Shown: piece by piece, positions 1 to 64,000 of the stretch | Position numbering within the stretch: position 1 is the first letter of the stretch | How the letters are laid out: each line of letters starts with the position of its first letter | Assembly (NCBI GenBank): GCA_013041925.1 | Contig: JABDRB010000009.1 | Location: 1-64,000 of the forward strand | Length of the DNA: 64,000 nt | From: Akkermansiaceae bacterium | GTDB taxonomy: Bacteria > Verrucomicrobiota > Verrucomicrobiia > Verrucomicrobiales > Akkermansiaceae | Direction of reading: 5' to 3' | Made by a program: the position numbers and the translations under genes | Notes under the pieces: generated by a model | The model's input: the letters and a program-made list of their open reading frames with translations, nothing else | Told to the model about the DNA's origin: nothing | Database searches by the model: none

Positions 1-278
1 CCGGCGCCAACCTCGTCTGGGTCGGCCTCGGCTGCCCCAAGCAAGAACGCTGGATCGCCGAACACAAAGATCAACTTCCCCCCGCCGTTTACTTCGGTAT
101 CGGAGCCGCCTTCGCCTTTCACGCCGGCGACGTTAAACAAGCCCCTGCCTGGATCCAAAAATACGGCATCGAGTGGGCATACCGCCTCTGCAAAGAACCC
201 CGCAGGCTGTTTAAACGTTACTTCACCTACAACTCCCTCTTCGTCTGGTATTCATTACGTGACCAGATGAAGGACTAA
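1..278 (+). CDS. WecG/TagA/CpsF family glycosyltransferase, C-terminal part (5' end outside window)
   Basis: Only the last 91 codons are present, read from base 3 to the TAA at 276-278. The family transfers N-acetylmannosamine (uronic acid) or similar sugars from UDP-sugar to a polyprenyl-linked acceptor at the inner face of the membrane. Visible family marks are VGLGCPKQERW near the start of the fragment, an FAFHAGDVKQAPAW stretch, and a basic tail ending RRLFKRYFTYNSLF. It opens the polysaccharide locus that continues downstream. A 105-base part of its 3' end is repeated exactly at 1135-1239, so the locus carries a second, broken copy. Confidence 0.85.
   Translation, partial: GANLVWVGLGCPKQERWIAEHKDQLPPAVYFGIGAAFAFHAGDVKQAPAWIQKYGIEWAYRLCKEPRRLFKRYFTYNSLFVWYSLRDQMKD
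129..233 (+). repeat. 105-bp exact direct repeat, copy 1 (end of glycosyltransferase gene)
   Basis: Identical by eye to 1135-1239. Outside the repeat the two copies still encode similar residues but differ at DNA level (after 233: SLFVWYSLRD here against SLFLYYSLRD at the second copy). The exact tract therefore looks like recombination or conversion between two paralogues rather than a simple recent duplication. Confidence 0.9.
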
Positions 279-332
279 TTGAATACTGTTGTCTGTCCTC
301 TCACGTTTGACTTGCTGCCTTCAACATTCAAA

Positions 333-345
333 AATCATCACTCGT
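333..345 (+). repeat. 13-bp direct repeat, left flank of the two-gene cassette
   Basis: AATCATCACTCGT lies 7 bases before the first small gene and recurs at 958-970, after the second. Bases just before both copies also agree (TTCAACA). Confidence 0.7.
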
Positions 346-352
346 CGATCAT

Positions 353-685
353 ATGATTTTACCTCGTTCAGCAGAAGCGGTCATTGATTTAACCAAATTA
401 TGTGATTATTGCCTCAACTCAGAACATCCGAGAGGGAAGCATAAGGCTAGAGTCTTTGAGTCTTCCATAGGAATGACGGCCGATCATGCAGAAGAATTGA
501 GCGCTCTCATTTTGGATGGTATTCGATTGGGAGAATGTTACGCAGGTGTTGAGGATATGTATGGAATACGATATTTTGTTGATTTTACGCTTCATTTTCG
601 AGAGGCCGCTGCGGAAATCCGTACGGCATGGATTGTGCGAAAATCAGAAGGTTTTCCAAGGTTGACGACATGCTATTTAAAATAG
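353..685 (+). CDS. DUF6883-like small protein
   Basis: A 110-residue soluble protein without signal peptide or membrane segment. The N-terminal part has a LNSEHPRGKHKARVFES motif, and the C-terminus has TAWIVRKSEGFPRLTTCY. Both resemble the conserved blocks I associate with the DUF6883 family, of unknown function and often found beside small partner genes. The next small gene begins 11 bases after its stop, so the two are probably co-transcribed. Base composition is more AT-rich than the neighbouring ugd, and a 13-bp direct repeat flanks the pair, suggesting acquisition as a cassette. A toxin-like role is possible but not shown. The family assignment is from memory of motif shape. Confidence 0.65.
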   Translation: MILPRSAEAVIDLTKLCDYCLNSEHPRGKHKARVFESSIGMTADHAEELSALILDGIRLGECYAGVEDMYGIRYFVDFTLHFREAAAEIRTAWIVRKSEGFPRLTTCYLK

Positions 686-696
686 ACAATACCATT

Positions 697-912
697 ATGA
701 AAACGAATTTAAAATTATTAGATGCTGTAGCTTTGACTGTAGATTTTCCCGAACATAAACTGGTAACCGGGCAGGTTGGAACGATTGTTGAAGTTCTTGA
801 CGATCATGTTTTTGAAGTGGAATTTTCTGACGACAATGGCCGGAGCTATGCCCTAGTAGGCCTTCCAGCAGAAACACTGATTGCCCTTCATTATGGCCCT
901 GTAGCTGCTTAG
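697..912 (+). CDS. DUF4926-like small protein
   Basis: A 71-residue acidic protein starting at the ATG at 697; an upstream in-frame ATG at 628 would overlap the preceding gene and is less likely. The sequence LLDAVALTVDFPEHKLVTGQVGTIVEVL followed by FEVEFSDDNGRSYALVGL is typical of DUF4926, a small SH3-like fold family. It is the likely partner of the gene ending at 685. Such pairs have the size and layout of toxin-antitoxin or immunity pairs, but nothing in the sequence proves that. It is followed at 958-970 by the right copy of a 13-bp repeat. Confidence 0.7.
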   Translation: MKTNLKLLDAVALTVDFPEHKLVTGQVGTIVEVLDDHVFEVEFSDDNGRSYALVGLPAETLIALHYGPVAA

Positions 913-1131
913 GGCTCAATTCCGGCGCAGCCGCACTCCCCCCCTTCTGATTTCAACAATCATCACTCGTAAATCTTTTTACGCATAACGGCTGAGGGGA
1001 TTGGCTAGCGACGGGAAGCTACGGCCACTTGCAAGAATACCGGCAGGCTGCCCACGCTCCCCTCTGTCTTCTATTCATTCAACATTCACTATTCTGAACT
1101 CACCATTCAGCGCAGCGGCTCCCCTCGCTTT
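913..1131. other. Repeat-like spacer between cassette and glycosyltransferase remnant
   Basis: No convincing gene; an open frame over 1001-1276 is read across the remnant in the wrong frame. The stretch holds short degenerate repeats (ATTCATTCAACATTCACTATT, CTGAACTCACCATTCAGCG) and CGGC-GCA-GCCG and GCGCAGCGGCTCCCC motifs like the mini-hairpins plus CCCC runs at 5.2-6.0 kb. The 13-bp repeat copy lies at 958-970. Confidence 0.5.
958..970 (+). repeat. 13-bp direct repeat, right flank of the two-gene cassette
   Basis: Second copy of AATCATCACTCGT (first at 333-345). The pair brackets the DUF6883-like and DUF4926-like genes. Confidence 0.7.
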
Positions 1132-1284
1132 GGTGACGTTAAACAAGCCCCTGCCTGGATCCAAAAATACGGCATCGAGTGGGCATACCGCCTCTGCAAA
1201 GAACCCCGCAGGCTGTTTAAACGTTACTTCACCTACAACAGCTTATTTCTTTACTACTCACTCCGTGATCGGGTAGTGTCTTAA
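1132..1284 (+). pseudogene. 3' remnant of a second WecG/TagA-type glycosyltransferase gene
   Basis: About 50 in-frame codons (GDVKQAPAWIQKYG ... SLRDRVVS, stop TAA 1282-1284) match the C-terminus of the protein ending at 278. Bases 1135-1239 are identical to 129-233. Nothing before about 1129 resembles the rest of the gene, so only the tail survives. It sits 34 bases before ugd. The simplest reading is two tandem paralogues, the second of which lost its 5' part when the small-gene cassette or its repeats arrived. Confidence 0.8.
1135..1239 (+). repeat. 105-bp exact direct repeat, copy 2
   Basis: Exact match to 129-233, 1006 bases away in direct orientation. Recombination between the copies would delete the DUF6883/DUF4926 cassette. 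Confidence 0.9.
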
Positions 1285-1318
1285 TTCAAGTTCCTCAATT
1301 TCCCAACATTTCCGAAAC

Positions 1319-2704
1319 ATGAACACCCCACAAAGAATCTGCTGTATCGGCGCTGGCTACGTCGGTGGCCCTACCATGGCGATGATCGCCTCAAAATGCC
1401 CGGACATCCACGTCGATGTTGTTGATATCAATGCCGACCGCATTGCCGCGTGGAACTCGGATGAGTTGCCTGTGTATGAGCCTGGTCTGCACGACGTCGT
1501 GGAAGGATCCCGTGGTCGCAATCTCTTTTTTTCCACCGATGTTGAGGGCTCCATTGACGCTGCCGATATCATTTTTGTTTCCGTCGGCACGCCTACCAAA
1601 ACCTACGGGATGGGGGCAGGTCGCGCTGCCGATCTCTGTTATGTCGAGAGTGCCGCCCGCATGATTGCCAAGGTCTCCAAAGGCCCCAAGATCATTGTGG
1701 AAAAAAGCACCATCCCAGTCCGGACCGCCGAGGCCTTACGCACAATTCTTTGTGCCAACTCCGAGGACGGAAAATTCCAGGTGCTCTCAAACCCAGAGTT
1801 TCTCGCAGAGGGAACCGCCGTCGCGGATATGCAAAACCCCGACCGCATTCTCATCGGCGGCGAACGCACCCCGGATGGCGATGCCGCCGTGGAAGCCCTC
1901 GTTAGCATCTACAACCAGTGGATCCCACGCGACCGCATCCTCACCACCAACCTCTGGTCGTCCGAGCTCTCCAAACTCGTTGCCAATGCCTTTCTCGCCC
2001 AGCGGATCTCGTCGATTAACTCCATCTCGGCCCTCTGCGAACAAACCGGCGCCGACATCAATGAGGTCGCCCGCGCCATCGGCTCAGATTCCCGCATCGG
2101 CCCTAAATTTCTCCAGGCCTCCGTCGGATTCGGCGGCTCATGCTTCCAGAAAGATATCTTCAACCTCGTCTACCTCTGTGAGCACTTCAACCTCCCCGAG
2201 GTCGCGGCCTACTGGGACCAGGTGATCATCATGAACGACTGGCAAAAGCAGCGGTTCTCAAACAGGATTGTCGAAGCCCTCTTCAACACCGTGCGTGGGA
2301 AACGCATCGCCGTCTGGGGGTTTGCCTTCAAAAAAGACACCAACGACACCCGCGAGTCCGCCTCCATCTACGTCTGCCGCGATCTCCTCAGCGAGGGCGC
2401 CCAGATCGCCCTCTACGACCCCCGCGTTCCCGTATCACTGATTCACGCAGACCTCCTGAGCGCCGGAGTAAGCCAGGAAATGATCGATACCCAACTCACC
2501 ATCTGTCACACCTGCGAGGAGGCTGCCGACCAAGCACACGGCATTGCTGTCCTCACCGAGTGGGATGAATTCAAGGACGCCGACTTTACAAAAATCCAGT
2601 CCAAGATGTTTAAACCCGCCTTCATCTTCGACGGCCGGAACATCCTCGACCACGACGCCCTCACACAACAAGGATTCAGCGTCCACGCCATCGGCAAGGA
2701 GTAG
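1319..2704 (+). CDS. ugd: UDP-glucose 6-dehydrogenase
   Basis: Oxidises UDP-glucose to UDP-glucuronate with two NAD+ in the cytoplasm. The 461 residues begin with a Rossmann motif GAGYVGG (residues 11-17). The catalytic thiol is Cys275 in the strongly conserved [10 protein letters not shown]. The central and C-terminal UDP-binding domains are full length. The long form and the [23 protein letters not shown] block resemble eukaryotic UGDH more than the short bacterial TuaD type. Product feeds the UXS-like enzyme at 2858, giving UDP-xylose. Start: the ATG at 1319 gives the canonical N-terminus. Confidence 0.95.
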
Positions 2705-2857
2705 CAGTGCCGCCGACACGGAGTTAAGATGCGCTGTCGTGGAGTAGTTGCGCAGTGATGAAGTTCACCAAGTTTGATGCAGGACCAACTAAAGAAAATG
2801 ATCAGCGGCTTATCCCAATGGTATTAAACCCCCCAAAATAACTCCCACACTCGTAAC

Positions 2858-3787
2858 ATGAATCGCATCCTCATCACCGGCGGCGCTGGCTTCCTCGGCT
2901 CCCATCTCTGCGAACGCCTCCTCAACGAAGGCAACGAAGTGATCTGCATGGATAATTACTTCACCGGGTTTAAAAAGAATGTCGCGCACCTCCTCGATAA
3001 CCCGAACTTTGAACTCATCCGTCACGATGTGATCGAACCCTTTAAAATCGAGGCCGATCAAATTTACAACCTCGCCTGCCCTGCCTCACCATCCCACTAC
3101 CAGTATAACGCGATCAAAACGATGAAGACATCCGTCATGGGTGCCATCAACTGCCTCGGTGGGGCCAAGCGCACCAAGGCCCGCGTCTTCCAGGCATCCA
3201 CGTCCGAGGTCTACGGCGACCCCAACGTCCACCCCCAGACCGAATCTTATTGGGGGAACGTCAACCCCATCGGGATCCGATCGTGTTACGACGAGGGCAA
3301 ACGTGCCGCCGAAACCCTCTTCATGGACTACCATCGCCAAAATGGTGTCGATATCCGAATCGCGCGTATTTTTAATACCTACGGGCCAAGGATGAACCCA
3401 GAGGACGGCCGCGTCGTCTCTAACTTCATCTGCCAAGCACTGCGCGGCGAAAACATCACCATCTACGGCGATGGCACCCAAACCCGATCATTCTGTTACG
3501 TCGATGACCTCATCGAGGGCTTTATCCGCTTGATGAATCAAAACGAGGTCACCGGCCCAGTCAACCTCGGCAACGCGCATGAGTTCACCATGTTAGAACT
3601 TGCCCAAAAAGTGCAGGAAAAAATCGGCGGGTCATCGGAAATCATCTTCAAACCCCTCCCGAGCGACGACCCCAAACAGCGCCAACCCGATATCACCCTC
3701 GCCAAAAAACACCTCGACTGGCAACCCACCATCAACCTCGACGAAGGCCTCGACCGCACCATCGCCTACTTCCAATCCCCAATTTAG
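2858..3787 (+). CDS. UDP-glucuronate decarboxylase (UDP-xylose synthase)
   Basis: Converts UDP-glucuronate to UDP-xylose through a 4-keto intermediate. A 309-residue extended SDR with GGAGFLGS (residues 8-15), a catalytic Tyr144-x3-Lys148 (YDEGK) and the UXS-typical [10 protein letters not shown] and [17 protein letters not shown] blocks. It lies 153 bases after ugd, which makes its substrate, so UDP-xylose is a probable building block of the polymer. Length is normal for a soluble bacterial UXS. No frameshift or insertion is seen, in contrast to the next gene. Confidence 0.93.
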
Positions 3788-3975
3788 TGCGCGAGATCTG
3801 ACTTCAACACCCCGCAGCGACATGTAACGCCCGCCAAGGCCTTCAAACGAGCCGCAGCCTCATTCAACAGAGGAAAAACCCCTATTGATCACGTAAATTG
3901 CCCGGCCGACAGCTCAATGAACGTAGCTGGGAGTCCCTAGAGCCACCCCCATCCATCCTCCCCAACTAAAAACTC

Positions 3976-5193
3976 ATGAAAAAAAGAATCATCGTAACCG
4001 GAGGTGCCGGCTTTATCGGCTCTGCAGTCATCCGTCATCTCATCCAAAACACAGACTGGGAAGTGGTCAATGTGGATAAACTCACCTACGCTGGAAATCT
4101 CGACTCATTAAAAGAAGTAGCGACGAGTGATCGTTACACCTTTGAGCAAGTCGATATCTGTGACGCCGCTGAGGTCAAACGAGTCTTTGCCGATCATCAG
4201 CCCGATGGCGTTATGCACCTGGCTGCTGAGTCCCACGTCGACCGCTCGATTGATGGGCCAGGCGAGTTCATTCAGACCAACATCGTTGGCACATACACGC
4301 TGCTCCAGGCATCGCTCGCCTACTGGCGGGGGCTGCCGGAGGCAGCAGAGGAAGTTCAAGTTGGTAGTTCAAGTTCTAGAACTCAAAACTCGAACTCGAA
4401 CTCGAACTCGAACTCGAACTTAAACTTAAACTTAAACTTAAACTTAAACTTAAACTCAGAAACTTCAACTGCGCACAGCGCAGCATCAAAGTCGAGCTTT
4501 CGCTTCCATCACGTCTCGACCGATGAAGTTTATGGTGACCTCGATGAAACGAGCCTCTTCACAGAGGAAACATCATACGCCCCCAGCTCCCCCTACTCCG
4601 CCAGTAAGGCATCATCAGACCACCTCGTCAGATCATGGAATCGTACATTTGGATTACCCATATTAGTGACCAATTGCTCGAACAACTATGGCCCGTATCA
4701 TTTTCCTGAGAAGCTCATCCCCCTGATGATTCTCAACGCCCTCGAAGGCAAACCATTACCCGTCTACGGCGATGGCAAACAGGTGCGCGACTGGCTCTAT
4801 GTCGAAGACCATGCCCGCGCACTTTGCAAAGTCATCGCAGAGGGCAAGGTAGGAGAAACCTACAACATCGGAGGCAACAACGAAAAACAAAACATCGAAG
4901 TCGTCAAAACCCTCTGCACCATCCTCGACGACCGCGCCCCACTTCAACTTCAACTCCCAACTTCAACTCATAAGTCATACCACGAGTTAATCACCTACGT
5001 CACCGACCGCCCCGGCCACGACCTCCGCTACGCCATCGATGCCACCAAAATCAAAAACGATCTCGACTGGGAGCCTGAAGAAACCTTCGAATCCGGAATC
5101 GCCAAAACCGTCGACTGGTACCTCGCGAACAGCGAGTGGTGCCAACGCGTCCAAGATGGAAGCTACCAACGTGAGCGATTAGGCGAAGCCTAA
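3976..5193 (+). CDS. rfbB: dTDP-glucose 4,6-dehydratase with repeat-derived internal insertion
   Basis: Makes dTDP-4-keto-6-deoxyglucose. NAD-binding GGAGFIGS (residues 9-16), [25 protein letters not shown] and catalytic Tyr207-x3-Lys211 are intact. At 405 residues it is some 50 longer than usual. Residues about 126-170 are an Asn-Ser/Asn-Leu repeat coded by AACTCG and AACTTA hexamers (4351-4485), placed in the loop before [11 protein letters not shown] smaller LQLQLPTST insertion lies near residue 320. Both are in frame and away from catalytic motifs, so activity is plausible. No rmlC or rmlD is in the window; the product more likely goes to the ketoisomerase at 6912. Confidence 0.92.
4351..4485 (+). 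repeat. Hexamer repeat array inside rfbB
   Basis: AGTTCAAGTT-type units, a palindromic AGTTCTAGAACT, about five CGAACT units, then about six TTAAAC units, ending with a 15-base mini-hairpin at 4469-4483 (CTGCGC-ACA-GCGCAG). The same words and hairpin type make up the intergenic field at 5194-6034. Length 135 bases keeps the frame. Confidence 0.9.
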
Positions 5194-5349
5194 GTTCTCA
5201 TAGTTCGAGTTGCGAGTTCGAGTTCCAGGAGTCCAAGAGTGCGAGGACTAGAGCTCCCAACTCCCAACTCAGAACTCGAACTAAAGCGAAGCGCCCCTCG
5301 AACAACGGCACCGCCGTTCAACTAGAACATCAGCAAAGCTGATTAATAA
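5194..5349. repeat. AACTCGAACT repeat field upstream of four-helix-bundle gene
   Basis: Begins right after the rfbB stop. The left half has AGTTCGAGTT words and the right half their reverse complement (AACTCGAACT), so the segment can fold on itself. Then come CGAAGCGCCCCTCGAAC and 15-base mini-hairpins at 5304-5318 (AACGGC-ACC-GCCGTT) and 5329-5343 (ATCAGC-AAA-GCTGAT). Confidence 0.85.
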
Positions 5350-5706
5350 ATGAGCTCTTTTGAAGATCTACAAGTTTGGCGCCGATCCAAAGATCTAGCC
5401 TCGAAGGTGATCTTGGCGATTGCTCCGTCAAAGAATTACGGATTAAAAGATCAAATGATTCGCAGTGCGATTTCAGTTCCCTCAAATATAGCGGAGGGGG
5501 CTGAACGGAAAGGAACCAAAGAATTTGCCAATTTTATCAGTTATTCCAGTGGATCTTGTGCTGAATTAATGACGCAAATCATGATAGCCTCAGATATTGG
5601 CGAGCTTGATCGAGCTAAAGCCGATAACTTTTTGGCAGAATGTCGTGAAATTAGCAAAATGCTCTATGGACTTAGAAGGTCGTTGCACGACAGTTCGAGT
5701 TTATAG
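5350..5706 (+). CDS. Four-helix-bundle (S23/IVP-type) protein
   Basis: A 118-residue all-helical protein with the family's FEDLQVWRRSKDLA start and SVPSNIAEGAERKGTKEFANFI centre (residues about 42-65). The family was first met inside 23S rRNA intervening sequences and resembles the Avd protein of diversity-generating retroelements. No retroelement or variable repeat is seen here. Repeat fields lie on both sides, and the last codons (SLHDSSSL) are themselves repeat, including a GTCGT-TGC-ACGAC hairpin at 5679-5691. Function is unknown; nucleic-acid binding is a reasonable guess. A second family member is at 39308. Confidence 0.88.
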   Translation: MSSFEDLQVWRRSKDLASKVILAIAPSKNYGLKDQMIRSAISVPSNIAEGAERKGTKEFANFISYSSGSCAELMTQIMIASDIGELDRAKADNFLAECREISKMLYGLRRSLHDSSSL

Positions 5707-6034
5707 TTCGAGTAGTCGTTACACGACAGTTCTAGTTGCGAGTTGGCAGTTCGAGTCTAGAGTTCGAATACTAGAACTTGCAACTAACTACTCGAACTGA
5801 AGCGAAGCGCCCCTAGAACAACGACGCAGTCGTTAAACTAGAACTCAAAACTTATTACTCGAACAGGCGCTTTGCGCCTCTAGAACTAAAGCGAAGATCC
5901 CCTCGAACAACGGCACAGCCGTTAAACTAGAACTCAAAACTTATTACTCGAACAGGCGCTTTGCGCCTCCCGAACTGCGACAACGTCGCACAACTCGAAC
6001 TGTCGCAAAGCGACCTAAAATCTACGATTTTTCA
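5692..6034. repeat. AACTCGAACT repeat field with a series of mini-hairpins
   Basis: No gene apart from the last codons of the four-helix-bundle gene. Copies of AGTTCGAGT / ACTCGAACT / CTAGAACT alternate with perfect palindromes having three-base loops: 5715-5727, 5820-5834, 5865-5879, 5909-5923, 5954-5968, 5976-5990, 6002-6014 and 6017-6031. Stems differ except AGGCGC-TTT-GCGCCT, which occurs twice inside a duplicated unit (TAGAACTCAAAACTTATTAC shared). The field ends 3 bases before rmlA. Confidence 0.9.
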
Positions 6035-6898
6035 ATGAAAGGAATAATACTAGCAGGAGGGGCGGGGACACGCCTTCATCCGATCACGTTGGCGGTCTCA
6101 AAGCAGTTGATGCCGATCTATGACAAACCGATGATTTACTATCCGCTCTCAGTGTTGATGCTGGCGGGTATTCGGGAGATTCTCATCATTACGACTCCTG
6201 AAGATCAGGCGGCATTTCAGCGGCTGTTGGGGGATGGCTCAGAGCTAGGCTGCCGATTTGAATACAAAGTTCAGGAAGTTCCTAACGGACTGGCGCAGGC
6301 GTTTGTGATCGGTAAGGAATTTATCGGCGACGACAAGGTGGCGTTGGTTCTTGGTGATAACATTTTCTACGGTTCCGGATTTGGTGAGCTATTACGGAAA
6401 CATACGGACCCGGACGGAGCGGTGATTTTTGCAGCCCCAGTGCACGACCCTGAACGTTATGGGGTGGTTGAGTTTGATGAAAACCGAAAGGCAATATCAA
6501 TTGAAGAAAAGCCCACCGTGCCCAAGTCAAACTATGCGGTTCCCGGCCTCTATTTCTACGACAATGATGTGGTTGAAATTGCGGAATCCATCGAGCCGTC
6601 AGCACGTGGTGAATATGAAATCACCACCGTGAACCAAGTTTACCTTGAGAGAAAAAAACTGGAAGTGGGTGTGTTCAACCGCGGAGTCGCATGGTTGGAT
6701 ACGGGCACCTTTGCCTCACTGAATGAGGCCTCCACCTTTGTCCGCGTGATTGAAGAAAGGCAGGATCAAAAAATCGGCTGTATTGAAGAAGTGGCTTACC
6801 ATTCCAAGTTTATCGGTAAGGAGCAACTATTACGACTCGCTGAGAAATTCGATAAGTCCGGTTATGGAGATTATTTGAAACGAGTTGCAGGACAATAG
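6035..6898 (+). CDS. rmlA: Glucose-1-phosphate thymidylyltransferase
   Basis: Joins dTTP and glucose-1-phosphate to give dTDP-glucose, the substrate of rfbB. Full length at 287 residues with [11 protein letters not shown] near residue 8, the [11 protein letters not shown] substrate loop, [10 protein letters not shown], and the [21 protein letters not shown] block. The start codon lies directly after a repeat field with a hairpin (6017-6031) covering the place of a ribosome-binding site, which could affect translation. The following gene overlaps or abuts its stop, so rmlA probably leads the 6.0-17.9 kb operon. Confidence 0.95.
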
Positions 6899-6911
6899 AA
6901 CTAGAGTCGAT

Positions 6912-7298
6912 ATGATACCAACATGGATTGAATTACCTAGTTTAGGCGACGAACGTGGGCAATTAAGCGTCGCGGAGGTAGGAAACCACGCGCCCTTTGA
7001 CATTCGACGTGTCTATTGGATTTATGAAACAGAAGAGGGCGTCGTTCGGGGGAAACATGCCCACGTCGAACTAGAGCAGTTAGCGGTTGTGGTTGCAGGT
7101 TCTTGTAAAATGCGGCTTGATGACGGTAATTCCAGTGTCGAGTTTACCATGGATAGTCCTAGACGCGCCCTATACATAGGGCCTGGGATGTGGCGGGAAA
7201 TGAGCGAATTTTCTTCGGACTGCGTTCTACTGGTACTTGCCAGTGAGGTCTACCAAGAAAGCGATTACATTAGAGATTATGAGAAGTTTACCAAATAA
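6912..7298 (+). CDS. dTDP-4-keto-6-deoxyglucose 3,4-ketoisomerase (FdtA/QdtA, WxcM-like)
   Basis: Moves the keto group from C4 to C3 of dTDP-4-keto-6-deoxyglucose, the first step to dTDP-Fuc3N or dTDP-Qui3N. From the ATG at 6912 it has 129 residues, the family size; an upstream in-frame ATG at 6885 would overlap rmlA. A cupin fold is indicated by ERGQLSVAE, RRVYWIYET, the metal- or substrate-site RGKHAH, and a C-terminal ASEVYQESDYIRDYEKF. Whether the 4-OH ends up galacto (Fdt) or gluco (Qdt) cannot be told by eye. Confidence 0.88.
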   Translation: MIPTWIELPSLGDERGQLSVAEVGNHAPFDIRRVYWIYETEEGVVRGKHAHVELEQLAVVVAGSCKMRLDDGNSSVEFTMDSPRRALYIGPGMWREMSEFSSDCVLLVLASEVYQESDYIRDYEKFTK

Positions 7299-7304
7299 AA
7301 GATT

Positions 7305-7562
7305 ATGAAACAATTAGACCAAATAATTAGAGAACATCTCTCAGCTGTAGCGGAAGACACCGGAGCCCAATTAACAAATGAAATTACTCCTGATACGGTG
7401 CTTCTTCAAACAGGGATGGATTCGTTGGGGTTTGCTATACTTGTCGCACGGCTTGAGTCGGAGTTAGAGTATGACCCATTTGTCATTATGGAAAAACCAT
7501 GCTATCCAACAACCTATGGAGAGTTCTTGGCGATCTATGAGAAATACGCTCCGCAAAATTAA
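7305..7562 (+). CDS. Acyl carrier protein
   Basis: An 85-residue acidic helical protein with a DSLGFA phosphopantetheine site (Ser40). It starts 6 bases after the ketoisomerase gene and ends at the start of an AMP-dependent ligase. In this position it is unlikely to be the fatty-acid-synthesis ACP; it probably carries a small acyl group activated by the ligase for transfer to an amino sugar. Context links it to the SDR and acyltransferase downstream. Confidence 0.88.
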   Translation: MKQLDQIIREHLSAVAEDTGAQLTNEITPDTVLLQTGMDSLGFAILVARLESELEYDPFVIMEKPCYPTTYGEFLAIYEKYAPQN

Positions 7563-7565
7563 TTG

Positions 7566-8915
7566 ATGCTATTAAACTATTTACAGACTAAGAATGCAGC
7601 TCCTGCGTTCCTTATAGATGATGAGGGCGCAGATCTCTCTAGAGCCTCGCTTGCCAAGTGGGTCACAGCCACAAGAAACCAGTTAGGCAAACTTAAGGGA
7701 CGACGAGTTGCGCTCAAATCGAGATCGAACTACGAGTTGATATTATTGTTATTGCTCTGTGATGGTTGGGTAGAGGCTCTATTAATCTTGCCGGATGATT
7801 TGTCCGAGGAAGACATTGTTCATGCTTATTATCAGCAATCCAATATCGATGCGATCATATCTTTAGGTGACGCCTTACCGTCTAATTTAGACGTTCCTCA
7901 GATTGAGTGGCTAAATACCAACACAACAAAATTGTGGAACGGCAATAATACATCTTGGGTCATTGCCACAAGTGGCACTACAAATGTGCCTAAGTTGGTG
8001 GAGCATACACTCGAAAGTTTAAGTAATAGTGTCAAGTTAGACCCTCAAAGAGGTCGCGATATCATGTGGGGCCTTTTGTATGCTGTTTCGCGCTTCGCAG
8101 GGCTTCAGGTCTTTTTGCAATCGCTCATGGGAGGTTCCTCGTTGTTAATCGGGGAGAAACACGAAGATATTGAACAGCGTATTTCTTATTTCTCAAAGCA
8201 CGGGTGTAATGCTCTGTCTGCTACCCCTACTTTATGGAGAAAGATTTTGATGTCACCGTCGGCATCGAAAATGAATCTCAGGATTATAACATTAGGTGGG
8301 GAAATTTCGAACCAAACGGTGCTGAGCGCACTTGCTGGAAAATATCCTAACGCTCGCATAAGGCATATCTATGCTTCTACTGAAGTTGGGGTGGGCTTTG
8401 CTGTTACGGATGGAAAAGAAGGATTCCCCGCATTATGGCTTGATTCTCCACCATCAGGTATTGAATTAGCTGTATCTCGTGAGTCGAAGCTAAAAATTAG
8501 AAGAGGTAAACTGACGCAAAGTTATCTTTCTGATGAGGTGCAACTTGCAGAAGACGATGGCTTTATCGATACTGGAGACCTTGTCGAGATATGTAATGAC
8601 CGTGTTCTTTTCCGTGGTAGAGAGAATGGAGCCATCAACGTTGGTGGTAATAAGGTTCAGCCTGAAGAAATTGAAAGCGTCATTAGTGGTGTTCAAGGTG
8701 TAGCTCTCGTAAAGGTCAGAGGCATTACCAACTCAATGATGGGTAGTTTAGTTGAGGCAACCGTTGTCCCTCGTGCTGGCATTGACCCTGATGAATTGAG
8801 AACGAAAGTTATGAAGAGATGCCGAGAGCAACTTGATGCATTTAAGCGACCTGCGATACTCAAAATGGTTGAAGATTTAAAAACGAACGCCAGTGGTAAA
8901 ATAATTAGAAACTGA
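7566..8915 (+). CDS. AMP-dependent acyl-ACP ligase (ANL superfamily)
   Basis: Activates a carboxylic acid with ATP as acyl-adenylate and probably loads it on the adjacent ACP. The P-loop is IATSGTTNVPKLVEHT (around residue 137), followed by YASTEVGVG, a DTGDLVEI hinge region and the C-terminal catalytic lysine in NASGKIIRN. At 449 residues it is shorter than typical acyl-CoA synthetases. A TTG at 7563 directly after the ACP stop is an alternative start one codon earlier. The 3' end overlaps the SDR gene by one base. The acid is unknown. Confidence 0.85.
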   Translation: MLLNYLQTKNAAPAFLIDDEGADLSRASLAKWVTATRNQLGKLKGRRVALKSRSNYELILLLLLCDGWVEALLILPDDLSEEDIVHAYYQQSNIDAIISLGDALPSNLDVPQIEWLNTNTTKLWNGNNTSWVIATSGTTNVPKLVEHTLESLSNSVKLDPQRGRDIMWGLLYAVSRFAGLQVFLQSLMGGSSLLIGEKHEDIEQRISYFSKHGCNALSATPTLWRKILMSPSASKMNLRIITLGGEISNQTVLSALAGKYPNARIRHIYASTEVGVGFAVTDGKEGFPALWLDSPPSGIELAVSRESKLKIRRGKLTQSYLSDEVQLAEDDGFIDTGDLVEICNDRVLFRGRENGAINVGGNKVQPEEIESVISGVQGVALVKVRGITNSMMGSLVEATVVPRAGIDPDELRTKVMKRCREQLDAFKRPAILKMVEDLKTNASGKIIRN

Positions 8916-9646
8916 TGAAAAATAAGAACATTATGGTGACAGGTGCCAGTAGAGGTCTTGGTTTAGAAATTACAAGACGGTTGGCCTCAGAAGGGTTTAA
9001 TATATTTGCGGTTGCGCGTAAATTGACGGATGAATTGAATGAGCTTATTCATCATTATGATGATGGGCAGATAACTTTTCACGAGTTTGATTTGAATAAT
9101 ACCGATAATATTTCGACTTTTGTGAGCCAAGTATCACGATCGAACGGACCGCTTTGGGGCTTGGTTAATAATGCAGCAGTCGGGCACGATGGAATTCTAC
9201 CGACCCAACACGATTCAGCCATTGAAGAACTTATACGAGTCAATGTGCAGGCTCCTATTCTTTTGGCGAAGTATGCATCACGCTCGATGCTCGTCGGAGG
9301 CGGAGGGCGTATCATTAACGTATCTTCAATCATTGCTAGCACAGGATATAAAGGGCTTGCTGTCTATGCCGCCACAAAATCTGCCATGATCGGATTTAGT
9401 CGTTCTCTAGCACGCGATTTAGGCGGAGCAAAGATTAATGTGAATGCATTAGCTCCTGGATATATGGAAACTGAGATGACGCAAGGTCTCGATGATGCCA
9501 AGTTAGCTTCTGTGAAACGTCGTAGTCCATTGGGAAGTCTGGCGACTACCTCACAGGTAGCAGGCTCGGTAGCTTTTTTGCTCAGTGATGATGCCACAGC
9601 TATTACAGGAACAGTTTTGACTGTTGATGCAGGTTCAACCGCGTAG
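8915..9646 (+). CDS. SDR-family oxidoreductase, FabG-like
   Basis: A 243-residue classical short-chain dehydrogenase with GASRGLGLEI near the N-terminus, NNAAVG, catalytic serine in NVSSIIAS, Tyr151-x3-Lys155 (YAATK) and the C-terminal GTVLTVDAG. The close likeness to 3-oxoacyl-ACP reductases and its position between the ACP ligase and an acyltransferase suggest it reduces an ACP-bound 3-oxoacyl group, for example to 3-hydroxybutyryl (inference). A role on the sugar itself is the alternative. The start ATG overlaps the ligase stop (ATGA). Confidence 0.87.
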   Translation: MKNKNIMVTGASRGLGLEITRRLASEGFNIFAVARKLTDELNELIHHYDDGQITFHEFDLNNTDNISTFVSQVSRSNGPLWGLVNNAAVGHDGILPTQHDSAIEELIRVNVQAPILLAKYASRSMLVGGGGRIINVSSIIASTGYKGLAVYAATKSAMIGFSRSLARDLGGAKINVNALAPGYMETEMTQGLDDAKLASVKRRSPLGSLATTSQVAGSVAFLLSDDATAITGTVLTVDAGSTA

Positions 9647-9650
9647 AGTT

Positions 9651-10388
9651 ATGAATAATCAGATTCACCCCACGTCAGTGATTAGCCCCCGTGCTGAACT
9701 CGGAGGCAATGTTACTGTAGGACCGTTCAGTATTATTCATGCTGGAGTTGAAATCGGTGCAAATAGTGAAATCGGATCTCATTGTGAGATAGGTCTCCCG
9801 TCGAAGTTAGCAGATAACGATAGGTTGAGCATAGGCGAACACTCTTTGATTAGATCTCACTGTGTATTTTATATTGGATCTACATTTGGCGAAAAGCTTG
9901 TTACAGGGCATCACGTTACGGTAAGAGAGAATACGCAAGCCGGTTGCTGTTTACAGCTTGGAACCCGTGGTGATATACAAGGGCATTGTCAAATCGGCGA
10001 TTATCTCAAAACGCATAGCCACGTACATATTGGTCAAAAATCAAAGATTGGTAGTTATGTGTGGATGTTTCCAGACGTATTGCTTACCAATGACCCTAAT
10101 CCCCCCAGTGAACTATTGTTGGGGCCGATCGTTGGGAATTTTGCAGTGTTAGCCGCCAAATCGACTTTGCTTCCCGGTGTAAACATAGGAATAGGGTCTG
10201 TAGTAGGAGCCCAGTCACTTGTTGGCGTGGATGTTCCGGATGGGATGTTAGCCAGTGGATCTCCAGCCAAAATTGTAGGCCCAGCGTCAATCCTGCGAAT
10301 GAGAGATAATCCAGGAGTGAAGGTATACCCTTGGAATAAACGTTTTCATAATGGCTATCCTGAGCAAGTAGTGAATGAGTGGAAGTAG
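9651..10388 (+). CDS. LpxA-like left-handed beta-helix acyltransferase
   Basis: Hexapeptide-repeat protein of 245 residues beginning IHPTSVISPRAELGGNVTVGPF, very like LpxA in its first coils, with a C-terminal extension carrying DNPGVKVYPWNKRFHNGYP. It probably transfers the ACP-bound acyl group to the amino group of the dTDP-sugar made by the next gene. The ATG at 9651, four bases after the SDR stop, is preferred to the overlapping ATG at 9624. LpxA itself is unlikely because of its place among sugar genes and its different C-terminus. Confidence 0.82.
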   Translation: MNNQIHPTSVISPRAELGGNVTVGPFSIIHAGVEIGANSEIGSHCEIGLPSKLADNDRLSIGEHSLIRSHCVFYIGSTFGEKLVTGHHVTVRENTQAGCCLQLGTRGDIQGHCQIGDYLKTHSHVHIGQKSKIGSYVWMFPDVLLTNDPNPPSELLLGPIVGNFAVLAAKSTLLPGVNIGIGSVVGAQSLVGVDVPDGMLASGSPAKIVGPASILRMRDNPGVKVYPWNKRFHNGYPEQVVNEWK

Positions 10389-10406
10389 TTTAATTCGTAC
10401 AGTGAT

Positions 10407-11525
10407 ATGCATAAAATTCCCTTTTTAGATCTTAAAAAAATCAATGACCGCTATCGCGATGAACTCGTAGAGGCGACGACGCGTGTGATTGATTCGGGAT
10501 GGTATATTCTCGGGAAAGAAGTAGATGCTTTTGAAGAAGAGTTTGCTGCATGGACCGGAGCACCCCATGTGGTTGGATTATCCAATGGATTGATGGCATT
10601 GCGGCTGATTTTCGATGCATGGATCGAACAGGGTAAACTTCAGCCAGGTGACGGCGTCATTGTTCCTGGAAATACTTTTATTGCCTCCGTGTTGGCGATT
10701 ACAGGAGCTGGTTTGACTCCCGTGTTTGTCGATCCCGATGAAAACACGCATAACCTCACTGCAGAGGGTATAGAGAAACATTTAACCTCCAATGTGCAGG
10801 CTGTGATGGCCGTGCACCTTTACGGTAGAATTTGTCCGATGGAGCAAATCGTGGCGTTGTGTGATAAAAATGGACTCTTGTTGATCGAGGACTCGGCCCA
10901 AGCACACGGTGCTGAGATCAAGGGGATTAAAACCGGTTGCTGGGGCGATGCCGCGGCATTTAGTTTTTACCCCGGAAAAAATATGGGGGCTCTGGGTGAT
11001 GCGGGTGCTGTCACGTGTAAAGACTCTGAAACGGCACGATTAATTAGGTCGTTAGCGAACTATGGCTCCTCTAAAAAGTACGAACACGTCTATCGTGGAG
11101 GGAATGACCGGCTCGATGAAATGCAGGCAGCGTGTCTCCGGGTAAAGCTTCCTTACATGGATGCCGACAACAAACGTCGTAGGAAAATCGCCGCTCGATA
11201 CTGCGCTGAAATCAATCATCCTGATATCCAGTTACCTCAGTTGCCAGAAAACGGCAAAGAGGCAGTATGGCACCTATTTGTCGTGCGCACTAAAATGCGT
11301 GACAAATTGATCGAACATATGGCGTCCCATGGCGTGCATTGCCTCGTTCACTACCCCATTCCCCCGCATCACCAGCAGGCATACCAACAAGATTTTGGTC
11401 ATGTATCACTTCCTGTTTCAGAACAATTGGCTGAAGAAGTGGTCTCTCTCCCTATCAGTCCTGTGATGACGGAGGAGGAAGTGAATTACGCTATAGCCGC
11501 GCTCAAAAATTGGTCCATACAATAA
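10407..11525 (+). CDS. DegT/DnrJ/EryC1/StrS sugar aminotransferase (FdtB/QdtB-like)
   Basis: PLP enzyme of 372 residues that aminates a keto sugar. PFLDLKKINDRYRDEL start, SNGLMALRLIF, IEDSAQAHGAE, FSFYPGKNMGALGDAGAV with Schiff-base Lys191, and RLDEMQAACLRVKL are all in place. Together with the 3,4-ketoisomerase it should form dTDP-3-amino-3,6-dideoxyhexose, the acceptor for the acyltransferase at 9651. It starts 18 bases downstream of that gene. Confidence 0.92.
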   Translation: MHKIPFLDLKKINDRYRDELVEATTRVIDSGWYILGKEVDAFEEEFAAWTGAPHVVGLSNGLMALRLIFDAWIEQGKLQPGDGVIVPGNTFIASVLAITGAGLTPVFVDPDENTHNLTAEGIEKHLTSNVQAVMAVHLYGRICPMEQIVALCDKNGLLLIEDSAQAHGAEIKGIKTGCWGDAAAFSFYPGKNMGALGDAGAVTCKDSETARLIRSLANYGSSKKYEHVYRGGNDRLDEMQAACLRVKLPYMDADNKRRRKIAARYCAEINHPDIQLPQLPENGKEAVWHLFVVRTKMRDKLIEHMASHGVHCLVHYPIPPHHQQAYQQDFGHVSLPVSEQLAEEVVSLPISPVMTEEEVNYAIAALKNWSIQ

Positions 11526-11543
11526 TTTTTCCTGATATAAAAT

Positions 11544-12794
11544 ATGAAATTGTATTTTGGCATTGTTAAGCTCGCAATTGCGAGTGCTATTGCATGCGTC
11601 ATCCCGCGTAGCCGTGATATCTGGGTTGTTGGAGGGAACAAAGGGCTACGTTTTGCCGATAACTCGATGTATTTTTATCTGTATTGTTTGAAGAATACAG
11701 ACAAAAAAATGATATGGTTAACCCGCTCAAATTCCATTGTTGAGGAGGTAAGGTCAAAAGGGGGAGATGCTTATATAAACACAAGCCTCATGGGCTTATA
11801 CTATGGGTTTCGTGCAAAGTGGCATGTCTTTGATGTGTCAAAGGGGGACACGAAAATTTTTTCATCAAAGGGCGCAAATTTGTTCAACCTATGGCATGGT
11901 TATCCTCTTAAGGATATTCGACGCCTCAAAGCTGGAAATCCTGACGGTGTTAACCTGAAAGGCTGGAAGCATCTTGTTAAAACAAAATTGTTAGGTCAAA
12001 GGGAGCGAAGCGATTGTAATTATGTGCTTTGGCAGAATGAGCAGTATGTCCAACACGCCTTGGATTCATTTGATGTGAAGCCTGAAAATATTATTACTGC
12101 TAATCTGCCAAGAAACGTAGTTTTTGAAGATGGCTTTGACGAATGTTACTATTTGTCTGATGCTGCAGCAAGAGCCAGCGAAAAGTTGGTATCCCATAAA
12201 AAAAACAAGCAAAAAATTGTAGGTTACTTTCCTACTTGGCGAGGTAATGGGTATGACTTGTTTATGGGTGTCGCAGATAGAGAATCTATCGAAAGATTGA
12301 ATGAGTTTTGTGAATCGCAAAATATAGTGGTGGTTACGAAATGGCATACATGCTTATATAAGGATTATCAACATCCTTGTGAGAGTTCTTCGGCTGAAGA
12401 TATCACCTCGATTCTTACGCGGATGTCAAATATCGAAGTATTCGGATTCGAGTTGGATTTGAATTCGATTTTACCTAAATGTGATCTAATGATTTCCGAC
12501 TATTCAGGAGCCATCTTCGATTATCTACTTATAAACAAACCTTTGATTTTTATGGCTTATGATTTGGAAAATTATACCAAAGAGTGGGGAATTTTGTTTG
12601 ATTATGAAAGTTTTGTTCCTGGCGATATAGTGAAAAACCTAGATGATCTACAACAGTGCCTAGTTCATTACGTCGCTGATCCTGAAAATTTTTCGAGCAG
12701 GTATGAAAAGCAACGTCTAGAGGCTAAGGCTGAAATCTTTGAAAGAGCCGATGGAAATTCGGCGATTGTCGAACAAATGCAAAAAATAGTTTAA
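11544..12794 (+). CDS. CDP-glycerol glycerophosphotransferase family (TagB-like)
   Basis: Family members move glycerol- or ribitol-phosphate from CDP-activated donors onto glycans at the cytoplasmic face. This 416-residue protein shows LWHGYPLKDI, YFPTWRGNGYD and the C-terminal LMISDYSGAIFDYLLINKPLIF typical of the catalytic domain. The N-terminus has a short hydrophobic stretch that could anchor it. It lies 23 bases upstream of a PEP mutase fused to a cytidylyltransferase-like domain, so the donor may be a CDP-activated phosphonate rather than CDP-glycerol (inference). No tagD-like separate gene is present. Confidence 0.85.
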   Translation: MKLYFGIVKLAIASAIACVIPRSRDIWVVGGNKGLRFADNSMYFYLYCLKNTDKKMIWLTRSNSIVEEVRSKGGDAYINTSLMGLYYGFRAKWHVFDVSKGDTKIFSSKGANLFNLWHGYPLKDIRRLKAGNPDGVNLKGWKHLVKTKLLGQRERSDCNYVLWQNEQYVQHALDSFDVKPENIITANLPRNVVFEDGFDECYYLSDAAARASEKLVSHKKNKQKIVGYFPTWRGNGYDLFMGVADRESIERLNEFCESQNIVVVTKWHTCLYKDYQHPCESSSAEDITSILTRMSNIEVFGFELDLNSILPKCDLMISDYSGAIFDYLLINKPLIFMAYDLENYTKEWGILFDYESFVPGDIVKNLDDLQQCLVHYVADPENFSSRYEKQRLEAKAEIFERADGNSAIVEQMQKIV

Positions 12795-12817
12795 TTACCT
12801 TACTTATATAGCAAATA

Positions 12818-14113
12818 ATGAAAAAAACAGTATATATCGGAATGAGTGCCGATCTCATTCATCCAGGTCACATCAATATTATCAGCACCGCTAGCGAATA
12901 TGGTGACGTGACGGTAGGTTTGCTGACAGATGCAGCCATCGCCAGCTACAAACGCCTGCCTAGTCTCTCCTATGAACACCGGAAAAAAATCATTGAAAAT
13001 GTCAAAGGCGTAACCCAAGTGATCGCTCAGGAAACTCTCGATTACGTGCCCAACCTTGAGAAAATCAAACCGGACTATGTGGTTCACGGTGACGACTGGA
13101 AGACAGGGCCGCAGAAAGAAACCCGTGAGCGCGTGATGGCAGCACTCCAACAGTGGGGAGGCGCGCTGATCGAGCCGACATATACTGAAGGACTTTCATC
13201 GACAGCACTCAATAAGGCAGTCAAGGAAATAGGAACAACCCCTGGTGTTCGGCTTGGAAAGCTACGCCGCCTTATTAGTGCCAAACCGATCGTCCGTGTG
13301 ATGGAGGCACACAACGGACTATCCGGCCTGATTGTCGAGCATTGTCAGGTTGAGGAAGATGGCAAGCGTGAGGAATTTGATGCCATCTGGCTCAGTAGCC
13401 TGACTGATTCCACTGCCAAAGGCAGACCCGATATCGAGTTTGTTGATCGGACATCCAGAGCGCAAACTATCAATGAGATTTTAGATATAACCACGAAGCC
13501 CATCATTTACGATGGTGACACTGGCGGCATTACCGAGCACTTTACCAAGATGGTGAGATCTCTGGAGAGGCTCGGGGTTTCAGCTGTGATCATTGAAGAC
13601 AAGCAGGGGCTGAAACAGAATTCTCTCTTCGGAACGGATCGTCCTCAGGTGCTTCTGGAAAAGGATGCCATGTGTGAGAAAATTCACGCAGGTAAACAAG
13701 CGCAAGTTACCGCTGAATTCATGATTGTTGCTCGCATCGAAAGCCTGATTGCCAAGCAAGGCATGGATGATGCTTTGGACCGCGCAAAGGCCTACACCGA
13801 TGCTGGGGCCGATGCCATCATGATCCATAGCAAAGAAAAAGACGGGCGAGAAATTAAGGAGTTTTGCAATGCTTTCAGGAAGTTAGAAAAGACAGTGCCT
13901 CTGATTTGTGTTCCAACGAGTTACAATCATCTGCTAGAGTGTGAGCTGGCCGAAATGGGCTTCAGTATCGTAATTTATGCGAACCACCTCCTTCGAAGCG
14001 CCTATCCAGCCATGCGCCAAACCGCGGAAACTATTCTCAGATGCAAGCGCTCAAAAGAGGTTGATGACACCTGTATGCCAGTGAAAGAAATTTTGACGTT
14101 GATCGCAGACTAA
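12818..14113 (+). CDS. Phosphoenolpyruvate mutase with N-terminal cytidylyltransferase-like domain, copy 1
   Basis: Rearranges PEP to phosphonopyruvate, the entry to C-P bond chemistry. Residues 1-140 form a nucleotidyltransferase-like domain with an HxGH motif (His15-Pro-Gly-His18). Residues from about 155 are the isocitrate-lyase/PEP mutase barrel with [21 protein letters not shown] and the mutase signature [10 protein letters not shown] (Glu260-Asp261-Lys262). The fusion suggests the enzyme set also activates a phosphonate with CTP. It heads a ppm-ppd-reductase module that occurs again at 33789. Confidence 0.93.
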
Positions 14114-14131
14114 TAATATATCGATAAACTT

Positions 14132-15265
14132 ATGATTGATTGTATTTCATTTCATCAAGCCCTGTCAGCAGCCGGGCTCGGCCTCTACGCCGGCGTGCCA
14201 GATTCCTTGCTCAAGGAGATCTGCGCCTGCATTACGGATCAGTCGCCTGAAGGAGCGCACATAATAGCAGCGAATGAAGGCGCTGCGGTGGCGCTGGCAT
14301 CCGGCTCATACCTTGCCACAGGGAAACCCGGCATGGTTTACATGCAGAACTCTGGATATGGTAATACGGTCAACCCGTTGCTCTCGTTAGCTGACCCTAA
14401 GGTCTATTCCATCCCTATGCTATTGATGATCGGCTGGAGAGGCGAGCCAGGCATCAAGGACGAACCCCAGCACGTAAAGCAGGGAGAGGTGACACTAGAG
14501 CTTCTGGACGTGATGGGCATACCTTACGAAATTCTTCCTACGGAAACAGAATCAGCCATTCAGACAATGAACCAACTCGTTGCCCAAGCCATGGAGAGAC
14601 ATGGGCCTGTCGCCATGATTGTTAGGAAAAACACATTCGAAAAATACGAGTCAAAATCATCTCAGGAGAAAACTTGGGATCTGACGTTGCGGCGTGAACG
14701 TGCGATTGGAATCATTCTTGAGGAAATCGATGCACAGGTTGCCATTGTCTCGACAACCGGTATGGCGTCACGTGAAATTTTTGAATATCGTGCCAGTAGG
14801 CGGCAAGGTCACCATCGTGATTTTCTAACTGTTGGCAGTATGGGGCATTGTTCTCAGATTGCCATGGGTGTGGCGGTTTCCAACAAGGGACAGCACGTGT
14901 GTTGTATCGATGGTGATGGAGCGGTGATCATGCATATGGGATCGCTTGCGATCACTGGTCAGTACCGAGGCGGAAACCTACTTCATATTATACTGAACAA
15001 CGGTAAACACGATTCTGTAGGCGGTCAGCCAACCGTGGGTTTTGAGATCGACATCCCAGCTATCGCTCTAGCCTGTGGGTATGAAGACGCTGTCAGTGTA
15101 ACAAGCGAGCAAGAGATAAGAGATGCCGTTAAGAAGGCATCATCATCTGGCCAACTTACGTTGATTGAAATTCGTGTGCTTCCCGGGGCAAGATCTGATC
15201 TTGGTAGGCCAAGCACCACTCCCATTCAGAACAGGGACGCATTCATGAGCCATTTGCAGGACTAA
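14132..15265 (+). CDS. Phosphonopyruvate decarboxylase, copy 1
   Basis: TPP enzyme that decarboxylates phosphonopyruvate to phosphonoacetaldehyde, pulling the unfavourable mutase step. The 377 residues carry GVPDSLLKEI and NEGAAVALASG at the N-terminus (pyrimidine domain) and the TPP motif GDGAVIMHMGSL ... LNNGKHDSVGG in the C-terminal half. It starts 18 bases after the mutase. A 39-base tract (14399-14437) is identical to 35419-35457 in the second copy although the flanks differ. Confidence 0.93.
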   Translation: MIDCISFHQALSAAGLGLYAGVPDSLLKEICACITDQSPEGAHIIAANEGAAVALASGSYLATGKPGMVYMQNSGYGNTVNPLLSLADPKVYSIPMLLMIGWRGEPGIKDEPQHVKQGEVTLELLDVMGIPYEILPTETESAIQTMNQLVAQAMERHGPVAMIVRKNTFEKYESKSSQEKTWDLTLRRERAIGIILEEIDAQVAIVSTTGMASREIFEYRASRRQGHHRDFLTVGSMGHCSQIAMGVAVSNKGQHVCCIDGDGAVIMHMGSLAITGQYRGGNLLHIILNNGKHDSVGGQPTVGFEIDIPAIALACGYEDAVSVTSEQEIRDAVKKASSSGQLTLIEIRVLPGARSDLGRPSTTPIQNRDAFMSHLQD

Positions 15266-15272
15266 CTGAGCC

Positions 15273-16418
15273 ATGAGTCACCAAATCAGCGCGATTGGAA
15301 AAGCCGCATGGGCTGAGCTTTTTCGTTTTATTAATGAACGAAACGCCAGTAGGATCCTAGTTGTTACAGGACGGTCATGTTACTCCATGTCTGGTGCGGC
15401 CGATTCATTAAAGCCGATACTAGAAAATAGAGAAGTCACCTTTGTTACGGAGTTCGAACAGAACCCCAAGGCTGAGGACGTTGTCAGGATACTCGCTGGT
15501 CTTGGCTCTCCGGCGGACTACGATGTTATTCTGGCCGTAGGCGGAGGCAGCGTCATGGACGTGGCTAAATTAATCAAAGGTTATTGGGAAAGCCCGTTAC
15601 CTGTCTATGGAAACTTACAGAGGGGCGAGGAACTAAATCCCTGTGATATTCCACTTGTCGCGATCCCGACCACTGCGGGGTCAGGGAGCGAGGCTACGCA
15701 CTTCGCTGTGGTTTATCTGGGGAAAGAAAAATTTTCGGTCGCCCATAATAATCTATTGCCGGATCTGGCGGTGATTGTTCCGTCTCTTTTAACCAGCTTA
15801 CCAAGGCACATTGCAGCAGCCAGTGGAATGGATGCATTGTGCCAAGGGATAGAATCATACTGGTCGATCTTTTCGACGGATGAGTCACAGAGGATGGCGG
15901 GAGAGGCTATCTCTCTGGCGTGGAGGTCTCTTGAAAAATCAGTATTAGATAAAGAGCCTACGGCTATCGAGGAAATAGCGAGAGCTTCTCACCTTGCAGG
16001 TAAGGCGATTAATCTTACCAAGACAACAGCGCCTCATGCTGTTTCTTATGCTCTAACTTCATTTTATGGTTTGCAGCATGGACATGCAGTGGCTTTGTTG
16101 GTGCCAGAATTTTTAAAGTACAATGCAGCTGTGACTTCTGATGACTGTTTAGATCATCGAGGAGTAGAGTGGGTGCATCGCCAGTTGATGGAAATTAGCC
16201 AAAAGCTTGGGTGCTTTAGCATTATGTCTGCCGCGAACGCCCTAAAAGAGATGATGAAAAATATCGGACTCGAGACTAGTTTTAATAAATTAGGAATAAA
16301 ATCGGAGGAAGATATTGATCAATTAGTGAAAAATGGGTTTAACCCGCAAAGGGTGAATAATAATCCACGATTAGTCACTAAACGAGCACTTGAAGATTTA
16401 TTGAAGTCTTCAAATTAG
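15273..16418 (+). CDS. Iron-containing alcohol dehydrogenase, probable phosphonoacetaldehyde reductase, copy 1
   Basis: Predicted to reduce phosphonoacetaldehyde to 2-hydroxyethylphosphonate, as PhpC-type enzymes do. The 381-residue protein has GGGSVMDVAK (NAD-binding), AIPTTAGSGSEATHFAV and the metal-site regions ASGMDALCQGIESYWS and HAVSYALTSFYGLQHGHAVALLVP. No aminotransferase of the aminoethylphosphonate route lies next to it, which favours the hydroxyethyl product. It starts 7 bases after the decarboxylase stop. Which aldehyde is reduced is inferred from context. Confidence 0.85.
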   Translation: MSHQISAIGKAAWAELFRFINERNASRILVVTGRSCYSMSGAADSLKPILENREVTFVTEFEQNPKAEDVVRILAGLGSPADYDVILAVGGGSVMDVAKLIKGYWESPLPVYGNLQRGEELNPCDIPLVAIPTTAGSGSEATHFAVVYLGKEKFSVAHNNLLPDLAVIVPSLLTSLPRHIAAASGMDALCQGIESYWSIFSTDESQRMAGEAISLAWRSLEKSVLDKEPTAIEEIARASHLAGKAINLTKTTAPHAVSYALTSFYGLQHGHAVALLVPEFLKYNAAVTSDDCLDHRGVEWVHRQLMEISQKLGCFSIMSAANALKEMMKNIGLETSFNKLGIKSEEDIDQLVKNGFNPQRVNNNPRLVTKRALEDLLKSSN

Positions 16419-16419
16419 T

Positions 16420-17883
16420 GTGAATATGCCTTCAGTCAAAAAATCATTTGCATGGTCGGCGGTAGAGCAGTTTGTTCCTAAGCTGATTCAGGTTGCTGTT
16501 ACCATCTTATTGGCGCGTGTGCTGGAACCTACGGATTATGGTCTGGTTGGTATGCTGGCTGTGTTCATAGGGATTGCGATGGTTCTGGCTGATTCGGGTC
16601 TTTCGGCCTCCCTTATTCAAAAAAAAGAAGTAACTCAGGATGATGAGACGAGTGTATTTTATATTAACATCGGACTAGGCTTATCATTAGCATTGCTATT
16701 ATGCGCTATTTCGCCATTGGTTGCTCAGTTCTATGATCAGGATTTGCTTGTCCCTTTGTTATGCCTGCAATCACTATCGATTGTTGTTTCATCATTTGCT
16801 ATCGTTCAAAGGGCATTGATGACACGGGCTATGGAGTTCCACAAGATGGCTCTAATTACTCTTGCCGGAACCACTGTATCTGGGTGCGTGGCTGTAGGAA
16901 TGGCGTATGCTGGTTGGGGAGTATGGAGTTTGATAGGCATGCTTTTATCGGGAAATATTACTCAAGTCATACTGTTCTGGATTAGTAGTTCATGGTCGCC
17001 AAGGGGGAATGTAAGAATTGCGAATATCCGTAAGATCTGGGACTTCAGTTCATACCTACTGTATTGTCAGCTGATCGGGATCGTCTTTCAAAATATGTAT
17101 TCTGTCATTATTGGTAAGTTTTACTCACCCGCCAGTTTGGGATACTATGACAGGGCTCAAAAACTACATATGCTTCCAGCAGGCACTATGAGTGGAATGA
17201 TCGGAAAAGTGGCATTCCCCCTATTTTCACAAATTCAGGACGATAAAGAATTACTGCTTTGCAGGATGCGTGAATTGATCCGCGTTTCACTCTTATTTTC
17301 TGCGGCTGGGATGTCGTTGCTGGCTCTTATTGCAGACCCTCTTGTTCCATTACTCATGACAGAGAAGTGGATGCCCTCTGTTCCCCTATTGAGGATTTTG
17401 TGTTATTCCGCAATGATCTGTCCCATTAGTTCCATGTTTCTCATGGCTCTTCAGGCTCAAGGTTATTCGAAACTCAATTTTCGTTTGGAGTCGATGAAGA
17501 TGGCGATTGGTGTGATCGTTGTTTTGAGTGCAGCTTCCTTTGGGATAGAAGCTTTGGCGTGGAGTGTCGTGGTATCCAGATGCATCGCTTATTTTATCAA
17601 CGTATGGTATCACGTAAAACTCCTAGGATATCGGTGGAAGTCCCAAGCATTTGATATATTGCCCACGTTTGTTCTTTGTGCCGTCGCAGCCTTCATTGCC
17701 TGGCAAGTGACCGCGGTTGATATAGATAACGCGCTGCTACACATGATGATGCTATCAAGTGTATTCGTTCTTTCGTTAGGAGCTGGGATTTTTTGCTTCA
17801 GGTCCATCTTTTTTCAAGACCTCTGGAAGCACGGAAATCAGACTATAGGTTTGTTACGACGGCAACTATTGAAAAGCTCCTAA
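16420..17883 (+). CDS. Polysaccharide flippase, Wzx/MOP family
   Basis: A 487-residue membrane protein with about 12-14 hydrophobic segments. The KKSFAWSAVEQFVPKLIQ start and ARVLEPTDYGLVGMLAVFIGIA block mark the polysaccharide-exporting branch of the MOP superfamily. It should move the lipid-linked repeat unit across the inner membrane for polymerisation. GTG at 16420 directly follows the reductase stop; the ATG at 16426 is an equally good start. It ends the tightly packed 6.0-17.9 kb gene run. Confidence 0.9.
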   Translation: MNMPSVKKSFAWSAVEQFVPKLIQVAVTILLARVLEPTDYGLVGMLAVFIGIAMVLADSGLSASLIQKKEVTQDDETSVFYINIGLGLSLALLLCAISPLVAQFYDQDLLVPLLCLQSLSIVVSSFAIVQRALMTRAMEFHKMALITLAGTTVSGCVAVGMAYAGWGVWSLIGMLLSGNITQVILFWISSSWSPRGNVRIANIRKIWDFSSYLLYCQLIGIVFQNMYSVIIGKFYSPASLGYYDRAQKLHMLPAGTMSGMIGKVAFPLFSQIQDDKELLLCRMRELIRVSLLFSAAGMSLLALIADPLVPLLMTEKWMPSVPLLRILCYSAMICPISSMFLMALQAQGYSKLNFRLESMKMAIGVIVVLSAASFGIEALAWSVVVSRCIAYFINVWYHVKLLGYRWKSQAFDILPTFVLCAVAAFIAWQVTAVDIDNALLHMMMLSSVFVLSLGAGIFCFRSIFFQDLWKHGNQTIGLLRRQLLKSS

Positions 17884-17913
17884 AAATTACGGAAAACACA
17901 CCCATTCAAATGT

Positions 17914-18072
17914 ATGGTAGACCGACTAAAATCTGAAAATAAATTAGCCAATGAAATGGGGAAACCCTTGGTAAGGGTAATCATTCCATCATATAATCAA
18001 GAGAAATATATCGAGGAAGCCATACGAAGCGTATGGAATCAAACGTCCTCAGACATTGAATTGATTTTTTGA
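17914..18072 (+). pseudogene. N-terminal remnant of a family 2 glycosyltransferase
   Basis: An open frame of 52 codons from the ATG at 17914 to TGA at 18070. It contains [20 protein letters not shown], the unmistakable start of a GT-A family 2 glycosyltransferase, and then stops after IELIF, just before the usual DDGSTD. No continuation is found in any frame up to 18168. The gene has been cut off and the rest lost; the AT-rich gene at 18169 may have arrived with the break. Confidence 0.75.
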
Positions 18073-18168
18073 GATGACTTGTTTTATGGCTGGCTTAGTG
18101 CCCTAAACTACTAGGAAAACCCCATTAACCGATGACCTTTCAGACAAAGTGAATCTTGCGCACATAAA

Positions 18169-19737
18169 ATGATTGTAAAAAAAAGAATAGATCTAAGGAA
18201 ATCTTATGATCAAATAAAAGCGAAAGCCAAAAAATATGTGGAGCGGTCCCATTATGAAAAGGGTTTGAGACAAATGGAATATGCGGCCTCCATTGCTTGG
18301 AGGTTCCCTGTACTTTCAGAGTTTGTTGATGATGAGCTCGAGCGTATGATAGAACATGTGACAGATGCTTTGCTTCCTGACTTGGTTATAGAAAATTCTG
18401 ATACAGGTCTGGCATGCAAGGAGGGGCGGCGCGTTGTATTTTATAATGGTCAAATTATTGATAATGGTGCGCTTTGTGAGCAGTATCTCATTTTTCTACT
18501 GAGCCATGGCTATCGTATATTGTTTATTGTTCCTGATTCTAGAAATACAAAAGCTGGGAAGAATATACTTACTCGATTAAGCACAAATAGAAATGTAGAA
18601 ATATTTATTCCTGAGAGCCGTTCGAAAATAGAAAAAATCAGACAAATTACCGATAAAGTTCGTCAATTTAACCCCCATTTTAGTTTCCTGCATTTTTTGC
18701 CAAATGATGTCGTGGGATATGCTTCTTTCGTAAAATTTAATAATCACAGGCGGTATTATATTGTTCATAACGATCACACGTTCTGGTTAGGAAAAGGGTG
18801 TGGTGATTATTTTTTAGAGTTTCGACAATTAGGGGTTAGGATCACTATGGACAAACGTAGTATTGACAGAACTAAAATAGTTCATCTTCCATTTTATCCA
18901 ATAGATAGTGGAGTCAGTTTCAAAGGTTTTCCTGCTGATTTTTCAAATAAGGTGGTTGGATTGTCTGGTGCTAACCTTTACAAATATTTTAAAGACCCCG
19001 AACTGAAATATTTTCACGCAATAAAAAAATTAATTGAGAATCATTCTAATTTTGTGTTTTGCCTATGCGGGAATGGTAATCCAGAGCAGGTTGAATGGAT
19101 TCACTCATTTATTAAAGAATATCGACTAGAGGAACGGTTTTATTATTTAGGAAATCGGCCAGATTTTTATGCTTTAGTTGGAAACATTGATATTATGTTT
19201 GAGTCTTATCCTATTGGGGGGGGGCTTACTATGCTTTTTGCTATAAATCAAGGAGTGGCAATGACAGGGATAGGTAGTAAGACTACATTTCCTGGACCTA
19301 CTGAAGAGTATCTAGATTTTGCTGAGTATCAGCAACCTGTCACCTTTGATGAATTTGAAAAAGATGCATCAAAATTGATTTCAGATCCGCTATATAGAGA
19401 AAATAATGTAAAGATTTTCTCCCAAGCATTAGCAAAACGGGAGGATTTTGATTCAAAATTAGAAAATATTTTGCTAGAGGGAGAAAATTATACCGACCCT
19501 CTTAAGTTCAATTTGATAGTGAAATGTCCCGAAGACTCTGATTTTGATATGTTTTTTAATGATGGAGATAAGCTTGGGGAAATGTACAAGAGAGCATGGA
19601 TTAGCTCATTTATTAATGGTAAATGGTTAATGAGAATCTGCAGTTTACTTATCACTTTGAGATATAGTGGGATGCGTTCTGTAATAGCTAGGGTGAGAAC
19701 ATTCTATGTGAAGAGTTTGACGGCACGCCGTAAATAA
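18169..19737 (+). CDS. Probable glycosyltransferase (GT-B type)
   Basis: A 522-residue cytoplasmic protein. The N-terminal 75 residues are helical and charged. The middle (residues about 90-210) reads like a GT-B donor-recognition half, and the C-terminal half has GLSGANLYKYF, FVFCLCGNGNPEQVEW, ERFYYLGNRPDFYALVGNIDIMFESYPIGGG and a loop near TTFPGPTEEY, resembling nucleotide-sugar binding of GT4/GT41-like enzymes. Sugar specificity is unknown. DNA here is visibly AT-richer than the flanking genes, consistent with horizontal acquisition. Confidence 0.72.
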   Translation: MIVKKRIDLRKSYDQIKAKAKKYVERSHYEKGLRQMEYAASIAWRFPVLSEFVDDELERMIEHVTDALLPDLVIENSDTGLACKEGRRVVFYNGQIIDNGALCEQYLIFLLSHGYRILFIVPDSRNTKAGKNILTRLSTNRNVEIFIPESRSKIEKIRQITDKVRQFNPHFSFLHFLPNDVVGYASFVKFNNHRRYYIVHNDHTFWLGKGCGDYFLEFRQLGVRITMDKRSIDRTKIVHLPFYPIDSGVSFKGFPADFSNKVVGLSGANLYKYFKDPELKYFHAIKKLIENHSNFVFCLCGNGNPEQVEWIHSFIKEYRLEERFYYLGNRPDFYALVGNIDIMFESYPIGGGLTMLFAINQGVAMTGIGSKTTFPGPTEEYLDFAEYQQPVTFDEFEKDASKLISDPLYRENNVKIFSQALAKREDFDSKLENILLEGENYTDPLKFNLIVKCPEDSDFDMFFNDGDKLGEMYKRAWISSFINGKWLMRICSLLITLRYSGMRSVIARVRTFYVKSLTARRK

Positions 19738-19822
19738 TACTGTTAGAATTAAGAGGCTTATTATTTTTTGAGTCTACGCTTATAGAGACAAGTTGTAAGC
19801 TTACATAACCATAGAAAATACA

Positions 19823-20413
19823 ATGCTCAAATTTGGAAAGATTTTGCACAATGCCAGAAAGGTGACTGGAAAACTGTGGGCTTTTTGCCTGCGATTACGT
19901 GGCGTGTCACATGGTAGTGGACTCGAACTTAAAGGTAAGCCCATCGTTACGCGTTGTGCGCACTCGGCAATTATACTAGGTGACAATGTGACGCTAAGTT
20001 CACATATCAGGTATAATCCACTATGTAACAATCAGCCCTGTGTATTAAGAACCATGGGCAAAGATTCAGAAATAATCATTGAAGATTTTGTAGGCATTAG
20101 TGGGTCTTCGATTTGTGCTGCATCTCGTATCACCATAGGAAAAGGAACGATTATTGGGACTGGTTCCGTCATCATGGATACGGATTTTCATCATCCAGAC
20201 GGTGAGTACCGATGGGATAACGATGCGACTAGCAGATCGCAGCCTATTAACATTGGCAGAGGGGTTTTCATAGGGACTAGATGCATAATTCTCAAAGGGG
20301 TAACCATTGGTGATCGGGCTATTATTGCTGCAGGGAGCGTTGTGGCAAAAGACGTTGCCGCAAATACTGTTGTGGGTAGCAATACGATGCAGGTTCTGAG
20401 GCATGCTTATTAA
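19823..20413 (+). CDS. Hexapeptide-repeat acetyltransferase (WbbJ/MaT-like)
   Basis: A 196-residue left-handed beta-helix protein. The repeats run from about residue 30 to the end, with VGISGSSICAASRITIGKGTIIGTGSVI and the DTDFHHPDG substrate loop of the maltose/galactoside/O-acetyltransferase group, then IGTRCIILKGVTIGDRAIIAAGSVVAKDV. It probably O-acetylates a sugar residue of the polymer or its lipid-linked precursor. It lies among glycosyltransferases with its own 85-base leader. Confidence 0.87.
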   Translation: MLKFGKILHNARKVTGKLWAFCLRLRGVSHGSGLELKGKPIVTRCAHSAIILGDNVTLSSHIRYNPLCNNQPCVLRTMGKDSEIIIEDFVGISGSSICAASRITIGKGTIIGTGSVIMDTDFHHPDGEYRWDNDATSRSQPINIGRGVFIGTRCIILKGVTIGDRAIIAAGSVVAKDVAANTVVGSNTMQVLRHAY

Positions 20414-20572
20414 TGAGTTGGCAATGTCGTTGCTCTAAGCGCTAACACTATAGGCAGTATTTTTGCTATGCAACACACGTGAGCTCACTCAAATTTTCCC
20501 CACTTCTGTTAAGTGGTCTCTTTTCCGAAATGCCACCTAATTATGATTACAAATTCTATAATAGAAGAAAAC

Positions 20573-21319
20573 ATGCTCATTAGTATTATTACAGCTGTCT
20601 ATAATGCTGAAGATACCATCGCTGAAACCATTCAGAGCGTGCGTGAGGGTGGTTATGATCATTATGAGCATATCATTATTGATGGTGGCTCTACGGATGG
20701 AACGTTGGATGTCGTTCGTTCGATGCAGCATGACCGCCTACGGTGGGTTTCAGAAAAAGATGAAGGCATTTATGATGCTATGAACAAGGGGATTGGGATG
20801 GCTGGAGGCGATTATATAGCGACCTTAAACGCGGATGATTATTACGTTCCGGGAGCGCTGGAAGAGGTTGCAAGAGCGATTGAAAAATCGAATGGGGCTT
20901 CTGTGGTCCATGGCAATATCATGTATCTCAAAAACGGGAGAGAGATGATCCATACCCCGCCAATTACCAAGCGAGTGTACAATGAGATACATATGCCTAG
21001 CCTGCATCCGGCTACATTTATCAAAAGTGATGTGTATGAACGATACGGATCTTACAATTTAGATTATAAGATTGCTGCAGATCATGATTACCTTATGAAT
21101 TTATATATTCATAAAGAGGGTTTCTATTATTTAAATAAAGTCGTTACCTGTATGCGATGGGGGGGAGCGTCTATTCAGCAGTGGAAATTGCAACATAAAG
21201 AACAGAGAAAAATTCATCGCAAATACGGTGTTGCTTTTATGAAACGATTACAGTTTGAGAGACTGTGTTTGATGGCTCAGATAAGGAGCTTTGTTAAAAG
21301 TATATTGGTTAGAAGATGA
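20573..21319 (+). CDS. Family 2 glycosyltransferase
   Basis: From the ATG at 20573 the protein is 248 residues and begins MLISIITAVYNAEDTIAETIQS, the family's exact N-terminus; the in-frame ATG at 20513 would add 20 unrelated residues. IIDGGSTDGTLDVV, EKDEGIYDAMNKGI and TLNADDYY (the DxD-like motif) mark the WcaA-like branch that adds sugars to polyprenyl-linked intermediates. A membrane anchor is not evident. Confidence 0.9.
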   Translation: MLISIITAVYNAEDTIAETIQSVREGGYDHYEHIIIDGGSTDGTLDVVRSMQHDRLRWVSEKDEGIYDAMNKGIGMAGGDYIATLNADDYYVPGALEEVARAIEKSNGASVVHGNIMYLKNGREMIHTPPITKRVYNEIHMPSLHPATFIKSDVYERYGSYNLDYKIAADHDYLMNLYIHKEGFYYLNKVVTCMRWGGASIQQWKLQHKEQRKIHRKYGVAFMKRLQFERLCLMAQIRSFVKSILVRR

Positions 21320-21407
21320 GGCGCTTTACTCGAGAATTAGCTCCATATCTTTCTGATCCTAAGCTCATCATCCCGACATTTAATTTAAAATCAAAACTCA
21401 GTAAATT

Positions 21408-22829
21408 GTGAATAATAAAGCTCTAGCGATACTTATAATACCTGTATTTTTAGTCATTGCTTTGTGGCTTACCTCATCAATGGCGACCTTAAACCCGTAT
21501 TATCAGATATATACGGTAGCCGGAGTTTTACTATTCAGCCTTACTCTTTTCGCTGGAAGACGTATTAGTTATGATGTCAAGTTTTTGATTTTTCTATTAC
21601 TTGGTTATGCCTTTGGAGGGAAAGGCTTTGCTTATGTCACACCATTTGAACCTTTTTACGTAGGGGAATTTTGTATGTGTATTTGCCTCCTATTATTGGT
21701 TTTCAGAATGAAGCTGTTTATCGCTGCAACCCGTGGGCACGGCCAGATGATATGGGTCCTAATGATCTGTATGATTTCATTATCAGGGCTGAGGCTTCTT
21801 TTTTTTGATTTTCAGGTGTACCGGATGTTAGCGATACGTGATTCGTCTACCGCATATTATGGGCTGTTTTTTATTGTGAGCTACGTAGCCATGGAAAAAG
21901 ATGCTAATTTTAGAGCCATGAAGAAGGTTCTTCCGTGGTGTTGTGCCCTTGCCTTGCTATCAGCAACTCTGGCTCATTTTAAAGTGCATCTGCTGCTGAT
22001 GGAGTTGCATCCCTATATGGGGAATGTGTTTTTTCCACATCAAGATACTACCAAGCCATTTTTAGCAGCCTTGCTCGTTAGCCTTAGCGTTCTAATCATA
22101 CAAAAGAAAAAACTCACGCCGATACCAGTATGCTTTGTAGTCACCGCCATTTTGCTACTAGGGCAAACCTCGGGTGTGGTAGCACTAATATTTGCCTATG
22201 CATTTCTTTTTTTAACGACACACCGAAAAGAATTTCTGATGTTGGGCATCGGGGGTGTATTTCTGGCACTAGTGGCAGTAGGAGTTATTGCAATATCGGC
22301 ATCAACAGGTGACAGCGAATACCTTGGAAAGGATCATGTAGAAACGTTCCAAGATATTCAGGATTTTGATACGAGAGTCAATAATGACAATACGACAAGT
22401 TGGCGTCTCGGGTGGTGGCGCACCATCTGGGACGAGACGATGGACTATTCCCCTTTATTTGGCCAAGGGTTTGGTGCTGACCTTTCAGGAGAATTTCAGG
22501 AAATAACTGAAGTTGAGTCTGTAGCGCGATACCCTCACAATGTTGCGTTTACAGTTATCGGGCGTATGGGACTTATTGGTCTATTTGCCTTTATGACTTT
22601 GATAAGTATCATATTACTTCACTTGCGTAGAGGAGCAATAATGATTCTCAGAGGCGGTGAGCTAGATTACCACTTTTTATTGGCGATCACATTCGTATTA
22701 GCAGGGATAGCTAATGGATTTTTACAGATGACGTATGAAGGTCCTTATGCTGCTATCCCCCATTGGGTCGTCCTTGGTTATGTGTTTGCATACATCAGGC
22801 GCTATCGGATCGGACGTTTAGAGGTTTAG
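21408..22829 (+). CDS. O-antigen ligase/polymerase-like membrane protein
   Basis: A 473-residue protein with about ten to twelve hydrophobic segments and a large polar loop (residues about 290-370) containing SWRLGWWRTIWDE and FGQGFGADL, a pattern typical of the Wzy/WaaL O-antigen ligase family. It probably polymerises repeat units on the outer side of the inner membrane. The start is GTG at 21408. A second, very different member of this family is at 31249; one may polymerise and the other ligate. Confidence 0.83.
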   Translation: MNNKALAILIIPVFLVIALWLTSSMATLNPYYQIYTVAGVLLFSLTLFAGRRISYDVKFLIFLLLGYAFGGKGFAYVTPFEPFYVGEFCMCICLLLLVFRMKLFIAATRGHGQMIWVLMICMISLSGLRLLFFDFQVYRMLAIRDSSTAYYGLFFIVSYVAMEKDANFRAMKKVLPWCCALALLSATLAHFKVHLLLMELHPYMGNVFFPHQDTTKPFLAALLVSLSVLIIQKKKLTPIPVCFVVTAILLLGQTSGVVALIFAYAFLFLTTHRKEFLMLGIGGVFLALVAVGVIAISASTGDSEYLGKDHVETFQDIQDFDTRVNNDNTTSWRLGWWRTIWDETMDYSPLFGQGFGADLSGEFQEITEVESVARYPHNVAFTVIGRMGLIGLFAFMTLISIILLHLRRGAIMILRGGELDYHFLLAITFVLAGIANGFLQMTYEGPYAAIPHWVVLGYVFAYIRRYRIGRLEV

Positions 22830-22840
22830 TCAGAGCCAAT

Positions 22841-23998
22841 ATGTTGAAAGTTGCTTACATATCCTGTTTTAGTTCAACAAAATCGTCATTATCTGAGTAT
22901 TCATTATGCTTCGCCCAGGTTTTAGGTGAAATCGACGGAGTCAGTCTTCTCAAGGTAGACCTGAGCGATTGGCATTTGAGATCAGGCAGGCAAATGTATA
23001 GAGAAGTTAAAAACTGTTTTAAACATTTTGTTGAACAAAAGGGGCCAATTGATTGTTTTCACTTCGAATTAGTCAATCACCACCTGATGGTTTGGGCCGC
23101 CATCATCGCCAAGGATGAATTAGGTATTGATGGGAAGGTATTCGCCACGCTGCATGACCCCCCTCTACCGGTCAATGGAGCATTGAGCCTTACGTTGCCC
23201 GAGAGCAAGATCATGCATCGCTTAGCAAGGCTTGCGGACATCGTGGCTCCTCGTTGGGTTTTTAGAAAGTTTGAGAGTGTGGTTGATGGTGCTTTTTTTC
23301 TATCCAAGGCTGGCGAGAAGTCTTTTGCCAAGAAATGGCCTGCAATGAAGACCGCAGTCATCCCGCATGTGCCTTTTGAATTACCCACTCATTTACAAAA
23401 CGAGTGGCGTCTAAATCCACTGAGAGAGAAAACAAAAAATAAACGGATCGAAGTCTTTTTTGCAGGTTTTTGGTGGAAACATAAGGGTATTGAGGAATTA
23501 ATTAAGGCGGTCAGCCTTCTTGCGGACGAGGGTGAAGAATTGCGACTTGTTCTAAGTGGCAAGGGGCCAGATTCGTATGTTAAAAAGATCGAACGACTTT
23601 TGAAGAAATTGAAGAATCAGGGCGTTGAAGTGCAGCAACCAGGTCATCTTGAGCTGGCAGACCTCTACCAGCGTGGGCATCAGGCGGATTGCTGGGTAGT
23701 ACCATACCATCGATCAAACAAAGTTTCTGCCAGTGGGGTGCTTGTAAGGGGTGGGATCTCACAAGCGCGGATGATAGTTTCAGATTTACCTCAGCTTAGA
23801 GAGACTGCTGAGTATTTTAAATCGAATGTAGGATACTATCGAGTCGGTGATGTTCGATCTCTTAAAAAAGCGATTAAGTCTATTATAATAATGAAACAGA
23901 CTAATAAAGCATTTGATACCCGTCTATATTTAGCTTCAAAAGATAAGTGTGAGCGAGATGTAGCCAATGCAGTGCGCCTTATGTTGGAATTTGAATAA
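22841..23998 (+). CDS. Family 4-like glycosyltransferase (GT-B)
   Basis: The ATG at 22841, 11 bases after the preceding stop, gives a 385-residue protein beginning MLKVAYISCFSS. The C-terminal half holds VFFAGFWWKHKGIEELIKAVSLL, LVLSGKGPDSYVKKIE and SASGVLVRGGISQARMIVSDLPQL, the donor-binding half of GT4 enzymes. The acceptor and sugar are unknown. An in-frame ATG at 22763 overlaps the upstream gene and is not preferred. Confidence 0.85.
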   Translation: MLKVAYISCFSSTKSSLSEYSLCFAQVLGEIDGVSLLKVDLSDWHLRSGRQMYREVKNCFKHFVEQKGPIDCFHFELVNHHLMVWAAIIAKDELGIDGKVFATLHDPPLPVNGALSLTLPESKIMHRLARLADIVAPRWVFRKFESVVDGAFFLSKAGEKSFAKKWPAMKTAVIPHVPFELPTHLQNEWRLNPLREKTKNKRIEVFFAGFWWKHKGIEELIKAVSLLADEGEELRLVLSGKGPDSYVKKIERLLKKLKNQGVEVQQPGHLELADLYQRGHQADCWVVPYHRSNKVSASGVLVRGGISQARMIVSDLPQLRETAEYFKSNVGYYRVGDVRSLKKAIKSIIIMKQTNKAFDTRLYLASKDKCERDVANAVRLMLEFE

Positions 23999-24016
23999 GG
24001 AGAATTAAATTTTCAA

Positions 24017-25156
24017 ATGAAAGACACAAAATATAAAATTATTTCGCTATTAAAGAAGCTGAAGTGGTCATTGGTACACTCATACTTCGCTATAGTACGG
24101 CTTTTACCTAAGGTGAGCTACCGCTATTTCCCTGCAGCCGGATTAAAGAATTGGATAGGTGAGTCTGATGGTGAGGAGCATCTCGTTATAGAAGGTCAGA
24201 AAATTGGCCATGTAGGCAAACGCTATATTTTCGATCAGATAGATTTTTGCAAAAAAAATAATCAGCCGTACAAAATATTCAGTAAAAATCTTGGTAAAAC
24301 AAGACTAATAGGCAGTATTCTAACGCCGATTAACAAAAGTTTTTATTTGGCTACAGAAGAACTAAGTTGTTACGATGCGAAGTATTTAATCAAGCATACA
24401 AATTTGACGCAAATGTATGTTGGTGATGTGCTTTACCTAAAGGGAGATTACACAAGTATTGTGGGCTACTGGACTTACTGTAAGAATTATTATCATTGGT
24501 TCATGGACGTTCTTCCTAGGCTAATAAACCTGCGACATATGCCGTCTGATGTTAAGATTATTGTCCCAAGTAATTTGACAGAGTATGAAATAGCATCCTT
24601 AAAATTTCTTGGTGTTTATGATCGGTGTGAATCGTTGCCTTCAGGTACGGATAATGTTGTTGTTGAGAATTTTTGGTTTTCTTCCTATGCTGGTGCATCG
24701 AATGCAATTAATCCAATCACTTATAATTTCCTAAGGGATAATCTTTTAGCCAATGTGGGCAGGTCTGAGACTAATGAAGAAATGATTTTTTTTACAAGGA
24801 GAGGAATTAAGCGTGGAGGGCTGCTTCTAGAGCAATTGGAAGAATACTTTAAGAATAAAGGATTTAAATTGATTGAGGGGGCTGATCATAGTTTTGAAGA
24901 GCAGGTTAACTATTGCCGAAACGCTAAGGTGATTGCAGGATTGCATGGTGCTGCTTTAACTAATATTCTTTGGGCTGAATCAGGAACTACTATTATTGAG
25001 ATTTTCTCTAGTAGTTGGTTGCGAGCGACTAAAGAGAATATATCTATCCTTGGAGGACTTAATTATGAACCAATTATTTTTGAATCATTTAACGACGGAG
25101 ATTTAAAATTTATCGATTGGAGAAAGTTAGATGAAATCATTAAGAAATATGTCTAA
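24017..25156 (+). CDS. Family 61 glycosyltransferase (DUF563)
   Basis: A 379-residue protein whose C-terminal half matches GT61: YYHWFMDVLPRLINL, FFTRRGIKRGGLLLEQLEEYFK and the signature IAGLHGAALTNILWAESGTTIIEIF. The GT61 family includes xylosyltransferases and other beta-linkage enzymes, which may fit the UDP-xylose supply from ugd and uxs at the start of the locus (inference). The gene is AT-rich. Its last 26 bases overlap the pyruvyltransferase gene, indicating translational coupling. Confidence 0.88.
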   Translation: MKDTKYKIISLLKKLKWSLVHSYFAIVRLLPKVSYRYFPAAGLKNWIGESDGEEHLVIEGQKIGHVGKRYIFDQIDFCKKNNQPYKIFSKNLGKTRLIGSILTPINKSFYLATEELSCYDAKYLIKHTNLTQMYVGDVLYLKGDYTSIVGYWTYCKNYYHWFMDVLPRLINLRHMPSDVKIIVPSNLTEYEIASLKFLGVYDRCESLPSGTDNVVVENFWFSSYAGASNAINPITYNFLRDNLLANVGRSETNEEMIFFTRRGIKRGGLLLEQLEEYFKNKGFKLIEGADHSFEEQVNYCRNAKVIAGLHGAALTNILWAESGTTIIEIFSSSWLRATKENISILGGLNYEPIIFESFNDGDLKFIDWRKLDEIIKKYV

Positions 25157-26174
25157 GTTCGTATTATGGGGAGGATTCGGGGGGTTGAATCTTGGAGATG
25201 ACTTGATTTTGGTTTCTACAATTCGTGATCTAGAAAGGTTTGACATCGATGGCTGTGTTTTTTTAATGGGTAGTGATTGGTCATTCATACAGAATTCAAT
25301 ACGTGTTGATTTCAGGCTGGTAGAGGATAGTTTTCTGAACAGGTTCAATTCCTACCGGGAGGGCTACTGCTTAGTTGTTCCCGGGGGCCAGGTTATTGAT
25401 GATGAATGCAAATATTTCCCGTATGGGAAATTAACCTTGGATGTGTTATTATCGAGATTATTTACTAAACAATATCCATATATTCTTTCAGTAGGTGTGC
25501 GTAATGTTTCTTCTAAGCTACACAAAATGTATGCTTGGATACACCGGTCAAGCATCCAAAAAATAATTGCCCGAGATGCTGTTAGCCAGAGCAATGTAGA
25601 GAAGATATACGGTAAGCATAAATCGACTATTATGCTAGATCCTGTAGTTGCAAACGAGAGCCTATGGTTAAGGCGTGATCACGTTAATCCGGACGCTAAT
25701 ACAGGTAAGGCCTTACTCGTTATGGGAGTTGAAAAAGCTAGACATGATTCTTGTAGTATGCTTGCCCTTGCAGGCCGATTTTGCAAACTGAGACTGCAAG
25801 GGGCCTTGAGTGTAATGCAGCATGATCGAAGGTTTGATCAAGATACAGCAAGTATTAGAAAATCTGATAAGGATTTAGACCTTTGTGAGGTGGGTTGGCC
25901 TACCGGTTTAGACGAGTTGTTATCTGCATATAGAGCACATTTGTATGTTTTTACTAATCGACTTCATGTTGCGCTAGTTGGCCTTATCAATGGGTGTTTG
26001 GTGCATTTGGATTCAAATACGCCCAAGCTGGAATCGATTAAATGCATGGGTTTTAGTTTGGCTTCTTATGAAGTAGATGGATTGACCTTTCATTATTTAG
26101 ATGAAAATGGGTGGAGGCAGCTACAAGATGCAGTAGAGCAGCGGGAGGAAGTGTTGAAGTCGCTATTTAAATAA
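25131..26174 (+). CDS. Polysaccharide pyruvyltransferase family protein
   Basis: Adds a pyruvate ketal from PEP to a sugar of the glycan. The 347 residues show GGFGGLNLGDDLIL near the N-terminus, VVPGGQVIDD, SVGVRNVSSKLH, ARDAVSQSNVEKIYG, LDPVVAN and TNRLHVALVGLINGC, the order typical of the CsaB/WcaK domain. It begins inside the 3' end of the GT61 gene, so the two are probably made together. The in-frame ATG at 25149 (MSKFVLWG) is an alternative start. Confidence 0.85.
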   Translation: MKSLRNMSKFVLWGGFGGLNLGDDLILVSTIRDLERFDIDGCVFLMGSDWSFIQNSIRVDFRLVEDSFLNRFNSYREGYCLVVPGGQVIDDECKYFPYGKLTLDVLLSRLFTKQYPYILSVGVRNVSSKLHKMYAWIHRSSIQKIIARDAVSQSNVEKIYGKHKSTIMLDPVVANESLWLRRDHVNPDANTGKALLVMGVEKARHDSCSMLALAGRFCKLRLQGALSVMQHDRRFDQDTASIRKSDKDLDLCEVGWPTGLDELLSAYRAHLYVFTNRLHVALVGLINGCLVHLDSNTPKLESIKCMGFSLASYEVDGLTFHYLDENGWRQLQDAVEQREEVLKSLFK

Positions 26175-26287
26175 TAGATCATATATTCCATGAGCTTCAG
26201 AGTTACAATAGGACTACTAACCTGCAAAAAAAAACTCTACTGTCTCCGATTAAGTTTTAGCTCGGAATAGTTATATTGTTAGGATTG

Positions 26288-27286
26288 ATGAAGATATTAA
26301 TCACAGAAATTTGGGGTTTAGGTGATGCTGTACTTGCTACTGGCGCAATTCGACGCCTGATTGAACAGGGCCATGATGTGGGCATTCTTTGTAAACCGTC
26401 AGTGAGGGAGCTTTTAGAGGATAGGCTTCCTGTGGTGAAATGGCATGTGTTTACCTTTCCTTGGACGGCACACCGTAATAAGTATCAATTTTGGAAATGG
26501 CCATGGAGTGAGATGGCAAAAATACGTCGTAGTTTGAGCCATGAAAAATATGATGCAGCGGTTTCGGTTCGAGCAGATCCACGTGATGATGCTTTAGCAT
26601 GGCTGGCTGGAATCAAACGCCGCATAGGTTTTCGACGATGGCCACATTGGAAGCTTGTGAATGAGCATTTGGGAATTGGCGCTAAGAGACACCGTGTAGA
26701 GAGCTGGGAAAAGGTGGCAAGCTATCTTTGCCAAGAGAATGTCGATGGAACACCGGAATTAGATAGTGTCATAGGCTCTGAAGATAAGCTTGTCTTGCAT
26801 GTGGGGGCCAGTGTCAGTGTGCGCCGATGGCCAATTGAAGGCTGGAGAGAATTGGCAACGCGCGTCAAACAAGCTTACCCGATGGCTGAAATTGATGTCA
26901 TACAAGATTTTGATGGATATGGTTCAGAATTATCAGATATAGTTGACCATGTCTATGATACGGTGAATCTGAATCAGATGGTAGATATTCTATCATCTGC
27001 GAAAGTGGTTATCGGTAACGATAGTGGTCCTACACATATTGCTGCGAGTGTAGGGACTCCAACATTAACCATCTTTGGTCCTCAATTACCTGAGTTGTTC
27101 AGACCCTGGAATGACAAAGCGAGGTATATAGAAGGCAAGCCGTGCCAATACAAACCGTGCAAGGATTATTGCCGGTTTAGTAAGGCTCATTGCATACAGG
27201 ATATTGATGCTCAGCAGGTTTTTGATGTGCTGTCGGAATTACTAAGGCAGAGTGAACAGTCAGAAAATACTCACACGTTAAAATGA
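26288..27286 (+). CDS. Family 9 glycosyltransferase (heptosyltransferase-like)
   Basis: From the ATG at 26288 (MKILITEIWGLGDAVLATGA) it is 332 residues; TTG at 26276 is a poorer start. VLHVGASVSVRRWPIEGWRELATRV and IGNDSGPTHIAASVGTPTLTIFGP are the hallmark GT9 motifs for ADP-heptose binding. The C-terminus carries a cysteine-rich CQYKPCKDYCRFSKAHC segment. Four ADP-heptose synthesis genes follow directly, the first overlapping its stop by four bases, so a heptose is the likely donor sugar. Confidence 0.9.
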   Translation: MKILITEIWGLGDAVLATGAIRRLIEQGHDVGILCKPSVRELLEDRLPVVKWHVFTFPWTAHRNKYQFWKWPWSEMAKIRRSLSHEKYDAAVSVRADPRDDALAWLAGIKRRIGFRRWPHWKLVNEHLGIGAKRHRVESWEKVASYLCQENVDGTPELDSVIGSEDKLVLHVGASVSVRRWPIEGWRELATRVKQAYPMAEIDVIQDFDGYGSELSDIVDHVYDTVNLNQMVDILSSAKVVIGNDSGPTHIAASVGTPTLTIFGPQLPELFRPWNDKARYIEGKPCQYKPCKDYCRFSKAHCIQDIDAQQVFDVLSELLRQSEQSENTHTLK

Positions 27287-28266
27287 ATCAACATAAACTA
27301 TTAGAACTGCAAAAACTAAAAATTGCAGTGATTGGTGATGTGATGCTTGACCGGTATATAGATGGTCGGGTCAGCCGCGTCTCACCCGAAGCTCCGATAC
27401 CGATATTGGAAAAAAAAGGTATAAAAAATGTTCCAGGTGGTGCTGCCAACGTATGCAGAAACCTCTATGATTTTGGAGCCGATTTCAAAATGATCGGCGT
27501 GGTAGGGGAGAACGATAAACCTTATCTAGAACTAAAACAGCTCTTTTGTGGTCATGAAGAATCTCTTGCCTACCTTGTTGAATGTAATGATCGCCCAACC
27601 TCAACGAAAACGAGGGTGGTTGGAAACGGGCAGCAGATTGTAAGGATCGATGACGAAAACACATCACAGATTTCCGGTGTCCATGAGCAGCAGGTGATTA
27701 AAAACATACACATGCTAAGAGGGGAGGTCGATGCGGTTATCGTTGCTGATTATGCAAAAGGTGTTGTTACTGCTCAAGTCGTCGATGCTCTCAAGGAGCT
27801 GGCCAGTGACGGAGTCATTGTTGCGGTGGATCCCCATCCTAATAATCGTCAAGATTGGTCAGGGGTTACAATTCTGAAACCCAATTTGAAAGAGTTAAGA
27901 GAGTTAGCGGGAGTGGATATCACTCTGGTTGATGGTCAAGACCCTTTGAAAAACGTAGAGCTTTCAAATGCGCTTGATATACTCATAGAGAGGTGGCATC
28001 TCGGAAGTCTGCTCGTCACGTTGAGTGAACATGGCATGGTTTACGTAGAGCCGTCGGGTGATCGCAGTTGGGTGCCAACCCAAGCCGCAGAAGTTTTTGA
28101 TGTATCTGGCGCAGGTGACACAGCGATCACCTTTTTTACACTTGCACTTGCTGCAGGATGGTGCGGGAAAGATGCAACTCAGTTTGCCAATAGGGCGTCG
28201 GGATTAGTGGTTTGTAAACTGGGCACTGCCTCGGTATCATTCGATGAACTAAAGAGATTTTACTAA
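27283..28266 (+). CDS. hldE1: D-glycero-beta-D-manno-heptose-7-phosphate kinase (HldE kinase domain as separate gene)
   Basis: PfkB/ribokinase-family enzyme that phosphorylates heptose-7-phosphate at C1. The 327 residues show GDVMLDRYIDGRVSRVSPEAPIP, PGGAANVCRNL and VSGAGDTAITFF with the catalytic aspartate. In Escherichia coli this domain is fused to the adenylyltransferase; here they are separate genes with gmhA between them. The ATG overlaps the GT9 stop (ATGA). Confidence 0.92.
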   Translation: MNQHKLLELQKLKIAVIGDVMLDRYIDGRVSRVSPEAPIPILEKKGIKNVPGGAANVCRNLYDFGADFKMIGVVGENDKPYLELKQLFCGHEESLAYLVECNDRPTSTKTRVVGNGQQIVRIDDENTSQISGVHEQQVIKNIHMLRGEVDAVIVADYAKGVVTAQVVDALKELASDGVIVAVDPHPNNRQDWSGVTILKPNLKELRELAGVDITLVDGQDPLKNVELSNALDILIERWHLGSLLVTLSEHGMVYVEPSGDRSWVPTQAAEVFDVSGAGDTAITFFTLALAAGWCGKDATQFANRASGLVVCKLGTASVSFDELKRFY

Positions 28267-28278
28267 GCCAATAATATT

Positions 28279-28854
28279 GTGAGAGATGTAATAATAAATA
28301 CAATTAGTCAGCATGCCGATGCAGTATCGAGTCTTGGTGACGGAGAGCTGCAGGTCATTACCGAGATGGTTCATGCCTGTGTGAATACATTACAGCAGGG
28401 AGGAAAAATCCTACTTTGCGGTAATGGTGGTTCAGCCGCAGACGCCCAGCACCTGGCCGCTGAATTTGTGGTTAGGTTCAGGGAGAACCGTAGAGCCCTG
28501 GCGGCTTTAGCTCTAACGACCGATACAAGTGCGTTAACAGCGTGTGGAAACGACTTTTCATTCGATGAAATATTTAGCCGGCAGGTTGAGGCTTTGGGTA
28601 AACAGGAAGATGTATTAATTGCTATTTCCACTTCGGGTAATAGCCCCAATGTTGTGCAAGCCGTCCGAGCCGCTAAGGAGATGTCGATACCTGTGATTGG
28701 CATTACGGGTAAAAAGGAATCCTCGATGACGTCAATGTGCGATATTTGTTTGAGAGTGCCGAGCGAGGTGACCGCGCGTATTCAGGAAGTTTATATGCTG
28801 GTAGGTCACATTTTATGTGGATTGGTCGAAGACGAAGCGATACGTGATGAATAA
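28279..28854 (+). CDS. gmhA: Sedoheptulose-7-phosphate isomerase
   Basis: Makes D-glycero-D-manno-heptose-7-phosphate. A 191-residue SIS-domain protein with CGNGGSAADAQHLAAEFVVRF, the substrate-site TSALTACGND and ISTSGNSPNVV. The start is GTG at 28279, 12 bases after the kinase gene. The 3' end overlaps the next gene by a few bases, so the heptose genes form one transcript. Confidence 0.94.
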   Translation: MRDVIINTISQHADAVSSLGDGELQVITEMVHACVNTLQQGGKILLCGNGGSAADAQHLAAEFVVRFRENRRALAALALTTDTSALTACGNDFSFDEIFSRQVEALGKQEDVLIAISTSGNSPNVVQAVRAAKEMSIPVIGITGKKESSMTSMCDICLRVPSEVTARIQEVYMLVGHILCGLVEDEAIRDE

Positions 28855-29347
28855 AATGAAAGCGATAGATTTGGTTGTTACCTTGGAGGATTGTCTCACT
28901 TGGAGAGAGGAATGTCGCTCAAAGGGCGAACGCGTCGTTTTGACAAATGGGTGTTTCGATTTAATTCATGTGGGGCATTTAAGAAGCCTGGAATATGCCC
29001 GTAGCCTAGGGGATAGACTCGTTGTGGCGATCAATGCAGATCGTTCCGTTAAGCAACTAAAAGGCGCGGACCGGCCGCTTATCGGCGAGATGGACCGTGC
29101 TGAAATGATTGCGGGTCTGCATTGCGTTGATAAGGTTGTCATCTTCAGTGAGAAGCGATTGACTAGGGTCATCAATCATATCCATCCCGATTTATACACC
29201 AAAGGTGGTGATTATGATTTGGAGACGATGGATCAAGATGAACGGAATGCCCTTCAGCAATGTGGCAGTGAAATCGATTTCTTTACTCTGGTAGGAGGTC
29301 GGTCAACTACGGAAATCTTGTCAAAAATTACCAGCGCGAAACGATGA
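28847..29347 (+). CDS. hldE2: Heptose-1-phosphate adenylyltransferase (HldE C-terminal domain as separate gene)
   Basis: Forms ADP-heptose from heptose-1-phosphate and ATP. The cytidylyltransferase-like fold is shown by LTNGCFDLIHVGHLRSLEYA with its HxGH motif, and GGRSTTEILSKI closes the domain. The ATG at 28847, inside the gmhA stop region, gives 166 residues; an ATG three codons later (28856) is also possible. The fold is related to the N-terminal domain fused to the PEP mutases in this window, but the sequence belongs clearly to the RfaE2 group. Confidence 0.92.
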   Translation: MNKMKAIDLVVTLEDCLTWREECRSKGERVVLTNGCFDLIHVGHLRSLEYARSLGDRLVVAINADRSVKQLKGADRPLIGEMDRAEMIAGLHCVDKVVIFSEKRLTRVINHIHPDLYTKGGDYDLETMDQDERNALQQCGSEIDFFTLVGGRSTTEILSKITSAKR

Positions 29348-29931
29348 GCGACGTCAGAAAACTACGGGCAGTTTTCCTTGACCGTGATGGTGTGATTAAC
29401 CGTGAACAGGGGCACATTACCCGGTTAGAAGACTTCCACATATTACCCGGAGTTGCTGATGCCATTGCAAGGTTAAACGCCAAGGACATACTCACAGTGC
29501 TTGTGACAAATCAATCGGGTCTCGCGAGAGGAATGATTTCTGAGTCGCAACTGATGGCAATACACAGGCATTTGCAAGAGTCTTTGTCTCAGGCAGGTGG
29601 ATATCTGGATAAGATATATTATTCTCCATGGCACCCCGATACCTCGCTGCGTGGAGGAGTAAAAAAATGGCTGGGAGATCATCCAGATAGAAAGCCAGGG
29701 GCGGGGATGCTTACCAAAGCGATGACCGAGTTTAATCTGGAGCCTTCCGAGGTGTGTCTCATTGGGGATAGTAAAAAGGACTGGAAAGCAGCAGAAACGG
29801 CAGGCGTTGATTTTTATGGGGTGAAATCATCAAAGTTTTCAGAGATTGAGCGTAGTGGTGAGCTGTTCGCCGATCTGAACTCTGTTGTTGAGTATTTGAT
29901 CAGCATGGGTCGCCTACCATCCGATGACTAA
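29344..29931 (+). CDS. gmhB: D,D-heptose 1,7-bisphosphate phosphatase (GmhB, HAD family)
   Basis: Removes the 7-phosphate of heptose 1,7-bisphosphate. A 195-residue HAD phosphatase with FLDRDGVINREQGH (Asp nucleophile), VTNQSGLARG and CLIGDSKKDWKAAETAGV. The family's zinc-binding cysteines, expected around PWHPD...HPDRKPGAG, are absent here, so this member seems to lack the structural zinc. The start ATG overlaps the hldE2 stop. No hldD epimerase is in the window, so the product may remain the D,D-heptose form unless hldD lies elsewhere. Confidence 0.9.
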   Translation: MSDVRKLRAVFLDRDGVINREQGHITRLEDFHILPGVADAIARLNAKDILTVLVTNQSGLARGMISESQLMAIHRHLQESLSQAGGYLDKIYYSPWHPDTSLRGGVKKWLGDHPDRKPGAGMLTKAMTEFNLEPSEVCLIGDSKKDWKAAETAGVDFYGVKSSKFSEIERSGELFADLNSVVEYLISMGRLPSDD

Positions 29932-29944
29932 GTAACATTTTATA

Positions 29945-31141
29945 ATGACACGAGTACTACAAGTATTTAACCGCTATCAGGAGAGGAGTGGAGAGGAGTT
30001 AATTGTTTTTGAATTAGAAGAAGCGTTAATAAAACGAGATGACATAGTGCCATCACTGTTTATGGCAGATAGTCGCGAGTGGGCTGGGCACAAAGGCCCT
30101 TGGTGGCCTGTAAAGTTGTGGAAAATGTTTTTTAACAAGGCGATCGAGAGGCAGTTGTGCCATCTCATTCAATCGGATCAAATTGATGTTATGATTGTTC
30201 ATAATGTCTACCCGATACTGTCCCCAGCAGTTTATGCGGCTGCCAGAAAATCAAATATTCCTGTGATTCAATATTTGCATAATTATCGTCCTTTTTCGGT
30301 CGGTGGCAGTTTGTGGTCTGGGCACCATTTGATTGATGCCGGATTAAGGGGGAAACATTGGCCTGAAATTCGTGCCAAATCCTGGCAGAATTCATTTTTC
30401 AAGAGTCTATTCATGGGGATTATATTGAAGCGGTTTGTGAATTCTAGTGGGATTAACTCAATTACGCGCTGGGTTGCCTGTTCCGATTTTGTTAATCGTA
30501 AATTTCTCTCTGCAGGTATTGATGATCAGAAAATTGTTACGATCCGTCACGGTTGGGAGTCGATGGAGAAGGCCCCAGAGATTTGGGATGATGGTTACTA
30601 CCTACTTATTGCACGGCTAGTTCCGGAAAAAGGCATTGAGACAGCGATTAATGCTTGGGAGGTATTAGAGCGTAAGTTAGGAGATGCTTGCCCAAAACTT
30701 ATTATTGCAGGTGCTGGTAGCGAAGAAGATCGAGTTAGATTTGCCGTAGGAAAACTGAAGTCCATCAGGTTTGTTGGATATGTCAGCGGTAGACGCAAAG
30801 ACCGATTGCTGAGGAGATGCCGAGCACCTCTTGCCCCTTCCGTATGGTGGGAGCCGCTCGGGTTAGTGACGTATGAGGCATATGATTACGGGAAGCCTAT
30901 GATGGCTGCCGCTTCAGGAGGCTTGAAAGAAACTATTATTGATGGTGTAACGGGCTTTTTACATGAAGCGGGGAATGCTGATGATTTAGCTCAATCAGTG
31001 ATAAAAATGGAAGCGAAAACGCCTCGAGAGAGGCTTGAGATGGGGGAGAAAGGAAGAGCTTGGCTATTAACCGAAGCGAATTATGAAAAATGGGTTTCTA
31101 GGGTGGCCGAATTGATCCAGGAGGTTAAAAATCCTAGCTAA
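29945..31141 (+). CDS. Family 4 glycosyltransferase
   Basis: A 398-residue GT-B enzyme. N-terminal VLQVFNRYQERSGEE and VMIVHNVYPILSPAVY fit the acceptor domain. The donor half has LIARLVPEKGIETAINAWEVL, LIIAGAGSEEDRVRF and EPLGLVTYEAYDYGKPMMAAASGGLKE, which contains the E-x7-E motif. It lies 13 bases after gmhB and is probably in the same transcript. The sugar it transfers is not known. Confidence 0.9.
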   Translation: MTRVLQVFNRYQERSGEELIVFELEEALIKRDDIVPSLFMADSREWAGHKGPWWPVKLWKMFFNKAIERQLCHLIQSDQIDVMIVHNVYPILSPAVYAAARKSNIPVIQYLHNYRPFSVGGSLWSGHHLIDAGLRGKHWPEIRAKSWQNSFFKSLFMGIILKRFVNSSGINSITRWVACSDFVNRKFLSAGIDDQKIVTIRHGWESMEKAPEIWDDGYYLLIARLVPEKGIETAINAWEVLERKLGDACPKLIIAGAGSEEDRVRFAVGKLKSIRFVGYVSGRRKDRLLRRCRAPLAPSVWWEPLGLVTYEAYDYGKPMMAAASGGLKETIIDGVTGFLHEAGNADDLAQSVIKMEAKTPRERLEMGEKGRAWLLTEANYEKWVSRVAELIQEVKNPS

Positions 31142-31248
31142 ATTGATTTCATGGCTGCGAGCTATTAGTTCGTCCACCTTTCAGCCAACTTAAAATGGCA
31201 GAAGCGCCCTAATAATTACGGGGAGTATGCTGCAATCAGTAACTTAAG

Positions 31249-33717
31249 ATGCGTAGCATCATCATCATATTTACCTGTGCCGCCTTGCTGGTGGCGGGGT
31301 TGATCGGGATCACACTGAGTGTGCCCTTGCAGGCGCCTGCGGTGATTCTTTTGGGCCTCGCTGCAATTTTTGCAGCAGCCCAAGTTGTGAAGTGTGGAAG
31401 TGCGGGAGTGCGGGAGTGCGGGAAGAAGGATAAGGGGAAAGAAGAGAGACAACAGACGACAGACGACAGACGGGGAAAAGACGGGCAACAGAGGGTAAAA
31501 GAATATAGATCACAGACGACAGACGACAGACAACAGAAGAAAGAGGAGTGCGGGAGTCTGGAACTGCAAAACTCCCAAACCACAGCCAACCGAGGGATCG
31601 GCTGGCTGTTGAGTTTGGTGGCGATTTTCTACTTTGTCGGGCGTGCCTGTTTATCGCCCGTGTGGGATCTGGGGGTTGAGGATTTGATGCTGATTTTATC
31701 GGCTGGCCTGCTCTATCTCATTGCGGGATACACGGTAGGGGGCAAGTCGGGCATACGTTTACGTCTAGGCCTGGCGGCTGTGGTGGTCGTCCTGCTGCTG
31801 CTGCATCTGGGGGCATGTGTTCTCCAGATCAAAGGCAGTGAAGGCTATTCCCTTTCCCTGTATTTAGGCGGGTCGAGCCGAGCTAGCGTCGATCATGTCA
31901 CCGGCATGTATGGCTACTATGGCAGCTTCGGGAACTTTGCGGTGATCGCGGGTTTGTTATGCTTGAGTTTGGGTGTTTGGGGGCGATTCAGCTATGGGAT
32001 ACGCACGATCATTTTTCTACTTGGTTTGACCGGTTTGGGTTTAGCTTTGTGGTCGCAGTCGCGATCCGCAGCTCTAAGCCTCGTGTTCGGTCTAGGATCG
32101 TTTGCTGTGATGATCCTGGTTTCGTTATCCGGTCAAACCGAAGCTCTGAAATTGAGATTGAAAATGGTCATTGGAGCACTCGGTCTTTTGGGGTTGATTG
32201 CTGGCTGCGTGGGTGGAGTGTGGGTCTTTAATCAGAGAGGAGTAGAAGGCCTCTCGGGGGTTTTTGATTCAGGAGTCCGGGTTTCTTACTGGGCGATGGC
32301 TGCGGAACAATGGGCCGATCATCCGTGGTTCGGCGCGGGTAGTCGGAGTTTTTCTTATGAATGTTTTCGCTATTGGAGTCCCAATTTAGATACGGGGCAG
32401 AGGAACCCTGAATTCGTACATAATGAATACCTTCAGTTGTTAGCCGATTATGGATTGATGGGACTGGTGTTGATTGTGGGGCTGCTTGGATGGCATTTCT
32501 ATTGGGGAGGTAAACAGGTGCATAGATTGGCTGAAAAGGTGGGGGAGGGTGGATTGAAGCAGGGGTCGAATGCGATCGCCCTGGGGATTGCGGGAGTGTG
32601 TGGCATGACGGCGATGGCAGTGCATATTTGTTTTGATTTTAGAACACATTTGTTGGCCAACCTTTTGCTCCTGGTGTGTTGTGCGGTGTGGATATTGCCG
32701 GTTCCGCGTAATCGGAAACAAGACGGAAGAAAGACGACAGAAGACAGACGACAGAGGATAAGAAGTTGGGTATTAGGGGGGGTGTTGCTTTTTCTGGGTT
32801 TGGGGGCTGTTGGGCTGGGTGGACATCAGCTGTGGGCTGGCTGGCCATTGGTTGAACATAAAATGGCCAAGGAGCATGGCGCATGGGCACCTGAGTCCGC
32901 CGACCGAGAGGTTTGCATTCCAGCATTGGAAGAATCACTAGCCAGAGCTCCACAGTGGAGACGGTATCAGCGCTTGGGGGTCTTGTATCGATTAGAGGCA
33001 GACAGTGTGGGAGAGAAAGCCAGGGAAGAGGCGCTGATGAAAGCTGAAGGTGCTTATTGGGCCTCGATGAAGCGTCACCCCCATAACCCAATTTCCCGCA
33101 TCAACCTTGCTGCGATTTACACCGCACAAAAAAAGTGGCAGTTGGCAGATGAGATGTATGCTTCTGCCGCTGAACTGGCTATAGCCCGTGAGCGCTGGTT
33201 TCGCATGCATAGACAGTGGGGAGATATGCACATTCTTTGGGCTCGAGATTTAACAGACAAGAGAGCACTCAGCGAGGTGGAGCCTCATTATTTGAGAGCT
33301 AAAGATTTATATAACTTCAGTTTTAACATAGCTCAAGATTATAGCATGAGGCGGTGGGTAGCGCGTTACACAAAAATATTGGTCGATTATGCAAGGTTCC
33401 TGGATAGTCAGAAAAAGTTTGCAGCCGCTGAAGTCGAGTTTCAAGAAGCTCAAAAATTGACGAATTGGTTTAACTGGCAAGTTGATACGAACTTAAATTT
33501 CTATTACGCTGACCATCTCTATGAAAGGGGAATGAGCGTGTGGTTGCAACGTAAGCCGGAAGAAGCCTATCAATTAATGAAACGAGCAAAAAAGGCTTTG
33601 CTGAGTCATCCTGATGTGAGTTCCGAAAAAATACAGAAAGACGAAACCTGGAAAACTCAAATGAAGAAGATCCAAGAGGTGATTGATTTTTTGGAGGCTA
33701 CAGGCATCAAAAAGTAG
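31249..33717 (+). CDS. O-antigen ligase-like membrane protein with TPR-like C-terminus and repeat-derived insertions
   Basis: An 822-residue protein: about 12 membrane segments up to residue 535, then a soluble C-terminal domain of about 280 residues with TPR-like helices (RISRINLAAIYTAQKKWQLADEMY-type pattern). The ligase loop holds YWAMAAEQWADHPWFGAGSRSF and NPEFVHNEYLQLLADYGLMG, typical of the Wzy_C family. Residues about 48-110, between two membrane segments, are hydrophilic QTTDDR-rich sequence coded by 7- and 8-base tandem repeats; a shorter one is at about 490-505. Both keep the frame and fall in polar loops. Confidence 0.82.
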   Translation: MRSIIIIFTCAALLVAGLIGITLSVPLQAPAVILLGLAAIFAAAQVVKCGSAGVRECGKKDKGKEERQQTTDDRRGKDGQQRVKEYRSQTTDDRQQKKEECGSLELQNSQTTANRGIGWLLSLVAIFYFVGRACLSPVWDLGVEDLMLILSAGLLYLIAGYTVGGKSGIRLRLGLAAVVVVLLLLHLGACVLQIKGSEGYSLSLYLGGSSRASVDHVTGMYGYYGSFGNFAVIAGLLCLSLGVWGRFSYGIRTIIFLLGLTGLGLALWSQSRSAALSLVFGLGSFAVMILVSLSGQTEALKLRLKMVIGALGLLGLIAGCVGGVWVFNQRGVEGLSGVFDSGVRVSYWAMAAEQWADHPWFGAGSRSFSYECFRYWSPNLDTGQRNPEFVHNEYLQLLADYGLMGLVLIVGLLGWHFYWGGKQVHRLAEKVGEGGLKQGSNAIALGIAGVCGMTAMAVHICFDFRTHLLANLLLLVCCAVWILPVPRNRKQDGRKTTEDRRQRIRSWVLGGVLLFLGLGAVGLGGHQLWAGWPLVEHKMAKEHGAWAPESADREVCIPALEESLARAPQWRRYQRLGVLYRLEADSVGEKAREEALMKAEGAYWASMKRHPHNPISRINLAAIYTAQKKWQLADEMYASAAELAIARERWFRMHRQWGDMHILWARDLTDKRALSEVEPHYLRAKDLYNFSFNIAQDYSMRRWVARYTKILVDYARFLDSQKKFAAAEVEFQEAQKLTNWFNWQVDTNLNFYYADHLYERGMSVWLQRKPEEAYQLMKRAKKALLSHPDVSSEKIQKDETWKTQMKKIQEVIDFLEATGIKK
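31391..31581 (+). repeat. Octamer and heptamer repeat array inside the O-antigen ligase gene
   Basis: Three GTGCGGGA units in a row (about 31399-31422), then two copies of a 20-base block of CAGACGA heptamers at 31452-31471 and 31512-31531, then another GTGCGGGAG near 31549. GTGCGGGA is the reverse complement of the TCCCGCAC words in the array at 39727-39774. Confidence 0.9.
32716..32763 (+). repeat. Second, short GACGACAGA-type repeat in the same gene
   Basis: AAGACGACAGAAGACAGACG followed by ACAGAGG, related to the CAGACGA units at 31452-31531, coding a polar RKTTEDRRQR stretch between two hydrophobic segments. Confidence 0.75.
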
Positions 33718-33788
33718 TCTTGCCATACGGGAACGGCAAACAGTCCAAATTTTCCAAACAAGCTTGATTTTAAGGAAGACATAAAATT

Positions 33789-35093
33789 ATGAATAACGAC
33801 ACAAAAACGGTATACATTGGCATGAGTGCTGACCTCATTCATCCAGGTCATATCAATATTATTGAGACGGCAAGGGAATATGGCGATGTCATTGTCGGGC
33901 TACTGACCGATCAGGCGATAGCCAGTTATAAACGGCTTCCTAGCTTGCCTTTTGAACATCGGAAGAGAATTATCGAAAATGTGAAAGGAGTCAGTAAAGT
34001 GATTCCACAAGAGACTCTGGATTACGTCTCTAATCTGGAATCACTTCAACCCGATTACGTGGTTCATGGAGACGATTGGAAAACAGGACCTCAACGAGAA
34101 ACTCGAGAACGGGTGATTGATGCTCTTAGAGGCTGGGGTGGTGAATTGATAGAACCAAAATATACCGACGGATTATCCTCGACGGCCTTGAATAAGGCGG
34201 TCAAAGAAATTGGAACAACACCAGGTATTAGGCTGGGAAAGCTAAGGCGCCTGATGGAAGCCAAATCGATTGTTCGTGTAATGGAAGCACACAATGGACT
34301 ATCAGGACTTATTGTTGAGCATTCCAATGTTCATAATGATGGAAAACTCGAAGAATTTGATGCGATTTGGTTGAGTAGTCTAACGGATTCGACGGCAAAG
34401 GGTCGTCCTGATATTGAATTTGTGGATCGTACGTCCCGCGCGCAAACCGTGAATGATATTCTGGATGTCACCACGAAACCGATCATTTACGATGGTGATA
34501 CGGGTGGGATCATTGAGCACTTCACGAAAATGGTTCGTTCCCTTGAGCGACTGGGGGTTTCAGCCGTGATCATCGAAGATAAACAAGGGCTGAAACAGAA
34601 TTCTCTCTTCGGAACTGACCGGCCTCAGGTGCTTTTGGAAAAGGATGCGATGTGTGAGAAGATTCATGCGGGTAAACAAGCGCAGGTGACCGCTGAGTTC
34701 ATGATTGTTGCGCGTATCGAAAGTCTGATTGCGAAGCAAGGGATGGAAGATGCTTTGGACAGAGCTAAAGCATATATCGCCGCAGGATCAGATGCGATTA
34801 TGATCCATAGCCGTGAAAAAGACGGAGAAGAAATCAAAGCATTTTGTAATGCCTACAACGATTTTGAAAATAAAGTGCCGTTAATTTGTGTCCCAACGAG
34901 TTACAAGCATTTATATGAATCAGAGTTAGCGACTATGGGCTTCAGTGTTGTCATTTATGCGAACCATTTACTACGTAGTGCTTACCCCGCAATGAAAAAT
35001 ACAGCCGAAACCATCTTGCGAACCAAGCGAGGCGAGGAAGCGGATGAGCTATGTATGCCTGTGAAGGAAATTCTTACGCTGATTGCTGATTGA
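33789..35093 (+). CDS. Phosphoenolpyruvate mutase with N-terminal cytidylyltransferase-like domain, copy 2
   Basis: A 434-residue paralogue of the protein at 12818, alike over its whole length: HxGH (His18-His21) in the N-terminal domain, [21 protein letters not shown] and [10 protein letters not shown] in the mutase barrel. It should make phosphonopyruvate from PEP. DNA has drifted at third positions, with exact tracts such as 34587-34615 against 13607-13635. Here it follows an O-antigen-ligase gene, and the module ends with a CDP-alcohol phosphatidyltransferase, so its product may go to another acceptor than copy 1. Confidence 0.93.
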
Positions 35094-35151
35094 TCAATTG
35101 GGTGACGACGCGGTGACTTGAAAAGTGTGTATATTCTAACAAAAAATAAAA

Positions 35152-36285
35152 GTGATTAATTGTAATAAATTTTATAGGGCTATGTCCGACGCTGGCATAG
35201 GGATGTGTACAGGGGTTCCTGACTCATTGCTGAAACAAATCTGCTCCTGCATAACAGAAAAAGCGTGTGGGGATAACCATATTATAGCTGCTAACGAGGG
35301 TGCGGCGGTTGGCTTGGCTATAGGTAGTTACATGGCGACAGGTAAGCCGGCTATGTTATATATGCAAAACTCTGGCTTGGGTAATATCATAAACCCTCTT
35401 CTTTCTTTGGCTGACCCCAAGGTCTATTCCATCCCTATGCTATTGATGATCGGCTGGCGTGGTGAGCCCGGTGTTAAGGATGAGCCGCAACACGTTAAGC
35501 AGGGGGAGGTGACCCTTAAAATGCTTGAAGCGATGGGTGTGCCCTACCAAATTTTACCAAATTGTGATGAAGATGCTCAGCAGGTAATGCGCCAAATGGT
35601 TAAAATGGCGGTGGATCTTAATAAACCAACGGCACTGGTGGTGCGTAAAAATACTTTTGAAAAATATCAAACCCAAGAGCCCGAAAAATCGGAAGCGAAG
35701 TTGAGTCTAAAAAGAGAGCAAGCACTGTCGATCATATTGGATGAAATTGATGCGGAAGACGTTGTGGTGTCTACCACTGGTATGATTTCTCGAGAAATTT
35801 TTGAGTATCGAGAGAAAAACCAACAAGGTCATGCACAGGATTTTTTAACGGTTGGGGGAATGGGGCATTGTTCCCAAATCGCGTTAGGCGTTGCGCTATC
35901 TAATAAGAACAAAAAAGTTTACTGTATTGATGGTGATGGGGCTGTAATTATGCATATGGGTTCATTGGGGATATCTGGCCAATACCAAGGTGGCAACTTG
36001 ATTCATTTTGTTTTGAATAATGGTAAACATGACTCCGTTGGCGGGCAATCAACCGTAGGATTTGATATTGATGTTCCGGCCATCGCCAAGGCTTGTGGTT
36101 ACAAGGAGGCTGTTAGCGTCGACACTGAAGAGGCCATTCGCCAGGAGATCCGCCGAATTAAAAATCTTGGAGAGGCGGCACTGCTTGAAGTAAGAGTGCT
36201 TCCAGGTGCTCGTTCAGATTTGGGCCGCCCAACAACGACTCCTATCGAGAACAAAAAATCATTCATGGCACATGTAATGAGCTGA
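35152..36285 (+). CDS. Phosphonopyruvate decarboxylase, copy 2
   Basis: Same length (377 residues) and motif order as copy 1 at 14132: GVPDSLLKQI, NEGAAVGLAIG, and the TPP-binding GDGAVIMHMGSL ... LNNGKHDSVGG. It makes phosphonoacetaldehyde. The start is GTG at 35152 (VINCNKFYRAMSDAG), supported by alignment with copy 1. Bases 35419-35457 are identical to 14399-14437, in a gene that otherwise differs at many codons, which suggests local gene conversion or strong constraint. Confidence 0.93.
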   Translation: MINCNKFYRAMSDAGIGMCTGVPDSLLKQICSCITEKACGDNHIIAANEGAAVGLAIGSYMATGKPAMLYMQNSGLGNIINPLLSLADPKVYSIPMLLMIGWRGEPGVKDEPQHVKQGEVTLKMLEAMGVPYQILPNCDEDAQQVMRQMVKMAVDLNKPTALVVRKNTFEKYQTQEPEKSEAKLSLKREQALSIILDEIDAEDVVVSTTGMISREIFEYREKNQQGHAQDFLTVGGMGHCSQIALGVALSNKNKKVYCIDGDGAVIMHMGSLGISGQYQGGNLIHFVLNNGKHDSVGGQSTVGFDIDVPAIAKACGYKEAVSVDTEEAIRQEIRRIKNLGEAALLEVRVLPGARSDLGRPTTTPIENKKSFMAHVMS

Positions 36286-36300
36286 GGTGAATAATTGCGT

Positions 36301-36328
36301 GGTTATAACGTATAGGTTATAACGTATA
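36301..36328 (+). repeat. Perfect 14-bp tandem repeat, two units
   Basis: GGTTATAACGTATA twice in a row between the decarboxylase and reductase genes of phosphonate copy 2. Each unit contains the palindrome GTTATAAC. It could be a regulator site or a slippage product; copy 1 has only 7 bases at this place. Confidence 0.85.
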
Positions 36329-36354
36329 GGCTCATATTTAGAAGTTGAAGTATT

Positions 36355-37497
36355 ATGAATCAAACGAGCTATATAGGCAACGATGGCTGGGATGCCATCG
36401 CCCAGTTCTTGGATGATCAAGATGTTCGTTCAGTTTTGCTGGTGACCGGAAGATCTTCCTATACCTCCTCAGGGGCAGAGGCGGGATTGGGTGGTGTTTT
36501 GAAGGGCAAAAGAGTGAGGAGGGTTTCAGATTTTGACACCAATCCTAAGGGTAAAGATATTAGGCGTATTTTAAGTAGCGTTCTAAATGACGAACCTTAT
36601 GATATAATCATTGCCGTAGGTGGCGGGAGTGTTCTCGACGTTGCAAAATTACTCAAAGCTTTTTGGTCGAGTGAAAATCCAGTGATAGGTAATCTCTATC
36701 ACGAAGAGCCGTTGGTGCCGGATGACATACCGTTAATCGCGATTCCCAGTACTGCGGGATCAGGGAGCGAGGCAACTCATTTTGCTGTTGTTTACGAGGG
36801 AAAGAAGAAATTTTCAATAGCTCATGAGGCAATACTTCCTAATTTTTCCGTGATTATCCCATCCTTGTTAGCGAGCTTGCCTCGATCGGTGGCGGCAGCG
36901 AGCGGAATGGATGCCTTATGTCAGGCGATAGAATCTTACTGGTCCATTTTTTCAACAGAGGAATCACAAAAAATAGCTGCTGAGGCCATTTCGCTAGCGT
37001 GGAAATCTCTCGAAAAGGCAGTGTTAAGCAGGGCACCACATGCGCTAGAAGAAATGGCGAAGGCTTCGCATCTTGCGGGTAAAGCAATTAATATCACGAA
37101 AACTACGGCTCCTCATGCCGTCTCGTATGCGCTGACCTCATTTTATGGTTTGCAGCATGGGCACGCAGTGGGTTTATTAGTCCCTGAATTTTTAAAATAT
37201 AATGCGGCCGTGACCGAGGATGACTGCCTAGACCATCGAGGAAAGGGGTGGGTGCAGGAACAGTTGATGGACATTAGTCATCGGCTTGGCTGCCCTAACA
37301 TAGAGTCTGCCTCGGATGCGCTAAAAAGCAAGTTGAGGGCAATCGGGCTTGGGACAAGCCTTGATGTAATAGGAGTCAAATCCAATGAGGATATTGATAG
37401 GTTGGTAGAGAATGGTTTTAATCCACAAAGGGTGAATAATAATCCGAGGCGACTCACTGAAGCTGAGCTACGAAAACTTTTGAGGAATTTGATGTAA
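36355..37497 (+). CDS. Iron-containing alcohol dehydrogenase, probable phosphonoacetaldehyde reductase, copy 2
   Basis: A 380-residue paralogue of the protein at 15273, with GGGSVLDVAK, AIPSTAGSGSEATHFAV, ASGMDALCQAIESYWS and HAVSYALTSFYGLQHGHAVGLLVP. It is predicted to form 2-hydroxyethylphosphonate. It is separated from the decarboxylase by 69 bases including the 14-bp tandem repeat, and followed 71 bases later by the CDP-alcohol phosphatidyltransferase. The hydroxyl product is a suitable substrate for CDP activation and transfer (inference). Confidence 0.85.
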   Translation: MNQTSYIGNDGWDAIAQFLDDQDVRSVLLVTGRSSYTSSGAEAGLGGVLKGKRVRRVSDFDTNPKGKDIRRILSSVLNDEPYDIIIAVGGGSVLDVAKLLKAFWSSENPVIGNLYHEEPLVPDDIPLIAIPSTAGSGSEATHFAVVYEGKKKFSIAHEAILPNFSVIIPSLLASLPRSVAAASGMDALCQAIESYWSIFSTEESQKIAAEAISLAWKSLEKAVLSRAPHALEEMAKASHLAGKAINITKTTAPHAVSYALTSFYGLQHGHAVGLLVPEFLKYNAAVTEDDCLDHRGKGWVQEQLMDISHRLGCPNIESASDALKSKLRAIGLGTSLDVIGVKSNEDIDRLVENGFNPQRVNNNPRRLTEAELRKLLRNLM

Positions 37498-37568
37498 CTA
37501 GGCAAGGGGTAATGTTTTGCATGTTCGCGAGCCTCGGTAATCGGAATTAGTGTGATGAATACAGAAAA

Positions 37569-38324
37569 ATGAATACAAAAAAAACATATAGCTATAACGA
37601 TTTTTGGCAGATGCATGGGAGGCAGTCGATTTGGGTGACGAGAAATGTGAGCTATCGATTTGGTGCAGTGCTTGCTCTACTGGCATCAAAAATGGGAGTC
37701 ACTCCAAACATGATATCTATTTTATCGGCTAGCATTACAGTTATTTCAGCTTGTTTGGTCATTGGCATGGGTCAAGAAAGTTGGCTGGCGGGTGTCATCC
37801 TTATTGTAGGCCTGCAGCTGGGGTACGCCTTTGATTGTGCTGATGGACCTTTGGCTCGAGCGACAGGGCAGGGAAGTAGTTTTGGTTCGTTGAGTGACAA
37901 AATGGCAGATTTAAGCTCTGGAATGATATTCCCCTGCGCATTAGCCTATGGCACAGATGGCTACCATGTGATGGTAGGATCGACCCCAATAAGTATGGGT
38001 TTAGGGTTACTTACCTTATTTTTGACCGCCAGGGCAACCTTGTGTGTTTTGATGTGGCTGAAAGAGTCGGTGATTCATAAGTCGGACAGATTACGTGAGG
38101 ATAAACGAAGAAAAAATCTGTGGTGGAGGCTGAAAAAAACAATGAGTCTATACATCGATGAGCCCATTTACCGACTGGCAATTGCTTTGGCTTGGTGTGC
38201 TGGATTGTTTTGGGAATTTATTATGATATACGGTGCTGGTATCGCTCTGATTACTTTTGTGTATATCGTTTCCTCTAAAAAAGAAATGGATGCCATGGAT
38301 CGGGAGAAGGTCCTACGTTCTTAG
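37569..38324 (+). CDS. CDP-alcohol phosphatidyltransferase family membrane protein
   Basis: Integral membrane enzyme of 251 residues. The complete family motif is present: Asp89-x2-Asp92-Gly93-x2-Ala96-Arg97-x8-Gly106-x3-Asp110-x3-Asp114 (DCADGPLAR ... GSLSDKMAD). Around it are about six hydrophobic segments. Family members join a CDP-linked group with an alcohol, as in phospholipid synthesis. Directly after a phosphonate module whose mutase carries a cytidylyltransferase-like domain, it could use a CDP-phosphonate to make a phosphonolipid or a lipid-linked phosphonate (inference). An ordinary phospholipid role is the alternative. Confidence 0.85.
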   Translation: MNTKKTYSYNDFWQMHGRQSIWVTRNVSYRFGAVLALLASKMGVTPNMISILSASITVISACLVIGMGQESWLAGVILIVGLQLGYAFDCADGPLARATGQGSSFGSLSDKMADLSSGMIFPCALAYGTDGYHVMVGSTPISMGLGLLTLFLTARATLCVLMWLKESVIHKSDRLREDKRRKNLWWRLKKTMSLYIDEPIYRLAIALAWCAGLFWEFIMIYGAGIALITFVYIVSSKKEMDAMDREKVLRS

Positions 38325-38362
38325 TTCCTGCACATCCCCGTACAACCCAATTTTTTACCACC

Positions 38363-39265
38363 ATGAAAACGATTTTAAAGAAACACCCTTACCTACTGCC
38401 GGTAACGTCGATTGGGGCCGTGATGTTGCTGTTTTGGCTGATAGTGCCGATTTATCCGAATACGTCGACATCAAGTGACCGCCTCCTCCTTTACATGGCG
38501 GACGCCTGGAGAAAAGATTTCCTCCACGGCTGGGCGGTGCCGTTTTTGTTTGTCTTTTTTGTGGTCAAAGCATGGCCTCAAATGAAGTTGGAACCCGTGA
38601 AGGGGTCGGTCTGGGGGCTTTTAGGCGTTGTTTTCACTATCCTCCTATTTGTGGTGTCTGTGCGCACCCTGCAGCCTCGGTTGCCCATCATCGGGTTGCC
38701 TTTCCTGATCGTGGGCGGGGTGATGTTTGTCTACGGCTGGAAGGTGGCACGTCATATGTTGTTCCCGGCATTTTTCTGGTACTTTGCCATCTCCGTCCCC
38801 GGCCTGCAGCAGGCCACGAATATGCTTCAGATCTCAGTGACCCAATCCTGTTATCATGTTGGCACGTTTTTCGGGATGGATCTGGTGAATTCAGGCACGA
38901 CGATCCGGCCGGCGAGCGGGAGTTGGGATGATCTGGATATCGCCGAGGGCTGCAGTGGGATCCGATCTCTGATGGCATTGGTCATGATCTCGGCCATCTA
39001 CGCGTATTTTACCCAGAAGAAGGTTTGGAAAATGGCGGCGCTTTTCGCCTGCGCCCTGCCACTTGCTTTGATCGCGAACTTCTTCAGGATCTTCACCATC
39101 CTCGTGCTCGCCAACATGGGCTACAGCAAATTTGCCGCCGGCGCCTATCACGATTGGGCCGGACTCCTCTTCTTTTTTCCCATCGCCCTCACGGGTCTGT
39201 TCGTGCTCGATAAGTTGCTCAACTGGAAAGGTAACCGCAAGGTGGTGCGGACGCGCCGCCAGTAG
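38363..39265 (+). CDS. Exosortase/archaeosortase family transpeptidase
   Basis: A 300-residue membrane protein with about eight hydrophobic segments and the exosortase catalytic residues: Cys197 in AEGCSGIRS, Arg242 in ANFFRIF and His263 in YHDWAG. Exosortases process proteins bearing a PEP-CTERM-type C-terminal anchor and are encoded in exopolysaccharide loci. epsI follows at 39717, interrupted by a four-helix-bundle gene. No PEP-CTERM substrate was recognised in the window, so targets must lie elsewhere. Confidence 0.92.
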   Translation: MKTILKKHPYLLPVTSIGAVMLLFWLIVPIYPNTSTSSDRLLLYMADAWRKDFLHGWAVPFLFVFFVVKAWPQMKLEPVKGSVWGLLGVVFTILLFVVSVRTLQPRLPIIGLPFLIVGGVMFVYGWKVARHMLFPAFFWYFAISVPGLQQATNMLQISVTQSCYHVGTFFGMDLVNSGTTIRPASGSWDDLDIAEGCSGIRSLMALVMISAIYAYFTQKKVWKMAALFACALPLALIANFFRIFTILVLANMGYSKFAAGAYHDWAGLLFFFPIALTGLFVLDKLLNWKGNRKVVRTRRQ

Positions 39266-39307
39266 GCGTGGGTTGGAGAGTTCTTGGTTTTTTAGTTCTT
39301 GGCTGTT

Positions 39308-39622
39308 ATGGGCATTACAAAATTCGAAGATATTACGGCTTGGCAAAAAGCGCGTGAGCTTACTTCCTGTATTTATCGTCAGACACTTATCCCTGAGTTC
39401 AGGAAGCATTATGGGTTGGTTGACCAGATCCGCCGTGCCTCGGGATCGGTTATGCATAATATCGCCGAAGGTTTCGATGCGGGTTCGAATAAAGAGTTGG
39501 TCCGTTTCTTACGTTACAGTTTTCGATCTGCCAGTGAGGTTCAAAGCCAGTTGTCTATTGCGTTGGATGTCCGATACATAAACCAAGCTGAGTTGGATCG
39601 GCTCTATCAACAAGCGACCTAA
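39308..39622 (+). CDS. Four-helix-bundle (S23/IVP-type) protein, second copy
   Basis: From the ATG at 39308 it has 104 residues: ITKFEDITAWQKARELT, then VDQIRRASGSVMHNIAEGFDAGSNKELVRFLRYS, the family signature. It is only distantly like the copy at 5350, so it is not a recent local duplicate. It separates the exosortase gene from epsI, which are usually adjacent, and lies between a short AGTTCTTGG direct repeat (39281-39301 region) and an octamer array (39727-39774). Function unknown. Confidence 0.87.
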   Translation: MGITKFEDITAWQKARELTSCIYRQTLIPEFRKHYGLVDQIRRASGSVMHNIAEGFDAGSNKELVRFLRYSFRSASEVQSQLSIALDVRYINQAELDRLYQQAT

Positions 39623-39716
39623 ATTAAAAAATTACTTGGAGGCTTTATCAAATATTTGATCAATAAAGGATAGTTCCCCAACGCCCGCACTCCCCACTTC
39701 CCACTTCCCCACCCCT

Positions 39717-40490
39717 ATGACCGCCGAACTCCAGCACTCCCGTACTTCAGCACTCCCGCACTCCAGCACTTCAGCCGTTGTAAAGCGGCTGTATATTCTC
39801 GCCGTATTCCTAGCGGTCGGTTTTTCCATGATCTGGCTGTTGCCGAAGTCGGAGTCGATGAAACCCACCAGGCTGGCTCGAAACCTTCCGATGCAGTTTG
39901 CTTCCATGCAGGGGAAGAGGGTTTCGGTCACGGGTAAGGAACTGGATATTCTAGCTAAGGATACGGAGTTTGAGCGGGCGAGTTTTATCAATCTGGATGA
40001 ACCCACACATCCCGCTATTGAGGTTTCCGTGGTGTTTTCCGGTAAGGATCTCAACAACAGTATTCACCGGCCCGAGCGCTGTCTTCGATCGCAGGGGTGG
40101 AATTTCTCCAAGCAGCGCAAGGTGGTGATCAAGGGGGCCATGCCGGATGGCTCCGGTATGCCGTTCCAAGAGATTGTGTGTGAAAAATCCGTGCAGCTTG
40201 AAAATGGAAAGACGATCCAAGTCATGCGGGTCCAGTATTACACCTTTTTTGGTCATACCGCGATTACACAGGATCATTACGGTCGGACGCTGCAGGATAT
40301 GAAGGATCGTTTGTTTAAGGGCTACGACCAGCAATGGGCGTATGCGACCTTTTCCATGCCCGTCACTCGGGTCTACGCCGACCAAGGACTGACGCGACCA
40401 GGAGTAAAAACCTACACCCTCGAAGAATCCGAAGCGATCCTCGCCGACTTCATACGCCAGCTGGCCCCGAAGGTGGTTGGCCAGAACTGA
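39717..40490 (+). CDS. EpsI family exosortase-associated protein (DUF3485)
   Basis: A 257-residue protein with one N-terminal membrane segment (residues about 25-42) and a periplasmic domain containing the family marks SVVFSGKDLNNSIHRPERCLRSQGW and VQYYTFFGHTAITQDH. The family always accompanies exosortases and is thought to help polymer export or maturation. Residues 4-20 (ELQHSRTSALPHSSTSA) are coded entirely by the octamer array at 39727-39774. No ATG, GTG or TTG follows in frame before the membrane segment, so the repeat seems to have replaced the native N-terminus. Confidence 0.87.
   Translation: MTAELQHSRTSALPHSSTSAVVKRLYILAVFLAVGFSMIWLLPKSESMKPTRLARNLPMQFASMQGKRVSVTGKELDILAKDTEFERASFINLDEPTHPAIEVSVVFSGKDLNNSIHRPERCLRSQGWNFSKQRKVVIKGAMPDGSGMPFQEIVCEKSVQLENGKTIQVMRVQYYTFFGHTAITQDHYGRTLQDMKDRLFKGYDQQWAYATFSMPVTRVYADQGLTRPGVKTYTLEESEAILADFIRQLAPKVVGQN
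39727..39774 (+). repeat. Six 8-bp tandem units forming the start of epsI
   Basis: AACTCCAG CACTCCCG, then TACTTCAG CACTCCCG, then CACTCCAG CACTTCAG; a looser run of ACTTCC/ACTCCC words precedes it at about 39683-39715. The units match, on the opposite strand, the GTGCGGGA units at 31.4 kb. Confidence 0.9.
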
Positions 40491-40628
40491 GGTTCTGGAG
40501 TTGTCGCCCCTCCCCAACTCCCTTCCGTCTTCCCAGCTCTATTTTCTAACCTCTTGCCTTGGTAAAAAAATGAAGCTATACATCCGCACGTAGCCACATT
40601 GAGACCCCCGAATTTTTAAAGTTAAAGC

Positions 40629-42038
40629 ATGCAAGGTTCGAGACAAAGAGAGATGTTTTCTATTCAGGCGTTACAATTGTGTGACGCCTTTCTTGTTTTA
40701 ACCGCCTTCTGGGTGGGGGATAAACTGAGGCCGGTCCTTCGGCCGTTATTGGGGATGGCGGATGGTGGAGAGATTGGCTTGTCCGAGATTTCCTGGCTGT
40801 TGTTTATCGTAGTCCCCTTTACGCCCCTTTTGTTGGAAATCTTCGGGTTCTACCGGAACATGATGCGCAAGACCGTCGCGCAGTCGGTTTCTCAGATGTT
40901 CCGAAGCCTGATCCTGATCGGGGTGGCGGTGGCGGTGATGGTCGTGTTTTTCAAGATGGCGCCATCGAGCCGATTGGTGCTGATCGTGGCGTTTTCGCTA
41001 GCTGGAATGTTTCTTTTGATCCGTGACGGCATTGTGCGGTCGGCACTCAAAAAGGCGGCTAGGGAAGAGGGGAGCAAGGAGCGGGTAGTGCTCGCGGGTG
41101 ACCCCGAGGATATCGCAGAACTTCTGTCGACGATGCCCGAGGACGTGACCGACTACTGGCAGGTTGTTTGTCAATTTGATTTGGGTGAGGGGGATCTGAA
41201 TGAGCTGGAAAAGATCCTCACCGCGGAATCGGTCCAGCGGGTGATCATTGCATCGCGCCATTCCGTTTTCCGCCAGATATCGAGGACGGTCGAGATCTGT
41301 GAAAAGCAGGGGATTGAGGCATGGGTCTCGGCCTCGTTTATCCGGACCCAAGTTTCGCGACCGACATTTGATAACCTCGGCGGCAAGCCGATGCTGGTGC
41401 TGCGAGCGACGCCTGAGTTGTCATGGGCCTTGTTGTTTAAGGCGGTGATGGACCGCGCGGGAGCCTTTTTGTTTATTGTTGTGACTTCTCCAGCCTGGGT
41501 GATCGCGATGCTGGGAATCCGGCTGGCCAGCCCAGGCGCGCCCGTCTTCTTTCGTCAGGATCGGGCGGGAAAATACGGGAAAACTTTTCAAATGTGGAAA
41601 TTTAGGACCATGGTCCCCGACGCCGAGGCCAAGCTGGCTGAGGTCAAGGAGGAGATGGGCAACGAGATGAGTGGTCCGGTTTTCAAACTCGAAAACGACC
41701 CGCGCGTGTTCCCCTTCGCTCGTTTCCTCAGAAAGTGGAGTATCGATGAGTTACCTCAGATGCTTAACGTGCTGACCGGTGAGATGAGTATGGTTGGCCC
41801 CCGCCCCCTTCCCGTGTATGAGGTGAAGAAGTTTGAAAAATCCGAGCACCGGAGGCGACTCAGTGTGAAGCCCGGCATCACCTGCATTTGGCAGACACGC
41901 GGGAGAAATACCATCACCGACTGGGAAGACTGGGTGAAAATGGACCTCGAATACATCGATAACTGGTCGCTCTGGCTGGATATGAAGCTCCTTGTGATGA
42001 CCGTCCCCGCCGTCCTCTTTGGTAAAGGTGCGAAGTGA
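40629..42038 (+). CDS. Polyprenyl glycosylphosphotransferase (initiating sugar-1-phosphate transferase)
   Basis: Starts the repeat unit by moving a hexose-1-phosphate from UDP-sugar to undecaprenyl phosphate. The 469 residues comprise four to five N-terminal membrane helices, a central Rossmann-like domain (VVLAGDPEDIAELL), a further membrane helix near residue 280, and the catalytic domain with FRQDRAGKYGKTFQMWKFRTM, KLENDPRVFPFARFLRKWSIDELPQ and MVGPRPLP. Placed after exosortase and epsI, as in EpsE/EpsL-type loci. It ends the polysaccharide region. Confidence 0.93.
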   Translation: MQGSRQREMFSIQALQLCDAFLVLTAFWVGDKLRPVLRPLLGMADGGEIGLSEISWLLFIVVPFTPLLLEIFGFYRNMMRKTVAQSVSQMFRSLILIGVAVAVMVVFFKMAPSSRLVLIVAFSLAGMFLLIRDGIVRSALKKAAREEGSKERVVLAGDPEDIAELLSTMPEDVTDYWQVVCQFDLGEGDLNELEKILTAESVQRVIIASRHSVFRQISRTVEICEKQGIEAWVSASFIRTQVSRPTFDNLGGKPMLVLRATPELSWALLFKAVMDRAGAFLFIVVTSPAWVIAMLGIRLASPGAPVFFRQDRAGKYGKTFQMWKFRTMVPDAEAKLAEVKEEMGNEMSGPVFKLENDPRVFPFARFLRKWSIDELPQMLNVLTGEMSMVGPRPLPVYEVKKFEKSEHRRRLSVKPGITCIWQTRGRNTITDWEDWVKMDLEYIDNWSLWLDMKLLVMTVPAVLFGKGAK

Positions 42039-42500
42039 GGGCTAAAGCTGGGGAGTCTGGAGCCAGCGGCCGTAGAGCGACCGTCCTGGTTGATCTAAAA
42101 GAACCGGCGTAGCCGCGCTTCCGCCAGACTTTTTATAGAGGAGCGTTTTACTTGGGCATCCGGCGAAAATCATTCATCTGCGAGTAGGTAATTGTTCGGC
42201 AAGCGATATAGCATCGTTAATTGTTACGAATGCGGGTCACCTCGAAGCTTTTCAAAATCACTCATCCCAATCATATTTACTGCTGCCGTAAGGGCATCTA
42301 GCCAGCATCTGAGTGAGTGGCCCTGGCGTCCAGCTGCTTCGCCAATCCTTCCGCCACCTCAGCGGCGGCCCCCCGTTTCCTAATCCGAGTTTCCCAATCT
42401 CCAAATAATCGGATTCAGGGTTGCCATTATGAGATGAGAATCCACACTGCCCTCACGGTTGCTTTGAAAGTGACTTCCACCATAGCAGGTTTATAATTCT
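42039..42500. other. Intergenic region between the polysaccharide locus and prs
   Basis: No credible gene in 462 bases. AGTCTGG (about 42047-42054) and CCAGACTTTTTATAG (about 42126-42140) could close a long stem and act as terminator for the sugar transferase gene; between them lies CGGC-GTA-GCCG. TATAAT at 42492-42497, 4 bases before the prs ATG, is probably chance unless the message is leaderless. I see no RNA gene. Confidence 0.4.
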
Positions 42501-43436
42501 ATGAAAATATTTAGCGGTAAGGCACACCGGGAGCTTGCGGAAAAAATCGCAGCTCATCTAGGCCATCAGTTAGCAGACGTTGATGTCACTTCATTTCCGG
42601 ATGGGGAGACATTTGTTCAAATTAACGAGAACATTCGTGGCGAGGACGTTTATCTTATTCAGCCCACTTGCCCGGCAACAAACCACAACCTGATGGAAAT
42701 GCTCATCATGGTGGATGCCGCGAAACGGGCCAGTGCCGGCCGCATCACGGCGGTCATGCCATTTTTCGGCTACGCTCGTCAGGACAGAAAAGATAAGCCG
42801 CGCGTCCCGATCACCGCCAAGCTGGTGGCCAATTTAATTTCCGCAGCGGGTGTCGATCGTGTCCTGACCATGGACCTGCACGCCGCCCAGATCCAAGGGT
42901 TTTTCGATATCCCCGTCGATCACCTCTACGCGAAACCTGTGTTTATTAAACACCTCAAGGAGCAACACGGCGAGGACGCCAGTAACCTGACCGTGGTCTC
43001 ACCCGATGTCGGTGGCGTGAAAATGGCCCGATCCTACGCAGATAAACTCGGCGCCGAACTCGCCATCGTCGCCAAACACCGCGTCAGCGCGACCAAGGTG
43101 GAGGCGATGAATGTCATCGGCGACGTCGAGGGCCGTAATGTCCTGCTTGTGGATGATATGACCGAAACCGCAGGCACGCTCTGTGCGGCCGCAAAGATTC
43201 TCGAACAGAACGGTGCTAAAAGCATTTACGCCGGCGTTTCTCATGGTGTTTTGGGCGATATGGGCCGCAAACGCATTGCCGAATCCGCGATCAAAGAGTT
43301 GATTACCACGGATTCCGTGCCGCAGGCATATGGGGATAAGGTGACCGCCGTTTCCGTGGCGGGACTGCTGGGTGACGCGATTCTGCGGATTCATGACGGA
43401 AAATCTGTCACTTCTCTCTTTGACATTGACGCCTAA
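42501..43436 (+). CDS. prs: Ribose-phosphate pyrophosphokinase
   Basis: Makes PRPP from ribose-5-phosphate and ATP for nucleotide, histidine and tryptophan synthesis. Full length at 311 residues with DGETFVQINENIRG, FFGYARQDRKDKPRVPITAKL (ATP loop), DLHAAQIQGFFDIPVDHL, VSPDVGG and the PRPP-binding VLLVDDMTETAGT. It begins the housekeeping block in which rplY, pth, rpsF and ssb follow, an order shared by many bacteria. Confidence 0.97.
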   Translation: MKIFSGKAHRELAEKIAAHLGHQLADVDVTSFPDGETFVQINENIRGEDVYLIQPTCPATNHNLMEMLIMVDAAKRASAGRITAVMPFFGYARQDRKDKPRVPITAKLVANLISAAGVDRVLTMDLHAAQIQGFFDIPVDHLYAKPVFIKHLKEQHGEDASNLTVVSPDVGGVKMARSYADKLGAELAIVAKHRVSATKVEAMNVIGDVEGRNVLLVDDMTETAGTLCAAAKILEQNGAKSIYAGVSHGVLGDMGRKRIAESAIKELITTDSVPQAYGDKVTAVSVAGLLGDAILRIHDGKSVTSLFDIDA

Positions 43437-43549
43437 AGTGGTAAAGACCCGCCCCCGAGAGGCATTGGCATCTTACTCAACACTACCCGACGCTGGTATT
43501 TCTCGGTCCTGCTCCTTGTTCCAATCAACTATCCCAACCATCCAAACCA

Positions 43550-44185
43550 ATGGCTAAACCACAAACTTTAAAAGCAGAAGGACGCGCCCGCACAGGGTCC
43601 GGCGTTCTCAAGCAAATGCGCCGCGAAGGCTATGTCCCGTCCGTGATCTACGGCGGCGGCTCCGATAACCAAAACATCAAGATCGATGCGAAGACGTTCA
43701 GGGACATGCTCAACCATGCCGTGTCCGATAGTTTTCTGGTCACCCTGGATATCGAAGGCACCGGCTCTCAGCTTGCCTTCCTTCAGGACGTGCAGCACAA
43801 TGCTCTGACCAATGAGATCCTTCACGTCGACTTCCTTGCCGTCGATCAGAAGACTGAAATTCACGCCAACCTCCCACTCGAACTCACAGGCAATGCCTTG
43901 GGTGTGGCAGAAGGTGGACTGCTCGAGCAAATGCTTCACAGCCTGGAAGTCAGCTGTCTTCCCAAAGACCTTCCGGAATCGATCTCAGCCGATGTTTCCG
44001 GACTCGAGATTGGTGCCGCACTTCACATCGGTGAAATGACCTTCCCTGATGGTGTGAAGCCTGCCCTCAATGACGACGTCGTTGTCGCAATTGTCGCCAA
44101 GACCCGCACCGCCATGAGCGAAGACGCGGAAGACGAAGAGGCACCTACCGAACCTGTCGTGACCTCCGAGGCCGCTGCAGAGTAA
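43550..44185 (+). CDS. rplY: 50S ribosomal protein L25 (general stress protein CTC form)
   Basis: Binds 5S rRNA. The 211-residue two-domain CTC form: N-terminal L25 domain with EGRARTGSGVLKQMRREGYVPSVIYGGG, and a C-terminal beta domain with VNLPLELTGNALGVAEGG-like sequence (here HANLPLELTGNALGVAEGGLLEQ), followed by an acidic tail EDAEDEEAPTEP. A strong terminator lies 17 bases after the stop. Confidence 0.96.
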   Translation: MAKPQTLKAEGRARTGSGVLKQMRREGYVPSVIYGGGSDNQNIKIDAKTFRDMLNHAVSDSFLVTLDIEGTGSQLAFLQDVQHNALTNEILHVDFLAVDQKTEIHANLPLELTGNALGVAEGGLLEQMLHSLEVSCLPKDLPESISADVSGLEIGAALHIGEMTFPDGVKPALNDDVVVAIVAKTRTAMSEDAEDEEAPTEPVVTSEAAAE

Positions 44186-44201
44186 CAAACACAATCATCC
44201 C

Positions 44202-44236
44202 AAAAGCCCGGGGCTCACGCTCCGGGCTTTTTTGTT
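44202..44236 (+). terminator. Rho-independent terminator after rplY
   Basis: AAGCCCGG / CCGGGCTT stem with a short CTCACGCT-containing loop followed by TTTTTTG. It separates prs-rplY from pth. Confidence 0.88.
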
Positions 44237-44354
44237 TTTGCAACAGCATGCGGGCGAGATGCCCGCGCCCCCCTCGCCGACGCTTTCCCCATCCCGATTT
44301 TCAAATGGCGACTTTTGAGTTTGGTGTTTGGTAATTGCTGATTAAAATCAATCC

Positions 44355-44960
44355 ATGTCCGCCATCAAACTTGTCGTCGGCCTCGGTAACCCGGGGCGGA
44401 AATACGAAGGGACCCGTCACAATATCGGGTTTCTTGTATTGGATCAGCTTGCCACCCGCTATGGCGCCGACATGGCGAACCACCTGAAGTGGCGCGCCCA
44501 CGTGGCCAAGGTGCCGAGCACGGCGACCTTGTTGATGAAGCCTCAGACATTTATGAACGAGAGCGGTCAATCTGTCGGAGCCGCCCTCCGGTTTTACAAA
44601 TGGACCAATAAAAATGTGTTGGTGGTGTATGACGATGTCGATCTGCCCTACGGGTCGCTCAGATTTCGTATGTCGGGGTCGGCAGGTGGGCATAATGGCA
44701 TGAAATCCATCATCCATCACCTCGGCGGCGACCAGTTTCCTCGCTTGAAGATCGGGATCGGCAGTGCGATGGGTGACGGTGCCAAACCGGCAAAAAATTC
44801 CATGGTCGGGCATGTTCTCGGGAATTTTTCCACGGAAGAACGTAATGAATTGGAAAACACGCTTGCAACTGCCGCCGATGCCGTTCAGCTTGCGCTTTCC
44901 GAAGGGGTCGAGGCAGCTGCCAACGCCTTCAATCGGAAGAATAACCAAAACACCAATTAA
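44355..44960 (+). CDS. pth: Peptidyl-tRNA hydrolase
   Basis: Releases tRNA from peptidyl-tRNA drop-off products. The 201 residues show VVGLGNPGRKYEGTRHNIGF with the catalytic histidine, MKPQTFMNESGQSV, VYDDVDLPYG and SAGGHNGMKSIIHHLGG. Length and motifs are ordinary for bacterial Pth. rpsF begins 20 bases downstream. Confidence 0.97.
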   Translation: MSAIKLVVGLGNPGRKYEGTRHNIGFLVLDQLATRYGADMANHLKWRAHVAKVPSTATLLMKPQTFMNESGQSVGAALRFYKWTNKNVLVVYDDVDLPYGSLRFRMSGSAGGHNGMKSIIHHLGGDQFPRLKIGIGSAMGDGAKPAKNSMVGHVLGNFSTEERNELENTLATAADAVQLALSEGVEAAANAFNRKNNQNTN

Positions 44961-44980
44961 CCTTTTAACTTAATACAGCG

Positions 44981-45268
44981 ATGAGCAGAAAATACGAGGG
45001 ACTAATCGTACTCAACTCCCAAGGCCAGGAAGACGGACTGAACGAACTTGTCACATCTGTGGCCAAGGAAATGGAAGGCAATGGCGCCAAAATGGACGAG
45101 ATCCAGCAGCTGGGACGCCGTAAGTTCGCTTACAACGCACGCCAGGTCGATGGTGGCCACTACGTCAATTACATCTTCGAAGCCGATCCCGCAGCGATTG
45201 ATCAAATTCAAACGAAGTTGACCTTGAACAATAGCATCTACCTCCAGCACTACCAGCGCTTGAGTTAG
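44981..45268 (+). CDS. rpsF: 30S ribosomal protein S6
   Basis: Small-subunit protein of 95 residues (MSRKYEGLIVLNSQGQEDGL ... GRRKFAYNARQVDGGHYVNYIFEA), the standard S6 fold and length. It is followed 103 bases later by ssb; the usual rpsR partner is not between or after them in this window. Confidence 0.95.
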   Translation: MSRKYEGLIVLNSQGQEDGLNELVTSVAKEMEGNGAKMDEIQQLGRRKFAYNARQVDGGHYVNYIFEADPAAIDQIQTKLTLNNSIYLQHYQRLS

Positions 45269-45371
45269 TCGGTAACGCGACGGATGGCATCATGCATGGG
45301 CAATGCCCGTGGGTAAAAATCGTTAGAGATTACTGTTGCCGTCACCCCCCCTTTTCCTTTAGGTTTGAATC

Positions 45372-45833
45372 ATGGCTAGTTTTAACAAAGTAATGCTCAT
45401 GGGTAATGTGACCCGTGATATCGAACTCCGTTACACCCCCAAGGGCACGGCCGTTGCCGATATTGGTCTTGCGGTGAACCGAGTGCGCTCCGGCGAAAAT
45501 GGGGAGAAAATCGAGGAGGTCACCTTTGTGGACATCACCCTATGGGGACGGACCGCGGAGATCGCCCACCAATACGCGGGTAAAGGAAGGCCGCTTTTTG
45601 TAGAAGGCCGACTGCACATGGACTCCTGGGAAGATAAAAACTCAGGCCAGAAAAGGAATAAACTCAAGGTCATTGCCGAAAATATCCAGCTGCTGAATGC
45701 TGGCGGCGGCGGTGGTGGATCACAGCATCAGAGTGGTGGTAACCCTGCGCCTCAACAGCAGCAGGCACCGTCGCAAGGTGGATCGCCTGCGCAGCCAAAC
45801 CATGTGGAGGAGAGCGACGACATCCCGTTCTAA
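45372..45833 (+). CDS. ssb: Single-stranded DNA-binding protein
   Basis: OB-fold protein of 153 residues: [25 protein letters not shown] start, [33 protein letters not shown], then a Gly/Gln-rich linker ([13 protein letters not shown]) and the acidic SDDIPF tip that binds partner proteins. Complete. A 14-base repeat (GCCGGGATCGCATC) occurs twice just after the stop. Confidence 0.97.
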
Positions 45834-45954
45834 GAAACGGCCGGGATCGCATCAAAAGCCGGGATCGCATCTCATCCCGCATCTCATTTTTCTCGCGAAG
45901 TGACGTTACGCTTCGTGGTGCCGCGCCATCAAGTGGCTATCAAGTGGCACCATC

Positions 45955-45994
45955 AAAAACGCGACCCCGCAGATGGCTCTGCGTGAGTCGCGTT
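45955..45994 (-). terminator. Terminator after sodB (minus strand)
   Basis: AACGCGAC / GTCGCGTT outer stem and CGCAG / CTGCG inner stem; read on the minus strand it ends in GTTTTT. It lies about 50 bases after the sodB stop. Confidence 0.75.
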
Positions 45995-46046
45995 GGTGAA
46001 TGAGGGTATGCGCTGATTACAACGCATACCAAGGGCGTGGTCGGTT

Positions 46047-46703
<657 letters not shown>

Positions 46704-46850
46704 AATATTTTTTTGGTTGTATGAGTTGTCATCTTCGGTGCGTAAGACTATGGATGCTTAAGCGCGGACGACTCGGGCATTATGCCGCAGCTTATTATCT
46801 CCGCAAGTAAAACCCTATCACGCCCATCATCCTGACCCCTTTTTGCCATC

Positions 46851-48395
46851 ATGATTTCTCCTGAACAACTTCCTTATGTCACTGCATTGATCGGACTCGT
46901 CAACGGAATCCTGATTGCTTGGTTGATCTTATCCGCCAGAAATAAGGCACGCGCGAGTGTGGATGCGGAAATTCTGCGTGCCGAGCAGCAGCGCGGGTCG
47001 TTAGTCACAGAAACCCTCGACGCTCAGCAGTTACGCTATGATGCCCTGCAGACGAGCGAGCGGGACCTTCGCCAGAAACAAACCGAGTTGGAAGTCCGAC
47101 TTCAGGAGGAAAAAAAGGCGGCCGCCGAAAAGCAGGCGTTATTAGAAAAGGCGGAGGCCCGCCTGACGGATACCTTTAAAGCCCTATCTGCCGAGACGTT
47201 GAAGTCGACCCAGGACCAGTTTCTCTCGCTCGCAAAAAATAGCCTGAAAGCTCAGCAGCAGGAAGCCAACAGCGAGTTGGAACAACGTAAACGGGCCGTC
47301 GAACAGATGGTGAAACCGATCTCTCAGACACTGGAGAAAGTTCAAATCCAGATCACCGAAAGCGAAAAACTCCGCGAGGGAGACAAGGCGAGCTTGAAGC
47401 AACAGATGATCCATATCGCCGAGGCTAATCACGGGTTGCAGCGCGAGACTCAGAAACTGGTGAAGGCACTGCGTCAGCCGACCGGTCGTGGCCAATGGGG
47501 GGAGATGCAACTCCGGCGCGTGGTGGAAATGGCCGGCATGCAGGAGCATTGTGATTTTGAAACGCAAACGACCACGACCAGCGACGATGGCAAACGCCTG
47601 CGGCCTGACCTGATCGTTAAGTTGCCGGGTGGGCAGCAGATTGTGGTTGATTCCAAGGCGCCGATGGATGCGTATCTGGATGCGATCGAAGCGGATGACG
47701 ACGGCCAGCGGGATACCTCACTGGCGCGTCACGCCGCCCAAGTCCGCACGCATATTCAGCAGCTTGGCAGTAAGAATTACCAAGCGCAGTTTGATACCAC
47801 CCCGGAGTTTGTGGTGTTGTTTTTACCCAGTGAAGCCTTCTTTTCTGCGGCGCTGACGCAGGATGCCTCGCTGATTGAAAAAGGGGTCGATCAGGGGGTG
47901 ATACTCGCCACACCAACGACCTTGATTGCTCTGCTTCGTGCCGTTTCCTTCGGCTGGCGTCAGGAGGCGCTGGCACAGAATGCCCGCGAGATCTCCGCCG
48001 TCGGCCGCACGCTCTACGATCGCCTTGGTGCCTTTGCTGGCCACGTGCAGAAGCTCGGACGGAGCCTGAATTCTGCCGTCGGCGACTACAATAAAACCGT
48101 CGGGTCACTCGAAACTCGTATCCTGACAGGGGCGCGTAAGTTTGAGGAGCTGGGGGCAGCTCCCGAGACGTCATCAATCCCTGAAACCAAAGGGGTGGAG
48201 TCGATCCCTCGTGAGCTGCGCGCCAACTTACCCTTACCGGTTGAGGAGGTCATCCCGCCGGGTGAAGAGTTTGCCATCGCTGGCACGACTGAGGGCGACG
48301 AGGCATTTGGCTTCGAAGGGTTTGCCGCACCCGAGCCTGCCGACGAGCCAGATGTCAAGACGGCCGCCGATGACCTGCGCTCGGCATTCGAATAA
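46851..48395 (+). CDS. rmuC: DNA recombination protein RmuC homologue
   Basis: A 514-residue protein: one N-terminal membrane segment (residues about 8-27), a long coiled coil (about 30-190) and the RmuC nuclease-like domain with TGRGQWGEMQLRRVVEMAGM, VDSKAPMDAYLDA, FVVLFLPSEAFFSAAL and ATPTTLIALLRAVSFGWRQE. RmuC limits DNA inversions between short repeats in Escherichia coli. The C-terminal 90 residues are a low-complexity acidic extension. Confidence 0.94.
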   Translation: MISPEQLPYVTALIGLVNGILIAWLILSARNKARASVDAEILRAEQQRGSLVTETLDAQQLRYDALQTSERDLRQKQTELEVRLQEEKKAAAEKQALLEKAEARLTDTFKALSAETLKSTQDQFLSLAKNSLKAQQQEANSELEQRKRAVEQMVKPISQTLEKVQIQITESEKLREGDKASLKQQMIHIAEANHGLQRETQKLVKALRQPTGRGQWGEMQLRRVVEMAGMQEHCDFETQTTTTSDDGKRLRPDLIVKLPGGQQIVVDSKAPMDAYLDAIEADDDGQRDTSLARHAAQVRTHIQQLGSKNYQAQFDTTPEFVVLFLPSEAFFSAALTQDASLIEKGVDQGVILATPTTLIALLRAVSFGWRQEALAQNAREISAVGRTLYDRLGAFAGHVQKLGRSLNSAVGDYNKTVGSLETRILTGARKFEELGAAPETSSIPETKGVESIPRELRANLPLPVEEVIPPGEEFAIAGTTEGDEAFGFEGFAAPEPADEPDVKTAADDLRSAFE

Positions 48396-48425
48396 GAAGG
48401 GCCTGCGGTAGCGATGCCGCCGTGG

Positions 48426-49529
48426 CTAATGTTGAAACGTGATGCACATCGGCTCGGGCACCATGATTTGCTGGCCAGTGTCGCTAAGCCTGCCCGTGGC
48501 GGGATCGATGTTAAACACGGGGAGGGTATTGGATTTTTGGCCTGCGACGAGCAGCCACTTCCCTGACGGGTCGAGCTTGATATGGCGCGGGATCCAGACC
48601 TTGGCGGCCACCGTCTGGATGAGCTTGATGTTGCCTTTACCATCGACGGAAAAAACGGAGAGGGAATCGCGGCCGCCTGCGGTGAGATCGCGGTTGGCGC
48701 AGTAGATAAACCTGCCGTTGTCAGAAATTTGGATTTCCGAGCAGGTCATTCTGTTGCGATTGGCGCCCGCGGGTAAGGTGCTGACCACTTGATGGGGAAT
48801 GAGTTTTCCTGATACCGAGTTGCGGTTGTAGACAGAAATACTGACGGACAATTCGTTTAAGACATACGCCTGTCGGCCATTTTCGCCGAACTTCATATGC
48901 CGTGGGCCAGCCCCTGCGGGCGATGGGCTAAACCCAAAGGGCGTCAACCTCGCCAATGCCGGCTCAATCGCGTAGATCATAATCTTGTCGGTGCCGAGGT
49001 CCGGCGCATAGGCAAACTTGTTATTCGGGCCGCGGTAGATTGAGTGTGCGTGGGGGCTTGTTTGCCGTTGTGGGTGGACGCTGGCCCCCTCATGCTGGTG
49101 AAACGAGACGAGCTTACCCATCGACCCATCATGGTGGAGCGGCAGTGAAACCACGTTTCCTCCGGGGTAGTTGGCACCCATGAGGATTTGAGCGCTGGCA
49201 TCGAGGCTGATGTGACACAGGCGGCTACCCATAATCGGCTGTCGACCGATCTCGCTGAGTGACCCGTCGGCTTCGATCGTGAAGGCGACTACGGAGCCGA
49301 CATCACCGACTGTGGTGGCCGTTGCGTATAAGTATTTTTGGCTTGGGTGGATGGCGAGAAAGCCAGCCCCATTGATGTCAGCCACAAGTTGGGGTTCTGT
49401 GAGTGTGCCGGTTTGTGGGTCAAGTTGAGTCGCGTAGACCCCTTGCTTGGCGGTGCCGATGTAGACTTGGGTGGGCTCGGCACATACCACGGTGGCAGCG
49501 ATGAGGAGGAGTGTGATGATGGGATACAT
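48426..49529 (-). CDS. Secreted beta-propeller lactonase (6-phosphogluconolactonase-like family)
   Basis: A seven-bladed beta-propeller of the YbhE/lactonase family. From the ATG at 49529 it has a signal peptide (MYPIITLLLIAATVVCA) and 367 residues in all; an upstream ATG at 49547 adds six. Blade motifs include GFLAIHPSQKYLYAT, PHAHSIYRGPNNKFAYAPDLGTDKI, GPRHMKFGENGRQAYVLNEL and PRHIKLDPSGKWLLVAGQ. The signal peptide argues for a periplasmic sugar-lactone or other hydrolase rather than a pentose-phosphate enzyme. Confidence 0.87.
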   Translation of the reverse strand: MYPIITLLLIAATVVCAEPTQVYIGTAKQGVYATQLDPQTGTLTEPQLVADINGAGFLAIHPSQKYLYATATTVGDVGSVVAFTIEADGSLSEIGRQPIMGSRLCHISLDASAQILMGANYPGGNVVSLPLHHDGSMGKLVSFHQHEGASVHPQRQTSPHAHSIYRGPNNKFAYAPDLGTDKIMIYAIEPALARLTPFGFSPSPAGAGPRHMKFGENGRQAYVLNELSVSISVYNRNSVSGKLIPHQVVSTLPAGANRNRMTCSEIQISDNGRFIYCANRDLTAGGRDSLSVFSVDGKGNIKLIQTVAAKVWIPRHIKLDPSGKWLLVAGQKSNTLPVFNIDPATGRLSDTGQQIMVPEPMCITFQH

Positions 49530-49761
49530 GGTCGGGACGGATGACATCCTAGGGTGATCAGCTCAGGGAGGAAAGGCGGATCTTGGCTCGATGCGATAAT
49601 CGCAACGCGAGCGGGTGAACGGATTGCCTTCGTTCCACTTAGGCTGTGCGGGCCAGCTCATTTCCTCCTCCGGAAATGAGGGGGAGGGGTTGGTCGTGAT
49701 GCACGACGCTACGCGGTGCGCTCGAACGGCGTTCTCATCCGTTCACCTGTGGTCTAGGCAC

Positions 49762-49802
49762 AAAAAAGCCCGGATCACTTTGTTGAGTTATCCAGGCTTT
49801 TT
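49762..49802 (-). terminator. Terminator downstream of tRNA-Gly (minus strand)
   Basis: AAAAAAGCCCGGAT ... ATCCAGGCTTTTTT can form a stem with one mismatch; the T-run on the minus strand follows the tRNA by about 10 bases. It is symmetrical enough to work in both directions. Confidence 0.7.
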
Positions 49803-49812
49803 AGAAAATTGG

Positions 49813-49884
49813 AGCGGGTGAACGGATTCGAACCGTCGACATCGACCTTGGCAAGGTCGCGCTCTACCACTGAGCTACACCCGC
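49813..49884 (-). tRNA. tRNA-Gly (anticodon GCC)
   Basis: The minus strand reads a full cloverleaf of 72 nt: acceptor stem GCGGGTG/CACCCGC, D-arm with TAGCTCAGTGGTAGAGC, anticodon stem-loop GACCTTGCCAAGGTC with GCC, and T-arm GGTTCGAATCC. CCA is not encoded. Confidence 0.95.
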
Positions 49885-50063
49885 ATTGCAGAGGGGAGAG
49901 TTGAGGCTCGCCTTGCTTGCGCGGGGTTTATTTACACCTTGATGGTTCCGTGACAAGCCCTTTTTTTGAAAATCCACTGGATTGAGGTTGGTAGAGTCGG
50001 ATGGTGACGCGGATTTTGCAACTTGGTATTTGGAATTTACACCTGAGAACCTAATGATGCGTC

Positions 50064-50849
50064 ATGGACATTCTCAGCGAGATTATGGAGCACAAGCGAG
50101 GTGAGGTGGAGTCGATCCTCCCTCATCTGGAAAAATACCGTGCTGCCGCTCTGGAGAGAAACGATTTTGGAGGGTTCAGGTCGGCGCTGGATCGCGGGCC
50201 GGATCGGCTCGGCATCATTGCGGAGGTGAAGCACGCCTCGCCATCGGCTGGGGTGATTGACCCGGATTTTGATCCGCTCCGGCAAGCGCGAATGTATCTC
50301 GACGGTGGCGCAAGCTGTATGTCGGTGTTGACGGATGAGAAGTATTTCCAAGGGTCGCTCGCGGATTTGACGAAGATTTCACCCATTTCCTCTATCCCGC
50401 TGATCCGAAAAGACTTTATTCGGCATGAAATACAGATTTATGAGGCCATCATTGCTGGGGCTGATGCGATTCTTCTGATTGTAGCAGCCCTTGATGATGA
50501 GACGTTATCGCGTCTCTACCAGGTGGCCCGGGATTTTCAGTTGGATGTGCTCGTGGAGGTGCATGACCTGCCAGAAATGGAACGCGCGATCGACCTCGGT
50601 GCCGACCTCATTGGGATTAATAATCGGAACTTAAAAACCTTCAAAACCGATCTCGGGACCACCGAGCAGCTTGCGGATGAAGTGGGGGATGATGTGCTGT
50701 TGGTGAGCGAATCCGGTATCCGGACGTCGGCCGATTGTTTACGGGTGCTCGAAGCTGGTGCCAATGCGATTCTGGTGGGCGAGACGCTGATGCGATCCAA
50801 TAACCCAGCGGAAACCATGCAGCAGTGGCTGGATATCAGGCTGAAGTAA
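50064..50849 (+). CDS. trpC: Indole-3-glycerol phosphate synthase
   Basis: Ring closure step of tryptophan synthesis. The 261-residue TIM barrel has IIAEVKHASPSAGVI, GASCMSVLTDEKYFQGS, PLIRKDFIRHEIQIYEA, VEVHDLPEMERA, GINNRNLKTFKTDL, LVSESGIRT and AILVGETLM. It stands alone without other trp genes. Its 3' end overlaps the oppositely oriented glycosidase gene by 14 bases. Confidence 0.96.
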   Translation: MDILSEIMEHKRGEVESILPHLEKYRAAALERNDFGGFRSALDRGPDRLGIIAEVKHASPSAGVIDPDFDPLRQARMYLDGGASCMSVLTDEKYFQGSLADLTKISPISSIPLIRKDFIRHEIQIYEAIIAGADAILLIVAALDDETLSRLYQVARDFQLDVLVEVHDLPEMERAIDLGADLIGINNRNLKTFKTDLGTTEQLADEVGDDVLLVSESGIRTSADCLRVLEAGANAILVGETLMRSNNPAETMQQWLDIRLK

Positions 50850-52719
50850 GCGGGGCGGCCGGTGGCTGCACTTCCAAATACATCGCAAGCATCGGTGGCA
50901 GCGAGCCTACGTTGACCCCAGATGCTCGCAGCTGCTCCGTCGTTGTATGCGTGACAAATGCTGTGCTTAATCGATCGCTCAAGGTGAGTTCCCCCTCGAG
51001 CAGGAACTTCCCACCAAGCCATTCCTGGGTGTCCTCGGGGATCTGAATGTGGACGTTGTCGAGCGTCTCGGTCGGGTGCAGGTTGACCACGACAAGAAAG
51101 GCTTGGCCGGTGGGTGCATCGCGGCGCAAGAAGCTGTAGAGCCAGTGGCCTGACGCGGGGTCGTGGTGGAGTTGACCGTATTGGGGGTTGTTTTGATTTG
51201 CCTGGTTCAGGCCGTAGAAATCACCACAGGTGAAGGCGGGTTCCGCGCAGAGGTTGAGCAGGCGGGCGTAGAAGGCGCGCAGGTTTTTCTGGGCGGGGGT
51301 GAGTTGGGCTCCATCGTACCGGTGTTGGTTGACCCATGGGGTGAGGGACGGGAGGGTTCCGTAATCGAAGATGCTGCTGCGCCCGTCATCGCCGCTGAAT
51401 CCCTCGGCGCCGCAGGCAGGTTCGCCCGTTTCTTGGCCATTGTAGAGCATGACTGGGCCACGTCCGAGGCCAAAAAGGATGGCCGAGACGGGTTGGCCGA
51501 TTTCCATCCCGCAACCTGCCCAGTTGCCAGAGGAGGCGAGGCGGACTTCATCGTGGTTTTCGGCGTATCGAAGCGACTGATGGAAGAGGGGCGAAAATGG
51601 ATTTGCGGTGGGGTCGATGTCGTTCGCCCACTTGTCTCCCTCGATGATGTGTTTGATGATGTCGTAGCTGGGGTCGTCGTAAACGGCATCAAATCCCGAG
51701 GCTAATAGTTCTTCGAGAACGTTGCCATCGGTGAGCTTGGCCGGGTCATTATCGTAGGCTTCCGCCATAAAAAAGACACTGGGATGGCGTTTTCTACACC
51801 GTCGTGTCTGCCAGGCCCAGTAGTGCATCGGGATCATGTGCGCCATATCCACTCGGAAGCCATCGACCCCCATATTTTGCCAGTAGGCGAGGATGGCATC
51901 CATTTTTTGCCACGTGTCGGGTGTGTGCTCGGTGGGGGCGTCTGCCGGTGGCAGCGGGTGGAGGTCGTCACGGGGTGGGCCGAGAGTGAAGTTGTGCCCG
52001 TAGTTCAGCTTGATGGTTTCAAACCAGTCATGGATCGATGGTGCCCATGAGATCACGTTGTTGCCGGTAACGCGGCCAAAGTGGCTTTCTGGCGGGTAGG
52101 CATGGTGGCCGTTGTCGCTCGGGAGCTTGACGGGGGCGCCGCCACCGGGGTGCAGATCGCCGAGGTAGTAGAAGTTATTGTTGATGTTGAAAAACTTCTG
52201 GGTGTCATCGTTTTTGCCAAAGCTGAGTTCTGGGCAGATATCGCTCGAGTAGGACCGGGCGACGTGGTTGGGGACGAAATCGATGATGGCTTGGAGCTGA
52301 TGTTTTTTCATGCGCCTGAGCAGGGCACGGAATTCATCCAGCCGACGGGCAGGGTCGACGGCGTAATCAGGGCAGACGTCAAAGTAATCTCGGATCGCGT
52401 AGGGTGAGCCGGCTTTGCCTTTGACCAACAATGGATTGTCGGCTGGTCGGTCCGGGTAATCCGTCGAGCTGGCTTGCTCCAAAATCCCGGTCAGCCAGAT
52501 GTGGGTGATGCCGAGGTCTTTGAGCGATGCCAGCGACGCGTCATTGATGTCATCAAACTTGCCACATCCGTTCTCGGTGATGCTGCCGTCGGCCGTGGGT
52601 GCCTCACAGGTGTTGCCGAAGTGGCGCACCATGAGCTGGTAGATATGGGGTCGGGTGGGTGGTTTCACGGTGTGGTGGCTGGGTGGGTCGGGGTGACCGG
52701 AGGTTGATGTAGGGCGCAC
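50836..52719 (-). CDS. GH13 alpha-amylase family glycosidase
   Basis: A 627-residue cytoplasmic protein without signal peptide. The (beta/alpha)8 motifs are in order: GITHIWLTGI, QAIIDFVPNHV, GVDGFRVDMAHM with the catalytic aspartate, FMAEAY with the acid-base glutamate, and RYAENHDEVRL. The last 120 residues form the C-terminal beta domain. Substrate may be glycogen-derived or maltooligosaccharide; the subfamily cannot be named by eye. ruvX and manC lie upstream on the same strand. Confidence 0.88.
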   Translation of the reverse strand: MRPTSTSGHPDPPSHHTVKPPTRPHIYQLMVRHFGNTCEAPTADGSITENGCGKFDDINDASLASLKDLGITHIWLTGILEQASSTDYPDRPADNPLLVKGKAGSPYAIRDYFDVCPDYAVDPARRLDEFRALLRRMKKHQLQAIIDFVPNHVARSYSSDICPELSFGKNDDTQKFFNINNNFYYLGDLHPGGGAPVKLPSDNGHHAYPPESHFGRVTGNNVISWAPSIHDWFETIKLNYGHNFTLGPPRDDLHPLPPADAPTEHTPDTWQKMDAILAYWQNMGVDGFRVDMAHMIPMHYWAWQTRRCRKRHPSVFFMAEAYDNDPAKLTDGNVLEELLASGFDAVYDDPSYDIIKHIIEGDKWANDIDPTANPFSPLFHQSLRYAENHDEVRLASSGNWAGCGMEIGQPVSAILFGLGRGPVMLYNGQETGEPACGAEGFSGDDGRSSIFDYGTLPSLTPWVNQHRYDGAQLTPAQKNLRAFYARLLNLCAEPAFTCGDFYGLNQANQNNPQYGQLHHDPASGHWLYSFLRRDAPTGQAFLVVVNLHPTETLDNVHIQIPEDTQEWLGGKFLLEGELTLSDRLSTAFVTHTTTEQLRASGVNVGSLPPMLAMYLEVQPPAAPLTSA

Positions 52720-52725
52720 GACGGC

Positions 52726-53145
52726 TTACGAGAATTCGAGCCAGTTGTTGAGGATTTCTACGGCTGCGGCTTGATCGATGATGCTTTTCTGGCGTTTGGC
52801 ATTTTTTCCTGCCTGGTGCAGTTTATCGGCGGCGGCGACGGTGGTCAGTGTTTCATCACAGAGGTGGAGCGGGAGATCGGGAAGTCGCTCTTTGAGTTGT
52901 TTGCCAAATCTTCTGATCTTGATGGCGGCGGCCCCTTCGCTGCCATCGAGTCGGAGTGGCAGGCCGAGCACGAGTTGCTTGACTTGCCGCTGCTGCACGA
53001 GCTCGGCGATGCGCTCGATCGGATCGGTGGTCTTAACGTGGATGGTTTCCACGGGATGCGCCATGATCCCGATAGGATCCGTGGCGGCGATGCCGATACG
53101 GGCGTCGCCATGGTCGATAGCAAGGACTGGATGCTCAGTAGTCAT
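52726..53145 (-). CDS. ruvX: Putative Holliday junction resolvase / pre-16S rRNA nuclease YqgF
   Basis: A 139-residue RNase H-fold protein with LAIDHGDARIGIAATD, LVLGLPLRLDGSEG, LCDETLTTVAA and IIDQAAAVEILNNWL, the usual YqgF/RuvX layout and length. It processes the 16S rRNA 5' end in Escherichia coli. It ends 6 bases before the glycosidase start and is probably co-transcribed with it. Confidence 0.93.
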   Translation of the reverse strand: MTTEHPVLAIDHGDARIGIAATDPIGIMAHPVETIHVKTTDPIERIAELVQQRQVKQLVLGLPLRLDGSEGAAAIKIRRFGKQLKERLPDLPLHLCDETLTTVAAADKLHQAGKNAKRQKSIIDQAAAVEILNNWLEFS

Positions 53146-53179
53146 CGGGGCATAGAATGTGCGTCAGTGGGGAAGTGAC

Positions 53180-54277
53180 TTAGAGTAAGTTGTCGGGGAG
53201 TTGGGGGCCAAGGTTTTTAATGGCGTCTGCCTGATGGCGGTTGGCAATGAGCAGGGCGTCATCGGTCTGCACGACAATCAGGTCGTCCACACCCAGGAGG
53301 GCAATTTTAGACTCCTTGCGGGCGTTGAAAACGATGTTGTTCTCGGAATCGATCTCGGCGAGCTCGGTGTTGGTTTGATTGTTATCGCCTTGGGTATCGA
53401 GGTACTTGGCCACGGAGAGCCATGAGCCGACGTCGTCCCAGTCAAAGGTGGCCTCAATGTTGAGCACACGGGAGGCATTCTCCATGAGGGCATAGTCGAT
53501 AGAGATCGGTGTGAGGGAAGGGAACTTATGGGCGACGGTATCGATGATATCTGTCGACTGGTTGATTTCATCGATAAAGCTGGCGAGTTCTGGGGTGTGC
53601 TGGGTGAGTTCGTTGATCACGGTTTGGACGGACCAGATAAACATCCCGGCATTCCAGGCAAAGTTCCCTTGCGCGAGAAATGTTTCCGCCAGCTTTGGGT
53701 CGGGTTTTTCACGAAAGCGGGTGACTTCACTGGGGGGGTTATCGAGTGCGGGGCCATCAAGCTTAGCGGGTTCGCCGCGTTCGATGTAGCCAAAAGCAGG
53801 GCAGGCCCAGGTCGGTTTGATGCCGACGGTGACCAGAGCGTCGTTGTGGGCGGCCGCGCTCAGGGCGTCGCGCATGACGGATTGATAGGCAGCCGTGTCG
53901 TTGATAAGTTGATCGGAAGGGAGCACCATCATGGTGGCCTCTGGGTTGCGGGCGGCGATCAGTCCGATGCCGAGCGCGACGGCCGGTGCGGTATCGCGTT
54001 TGGCGGGTTCTGCAAAGATATTCTCTGGCGGGAGGTCGGAGGCGACCTCACGCACGGCCTCTTCTTGCAGCGAGTTGGTGAGGATCAGGATGTTTTCCTT
54101 GGGCACAAGACCATCGAGCCGAGAGATGGTCTGGTTGAGTAAAGTCGCTTCGCCAAAGAGGTTAAGCAATTGCTTCGGTCGGGCATTTCTGGAGAGGGGC
54201 CAGAATCGGGTGCCGCTGCCACCTGCGAGAATAAGGGCGTATTGATGGCTGTCAGGAACTGGGGTGGGATTGCTCAT
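53180..54277 (-). CDS. manC: Mannose-1-phosphate guanylyltransferase
   Basis: Makes GDP-mannose from GTP and mannose-1-phosphate. The 365 residues comprise the nucleotidyltransferase domain (LILAGGSGTRFWPLSRNARPKQLLNLFG, VLPSDQLI, FGYIERGEP, FREKPDPKLAETFL, WNAGMFIWSV, SIDYALMENA, WDDVGSW) without the cupin isomerase domain of longer ManC forms. GDP-mannose may also serve surface polysaccharides, though the gene is far from the main locus. Confidence 0.94.
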   Translation of the reverse strand: MSNPTPVPDSHQYALILAGGSGTRFWPLSRNARPKQLLNLFGEATLLNQTISRLDGLVPKENILILTNSLQEEAVREVASDLPPENIFAEPAKRDTAPAVALGIGLIAARNPEATMMVLPSDQLINDTAAYQSVMRDALSAAAHNDALVTVGIKPTWACPAFGYIERGEPAKLDGPALDNPPSEVTRFREKPDPKLAETFLAQGNFAWNAGMFIWSVQTVINELTQHTPELASFIDEINQSTDIIDTVAHKFPSLTPISIDYALMENASRVLNIEATFDWDDVGSWLSVAKYLDTQGDNNQTNTELAEIDSENNIVFNARKESKIALLGVDDLIVVQTDDALLIANRHQADAIKNLGPQLPDNLL

Positions 54278-54388
54278 GTGCAGAGAATGAGAGGGATTTT
54301 CAGGATGAAAAGATCGAAACGATGAATTTCACCTCGATTTATCAGGATTTGCGCTTTTCGGATGTAAATACGGGGTTATTATGCAGGC

Positions 54389-54694
54389 ATGTCAGAAGAT
54401 TTGTCAGAGAAGAGCTGGGTTGAAACGAGTGCCTCGTTTGCACCGGCGGTGTTAGGTGCGGCTGCGGGTGTTTTACTAGGTGATTTAATGAACCGTGATT
54501 CACGTCGACCCGTTGCGCTCGGTCTTGCGGCCTTAGGATTTTGTGCCCTCGCACCTACCGCTGTGGGCACGGTGGTGGATTTGGTCAATGGCCCCCGGTC
54601 TCGCCGTGGCTCACGCAGGACCCTGCGCCATATCCGAGACGCCGGCGTGGCACCCGATGAATTTGCCGACCTCGAAGGTGAGCTTGGCGAGTAA
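54389..54694 (+). CDS. Small hypothetical protein with two hydrophobic segments
   Basis: 101 residues: a short acidic start, a Gly/Ala-rich hydrophobic stretch (FAPAVLGAAAGVLLGDLM), a short Arg-Arg linker, a second one (PVALGLAALGFCALAPTAVGTVVDLV) and a basic-then-acidic tail ending DEFADLEGELGE. The spacing suggests a helical hairpin in the membrane. I do not recognise a family. It is divergent from manC by 111 bases and likely has its own promoter there. Confidence 0.6.
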   Translation: MSEDLSEKSWVETSASFAPAVLGAAAGVLLGDLMNRDSRRPVALGLAALGFCALAPTAVGTVVDLVNGPRSRRGSRRTLRHIRDAGVAPDEFADLEGELGE

Positions 54695-54851
54695 ACCATC
54701 ATGGGTTAAGACTCTCTGCCACCGCTGATAGCTTGCCGTGCGTGATTGTGCGGATAGGTGGCTGATGGCCTCCGTCACGGGCTTGGGGAGAAATCACGTT
54801 TATCTGAAAATCCATTGACCCCGCGTGCGTGGAAGTGCATGATGGCGGCGT

Positions 54852-55376
54852 ATGAAAATGGTTCATCTATTCAGACTCTCAGCGCTCACATCGCTCACGT
54901 TGGCTTTGGTGAGTTGCGATTCCTTTAATCGGCCACTTGGTGATTCTTCTAACCCGCTGGATTCCCCAGGCCGGGGGATGGTCGTCGCTGATGACCCGTA
55001 TGGCCCCGCGTTCACGCCAGGGACATTCCTTCAGACGATATCGCCGAATACGGCCATCTTTTCGCGTTTCCCTCGGGAAAACGATCAGCCTAACAAGGTT
55101 CTTCCTGATCTCACGGATGTCAAAGTCATTTCGACCAAAGGTTCTTACGTAAAAATCGAGGTGGTGGATACCGGTGAAGTCGGGTTTGTGCCCTCTGTCA
55201 TGCTGGGAGAAAAACGCTCCCCGAATGAAGTGCCCGTGACGCTGGGTGCTGGTGAGATTCCCGTGACACCAGGCATGGCGCTGGATCCATCGGATGTGCC
55301 ATTTGTCGCACCCGAGCCAGAGATCCCAGGGATCGAGCCGCCCGTCGTGATCGATCCATCCCGCCCAGCGGAGTAA
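54852..55376 (+). CDS. Lipoprotein with SH3-like domain, hypothetical
   Basis: 174 residues with a lipoprotein signal: hydrophobic stretch then LVSC with the acylated Cys22. The following region is polar; residues about 90-118 (DLTDVKVISTKGSYVKIEVVDTGEVGFVPSVML) resemble a bacterial SH3 repeat, and the C-terminal third is rich in Pro and Glu. It is probably anchored in the outer or inner membrane facing the periplasm. Function unknown. Confidence 0.7.
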   Translation: MKMVHLFRLSALTSLTLALVSCDSFNRPLGDSSNPLDSPGRGMVVADDPYGPAFTPGTFLQTISPNTAIFSRFPRENDQPNKVLPDLTDVKVISTKGSYVKIEVVDTGEVGFVPSVMLGEKRSPNEVPVTLGAGEIPVTPGMALDPSDVPFVAPEPEIPGIEPPVVIDPSRPAE

Positions 55377-55401
55377 TTGATCACAGAGAAGATCATGTTT
55401 C

Positions 55402-55438
55402 AAGCGATCGCCCTGGATGATGTGGCGGTCGCTTTTTT
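55402..55438 (+). terminator. Terminator after the SH3-like lipoprotein gene
   Basis: AAGCGATCGCC / GGCGGTCGCTT stem with one wobble pair, followed by a T-run, 25 bases after the stop. Confidence 0.85.
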
Positions 55439-55555
55439 GTTTGTTGCTGGGCGGTTTCTGCCGTGCGATTGATGGTTTATGGTGTGGTCATCGTTGGGGA
55501 TTGGTGCTAGTTCTGAAACCGTCTCCGCAATAATGCGCAGCCGTAGTAACGAGGA

Positions 55556-56842
55556 ATGATGAACGAGCAATTTTCAGATTTGGGTGAACGTCTTTGCCGA
55601 GGCAGTGGGATCGAAGAGTTAATGGATGATCTCGGCAATGCCTTAGCTCTCGGTGGTCCTGATACCATGATGTTAGGTGGTGGTCAGCCGGCCCATATCC
55701 CCGAGGTCAACGCGCTTTGGCGTCGGCGCCTCGAGGAGGTGATGGCAACACCCGGCGGGATGGAGAAAATGCTCTGTAATTATGATCCTCCACGCGGTAA
55801 CCCGATGTTTCTCGATGCTGTTGCCGATCTTTTTAAACGTAGCTTTGGATGGGAGATCACCGCTAAAAATATCGCCATCACCTCGGGTGGCCAGACAGCC
55901 TTCTTTTTTCTTTTTAATGCGCTCGCCGGAACATTTAAGAATGGCATCAACAAAAAAATCCTACTGCCTCTGGTGCCCGAATACATCGGATATTCCAACC
56001 AGTCGGTGGGCTCGGATATGTTCCGGGCCGTCAAGCCGTTGATCGAAAAAATCGGGGACCACGACTACAAGTACCACGTTGATTTTGATCGTCTTCACGT
56101 CGATGATGAGATCGCGGCGATCTGTGTGTCACGCCCGACCAATCCCACGGGGAATGTGCTCACGGATGATGAGATTGCCCGTCTTGCCGCGATTGCGGAC
56201 GAAAATGGGATCCCGTTGATTATCGATAACGCATACGGTGCCCCATTTCCTAACATTATCTTCAGTGAGGCTACGCCGGTCTGGGATGAAAACATCGTGC
56301 TTACCCTCAGTCTGTCTAAGATCGGGCTGCCTGGGACCCGCACCGGGATTGTGGTGGCACGTGAAGAAATCGCCGCTGCAGTGGCATCCATGAGCGCCAT
56401 CGTCGGGCTTGCCAATGGCAACATCGGCCAAGCCCTGATGGAACCGCTCGTCCGCAGTGGCGAGATCCTTCAACTCAGCAATGAGGTCGTGCGCCCGTAT
56501 TACATTGAAAAATCACGGCAGGCACGTGCGTGGGTCGATGACGCGTTTGATTCGGCATTGCCCTACCGCGTCCACTTGAGTGAAGGTGCCCTGTTCCTCT
56601 GGTTGTGGTTTGAGGGTTTGCCGATCAGTTCGCGTGAGCTCTACGAGCGACTCAAGGCGCGCGGTGTGCTGATTGTTTCTGGGCACTATTTCTTTTTCGG
56701 CCTCGATGATGATGATGCTTGGAAGCACCGGCATGAGTGTATCCGAGTCACCTACACGATGGACGAGCGCACCGTGCATGAGGGGATCAAAATCATTGCC
56801 GAAGAAGTGGAGGCAGCGTATGCGGTCGGCACGGCAACCTAG
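55556..56842 (+). CDS. avtA: Valine-pyruvate aminotransferase
   Basis: PLP fold type I enzyme of 428 residues that exchanges amino groups between valine or alanine and pyruvate. FSDLGERLCRGSGIEELMDDLGNAL start, MLGGGQPAHIPEVN, ITSGGQTAFFFLFNAL, SRPTNPTGNVLTDDEI, IIDNAYGAPFPNI and LSLSKIGLPGTRTGIVV with the Schiff-base lysine are typical of AvtA. A GAGG sequence four bases before the ATG at 55556 can serve as ribosome-binding site. Confidence 0.95.
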   Translation: MMNEQFSDLGERLCRGSGIEELMDDLGNALALGGPDTMMLGGGQPAHIPEVNALWRRRLEEVMATPGGMEKMLCNYDPPRGNPMFLDAVADLFKRSFGWEITAKNIAITSGGQTAFFFLFNALAGTFKNGINKKILLPLVPEYIGYSNQSVGSDMFRAVKPLIEKIGDHDYKYHVDFDRLHVDDEIAAICVSRPTNPTGNVLTDDEIARLAAIADENGIPLIIDNAYGAPFPNIIFSEATPVWDENIVLTLSLSKIGLPGTRTGIVVAREEIAAAVASMSAIVGLANGNIGQALMEPLVRSGEILQLSNEVVRPYYIEKSRQARAWVDDAFDSALPYRVHLSEGALFLWLWFEGLPISSRELYERLKARGVLIVSGHYFFFGLDDDDAWKHRHECIRVTYTMDERTVHEGIKIIAEEVEAAYAVGTAT

Positions 56843-56914
56843 TTTCCTAGACAAAATCATCGGTTGCTTCCGCTCTGACCTGCAGCTGGTCTCAAGGATT
56901 AGCTCATCACCGTC

Positions 56915-57826
56915 ATGATCAACGCGCTTCGATTTTCAGCCTTCGTTTTTGCCCTTTCCTTCGGTTCTTTATGGGCTGGTGGTGACGGCTGGATGCAAGA
57001 TTATAAAGCCGCAGAAAAGTTGGCGGAACGTGAGGGAAAGGACGTCTTGATCTATTTCACCAACTCCGACCGCTGTGGCTGGTGCATCAAGCTGGATAAG
57101 GAGGTGTTCTCCCAAGATGTTTTTAAACGCAATGCCGCGCGCGACTTTGTGTTTGTGATCGTCGATAATCCACGCCAATCACCGCTCCCCGCGGACATTG
57201 AAAATCAGAATCAATTGTTGCGTAAGCACTATTCGGTGGCGTTTTGTCCGACCGTGCTGCTCTGTGATGCGCAGGGTCGACCCTACGCCAAGACGGGATA
57301 CCGCACCGGCGGCGCAGAGCGTTACCTGAAGCATGTCAACCGACTCATGAGTCAGAAGGCCCAACGCGACGCCGGCATCGCAGAGGCAGCCGACCTCCAA
57401 GGGCCGCCCAAGGCGAGAGCCCTTGAAAAAGCACTCTCGGTGGTCCCATCCTCCTGTTTCATGATTTACAAGGACGAGCTTGCTGCCATCGCTGCGGCCG
57501 ACCCTGATGATGCCAGCGGGTTTACGGCAAAAATGAAGGCGAGCGAGACAGCGAAGGCATTGAAGCGGTCAATTCAGCCCTTGTTTAAGGATCGAGATTT
57601 TGCCGGCGTTTCGGTGTGCGTGGACGCCTATATCAAGGAGCAGAACCCAACCGGTGAGGCACTCCAGACCGCGATGCTTTACCAGCTCCAGGCACTCTAT
57701 AAGGAGAAAAAATTTGATCAGGCGATCGAGTTGGCCGAGAAAGTCATCGCCATCAACGAGACCAACCGACCCGCACGTTTCAGTAGGATGCTTAAAAAAC
57801 GCATCCAAGGCATCCAGGGGAAGTAG
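56915..57826 (+). CDS. Secreted thioredoxin-fold protein with TPR-like C-terminus
   Basis: A 303-residue protein with a signal peptide (cleaved after about residue 22, SLWA-GG), then a thioredoxin-like domain whose active site is CGWC in FTNSDRCGWCIKLDKEVF (residues about 49-66) and a cis-proline region VAFCPTVLLCD. The C-terminal half is helical with a TPR-like pair near residues 245-290. It is probably a periplasmic disulfide reductase or chaperone of the DUF255/thioredoxin_7 kind. Its partner is unknown. Confidence 0.85.
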   Translation: MINALRFSAFVFALSFGSLWAGGDGWMQDYKAAEKLAEREGKDVLIYFTNSDRCGWCIKLDKEVFSQDVFKRNAARDFVFVIVDNPRQSPLPADIENQNQLLRKHYSVAFCPTVLLCDAQGRPYAKTGYRTGGAERYLKHVNRLMSQKAQRDAGIAEAADLQGPPKARALEKALSVVPSSCFMIYKDELAAIAAADPDDASGFTAKMKASETAKALKRSIQPLFKDRDFAGVSVCVDAYIKEQNPTGEALQTAMLYQLQALYKEKKFDQAIELAEKVIAINETNRPARFSRMLKKRIQGIQGK

Positions 57827-57950
57827 GGCGCGGTAGGCTGAGTTTGCGATCGATGGCGCCGGCTGTTTTCCGACGTGTGAGTTGACCGCCCGATCTGCCC
57901 ACAGAAAGTGGGGCAGACATCCGTCCACCCCACTTCCTCTTAGGTTGATA

Positions 57951-58817
57951 TTAGGACGCTTCTGCCATGCCCCCCGTCACGGACGCGGGCATGGGCATCT
58001 CTTTTCTGTGTAGCGACTTGCGCATCTTTTCGAGTGCAATGTTTTGCAGCTGGCGGATGCGTTCGCGGGTGACGCCGAATTCGAGGCCCACTTCTTCGAG
58101 CGTTTTCGGCGTTTTGCCGTTGAGTCCAAAGCGAGCCCCAATGATCCGGTGCTCTCGTTCATCCAGCACCTCGAGCAACTCATCCAGTTCGCCATACATA
58201 TTTTTGCTGTCCAGGGCTTCAAATGGATTGACCGCACGATCGTCACCGATGATATCCGAAAACTCGGAGTTATCGTCATCGTAGACAGGTGCGTTCAGCG
58301 ATGTCGGGCGCTTGGCGGCACGTTCGAGAAGGGCGAGCTTCTTACTCGGAATCCCCAACTCCTCTGCGAGTTCTCCCTGGGTGGGCTCCCGACCGAGATC
58401 TTCGCTGAGGAGCGTTGAGATACGCCGCATACGCGCAATCTTGTCGACCATGTGAACCGGGAGTCGGATGGTTTTACTCTGGTTGGCCAGCGCGCGTTTG
58501 ATGGATTGCTTGATCCACCACGACCCGTATGTGCTGAGCTTGCCGCCCTTGTTCGGATCAAACCGTTCCACCGCCTTCATCAGGCCGATGTTGCCCTCAG
58601 AAATAAGGTCGGCGAGCGGGAGTCCGTAGTTGGCGTAGTCCTGGGCGATTTTGACCACCAGCCGTAGATTGGCGCGGATCATTTGCGAGCGCGCTTTTTT
58701 GTCGCCCTTTTTAATACGGGCGGCGAGCTCAACTTCCTGCTCAGGTGTGAGCAGGTCCGTTTTAGAAATTTCCCGCAGGTAGAGCCGCAGGCTAGTATCT
58801 GATTCAAATTTAGACAT
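57951..58817 (-). CDS. RNA polymerase sigma factor, sigma-70 family (RpoD/RpoS-like)
   Basis: 288 residues with region 1.2 (SLRLYLREISKTDLLTPEQEVELAARI), region 2 (RANLRLVVKIAQDYANYGLPLADLISEGNIGLMKAVERFDPNKGGKLSTYGSWWIKQ in order, the -10 recognition part), region 3 and region 4 with LEEVGLEFGVTRERIRQLQNIALEKMR. Region 1.1 is missing, so it is either a short primary factor or a group 2 factor. It is divergent from the ComM-like gene, with 349 bases between. Confidence 0.92.
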   Translation of the reverse strand: MSKFESDTSLRLYLREISKTDLLTPEQEVELAARIKKGDKKARSQMIRANLRLVVKIAQDYANYGLPLADLISEGNIGLMKAVERFDPNKGGKLSTYGSWWIKQSIKRALANQSKTIRLPVHMVDKIARMRRISTLLSEDLGREPTQGELAEELGIPSKKLALLERAAKRPTSLNAPVYDDDNSEFSDIIGDDRAVNPFEALDSKNMYGELDELLEVLDEREHRIIGARFGLNGKTPKTLEEVGLEFGVTRERIRQLQNIALEKMRKSLHRKEMPMPASVTGGMAEAS

Positions 58818-59166
58818 GGTGTGTTGGGTGTTGGGGGTTCTGGTGTGATTTGAGCCAGTCGTTCACTTGGCTAAGTTGCTGTTATGAGGTAGGCTTCATA
58901 GGGTTAAGCGTCACCATCGTGGGTTTATTGTGTAAAAATGTGTTCACGATGTAAAATAACGCTTTCTTAGACATAAGATGTACAAGATGAGGTTTTATTC
59001 ATTTTTTTTAGAATGATTCTGAATCGATGGTAGCGTAAGGGTTCGCGCGGTTGGCGGCTGGGCGAAAAAGGCCCAGGTGCCAGACCGGCGATAGGCGTGA
59101 TTTTTTGTGTGAAACAGGGGCTATTTTCTGCCTTTACGGCTAACAGTCAGTTGTTAGTGTGGGTGC
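58818..59166. other. Intergenic region between divergent sigma factor and yifB genes
   Basis: No gene is evident. It should hold promoters in both directions; I cannot point to convincing -35/-10 pairs. An 11-base palindrome AGAATGATTCT is at 59010-59020 next to a T-run, in an AT-rich stretch (58920-59030). Confidence 0.4.
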
Positions 59167-60705
59167 ATGATTGTGCGTGTGTATTCATCCGCCCTTTTGG
59201 GTGTGGAAGCGGTCGAGGTCGAGGTCGAGGTAAGTTCCTTCAATGCGGAGAAACCGGCGATTAATGTCGTCGGGTTACCCGATGCGGCCGTGCGTGAGAG
59301 CTCGCAGCGTGTGACATCTGCGCTCAGCACCTCAGCCCTGACCTGGGCCAAGGGGATTAAAACCGTCAACCTTGCGCCTGCAGATATTAAAAAGGAAGGG
59401 CCGAGATACGACCTCCCGATCGCGTTGGCTCTCGCAGAAACAGCTGGGGATGACACCATTCAGAACGCAGAGCGCTACAGCATCGCAGGGGAGCTCGCCC
59501 TCGATGGTTTGGTGCGGCCTGTCCGGGGCGTGTTGCCAATGGCGATCGAGGCGAAACGCCGCGGTAGGACGCGTCTGATCGTACCCTCAGCCAACGCAGC
59601 GGAAGCGGCCATCGTCGAGGGCTTGGAAGTTTATGGTGTGGAAACCTTACGCGATGCGTGGGACTTGATCACCGGCCAAAGGATGATCGCGCCCTATGAG
59701 CTCGATCGCAAACAGCTCTTCGACACACACCGTCATTACGAGATCGGCCTTGAAGATGTCAAAGGTCAACATCAGGTGAAACGCGCCATGGAAGTAGCGG
59801 CTGCCGGCGGTCATAACTTATTGATGGTCGGCCCACCAGGAACGGGGAAATCCATGATGGCCAAGCGGCTGCCCACCATCCTCCCCGACCTCACCGAGGA
59901 GGAGGCGATCGATTCGACTAAGGTGCATTCCATTGCTGGGTTATTGGGGAAAGAAAATGCGCTGGTTGTCACCCGCCCATTCCGGGCTCCCCATCACACG
60001 ATCTCAGATGTCGGCCTGCTTGGTGGCGGAACCAACCCCGGGCCAGGCGAGGTATCGCTGGCCCATAATGGTGTGCTGTTTCTCGATGAACTCCCTGAAT
60101 TCCGCCGACAAACACTCGAGGTCATGCGCCAGCCATTGGAGGATGGTTATGTGACGATTTCCCGAGCCGCCGGCACACTGACGTTTCCGAGTCGATTGAT
60201 GATGGTGGCTGCGATGAACCCATGCCCGTGTGGGTATTATGGCGATCCGAAACGGGAGTGTCGGTGTTCGCCGCCCCAGATTGAGAAATATCGGCAGAGG
60301 ATCTCGGGCCCGCTATTAGATAGGATTGATCTGCATGTCGAAGTCCCTATGGTCGAATACCGTGAGCTCGCATCAGAGGAAACAGGCGAGTCGTCCGCCG
60401 TGGTTCGCAGTCGGGTCGAAGCCGCCCGCGCCCGCCAGCTGAACCGCTTTTCGGCAGCCCAGAACATCAGCTGCAACGCCTCCCTGCCCAGTAAAATGAT
60501 GCGTGAACACTGCCGGATCGATGCAACGGCGTCTGGCTACCTCGAGCACGCCATGAACGACCTCCATTTTTCCGCACGTGCTCACGACCGCATCCTCAAA
60601 GTCGCCCGCACGCTCGCGGATCTTGCCGGATGTGATGGGATCCAAGCGGAGCACATTTTAGAAGCCATCCAATACCGAACCCTCGATCGGAAGCTCATGA
60701 TGTGA
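59167..60705 (+). CDS. YifB/ComM family Mg-chelatase-like AAA ATPase
   Basis: A 512-residue protein: N-terminal Lon-like fold ([16 protein letters not shown] ... [14 protein letters not shown]), then the AAA domain with Walker A GPPGTGKS (residues 222-229), Walker [11 protein letters not shown] and the Mg-chelatase-type [19 protein letters not shown] cysteine cluster. ComM is a hexameric helicase aiding branch migration when naturally taken-up DNA is integrated. The protein is complete. The name yifB/comM applies to the family. Confidence 0.94.
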
Positions 60706-61632
60706 AGCGCACAAGTCACGCATCTCGACGCGCCCCCACCCCAGTTTTTCGCTCCTATCACCCGCCTTTCTGCCGACCTTTTCAAGGCCCGAACATACCA
60801 TCATCTCTTGATCCACACGAGATTCAGGGGTTTCATGCACTCAACCCAACAGGGTAAAGTCATTACCCAATCAGAATAGGCCGGGTATTTTATTTAATTC
60901 CATCAGTTCCCGCTGCTTGACGACCCCTTCTCGCTCAGCCCTCCGTCCAGCTCGCTCGCCCAGACTTCATGGTGAAGACCTTCATGCGCACTTCGCACCG
61001 CATCGACAGCTTGCCACAGCTGCCTGGGCTCTCCCAGCTCGTCGTAGCCACCAAAAAACCCACCCCACTGTGACGTGGGATGGGTTATTGATGATCGAAG
61101 ATGATCGTGGTCGGGCTTACTTGCGACGACGGTAACTGCCAAGAAAAAATGCCAGGCATATAGTGACGGAGTGAGGTATTTTCCCTTTTGGGTTGAGTTC
61201 GTGGGGTGGATTGTAAGCTGTTGCATACAAGGGGGTTGAGGGCATTTTCGGGATATTGAGGGGATCGATGGTAAGGAGGGTTATTTGGGGTGAAAACGGG
61301 GCGGATTTGCGGTTTATGATGGTGGTCAGGAACGGCGGGTGTGATGCGGTGATGGCCATGGGAGGCGTTCGCTTGCGTGATTGGCTACGATGGGGGGGAT
61401 CAAGTGCATCAAGGGACGGCCATGGATGGAGACTGGCCATGGATGGAGACCCGCACATAAACGACTCAGGGGGGGGCATCTGGGATTTTCCTTCCCTGAT
61501 CCAGCAAGATGAGGGGGGCGGCGAGTTATTGTGGTTGCAATTTCTTCAAAATGAAGGAGTCTCCGCGCCCCTGATCGCCAGATGACCGGTCTGCCGTCGG
61601 GACGCCGACCCATTTTTAGCCTATATTAAGTC
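60706..61632. other. 927-bp region without a supported gene
   Basis: Open frames on both strands read as poor proteins (many Pro/His or Gly/Trp, no family motif). Seen here: a GGGTAA / TTACCC hairpin at 60852-60868, a minus-strand terminator at 61053-61085, a minus-strand frame ending at 61117 whose last residues are a hydrophobic run plus Arg-Arg-Arg-Lys, and a 16-base direct repeat GGCCATGGATGGAGAC at 61418-61433 and 61435-61450. It may contain a decayed gene. Confidence 0.45.
61053..61085 (-). terminator. Strong terminator-like hairpin (minus strand)
   Basis: ACCCACCCCAC / GTGGGATGGGT stem with one wobble pair and a six-base loop; on the minus strand it is followed by TTTTTT. No confident gene ends into it, except a doubtful frame with stop at 61117. 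Confidence 0.75.
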
Positions 61633-63462
61633 ATGACGAATCAAATCCGCAACATCGCCATCATCGCCCACGTTGACCATGGCAAGACCACACTTGTGGA
61701 TGAACTCCTAAAGGCGGGTGGTGCCTATGGGGAACACCAGCAAGCCGGCGAGCGCGCTATGGACTCCATGGACCTTGAGCGGGAAAAAGGGATCACGATC
61801 AAGGCAAAAAACACCTCCGTGAAGTGGGGTGATTATACCATCAACATCGTAGATACTCCTGGCCACGCCGATTTTGGTGGTGAGGTGGAACGCGTGATGA
61901 AGATGGTTGATGGTGTGCTCCTCCTTGTTGATGCCCACGATGGTCCGCAGGCGCAGACGCGGTTTGTCCTCAGAAAGGCGCTCCAGCAGGGGTTGACTCC
62001 GATTGTGGTGGTTAATAAAATCGACCGCGACCACAGTGACCCGCTCGGCGTGCACGATCGAGTGCTTGAGCTCTTCCTTGAACTTGAGGCCAACGAAGAC
62101 CAGTTTGAGGCGCCCTTTGTTTATGGTTCGGCCAAAAATGGATTTTTTGTGAAATCGCTCGATGACGAGCACAAGGACGTCACCCCACTTTTGGAAACCA
62201 TCGTAGAGCATGTGGCATCACCTGATTCCGACCCCGATGCTCCGTTTAAGATGCTGGCATCGAATATTTCTTGGGACGACTACGTTGGCCGGGTTGCGCT
62301 GGGCAAAGTCCAATCTGGCTCCGTCAAAAAGGGGGACAGCATTTTTCTTCTTCGCAAGGACGGCAAGCAGGTGCGAGGCAAGGTCACCAAGGTTTTTGAA
62401 TACAGCAGCCTTACCAACCAAGAGTCCGCTGAAGGCGTGGCGGGAAATATCGTGGGTGTTGCTGGGTTTGAGGATATTGATATTGGAGAAACGCTTTCGG
62501 CCGACCCTGAGGCGGAGGCGTTGCCCTTTGTTTCCATTGACCCTCCTACGGTGAAGATGCAGTTTTCGATCAACGATGGCCCATACGGTGGCCGTGAAGG
62601 GAAACATGTGACCTCGCGTGCGATCCGTGACCGTCTTCATCGTGAAGTAAAAACGAATGTTTCCATTGAGGTTTCGGATACCGATCAGGCGGGAGTTTTC
62701 GAGGTAGCGGCTCGGGGAGCGATGCAGATCTCCGTGCTTGTCGAAACCATGCGCCGTGAGGGGTATGAAATGCTTGTTTCCCGCCCCATGGTGATCACCC
62801 ATAAAGGCGAAAACGGAGGTGTCGAGGAGCCATTCGAAACTGTCTTTGTCGAAGTGCCTGATGAATACACTGGTGGTGTGATGAAAACTTTGGCCAACCG
62901 CCGCGCACGTATCGAAGACATGGGAACCAATGCTCACGGTGCCACCATTGAAGCGACGATTTCGACACGCGGTCTGATTGGTTTTGAATTTGAATTGTTG
63001 AACCTGACCAGCGGTCATGGTGTGATGTCGCACTTGTTTAAGGAATATGCACCCCACTGCGGCCCGATCAATACCCGTAACACGGGTACATTGGTGAGTA
63101 TGTCCACGGGCACGGCGATGGCTTATTCCCTCCTGCCGCTCGAAGACCGAGGCAAACTTTTTGTCGGACCTGGGGATGAAGTGTATGAAGGTCAAATCAT
63201 TGGTGAAAACCCGCGTAAGGATGATCTTGCGGTCAACCCAGTTAAAGCCAAGAGCCTGACCAACCACCGGTCGGCCACCAAGGGGATTACGGTAGGCCTT
63301 GCCCCTCCGATCCGGATGTCACTGGAGCGCGCGATCGAATACATTGCCAACGATGAACTGCTTGAGGCTACACCAGGCCACCTGCGACTCAGAAAACGCA
63401 TCCTCGACCCGCACGAGCGTAAACGCTCCGTCAAAGCGGCCAAGGCAGAGGCTGGCCTCTAA
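61633..63462 (+). CDS. typA: Translational GTPase TypA/BipA
   Basis: Ribosome-binding GTPase of 609 residues acting in 50S assembly and stress. G1 AHVDHGKT, G2 region EREKGITI, G3 DTPGHADFGGEVER, G4 NKIDR and G5 GSAKNG are all present, followed by domain II, EF-G-like domains III and V, and the family's C-terminal domain with TSGHGVMSHLF and RKDDLAVNPVKAKSLTNHR. Length and order are normal. Confidence 0.97.
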   Translation: MTNQIRNIAIIAHVDHGKTTLVDELLKAGGAYGEHQQAGERAMDSMDLEREKGITIKAKNTSVKWGDYTINIVDTPGHADFGGEVERVMKMVDGVLLLVDAHDGPQAQTRFVLRKALQQGLTPIVVVNKIDRDHSDPLGVHDRVLELFLELEANEDQFEAPFVYGSAKNGFFVKSLDDEHKDVTPLLETIVEHVASPDSDPDAPFKMLASNISWDDYVGRVALGKVQSGSVKKGDSIFLLRKDGKQVRGKVTKVFEYSSLTNQESAEGVAGNIVGVAGFEDIDIGETLSADPEAEALPFVSIDPPTVKMQFSINDGPYGGREGKHVTSRAIRDRLHREVKTNVSIEVSDTDQAGVFEVAARGAMQISVLVETMRREGYEMLVSRPMVITHKGENGGVEEPFETVFVEVPDEYTGGVMKTLANRRARIEDMGTNAHGATIEATISTRGLIGFEFELLNLTSGHGVMSHLFKEYAPHCGPINTRNTGTLVSMSTGTAMAYSLLPLEDRGKLFVGPGDEVYEGQIIGENPRKDDLAVNPVKAKSLTNHRSATKGITVGLAPPIRMSLERAIEYIANDELLEATPGHLRLRKRILDPHERKRSVKAAKAEAGL

Positions 63463-63503
63463 GCGTGTGATCATAGAATTTGCCACGGCTTTCAGAGTCG
63501 TGT

Positions 63504-63538
63504 AAAAAGGGTTTCCTCATCCGGGAAGTCCTTTTTTT
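63504..63538 (+). terminator. Terminator after typA
   Basis: AAAAAGGGTTTCC / GGGAAGTCCTTTTT stem with wobble pairs, ending in a run of seven T, 41 bases after the typA stop. Confidence 0.8.
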
Positions 63539-63571
63539 GTGATGAGAAAGGGAGCCTGAAAAATCGATCTA

Positions 63572-64000
63572 TTGCGCCAGCCACTTCTATATTCCGTTGT
63601 TTCAGGGTTTGTGCTGCTTGCTGTTTTGGCGGTGATGCAGTGTCAGGAGGGTGAGCAGAGAGAAGTTGATGCCACCCCTCCATCTGCTGCCACCCCCACT
63701 AGCGTTTTTCAAACCATCTGTGCCAGCTGTCACGGCCCGATGGGTGAGGGGGACCGCGCGTTGGGGGCGCCATCTATTGCCTCCCTGCCGCGGTGGTATG
63801 TGGAGGAGCAGATGCAAAAATTCCGCAACGGCCAGCGGGGGGCTCACCCGCAGGATATCAATGGTCAGAAAATGCGCGCGGGTATTGCCTCATTGTCGGC
63901 CAGTGAGATCGAGGAAGCGGTGGATGAGCTCGTGGCCTTATCTGCGGTGAGTCACCCACGCACCCTGGAGGGTGATGCCGTGGCAGGTGAGCAGCTTTAT
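63572..64000 (+). CDS. Cytochrome c family lipoprotein, N-terminal part (3' end outside window)
   Basis: The frame is open from after the TGA at 63557 to the window end. A TTG at 63572 gives a lipoprotein-type signal (SGFVLLAVLAVMQC), then a Thr/Pro linker and a class I cytochrome c domain with the haem site CASCH (Cys at 63719) in FQTICASCHGPMGEGD, and an axial methionine probably in KMRAGIASLS. A further domain seems to begin at the end (AVAGEQLY). ATG at 63635 is a shorter start but would lose the signal. Function as electron carrier outside the cytoplasm is likely; the partner is unknown. Confidence 0.8.
   Translation, partial: MRQPLLYSVVSGFVLLAVLAVMQCQEGEQREVDATPPSAATPTSVFQTICASCHGPMGEGDRALGAPSIASLPRWYVEEQMQKFRNGQRGAHPQDINGQKMRAGIASLSASEIEEAVDELVALSAVSHPRTLEGDAVAGEQLY

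Follow-up and report, generated by a model that had tools for sequence, protein, structure and literature searches.

A four-helix-bundle gene and its matched inverted repeat arms as a probable mobile cassette of bacterial operon junctions

Why does a gene of the S23p type, a family known from the intervening sequences (IVS) of 23S rRNA genes, stand in a field of short repeats between rfbB and rfbA, and do gene and repeats form one element? The window analysed here, a stretch of 64,000 nucleotides, contains rfbB (dTDP-glucose 4,6-dehydratase; TIGR01181, 498 bits) at 3976..5193 and an rfbA homologue, named from sequence, at 6035..6898. Between them, and like both of them on the + strand, lies a gene at 5350..5706 for a protein of 118 aa that matched PF05635 and TIGR02436 at 111 and 109 bits (curated cut-offs 33.8 and 24). 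We use fhb as shorthand for such four-helix-bundle (S23p-type, TIGR02436/PF05635) genes; profile matches, an AlphaFold model, and Foldseek all identify the window gene as one. Both spacers around it are full of AGTT/AACT repeats and small hairpins, so that the bracketing of the gene described in an earlier note on this DNA holds on both sides. The same note had the repeat supplying the last codons of the gene, and the 3' repeat does encode the final DSSSL and the stop codon.

The whole cassette, consisting of a 5' repeat arm, the fhb gene, and 3' repeat arms, spans 5194..6016 (+) from the rfbB stop codon to rfbA. The 5' arm (5195..5283) is built of AGTT/AACT repeats of 6-7 nt and partly folds on itself (5201-5218 with 5266-5283). 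Two small hairpins, AACGGCACCGCCGTT and ATCAGCAAAGCTGAT, recognised as palindromes by direct reading, occupy the gap between arm and gene (5304..5343). The 3' arm (5679..5812) contains the hairpins GTCGTTGCACGAC and GTCGTTACACGAC, then an AGTT array, then an AACT array. Two direct repeats of 89 nt each, 91% alike and with variable hairpins within AACT repeats, cover 5791..5968, and a terminal AACTCGAACT with hairpins TGCGACAACGTCGCA and GTCGCAAAGCGAC at 5969..6016 ends 18 nt upstream of rfbA. The two arms pair with each other at 5246-5282 (5' arm) and 5728-5757 (3' arm). To score such complementarity, we reverse-complemented the 220 nt downstream of a gene and aligned them with the 220 nt upstream; the window cassette scored 32, where the 99th percentile of neighbour-gene controls is 18. 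With its 840 bp, self-folded arms, and units of 6-7 nt, the window element is atypical, being longer and less regular than most.

The repeats around the gene were strongly concentrated. Allowing at most one mismatch, AACTCGAACT occurred 22 times in the window (3.7 expected; 0/100 shuffles reached 22), and 18 of these matches cluster at 4353-6001. The arm unit can be written AACTNNN with 6-7 nt spacing, and it becomes a strict hexamer within rfbB, where the reading frame is kept. There, at 4353..4476 (+), the period is exactly 6 nt and the repeats encode a low-complexity loop, SNSNSN...LNLNLN, inserted in frame and absent from 16 related RfbB proteins. This bears out the earlier observation that the same repeat language sits inside the neighbouring gene. 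Beyond this locus the sequence was not dispersed. Exact matches to AACTCGAACT in the 3.28-Mb genome numbered 20, ten of them at the window locus, and the reversed control gave 15; on these counts AACTCGAACT does not qualify as a dispersed repeat family. It is a dialect of the window element alone, and the idea of a single repeat language that spreads is not supported as stated; every element has its own.

Three PF05635 genes were present in the genome: the window gene, one on contig C7, and one at 39.3 kb of the window. The contig C7 gene is preceded by AGAGGACAGACA repeats and followed by CTGTCGTCTG repeats of reverse-complement type, and the 39.3-kb gene has a further repeat pair with the same architecture in other words. 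This second cassette of the window (39274..39775, +) comprises repeats at 39274-39306, a gene matching PF05635 at 109 bits, and repeats from ~39683 to 39775. Here the earlier note was right about the family of the gene near 39308 and about its flanking repeats of another flavour. The arms, on the other hand, are no longer matched (score 11), the 3' repeats extend into the next ORF, and a TAA at 39620-39622 ends the gene early; it is this early stop and the mismatched arms that make the cassette look decayed. In the downstream ORF (39717-39790) the repeat array codes for the start, MTAELQHSRTSALPHSSTSA. With only three copies, one of them decayed, the cassette has not been amplified in this genome.

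Repeats also occur apart from any fhb gene. Arrays of period 8 and 7 at 31387..31544 (+) run in frame inside an ORF of 822 aa (31249-33717) that is O-antigen-ligase-like by eye, and the same repeat language returns near 32650. The languages at 31387-31544 match those of the 39.3-kb and contig C7 elements, so these repeats have apparently spread without an fhb gene. Such solitary arrays are what one would expect if host slippage produced heptamer arrays in any intergenic spacer and fhb genes simply happened to land in them. Heptamer repeats of this kind are over-represented and intergenic in Xanthomonas (GGGAATC) and Nostoc, each genome having ~90-180 sites, and no partner gene has been reported for them (PMC4692102), which would also fit slippage. 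Arrays of period 6-9 are scarce in the present genome, however, with 12 in the 1.18 Mb examined, and several of these are at fhb loci.

A survey of fhb genes in other bacteria tells further against slippage. Among 98 fhb genes in relatives the median score of a gene's own two flanks was 23, compared with 11 for mixed pairs between loci and 11 for 257 neighbouring ORFs, which had no matched inverted arms and whose 99th percentile (18) set our control level. Scores >18 were reached by 71% of the relatives' fhb genes vs 2.9% of mixed pairs; the other 29% of copies were not above the control level. In 84 fhb genes from 80 named loci in many phyla the medians were 20 and 11, with 43% above the control 99th percentile and 57% not, many of the latter having weak arms. 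Genes for ParE toxins, taken as a control for sporadic small genes, lacked matched arms (median 11, 3% >18). We consider slippage a very improbable cause, and one already disfavoured. The proposed test, whether repeats flank fhb genes more often than other genes, was thus strongly positive when applied to matched inverted repeats of any sequence.

The arms are degenerate tandem repeats. When lags of 4-15 were compared, the best was 7 in 118/182 copies and 14 in 29/182, and random windows lacked the lag-7 peak. Inverted arm pairs 250-1100 nt apart enclosed an fhb gene or a GxxExxY gene (described below) in 140/180 cases in 1.7 Mb of sequence, a figure that expresses specificity and not genome-wide frequency because these sequences were fetched around such genes; some of the pairs without cargo were N runs or coding sequence, and some were copies of the window locus that overlap one another. 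Altogether, 177 distinct elements from many phyla have degenerate inverted arms of ~7-nt units that are matched within elements and not between them. No phage record contained an fhb match. The earlier proposal that the protein gene and its repeats make up one element is upheld by the statistics of the 182 copies, by sister plasmids, and by the window junction itself, and from these sequence comparisons we conclude with high confidence that the fhb gene with its matched arms is a mobile cassette.

The AlphaFold model of the window fhb protein has four helices (mean pLDDT 96), and Foldseek found 2GSC (Xanthomonas) as the best match (TM 0.88) and 2RLD at 0.80. We know of no function for 2GSC (XCC0516). 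The predicted resemblance to Avd of diversity-generating retroelements stands at the level of the fold, which the two share at TM 0.73-0.75 (4DWL, 8UBE) with ~10% identity. The 2GSC protein assembles into a homopentamer ring (PMC4990558). The only family match of the window cassette gene was to PF05635, and a Y1/HUH transposase was absent. One could suppose a MITE-like cassette whose movement depends on a trans-acting transposase or reverse transcriptase unrelated to it, with the fhb protein as mere cargo: the fhb cassette encodes no cutting or copying enzyme, and the fold is like that of Avd, the partner of a reverse transcriptase. The arm sequences vary from element to element, though, which leaves a sequence-specific transposase without a constant target to recognise, and the repeat period changes with the cargo, suggesting that the cargo matters. 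We regard such trans mobilisation as rather unlikely.

The link between period and cargo comes from a second kind of cassette. In two relatives the arms at the nrdB/nrdA junction enclose a GxxExxY gene (PF13366, PD-(D/E)XK nuclease superfamily). Thirty GxxExxY genes in relatives had a median arm score of 27 vs 12 for mixed pairs, and their arms favoured period 9 (best in 15/30), vs 7 for fhb. Plasmid GxxExxY genes with arms were found in Sphingomonas (fabD / fabG) and Bacteroides (after radA), and arms were not found for the plasmid copies of Fusobacteria, Treponema, and Persicobacter. This is a sister cassette, with 9-nt arms around a gene of the PD-(D/E)XK family and with junctions in common with fhb. 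Because each cargo family comes with its own period, the protein may be what reads the repeats; that the fhb protein reads its own arms we hold to be about as likely as not.

Cassettes sit between operon genes, with the 177 elements spread over ~106 junctions, 22 shared and 84 single. Neighbours recognised by family models include metK/ahcY, nrdB (upstream), cysN, ilvN, carB, groEL, sucD, IMP dehydrogenase, and livG. The upstream gene was co-directional in 159/171 loci; antisense copies occur at the nrdA/nrdB junction of Nostoc edaphicum and in Calothrix. Occupancy is variable. The rfbB/rfbA junction of the window is empty in one relative (G033) and holds a GxxExxY cassette in another (G029). 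The nrdB/nrdA junction of relatives contains a short spacer (65-250 nt in most), a cassette, remnant-like sequence, or the sister cassette; most relatives have no cassette there, and occupancy is patchy within genus and family. Three loci (L337, L318, and L330) have arm-like repeats at nrdB/nrdA and no cargo gene, and these are probably decayed cassettes.

Elements that recur at a few junctions, e.g. nrdB/nrdA and metK/ahcY, might instead be resident operon control units, domesticated regulators formed by the fhb gene and hairpins. Purifying selection on the protein would suit such a role (dN/dS 0.07-0.14 in same-site fhb pairs of relatives). The same patchiness, with nrdB/nrdA empty in most relatives, and the scatter over so many different junctions are at odds with it, as is the complete replacement of arms while gene and site persist (see below), and we find such a regulatory unit highly doubtful.

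The clearest gains and losses were in sister Nostoc plasmids, where the proposed comparison of orthologous sites gave clean presence and absence of the gene together with its repeats. At one junction of genes A and B, TTCTAG-GTT-ATG or a near-identical sequence, four plasmids are empty and three have arm, gene, and arm; in pNsp_a, TTCTA flanks the element on both sides, the sole junction showing this. At the B/C junction (TAA/ATG) the spacer is 0 nt in three plasmids and pNsp_c has a 506-nt insert. The Nostoc TraM and nrdA/nrdB junctions likewise showed presence and absence. The empty Nostoc junctions were without any trace of repeats, contrary to what slippage-born arrays awaiting a gene would leave.

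The TraM junction also suggests how cassettes spread. In two plasmids the fhb genes had a dS of 0.0 and one non-synonymous change, while the TraM genes had a dS of 0.99 and were 83% identical; identity was 97-100% over the element and fell to 70-80% farther out. Such an identity peak at the element is as would be left by homing or other recombination-driven spread. A pattern like same-site acquisition with co-converted flanks was seen at two Nostoc junctions, and plain recombination would look alike: the peak could come from ordinary homologous recombination of plasmids carrying the element passively. On balance we think a homing-like spread moderately probable.

Two further comparisons were set aside. 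Xanthomonas carA/carB gave no clean empty site, because most of the other loci hold unrelated small ORFs, and 3/30 species loci had an fhb cassette. The plasmids 1 and 2 of Calothrix NIES-22 have shared neighbours and represent a segmental copy only. As an observation in its own right, carA/carB of Xanthomonas (L226-L255) is a general insertion spot with several unrelated small genes by species, and in three Xanthomonas species the fhb arm encodes the last CarA codons.

Arms can be wholly different where gene and site are shared. We compared arms only between elements, since 150-nt windows are confounded by neighbouring genes. Elements at nrdB/nrdA whose proteins are 77-81% identical had unrelated arms (scores 7-10, background 8), and in each such element its own two arms still matched. 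One metK/ahcY element (L057), in turn, has arms in common with nrdB/nrdA elements (scores 29-31). These sequences indicate that arms can travel with the gene or be replaced as a pair.

What keeps the two arms matched bears on the level at which the element acts. In an RNA-level IVS the arms would form a stem within the polycistronic mRNA, cleavage of this stem by RNase III would free the fhb message, and selection on the stem would maintain complementarity; the element may even move through RNA. The complementary arms invite this reading, as the 23S IVS of Coxiella works in this way, and so does the prevalence of co-directional upstream genes. Folding of the window transcript is also much stronger than that of shuffled sequences (z = -8.1), as expected of any inverted repeat. 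The mismatches between arms point elsewhere. They showed no G·U excess but the opposite bias (G·U 254 vs A·C-type 338, p = 6e-4), and again none at arm identity >=0.88 (G·U 12 vs A·C 30), a result that argues against pairing in the sense RNA as the force that maintains the arms, in a test that is indirect because out-of-register repeats bring noise. The antisense copies of Nostoc and Calothrix are a second difficulty. We consider RNA pairing an unlikely basis for the match and favour copying at the DNA level as its cause; RNase III processing might then follow from it.

Among known systems the closest are the 23S IVS of Coxiella and Leptospira, in which an S23p/PF05635 ORF likewise lies inside an element with inverted complementary ends. 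The Coxiella IVS has 428 nt, an S23p ORF, 28-bp terminal inverted repeats, and 3-4 tandem heptamers (GACAGAT/GACAGAA) upstream of the ORF, and RNase III excises it (PMC4990558). IVS are patchy and thought to be horizontally acquired, and an older idea has the ORF aid their mobility (as cited in PMC4990558). Heptamers by the ORF are thus common to Coxiella and to fhb cassettes as a class, though the window copy has mixed units of 6-7 nt and heptamers, seen in Coxiella, are not known to define all IVS. The IVS reside inside a 23S (or 16S) rRNA gene, whereas fhb cassettes lie between protein genes at many junctions, sometimes in antisense; cassette arms also vary from copy to copy, and there is a sister cargo of a nuclease family. 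Because the defining rRNA location does not apply at rfbB/rfbA, we do not count the window element among the 23S IVS; by analogy it probably works like one and is of the same stock. Kinship of the cassettes with S23-type intervening sequences seems to us likely. The possible new kind of element that had been envisaged is not entirely new, given that 23S IVS already pair this protein family with complementary ends.

STRR and heptamer simple repeats of cyanobacteria, and the GGGAATC repeats of Xanthomonas, resemble the arms in unit length, intergenic position, and inverted pairs. A Xanthomonas genome has 70-75 inverted heptamer pairs, for which no partner gene is reported (PMC4692102), and TAACTGA heptamers occur in Beggiatoaceae, cyanobacteria, and Bacteroidetes (PMC4679880). 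Elements of Nostoc and Anabaena in our set use the heptamers GGGAACA, GGGAGTA, AGTCAGG, and GGTGACA. In the papers we found, the repeats come with neither a partner gene nor a mobility mechanism, while here they are the ends of a gene-bearing unit. In the open-access literature we found no account linking fhb or GxxExxY proteins to intercistronic repeats.

Other elements share single features. REP/REPIN sequences with RAYT likewise place a small protein gene between inverted short repeats and also occur as solo copies; the fhb cassette differs in having no Y1/HUH transposase and in an arm sequence that is not conserved within the genome. Homing endonuclease genes resemble the cassettes in their patchy occupation of fixed junctions and in an identity peak with declining flanks, and the sister cargo belongs to a PD-(D/E)XK nuclease family, but fhb is not a known nuclease, and cassettes are intergenic and framed by repeat arms. 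Compared with a MITE or classical transposon, the cassette has inverted ends, though unconserved between copies, and TTCTA on both sides at one junction.

Taken as a whole, the observations are best explained by a widespread small mobile cassette at operon junctions, 23S-IVS-like and helped by its own protein, an account we hold with moderate confidence. The cassette would consist of an fhb gene between inverted arms of degenerate ~7-nt repeats, inserted amid operon genes, and would be a selfish element of the 23S IVS kind that resides in intercistronic spacers, where it may do little harm. The fhb protein, predicted to fold like Avd and the ring-forming 2GSC, may recognise its own arms by their phased repeats and help to position the element at junctions, with host enzymes presumably cutting and joining the DNA. 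Spread to the same site would be homing-like, dragging along some flanking DNA, and the arms would be matched at the DNA level rather than through RNA pairing.

A broader reading, which we put forward tentatively and as somewhat doubtful, is an unrecognised class of minimal cassettes, each with a single small gene, that enter operon junctions throughout the bacteria and in which the protein sets the period (7 for fhb, 9 for GxxExxY), arms are remade as matched pairs with the protein retained, and both STRR-type heptamers and 23S IVS have their source. To our knowledge the S23p proteins have solved structures and no known function, rRNA IVS lack a known mechanism of mobility, and the heptamer repeats so frequent between bacterial genes are without explanation. 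If the protein and phased repeats are one mobile unit, all three puzzles could be tested with one cloned cassette, and the cassettes would link a long-known rRNA-gene parasite to the unexplained seven-letter repeats of bacterial genomes. They would also be a common cause of spacer change in conserved operons (nrdB/nrdA, metK/ahcY, cysD/cysN, carA/carB, and others), and would name a cause for low-complexity protein inserts such as that in RfbB of this genome.

Some loci were more complex than a single cassette. Four (L056, L094, L097, and L104) have 2-3 fhb genes within a few kb, and the L104 and L097 contigs have a GxxExxY gene near the fhb genes too. On a plasmid of Anabaena sp. 90 (L409) an fhb cassette lies amid a CRISPR operon, at cas6 / cas4.
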